Shown: positions 1 through 7,184 of the stretch, one piece after another
How the letters are laid out: each line of letters opens with the position of its first letter
Position numbering within the stretch: position 1 is the stretch's first letter
NCBI GenBank assembly: GCA_024699395.1
Contig: JAILPU010000026.1
Location: 1-7,184, forward strand
Length of the DNA: 7,184 bases
Direction: 5' to 3'
From: Lachnospiraceae bacterium
Lineage (GTDB): Bacteria > Bacillota > Clostridia > Lachnospirales > Lachnospiraceae
The notes under the pieces: generated by a model
What the model saw: only the letters and a program-made list of their open reading frames with translations
Database searches by the model: none
Told to the model about the DNA's origin: nothing
Position numbers and translations under genes: made by a program

Positions 1-870
1 TGTTTTAAGACTTATGATAACCTGTTCCTCTTCGGTGGTGGGCTCCTTCAATTCTATATCGTAAACCTTTCCCAAAGTAAACTTGTTGGAAGAGGATTCT
101 CTTGCCTCTCCGTTTATGGAAAGCTTTGCGTTTTCGGGAGCTCTTGTCACGTTATCCAATCCGAAATAATCCACCGCACCGCTCTTTTTGCTTGTCTTGT
201 CATCGGTAATACTGAACAAAAGGTCGTCTTTCAAAGGCCCTTTTCCGGTATTGTCGGACTCAATCACAAGAGCATAATTTTCATCGTTCTCCATGACGGA
301 GGCTTTAAGACCGATGGAGGAATTGTTGATCAGACGTTTCAGTCGTTCCTGTACCGTCTTGTTGGTGTCCTGACCTGTGACGGTGAACTGAAGCTCGTAA
401 TTCATGTCATTCAGGGCAACGTCAAAGGAGTATGTGTCCGGAGGTATTCCCAGAGCATCGGGCTTTAAGAAGCTTCCGGTGTTCTGCTGCGCAGTGGCAA
501 GGGAGGACACATTTATAAGGTAAGAGGGATCGCCTCTTGCATCTTCATCGCTACCCACGAAGCTTGATACTATACAGTCCGTATCGGAAGAGTAGGCACT
601 TTTTCTGGCAAAAATAGTTTTATCGTCAAGAACCCCAAGCTTTGAAATCGTGTTCTTAAGATTCCTGGCATTGTCTTTAATGTCAACGATATACTGCTGT
701 ATATCCTTATTGGTCACAGGAAGATACAGGGGGGAGTCTTTATTAAGCTTAATAATGGAATTGCAGGTATCCCGAAGCTCGCGCTTATTGTGCGCGTCGA
801 AACGCGTCAGCTCCTTGGGCGCATAGCCGGAAAGATAGTTATTATAGACAGAATTAAGATATGCGCTCAT
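1..870 (-). CDS. fliD: Flagellar filament cap / hook-associated protein 2 (FliD-like), N-terminal part
   Basis: An open frame runs from the ATG at 870 to the window edge (290 codons, no stop), so the C-terminus is missing; FliD proteins are usually about 450-900 residues. The family forms the cap at the tip of the growing flagellum and folds flagellin as it exits. Seen here: an N-terminal helical segment rich in N, Y and K (residues 1-80), a FliD-like stretch YLINVSSLATAQQ (117-129), INNSSIGLKASV (181-192), which matches the family's 'IN...G..A' pattern, and SSSNKFTLGKVYDIEL (259-274), which resembles the family's 'SN.f.v.gv.l.L' block. The start is chosen on a strong AGGAGG (plus-strand 878-883) seven bases upstream. 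The frame is also open back to an ATG at 948 that has only a weak ribosome site. The symbol rests on motif memory; this clostridial branch is divergent. Confidence 0.7.
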   Translation of the reverse strand, partial: MSAYLNSVYNNYLSGYAPKELTRFDAHNKRELRDTCNSIIKLNKDSPLYLPVTNKDIQQYIVDIKDNARNLKNTISKLGVLDDKTIFARKSAYSSDTDCIVSSFVGSDEDARGDPSYLINVSSLATAQQNTGSFLKPDALGIPPDTYSFDVALNDMNYELQFTVTGQDTNKTVQERLKRLINNSSIGLKASVMENDENYALVIESDNTGKGPLKDDLLFSITDDKTSKKSGAVDYFGLDNVTRAPENAKLSINGEARESSSNKFTLGKVYDIELKEPTTEEEQVIISLKT

Positions 871-909
871 TCCGCTCCCTCCTTTCATCCATGAATGTGC
901 GGAAATGAT

Positions 910-948
910 ATGGTAATCCTTTACCATGGTGAAATTCCTTTTCACCAT
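910..948 (-). promoter_or_regulatory. Twin AGGA-loop hairpins in the fliD-like leader (possible CsrA sites)
   Basis: On the minus strand, 948-926 forms ATGGTGAAA / loop AGGAA / TTTCACCAT (9 perfect pairs) and 927-910 forms ATGGTAA / loop AGGA / TTACCAT (7 perfect pairs). The two share a central AT and look like duplicates of each other. Both present A-N-GGA in the loop, the core recognised by CsrA/RsmA proteins, and a third GGA lies in the ribosome site at 878-883. CsrA (with FliW) controls flagellin translation in Firmicutes, so this location suits it. The hairpins are seen directly; the CsrA role is inferred. They could instead be DNA operator palindromes. Confidence 0.45.
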
Positions 949-970
949 AAAATCCCACTTTTCTAATTAC

Positions 971-999
971 AATATATCACACAACTGTCAAAAATGCAA
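971..999 (-). promoter_or_regulatory. Possible promoter of the fliD-like gene
   Basis: The minus strand shows TTGCAT (999-994), a 17-base spacer, then TATATT (976-971). This would start transcription near 964 and give a leader of about 95 nt containing the twin hairpins. The -35 is weak. A better TTGACA (992-987) lies inside the spacer but has no well-placed -10. I found no convincing sigma-28 (TAAA-N15-GCCGATAA) promoter on this strand. Confidence 0.25.
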
Positions 1000-1133
1000 C
1001 CTTAAATCATATAAAAATTTACGATAGAACATAAATGTCAGACATCTCTTGAGGATTATCCCAAGGATGCGCAACTTGCGTGTTTTGAGAATGCTACATA
1101 TTTGAATTAAATTAATATTTACAAAAATATTTG

Positions 1134-1162
1134 TTGACAAATATGGTACAGTGTACTATCAT
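1134..1162 (+). promoter_or_regulatory. Sigma-A promoter of the nrtR-pncA/nadE-GNAT operon
   Basis: TTGACA (1134-1139), 17-base spacer, TATCAT (1157-1162): perfect -35, 5/6 match at -10, ideal spacing. It lies about 30 bases before the ribosome site (GAGGA, 1186-1190) of the first gene, giving a short leader. A palindrome in its spacer suggests repression. Confidence 0.75.
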
Positions 1163-1174
1163 AACCACAGTACA
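1146..1174 (+). promoter_or_regulatory. GTAC-repeat operator candidate over the NAD operon promoter
   Basis: GTACA-G-TGTAC (1146-1156) is a perfect 5-1-5 palindrome inside the promoter spacer and touching the -10. The half TGTACT (1152-1157) is repeated in inverted form as AGTACA (1169-1174), so three GTAC half-sites straddle the -10 and start region. Bound protein here would block RNA polymerase. The first gene downstream is an NrtR-type repressor, so autoregulation is the natural guess. The binding protein is inferred, and I cannot match this to a published NrtR box. Confidence 0.45.
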
Positions 1175-1196
1175 TAAAACCAAACGAGGAAAAGCG

Positions 1197-1973
1197 ATGG
1201 CTAAGAAATATAATTTTTCCAGTGAAGAAAAAGCTTTCCTTGAAGCTTATGATCCGGGAGACTATCCCAGACCTGCGGTTACGGCAGACATTGTGGTCTT
1301 CACGGTGGATTCCGACAACGATTTAAATATCCTTCTCATTAAGAGAAAAGATTTCCCCTACAAAGGTTACTGGGCTGTTCCCGGAGGCTTTATGAAAGTG
1401 GGAGAGGAATCCGCAGAGGAGACGGCAGTAAGGCGCCTTCGGGAAGAAACGGGAGCTGAAAATGTGTATCTGAGACAATTGGCTACTTTTTCAAGGCCGG
1501 ATCGGGATCCGAGGATGCATGTGGTTTCGGTGGCTTACATGGCACTGGTTCCATGGGATATGTTAAATATTAAAGCCGGAGAGGGAGCCGAAGAGGCGGG
1601 GCTTTTTAAAATAGGATACGATCTTAACGGATTAAGTTTTAAGAACAGAGAGCATTGTTTGTTGGAGACGGAGCTTGCTTTCGACCATGACAAGATGATT
1701 AAAACGGCTCTTTGGAGACTTCGAAACAGGATTGATTATGAACCTGATGCCTTTTATCTTTTGAAGGACAAGTCCTCATTCACGGTTTACGAACTTCAGA
1801 AGATTTACGAGAGCATCAAGAATAAAACCCTGGATACTTCCAATTTCAGGAAGTTTTTTACCAGAAGTTATATCAACACAGGAACGGTTATATGTAAAAA
1901 TATTAAAAGTAACGGCGCCGGGAAAAGACCTGCAGCGCTGTATGAATACATAGGAAGGAGTGAACTATTATGA
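1197..1973 (+). CDS. nrtR: NrtR-type regulator: Nudix domain fused to winged-helix DNA-binding domain
   Basis: A 258-residue protein. The Nudix domain is at about 26-150, with the box at 63-86 (PGGF...REETG). The linker FDHDK (162-166) and a C-terminal winged-helix region (about 176-252) ending in GKRPAALYEY are typical of NrtR, a repressor of NAD-biosynthesis genes that senses ADP-ribose-like products through its Nudix domain. Against the usual Nudix box there is one extra residue before the helix, and the catalytic-helix 'RE' pair reads RR (79-80). Hydrolase activity is therefore doubtful, as in other NrtRs that only bind ligand. The start at 1197 is chosen for GAGGA six bases upstream; the longer frame from 1131 begins inside the promoter. 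The stop overlaps the next ATG (ATGA), and the NAD genes downstream support the role. An ordinary Nudix hydrolase is the alternative. Confidence 0.82.
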   Translation: MAKKYNFSSEEKAFLEAYDPGDYPRPAVTADIVVFTVDSDNDLNILLIKRKDFPYKGYWAVPGGFMKVGEESAEETAVRRLREETGAENVYLRQLATFSRPDRDPRMHVVSVAYMALVPWDMLNIKAGEGAEEAGLFKIGYDLNGLSFKNREHCLLETELAFDHDKMIKTALWRLRNRIDYEPDAFYLLKDKSSFTVYELQKIYESIKNKTLDTSNFRKFFTRSYINTGTVICKNIKSNGAGKRPAALYEYIGRSELL

Positions 1974-3283
1974 AAAAGCTTTTGGTTGTAGTGGATATGC
2001 AGAATGATTTTGTTACAGGTGCTCTGGGTTCCGATGAGGCCAAGATGCTTGTGGCTCCCATGAAGGAATATATTAAAGCCTTTGACGGAGATGTGGTTTT
2101 TACAAGAGATACTCACACTGAGGATTATATGAATACTCAGGAAGGGAAGAAACTTCCCGTTCCCCACTGTATTAAGGGGACAAAGGGTCACGAGATAGTG
2201 GATGGATTAAAGGAACTTGTTAAAGACGACACAAAAGTATTTGACAAGGAGACCTTCGGAAGTAAGGATTTTGGAAAGTTCATTGCCGACAATAAAGATA
2301 AATACGAGGAGATTTATTTTTGCGGTGTGTGCACCGGTATATGTGTTATCAGTAACGTCCTTATGGCAAAGGCAAATGCCTGCGAAATTCCTGTAAAGGT
2401 ATTGGCCGATCTGTGTGCGTGCGTTACACCCGACAGCCACGAGACAGCCTTGAATGCCATGGAAACATGCCAGGTTGATGTTCTTAACAGAGGCAAGGAA
2501 TACTGGAAGCCTGAGAATCAAAACTTTGATGCTGTAAAAGAGAAGAACAGGATAGTTGAATGGATCAGAGAGTGGTTTAACCAAAACGGCCCCAAGGCCA
2601 ATGCAGTGTTGGGGATTTCGGGCGGTAAGGATTCTACCATTGTTGCGGCCCTTCTTGTTGAGGCGCTGGGTAAGGACAGAGTTTACGGCGTATTGATGCC
2701 CCAGGGTGTTCAGCCGGACATCGATGATTCCAGAAGAGTTGTGGAGACTCTGGGCATCAGAAATACGGTGGTTAACATCGGTAAAACAGTGGATACTTTA
2801 AAAGAGGAACTGGAGGGCGCATGCGGGGAATTGGTTGACAACAGACCTGCTCTCAGCAGGGATACGGGTATCAATATTCCTCCCAGAGTGAGAATGACCA
2901 CCGTTTACGCTGTGGGACAGTCTCTCCCCCAAGGCGCGAGAGTTGCCAATACCTGCAACAAATCGGAAGATTATATAGGATACAGCACCAAGTACGGTGA
3001 TGCTGCGGGAGATTTTGCTCCCATTGCCGATTATTCTGTTACCGAAGTGAGAGCAATCGGTGCGGTTCTCGATTCTCTTAAGGATATTCAGGATCTTGTT
3101 CAGAAGACTCCTTCTGACGGACTTTGCGGTCAGAGTGACGAGGACAGATTCGGCTTTACTTATGATACCCTTGACAGATACATGGCCGGCGAAGAAATCG
3201 ATCCCGAGATTGCTGCCAAGATTGACAGAATGCATATCGCAAATCTCCACAAACTCAGACTTATGCCTGTGTGCAAGAGATAG
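1970..3283 (+). CDS. nadE: Bifunctional nicotinamidase / ammonia-dependent NAD synthetase (PncA-NadE fusion)
   Basis: A 437-residue, two-enzyme cytosolic protein. Residues 1-175 are an isochorismatase-fold nicotinamidase (nicotinamide + water to nicotinate + ammonia): VVDMQNDF with D9, metal ligands D47/H49/H66 (FTRDTH, PHC), K93 and nucleophile C125 (TGICV) form the expected site. Residues about 188-437 are the short NadE (NaAD + ATP + ammonia to NAD): P-loop SGGKDS (217-222), NIPPRVRMT (302-310), NTCNKSEDYIGYSTKYGD (327-344), SDGLCGQSDED (382-392) and GFTYDTLDRY (395-404). There is no glutaminase (CN-hydrolase) domain. No stop or frameshift lies between the halves. The gene is translationally coupled to nrtR (ATGA overlap; AAGGAG at 1955-1960). 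The two middle steps of the pathway (PncB, NadD) are not in the window. The assignment of both domains is firm; how they cooperate is inferred. Confidence 0.93.
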   Translation: MKKLLVVVDMQNDFVTGALGSDEAKMLVAPMKEYIKAFDGDVVFTRDTHTEDYMNTQEGKKLPVPHCIKGTKGHEIVDGLKELVKDDTKVFDKETFGSKDFGKFIADNKDKYEEIYFCGVCTGICVISNVLMAKANACEIPVKVLADLCACVTPDSHETALNAMETCQVDVLNRGKEYWKPENQNFDAVKEKNRIVEWIREWFNQNGPKANAVLGISGGKDSTIVAALLVEALGKDRVYGVLMPQGVQPDIDDSRRVVETLGIRNTVVNIGKTVDTLKEELEGACGELVDNRPALSRDTGINIPPRVRMTTVYAVGQSLPQGARVANTCNKSEDYIGYSTKYGDAAGDFAPIADYSVTEVRAIGAVLDSLKDIQDLVQKTPSDGLCGQSDEDRFGFTYDTLDRYMAGEEIDPEIAAKIDRMHIANLHKLRLMPVCKR

Positions 3284-3298
3284 GATGCCGGAGGATTC

Positions 3299-3775
3299 AT
3301 GGAATTCAGAGGGATAAAAAGAGAGGATGATGAGGTTCTTGCTCATATTATCAGAAGTAATTTAAAAGCCTACGGACTGGATATGCCGGGGACGGCTTAC
3401 TATGATGACAATCTAAATCATCTGAGCGACTATTATCTCAAAGATAAAGACAAGAGATTTTATTACGTAGTGTTGGAGGATGAAAAGGTCATCGGTGGAA
3501 TCGGTTTAGACGAGATTAATCTTTTTGATAATTGTGCAGAACTTCAGAAACTGTATCTTACAGACAGCGCGAAAGGAAGAGGAATCGGATACCGCCTGAT
3601 TGAGAAGATTGAAGATAAGGCCCGCAGTCTTGGATACACACAGATGTATCTTGAGACCCATACCAATTTGGAAGCGGCAATCCATATCTATGAGAAAACA
3701 GGTTACACAGAAATCCCCAAGCCTTCCTTAGCAGTCCACAGCGCAATGAACAAGTTCTTTATCAAGAAACTGTAA
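3299..3775 (+). CDS. GNAT-family N-acetyltransferase
   Basis: A 158-residue, single-domain cytosolic GNAT enzyme that transfers acetyl from acetyl-CoA to an amine; the substrate cannot be told. Motif A is ELQKLYLTDSAKGRGIGYRL (81-100): KGRGIG is the acetyl-CoA pyrophosphate loop, with K in place of the usual R/Q at its first position. The motif B region is LETHTNLEAAIHIYEKTGY (118-136), with the standard 'N..A..lYek.Gy' ending. Length is normal for the family. It starts 15 bases after the pncA-nadE stop with GGAGG (3290-3294) four bases before ATG, and a terminator follows directly, so it is the third gene of the NAD operon. Being in that operon hints at a link to NAD metabolism or protein acetylation state, but that is only context. 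Confidence 0.88.
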   Translation: MEFRGIKREDDEVLAHIIRSNLKAYGLDMPGTAYYDDNLNHLSDYYLKDKDKRFYYVVLEDEKVIGGIGLDEINLFDNCAELQKLYLTDSAKGRGIGYRLIEKIEDKARSLGYTQMYLETHTNLEAAIHIYEKTGYTEIPKPSLAVHSAMNKFFIKKL

Positions 3776-3790
3776 ACATTACTATTTATG

Positions 3791-3828
3791 CAGATGTCGG
3801 AAGCAAACACCTCCGACATCTGTTTTTT
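3791..3828 (+). terminator. Intrinsic terminator of the NAD operon
   Basis: A perfect 11-bp stem CAGATGTCGGA (3791-3801) / TCCGACATCTG (3812-3822) with a 10-nt loop, followed at once by six T (3823-3828), 15 bases after the GNAT stop. Confidence 0.93.
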
Positions 3829-3886
3829 CGAATGAAGTCATGGACGTTATTTTTTGCAAAACATTTTAACTGAGAATCGATTTTGA

Positions 3887-4207
3887 AGTGAAGTGCCGTT
3901 TGAGTTGTTTGAAATACAAACGTATTATAGCGGAAAAGTTCGGATGGGTGCTTGGCTTGGTTGGAATTCAGAGGATAATAACAGGCATGTAAAGGAGTTA
4001 TTGTTTACGAGCTTTTAAAAGGTGTTGTGTTTTTTAAAACTGGCTGACTGTGCTTTTGTATAGATATATAACAATAAGCAGTGTGTGAATGTGAATAACT
4101 ATGTGGATAAAGTGAACGAGAATGTGGATAAGATGAATCAATAATACAAAGCAACAACAAGCGCAAGACAACAAAAGGGAAATATTATAGAAACAATAAC
4201 AATATAG
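3887..4207 (+). pseudogene. Possible eroded coding sequence in an AT-rich gap
   Basis: The 540-base gap 3829-4365 has no intact gene. One forward frame nevertheless reads like protein: 3887-4018 gives 43 residues including YYSGKVRMGAWLGW and NRHVKELLFTSF before TAA. In the same frame, after stops at 4016 and 4061, 4064-4144 gives a helical repeat with YVDKVNENVDKM, and a further open stretch runs to the stop at 4205. Neither part has a start codon with a ribosome site. This suggests a decayed gene, perhaps the tail of a toxin-like protein, but I recognise no family, and chance open frames in AT-rich DNA are possible. Confidence 0.25.
4090..4131 (-). other. Two consensus DnaA boxes plus one near match
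   Basis: TTATCCACA, the consensus DnaA box, occurs perfectly twice on the minus strand (4110-4102 and 4131-4123), 21 bp apart (two helical turns), with a one-mismatch copy (TTATTCACA) at 4098-4090. The flanks are AT-rich. The boxes coincide with a coding-like repeat (VDK codons), so they may be incidental. No replication initiator or plasmid gene is nearby to support an origin. Confidence 0.35.
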
Positions 4208-4236
4208 TTGACACAAGAACAGATGGTTGGTATTAT
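4208..4236 (+). promoter_or_regulatory. Promoter of the 4366 gene
   Basis: TTGACA (4208-4213), 17-base spacer, TATTAT (4231-4236): perfect -35, 5/6 at -10. Transcription would begin near 4243, giving a leader of about 120 nt before the ATG at 4366. I see no defined structure in that leader. Confidence 0.65.
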
Positions 4237-4365
4237 GAAATTGAGCGATAGAAGGTTTAATTTTTTTACACCTACATTCTGAAGGTATTTGTCATACATT
4301 TATTTATATGGGCATATATACTCTGTATGTTTTGTGGTTGTATTAACACTTCATGGAGGCAAAAT

Positions 4366-4752
4366 ATGGGATTCGATTTTGATTGGAATTATGTACCTGC
4401 CGGAGCTCCATATGTCACGGTGAGCGATTTGGGGCTTGCGTTTAATAGTCCAGCTATTTCAATGTTGAATAACCCTGAAGAGGTGGTTGTGGGTTTTGAT
4501 GAAAAAAAGCTAACGATAGGAATAAAAGATGCCAAAAACATGGAAAATGTAAAAACATACAAGTTTTACAGCAGAATAAACAATGGATGGATTAGGATAG
4601 GCTGTAAAGATTTTGTGAAGTATCTATCTACGATATCCGGAATTAAGTTTTCGCCTGCAAAAAAATATGTTGCAAGGATGGATTCGGAAGATCAGATATT
4701 ATATATAACTATAAATAGCGAGGAGGTAGATTATAATAATAAAAATGAATAA
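4366..4752 (+). CDS. Hypothetical protein, 128 aa, unrecognised
   Basis: I do not recognise a named family. The start is set at 4366 by GGAGG (4355-4359) six bases upstream; an ATG 39 bases earlier has no ribosome site. The protein has no signal peptide or membrane segment and looks like a mixed alpha/beta soluble protein: strand-like PYVTVSDLGLAF (15-26), a short helix (28-35), two strands EEVVVGFD and KLTIGIKD (38-55), a strand WIRIGCKDFVKYL (75-87), and a closing strand ILYITIN (111-117). The pattern 'V..lGlaFN..a...Ln.PeeV.vgfDek...igI' resembles small proteins I associate with mobile regions of Firmicutes, but no function is known to me. It is monocistronic, with its own promoter before it and a double-hairpin element after it. 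Confidence 0.7.
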   Translation: MGFDFDWNYVPAGAPYVTVSDLGLAFNSPAISMLNNPEEVVVGFDEKKLTIGIKDAKNMENVKTYKFYSRINNGWIRIGCKDFVKYLSTISGIKFSPAKKYVARMDSEDQILYITINSEEVDYNNKNE

Positions 4753-4758
4753 AAACAA

Positions 4759-4797
4759 AAGCACATAAAAACTACCGCAAATAGTTAATATGTGCTT
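4759..4797 (+). repeat. Perfect interrupted palindrome (hairpin 1)
   Basis: AAGCACATA (4759-4767), AA, AACTA (4770-4774), loop CCGCAAA, TAGTT (4782-4786), AA, TATGTGCTT (4789-4797): 14 pairs with a symmetric AA/AA internal loop. No T-run follows, so it is not a classic terminator. It lies seven bases after the 4366 gene. Confidence 0.7.
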
Positions 4798-4813
4798 CGC
4801 CGCGTGCTATAAT
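4785..4813 (+). promoter_or_regulatory. Candidate extended -10 promoter for the 4921-6767 operon
   Basis: TGCTATAAT ends at 4813 (perfect TATAAT at 4808-4813 with the TGn extension). A 17-base spacer puts TTAATA (4785-4790, 4/6) at -35. It would start near 4820, inside the hairpin 2 loop, and transcripts would have a leader of about 100 nt. No better promoter is visible before 4921. Confidence 0.4.
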
Positions 4814-4858
4814 GCACTTTTGAGCAAATCCATTATAGCACACATCCGCGGCATTTTT
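4799..4858 (+). terminator. Hairpin 2 with T-run: likely terminator, containing inverted TGCTATAATG
   Basis: GCCGCG (4799-4804) and TGCTATAATG (4805-4814) pair with CATTATAGCA (4831-4840) and CGCGGC (4847-4852); there is a 16-nt loop and a 6-nt one-sided bulge (4841-4846). ATTTTT follows at 4853-4858. This fits a terminator for the 4366 gene. The inverted copies also place an extended -10 (TGnTATAAT) on each strand. Confidence 0.5.
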
Positions 4859-4920
4859 CAACTAGAACATGTTGACGGGTGTATTTTTGCGCCCAAAAAT
4901 CAAAAAAAGGAGTGCAAAAA

Positions 4921-5574
4921 ATGGATTTATTTAAAATTTCAGAGGAACTATATCGGTACTTGATTGATGCAGGAATATCTTTTACTCCGCAAGGTTATCC
5001 CATCTTCACGGAAGAGATGCTTCTTAAAGAGATACCAGAACAGGTGCTTCCTTTAGGAAAAACACATGTAGCAAAAGATAAAAGTAAGACGTTACTGGTT
5101 TCTTTTACTAACGATGCAATTATATACAAGAGGCTTTTATCCTTAAAAAAAGATGTTCAGATGTATAAGGAATATCTTGGGTTCGGAGGATTTGATTTAA
5201 GCCCAAGAATAAACTGGGATATAAATCTTCAAAGATTTAACATTGGATTAAATCTTATGGCAGATGCGTTTCTTGCTTTAAATGGTGTGAAGATAATGCC
5301 TAACTTTCGGATAGGCTGCTTGAAAACATTAGATGCCTTAAATTGCTATCCGTCAAATACGTGGTATACAGTGGGGGCATTGGGCTGTGCAAAAGGTCAC
5401 GTAAAGATTAATGTTATGTATTTAAGGACAAAACTTATCATCACCAATCCGGATATGCTGATTTATTATGGTAAATTAAAAACAGAATATATGGCTGTCC
5501 TTGAGGAGTATGGAGTTCCGTACAAAGTATACGCAGATTATCAACGCGTTAGTCGCAGAAAGGAGGCTATGTAA
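4921..5574 (+). CDS. DUF4417-like protein, 217 aa
   Basis: A soluble protein without signal peptide or membrane helix. Residues about 60-205 follow the layout I associate with DUF4417, a family of unknown function common in phages and integrative elements: FGGFDLSPRINWD (88-100, like 'fd.vlsPDfS.y'), NLMADAFLALNGVKIMPNFR (111-130, like 'r..gay.Q..Gi.viPnv.W'), TVGALGCAKG (150-159), and NPDMLIYYGK (176-185, like '.P..iivYG'). The usual PD of the first block is PR here. The start at 4921 is chosen for AAGGAG (4907-4912) eight bases upstream; an ATG at 4879 lacks a ribosome site. It is the first gene of the operon; its stop overlaps the next start (TAATG). Family assignment is from pattern memory and moderate; the activity is unknown. 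Confidence 0.6.
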   Translation: MDLFKISEELYRYLIDAGISFTPQGYPIFTEEMLLKEIPEQVLPLGKTHVAKDKSKTLLVSFTNDAIIYKRLLSLKKDVQMYKEYLGFGGFDLSPRINWDINLQRFNIGLNLMADAFLALNGVKIMPNFRIGCLKTLDALNCYPSNTWYTVGALGCAKGHVKINVMYLRTKLIITNPDMLIYYGKLKTEYMAVLEEYGVPYKVYADYQRVSRRKEAM

Positions 5575-5993
5575 TGTCGGATGCTAAGACTGATTATTCG
5601 GATGAAGTAAAAAAACAAAAAGACGCTGCTTTGATTGACTCTGTTATTGCTGACTTGATTCAGCAAGGATATGCCAGAAAGGCAGAATATGGGGCAGATT
5701 GGGAAATTGTTGACATTAACGAAGTTGTTGCTGTGGTGGCGCCCGGAGCAAAGCCTGTTGTGGTTGGGGGGAAGATAATTTATTATAGTGCTGATGGGAC
5801 AAAGGCAGTGGTCGCAGATGTGAGTGGCTACCTAAGGGTTCAAGATTTGACAAAAAAGACTCGTAAGCGACAATATTTGGATAAATATGGGAATGATGCA
5901 CATAATGTTAAGGGGTCAAATGGTAAAATGCGAGGGCGAACTAAAGACGAATACCAACAGGCCACACATTACATTATAAAAAAGAGAAAGTGA
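5574..5993 (+). CDS. Small toxin-tip-like protein with basic C-terminus (putative orphan polymorphic toxin module)
   Basis: 139 residues, no signal peptide. Residues 15-60 are a helical lead-in ending in VVAVVAPGAK. Residues 62-92 have beta-rich character (KIIYYSADGTKAVVADVSGYLRV in part). The last 50 residues carry about 15 K/R against 5 D/E. The closing pattern YLDKYGNDAHNV...GRTKDEYQQATHY resembles C-terminal tips of LXG/RHS-type polymorphic toxins ('yldl.Gn...n....GrtkgEy...THf.i'); H110, R119, R122 and H132 are candidate active residues. There is no LXG, RHS or other delivery domain, so it would be an orphan tip or acts inside the cell. It starts on the previous gene's stop with a strong AAAGGAGG (5559-5566), and two acidic proteins follow directly, the order expected for toxin then immunity. 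Toxicity is inferred; no catalytic family is identified. Confidence 0.5.
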   Translation: MSDAKTDYSDEVKKQKDAALIDSVIADLIQQGYARKAEYGADWEIVDINEVVAVVAPGAKPVVVGGKIIYYSADGTKAVVADVSGYLRVQDLTKKTRKRQYLDKYGNDAHNVKGSNGKMRGRTKDEYQQATHYIIKKRK

Positions 5994-6002
5994 GGACTAA
6001 TA

Positions 6003-6362
6003 ATGTTTGTATATTATTTGAATGTTCCATTGAATGAAACTGGAGTACAAGAACTGGAATCATATGACGATGAATTGGCTAATGTAAAAACATTTGAACT
6101 ATCTGACATGGAGTATGAGAGCCTCAGAAAAAAAGATGGTTTGTTTGAAAGGTTCGATTCGGAACTTGGTACCATTATTGATGTATGTGAAGAAGAGGTT
6201 ATAAAGACGGAACAAATTCCTCATGCTATCGATATACTTGAGAATCATTTAGAAAGTGTTAAAGACAAAACGGAACGCGAATCCTGCATAAAGATTATGG
6301 AAGCTTTAAAAATGGCGCGGGATGCGGATACTTTTCTGGAAATAGACATTTATCTGGAGTAA
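6003..6362 (+). CDS. Acidic small protein, putative immunity protein (119 aa)
   Basis: No named family recognised. Seen: 119 residues, very acidic (about 31 D/E against 12 K/R), soluble, no signal peptide. A central ELGTIIDVCEEEVIKTEQI (54-72) is followed by helices with AIDILENHLESV (75-86) and IKIMEALKMARDADTFLEI (96-114), a layout common in small immunity-type proteins of Firmicutes as I remember them. It starts nine bases after the basic 5574 protein, using GAGG (5992-5995) that overlaps that gene's stop. Opposite charge and gene order make it the best candidate for an antidote to the 5574 product. That is inference from context, since nothing in the sequence proves binding. Confidence 0.55.
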   Translation: MFVYYLNVPLNETGVQELESYDDELANVKTFELSDMEYESLRKKDGLFERFDSELGTIIDVCEEEVIKTEQIPHAIDILENHLESVKDKTERESCIKIMEALKMARDADTFLEIDIYLE

Positions 6363-6368
6363 GAGAAT

Positions 6369-6767
6369 ATGAGTAAATATTGTTATCAAAAATTTCTTCT
6401 TAACTGTGAGTATGATGATGTAGATTTGAATCACATACAGACATATCAGGACAATCTTGAATTTGTCCCCGAATTGGGAGAAAATAATACTATTTTTGAT
6501 GTTGGCGGAGAAATTGTCAGAAAAGTAAAATTGTCGGACATAGATGTTTCTGTTGATACTATCGAAGATTGGGAGGCTTTTCTTGGTAAAATGACAGGGG
6601 TAGATGAGATTGTTATCATACAGGATATGTGTGACTCTGCCAATAAGGTGATAGTGGATTATAGAATTGCTACACTTAAGGCATACATATATCGGATGAA
6701 AAGCGTATTAAAAGATCTCGAAATATATTTTGCGCACGAAGTTAGTGAATATAAAATGCCTATTTAA
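6369..6767 (+). CDS. Second acidic small protein, putative immunity-like (132 aa)
   Basis: No named family recognised. 132 residues, acidic (about 25 D/E against 13 K/R), soluble. It shares features with the preceding protein: a 'nTIfDV..E.v.K' segment (40-54 here, TIIDVCEEEVIK there), a middle segment of short alternating elements, and a closing helix with LEIYF (117-121; LEIDIYL there). The two may be distant paralogs, though identity is low. Its ribosome site GGAG (6356-6359) lies in the last codons of the previous gene, with only six bases between the genes, so they are co-translated. The operon terminator follows. Tandem immunity-like genes after one toxin-like gene are typical of polymorphic toxin loci, where extra ones guard against other strains' toxins; this is inferred. 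Confidence 0.5.
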   Translation: MSKYCYQKFLLNCEYDDVDLNHIQTYQDNLEFVPELGENNTIFDVGGEIVRKVKLSDIDVSVDTIEDWEAFLGKMTGVDEIVIIQDMCDSANKVIVDYRIATLKAYIYRMKSVLKDLEIYFAHEVSEYKMPI

Positions 6768-6790
6768 AAATGGCAGATTCTAAAACAACA

Positions 6791-6814
6791 AAAAGAACCC
6801 TTCGGGGTTCTTTT
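6791..6814 (+). terminator. UUCG-tetraloop terminator
   Basis: AAAAGAACCC (6791-6800), loop TTCG, GGGTTCTTTT (6805-6814): a perfect 10-bp stem with the very stable C(UUCG)G loop and terminal T/A runs, so it can work on both strands. It lies 23 bases after the last gene of the 4921-6767 operon. Confidence 0.92.
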
Positions 6815-6932
6815 CAGTTACAGTTAATCTGATGATAAACATTAAGATGATTGGCGTACAATATGGTGGAAGGTGCGACAATATAAATTATTCTGCACAT
6901 TTGTTTTTTGCCATAAAGCAAATATAGGTTGC

Positions 6933-7031
6933 ATGATGACGAATGATTTGGCTGAACTGGAGTATCTTAATATTTTCTGAAGAATTGCTGAGGAAATTGA
7001 AACCGGGAGGGATTATGGGGTAAAATATTAG
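6933..7031 (+). pseudogene. Possible short gene remnant in the 6815-7085 spacer
   Basis: The 270-base spacer has no intact gene. One frame reads from ATG at 6933 (15 codons, including DLAELEYLNIF), meets TGA at 6978, then continues in the same frame for 16 more helical-looking codons (RIAEEIETGRDYGVKY) to TAG at 7029. It has no good ribosome site. It may be a decayed tail of an immunity-like gene, or chance. Confidence 0.15.
6997..7026 (+). promoter_or_regulatory. Candidate promoter for the secreted-protein gene
   Basis: TTGAAA (6997-7002), 18-base spacer, TAAAAT (7021-7026). Both boxes are 5/6 matches. It lies about 60 bases before the ATG at 7086, and no better candidate is seen in the spacer. 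Confidence 0.4.
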
Positions 7032-7085
7032 TGCAGGTTTTTGAAACAAATTGTATGAATTTTTATCAGGAAGAAAGGATGACTT

Positions 7086-7184
7086 ATGAGGAAAACAAAG
7101 GCTTTTATTGCCTGCGCCTTGGCGCTGGTAATGGCGGTTGGTATGTCAAACACTTCCTTTGTGTCTAATGCACAGACCGGTGTT
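7086..7184 (+). CDS. Secreted protein, N-terminal signal peptide only (truncated by window)
   Basis: The first 33 codons of a gene that runs off the window. It starts MRKTK, then a hydrophobic core AFIACALALVMAVGM (6-20), then a polar stretch with a likely signal-peptidase I site after SNA (about residue 29). No lipobox fits (C10 is too early, in the core). AAAGGA (7074-7079) lies six bases upstream. The mature protein is not visible, so its function cannot be told. It lies beyond a terminator and appears to have its own promoter, so it is separate from the acidic-protein operon. Confidence 0.75.
   Translation, partial: MRKTKAFIACALALVMAVGMSNTSFVSNAQTGV

What the first reader, a model, noticed from the sequence alone, without database searches (positions are those of the whole stretch)
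1970..3283. Nicotinamidase fused to ammonia-dependent NadE: possible direct recycling of the amide nitrogen
The N-terminal half releases ammonia from nicotinamide and the C-terminal half needs ammonia to amidate NaAD. Glutamine-dependent NadE carries an N-terminal glutaminase that feeds ammonia through a tunnel. Here a nicotinamidase occupies that place, and the NadE is the short ammonia-only kind. The fusion joins the first and last steps of nicotinamide salvage, which are not consecutive by carbon substrate but are linked by ammonia. It could act in effect as a nicotinamide-to-NaAD amide transferase, useful when ammonia is scarce. Both active sites look intact (D9/K93/C125; SGGKDS).
Basis: partly seen in the sequence, partly recalled or inferred. 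Interest (0 to 1): 0.72.

Follow-up and report, generated by a model that had tools for sequence, protein, structure and literature searches.

The report
Nicotinamidase fused to NAD synthetase
One bacterial gene encodes both the enzyme domain predicted to release ammonia from nicotinamide and the one predicted to spend ammonia when finishing NAD; relatives suggest this pairing likely fused several separate times, so the ammonia would be made beside its consumer, although no sign of a built-in tunnel was found.

Summary
In detail: window 1970-3283 is one unbroken 437-aa frame, PncA (PF00857, 4-172) then short ammonia-type NadE (PF02540, 193-428), catalytic residues intact. It follows an nrtR-like gene with an ATGA overlap. 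It is the only full NadE and the only isochorismatase-family gene found in its 76%-complete genome; pncB and a nadD-like gene lie together elsewhere.

The fusion is rare but recurrent: 27 PncA-NadE proteins and one reversed. In genomes it was unbroken in 1 of 397 (family), 3 of 391 (class), 1 of 398 (phylum) and 4 of 16 (another family). In 24 of 80 related loci nadE lies near pncA as a separate gene, in 17 directly after it. A paired-gene tree needs nine changes between fused and separate; one fused clade is rejected (AU p = 0.0003). Two congeners have the long NadE instead (glutaminase domain confirmed in one).

Rigid channelling is not supported: linkers vary by 35 residues, two models show confident folds but low pTM (0.62, 0.61), and no residue sets fused proteins apart above chance. 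Most likely this is a tethered, co-expressed bifunctional enzyme sharing ammonia by diffusion. I found no published description in seven searches of open papers.

The parts
1134..1162 (+). sigma-70-like promoter TTGACA-N17-TATCAT ahead of the nrtR-like gene
   Evidence: 11 of 12 consensus matches; control: 8 promoter-like sites in the region against a shuffle mean of 5.7, sd 2.0; a consensus match only
1146..1156 (.). palindrome GTACAGTGTAC between the two promoter hexamers, candidate operator for NrtR
   Evidence: found with up to 2 mismatches at this place on both strands; 51 of 200 shuffles had as many matches, so not significant by itself; not found near pncB; regulatory role inferred
1197..1973 (+). 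nrtR-like Nudix-winged-helix regulator, 258 aa
   Evidence: PF00293 E 8.4e-17 and PF21906 NrtR_WHD E 5.5e-10; NCBIfam NF050029 147 bits, below its cut-off of 400
1970..1973 (+). ATGA: stop of the nrtR-like gene overlaps start of the fusion, with GGAAGGAG ahead of it
   Evidence: read from sequence
1970..2497 (+). PncA (nicotinamidase) domain, residues 1-176; D9 1994-1996, K93 2246-2248, C125 2342-2344
2498..2521 (+). linker, residues 177-184, low model confidence at 178-184
   Evidence: pLDDT under 50
2522..3283 (+). NadE (ammonia-type NAD synthetase) domain, residues 185-437, plus stop; SGGKDS 2618-2635
3299..3775 (+). GNAT-family acetyltransferase gene 15 nt downstream, probably same transcript
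   Evidence: PF00583 E 2e-18; co-transcription inferred from spacing
3791..3828 (+). terminator-like hairpin CAGATGTCGGA / TCCGACATCTG followed by TTTTTT, likely end of the transcript
   Evidence: read by eye from sequence; its 10-nt loop lies outside the limits of the scan, which did not report it

Best explanation
The gene at 1970-3283 encodes one chain with a nicotinamidase (PncA) domain followed by a short ammonia-type NAD synthetase (NadE) domain, which likely arose by loss of the stop codon between neighbouring pncA and nadE genes and is predicted to act as a flexibly tethered two-site enzyme whose sites would share ammonia by diffusion. Shown: one open frame, both domains, intact catalytic residues, an NrtR-type gene overlapping its start, only full NadE and only PF00857 gene found in the (incomplete) genome, repeated appearance of the fusion, and the neighbouring unfused gene pair in part of the relatives. 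Inferred: the PncA half makes nicotinate and ammonia; PncB and the NadD-like protein, encoded together elsewhere, turn nicotinate into NaAD; the NadE half amidates NaAD to NAD. The main gain is likely fixed 1:1 production of the first and last salvage enzymes under one regulator; a local ammonia supply is a possible extra, without a rigid tunnel.
For: Domains and residues. Genome: only NadE match over a full domain, only PF00857 match, PncB on contig 324 with a CTP_transf_like, NadD-like ORF overlapping its end. Recurrence: 27 forward and 1 reversed fusion. Paired-gene tree, 27 fused and 35 separate rows: 9 changes, 8-10 in the bootstrap range, 0% of 200 bootstrap trees with one fused clade; AU p 0.0003, and 0.0008 without P0001, P0043 and P0067. 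Precursor state: 17 of 80 named loci have nadE directly after pncA, 7 more have it within about 2.7 kb on the same strand; at 23 of 29 junctions examined the likely nadE start lies 2-37 nt after the pncA stop, and many NadE proteins begin MFDA or MFNA. Eight of 27 fused proteins keep that Met inside the chain (P0002, P0008, P0222, P0223, P0224, P0227, P0229, P0231). Flexible join: distance from PncA end to the SGG loop 37-72 residues; pTM 0.62 and 0.61 with mean pLDDT 85 and 89.
Against: No activity of either half has been measured. The PncA half scores only 22 bits against NCBIfam's nicotinamidase equivalog (cut-off 174), so its substrate rests on fold, residues and context. The genome is 76% complete, so a second NadE or PncA could be missing. 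In the PncA tree and the paired tree the well-supported branches alone force few changes (1 and 2), and one early fusion with many splits is not formally excluded. In 56 of 80 loci no nadE was seen within the flanks held (some flanks are cut by contig ends), so adjacency is a minority state in that set. The paired-gene tree gives the window protein a long branch and an unsure place. A diffusion-only view does not explain why fusion recurs rather than mere adjacency.
Confidence: 0.6

Rival explanations
1. Nicotinamide-dependent NAD synthetase: the PncA half replaces the glutaminase and hands its ammonia straight to the NadE half, through a passage formed in the oligomer, so the amide nitrogen of nicotinamide ends up in NAD.
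For: Congeners G022 and G344 have NadE ORFs of 637 and 671 aa, glutaminase domain confirmed by Pfam in G022; the five fused genomes show no other full NadE domain; fusion recurs and one reversed fusion exists; the two reactions share only ammonia.
Against: Linker length varies by 35 residues and order can be reversed; no fused-specific positions above chance (largest difference 0.51 against a null 95% of 0.62); low pTM with good pLDDT; two other enzymes act between the two steps. Oligomers could not be modelled.
Confidence: 0.15
2. Neutral accident: abutting, often in-frame genes fuse by one or two mutations, work no better than separate proteins and are tolerated.
For: Ten of 29 junctions examined have the two genes in the same frame with one or two stops and 3-33 nt between; the fusion is rare (1 of 397, 3 of 391, 1 of 398 genomes); no fused-specific residues above chance.
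Against: The fusion is present in 4 of 7 genomes of one genus and in a nine-protein group, eight of which were aligned, at 72-96% identity to P0016; reversed order in P0033 cannot come from stop loss in the pncA-nadE order, though it rests on one sequence from a 1,621-bp contig.
Confidence: 0.2
3. Assembly or sequencing error joins two adjacent genes, at least in some of the records.
For: Many fused proteins come from one contig only, the window's own included, and one base can separate the two states in abutting pairs.
Against: The window linker reads through in frame with no start codon left; P0224 has 22 members on 5 contigs, P0011 6 contigs, P0067 4 contigs; four genomes of one genus share it.
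Confidence: 0.05

Closest known systems
Ammonia-dependent NAD synthetase, NadE(NH3), e.g. B. subtilis 1nsy, P. horikoshii 2e18
   Different: Carries an N-terminal nicotinamidase domain on the same chain
Glutamine-dependent NAD synthetase, NadE(Gln)
   Same: An N-terminal cysteine amidase that frees ammonia sits on the same chain as the synthetase; present in congener G022
   Different: Its amidase is a nitrilase-fold glutaminase (PF00795) with a described ammonia tunnel (PMC7196632, passages seen); here an isochorismatase-fold nicotinamidase, no tunnel shown
Nicotinamidase PncA, e.g. P. horikoshii 1ilw, B. subtilis 6a8l, S. pneumoniae 3o90
   Different: Those are separate proteins
pncA-nadE neighbour genes in Ruminococcus and Lachnospiraceae relatives
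   Same: Same order, same families, near-abutting, likely the precursor
   Different: Separate proteins with a stop codon between

Membership tests
NadE(NH3), ammonia-dependent NAD synthetase | Complete NAD_synthase domain with ATP-binding SGG.DS loop | tested here: met
   PF02540 149.6 bits against cut-off 21; TIGR00552 143.8 against 63.65
NadE(NH3), ammonia-dependent NAD synthetase | No glutaminase (CN_hydrolase) domain | tested here: met
   No PF00795 match listed at E up to 1
NadE(NH3), ammonia-dependent NAD synthetase | Amidates NaAD with free ammonia | not testable with these tools
   needs an assay
Nicotinamidase PncA | Isochorismatase-like fold and domain | tested here: met
Nicotinamidase PncA | Asp-Lys-Cys triad and metal ligands | tested here: met
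   D9, K93, C125, D47, H49, E58, H66 identical in 27 fused and 35 separate rows; alignment to solved PncA, K93 and E58 clearest against streptococcal 3s2s; the roles of these positions are recalled from the literature
Nicotinamidase PncA | Reaches NCBIfam equivalog NF008623 | tested here: not met
   22 bits against 174; in my reading that model covers one branch of PncA, so this limits the name, not the fold
Nicotinamidase PncA | Hydrolyses nicotinamide | not testable with these tools
   context only: NrtR-like gene, NadE fusion, pncB elsewhere
NadE(Gln), glutamine-dependent NAD synthetase | N-terminal nitrilase-fold glutaminase | tested here: not met
   PF00795 not matched in the fusion, matched in congener G022
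Ammonia-channelling two-domain enzyme | Fixed domain arrangement with a passage between sites | tested here: inconclusive
   pTM 0.62 and 0.61, loose linkers, no fused-specific residues above chance speak against; oligomers and coordinates not available

The most novel reading that the evidence does not exclude
A third class of NAD synthetase, fed by nicotinamide rather than free ammonia or glutamine: the nicotinamidase half has taken the glutaminase's place, and the amide nitrogen removed in the first salvage step is put back in the last one on the same protein, an arrangement reached independently several times and in both domain orders.
Probability: 0.15. Interest if true: 0.82.

Novelty: new variant of a known kind. 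Interest (0 to 1): 0.52.

Why it matters
NAD synthetases are described as two classes, fed by ammonia or by glutamine (PMC7196632, passages). A recurrent fusion of nicotinamidase to the ammonia class makes a direct question testable: can a salvage pathway recycle its own amide nitrogen, and does joining non-consecutive steps pay? It also offers perhaps ten natural replicates, with closely related unfused gene pairs as controls.

Tried and rejected
Rigid channel: two AlphaFold2 models gave confident domains and low pTM; no coordinates or inter-domain error were returned, so distances between C125 and the NadE site could not be measured. A scan for residues that mark fused proteins gave nothing above chance (null: 200 draws of ten of the 35 separate rows). 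Structure matches cover one domain at a time; rows whose range spans both (3n05, 3ilv) align 223 and 230 residues, about the size of the NadE half, and are not read as a shared two-domain layout.

Full-length matches that looked fused (G448, G574, G456, G413, G716, G491) proved to be two genes in one frame with one or more stops between; they were dropped from the fused count. G615 is cut by a contig end and also has stops between; not counted. P0132, a hit to the fused profile, is a tandem of two PncA-like domains behind a lipoprotein-like signal (my reading of its sequence), not a fusion with NadE. P0033 was left out of the paired-gene tree because its halves are in the other order.

NrtR operator: the palindrome at 1146-1156 was not found near pncB with up to 2 mismatches (the one hit lies elsewhere), and shuffles often have as many hits, so a shared regulon is not shown.

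Literature: searches listed no paper that I could see describing this fusion; passages were seen in PMC9316036, PMC6593275, PMC7196632 and PMC3855486; the other papers were seen as listings only. Subscription papers and preprints are not held, and reviews of microbial NAD metabolism that I recall were not seen, so 'unpublished' is not claimed.

Full report

Surroundings. Directly upstream, 1197-1973 encodes a Nudix plus winged-helix protein of the NrtR kind (PF00293, PF21906); its TGA overlaps the ATG of the fusion as ATGA, with GGAAGGAG ahead. A promoter-like site at 1134-1162 holds a palindrome between its hexamers; neither stands out clearly from shuffled sequence. A GNAT gene follows after 15 nt, and a hairpin with a run of T follows that, read by eye. 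Control by NrtR is inferred.

The host's pathway. In the window's own genome, 1.9 Mb, 333 contigs and 76% complete, the fused gene gave the only full NadE match (three weaker matches cover parts of the profile and are probably other ATP-pyrophosphatases, not checked) and the only PF00857 match. PncB was found on contig 324, overlapping a CTP_transf_like gene of NadD type. So nicotinamide to nicotinate (PncA half), to NaMN (PncB), to NaAD (NadD-like) and to NAD (NadE half) is complete on paper. In the same genus, G022 (100% complete) has a 637-aa NadE with CN_hydrolase and NAD_synthase domains and a lone PncA on another contig; G344 (99% complete) has a similar 671-aa NadE (not scanned with Pfam). 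As far as the incomplete genome shows, this species differs from both congeners in NadE type.

How widespread. Searches of about 5.8 billion proteins scored up to 8000 candidates each and listed the best 120. Of 322 proteins so listed, 27 have PncA then NadE and one, P0033, has NadE then PncA. P0033 is a single sequence from a 1,621-bp contig. These are lower bounds. In whole genomes an unbroken fusion was found in 1 of 397 of the family, 3 of 391 of the class, 1 of 398 of the phylum and 4 of 16 of the family of G521, the four all in one genus of seven genomes. In the three large samples at most four candidates per genome were scored. The samples overlap: G000 is in the first three, and G521 and G764 in both the class sample and their family. 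In that family the other NadE frames are long (640-729 aa, not checked for a glutaminase) in six genomes and short in two, and four genomes showed none at E 1e-15.

Where the fusion comes from. None of the 80 is fused. In 17 of 80 nadE follows pncA directly on the same strand, in 7 more it lies within about 2.7 kb, and in 56 none was seen in the flanks held, some of which are cut short. Eight of 27 fused proteins still carry that Met-Phe-Asp/Asn start inside the chain. Loss of the pncA stop is thus the simplest origin. The window protein has no such Met; its linker reads through in frame.

How often it happened. On the NadE tree the fused state needs 11 changes, at least 8 by well-supported branches; the window protein groups with a separate NadE, P0006 (quick tree). 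The PncA tree also needs 11, but well-supported branches force only 1. The tree of both halves together (62 rows: 27 fused, 35 separate pairs) needs 9 changes, 8-10 over the bootstrap range, with 2 forced by well-supported branches. The AU test rejects a single fused clade, p = 0.0003, and p = 0.0008 without P0001, P0043 and P0067. Counts of changes cannot tell gain from loss; retained start motifs favour repeated gain.

Does it channel ammonia? Four results speak against a fixed tunnel. The distance from the end of PncA to the SGG loop ranges from 37 to 72 residues, and from 39 to 72 within one group. Models of the window protein and of P0016 have mean pLDDT 85 and 89 but pTM 0.62 and 0.61, the pattern expected if the two domains are not held in one arrangement (my inference, since no inter-domain error is returned). 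The strongest column difference between ten fused lineages and 35 separate pairs is 0.51, against a null mean of 0.49 and 95% of 0.62. Domain order can be reversed. None of this excludes hand-over in an oligomer or a local rise in ammonia. For it stand the recurrence itself and the contrast with the glutaminase-bearing NadE of the congener.

Reading. I commit to a flexibly tethered two-site enzyme, co-expressed in a probable NrtR operon, with ammonia shared by diffusion. True nitrogen hand-over is the bold alternative at 0.15. PMC7196632 (passages) describes two NadE classes, ammonia- and glutamine-dependent, the latter with a tunnel; PMC9316036 and PMC6593275 (passages) treat PncA and NadE as separate enzymes. 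Seven searches listed no paper that I could see describing the fusion among the open papers held.

Noticed in passing
P0033 (442 aa, from a 1,621-bp contig): Reversed fusion, NadE then PncA; single sequence, but if confirmed it suggests that linkage in either order is favoured.
   Followed up: partly
L117, L118, L119, L122, L124 junctions: Separate pncA and nadE lie in the same frame with a single TAA and 3-18 nt between them, one mutation away from fusion.
   Followed up: yes
L156 (G022) and L155 (G344): Two same-genus genomes have long NadE proteins (glutaminase domain confirmed in G022) where the window species has the fused short type.
   Followed up: yes
L161 4688-5545 (-): In G521 the fused gene is followed on the same strand by an overlapping CTP_transf_like (NadM/NadR-like) frame, an NAD operon around the fusion.
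   Followed up: partly
window 1134-1162: Promoter-like site with palindrome GTACAGTGTAC between its hexamers ahead of the nrtR-like gene; candidate NrtR operator, not seen near pncB.
   Followed up: partly
window 1-948 (-): 316-aa frame running off the window with no Pfam family above cut-off (best Triabin E 0.0047).
   Followed up: no
window 4327-6767 (+): Row of five small frames without Pfam families above cut-off; one (4879-5574) weakly resembles DUF4417. A terminator-like hairpin follows near 6791-6814, read by eye.
   Followed up: no
P0132 (463 aa): Tandem of two PncA-like domains behind a lipoprotein-like signal, a possible exported nicotinamidase-like protein.
   Followed up: no
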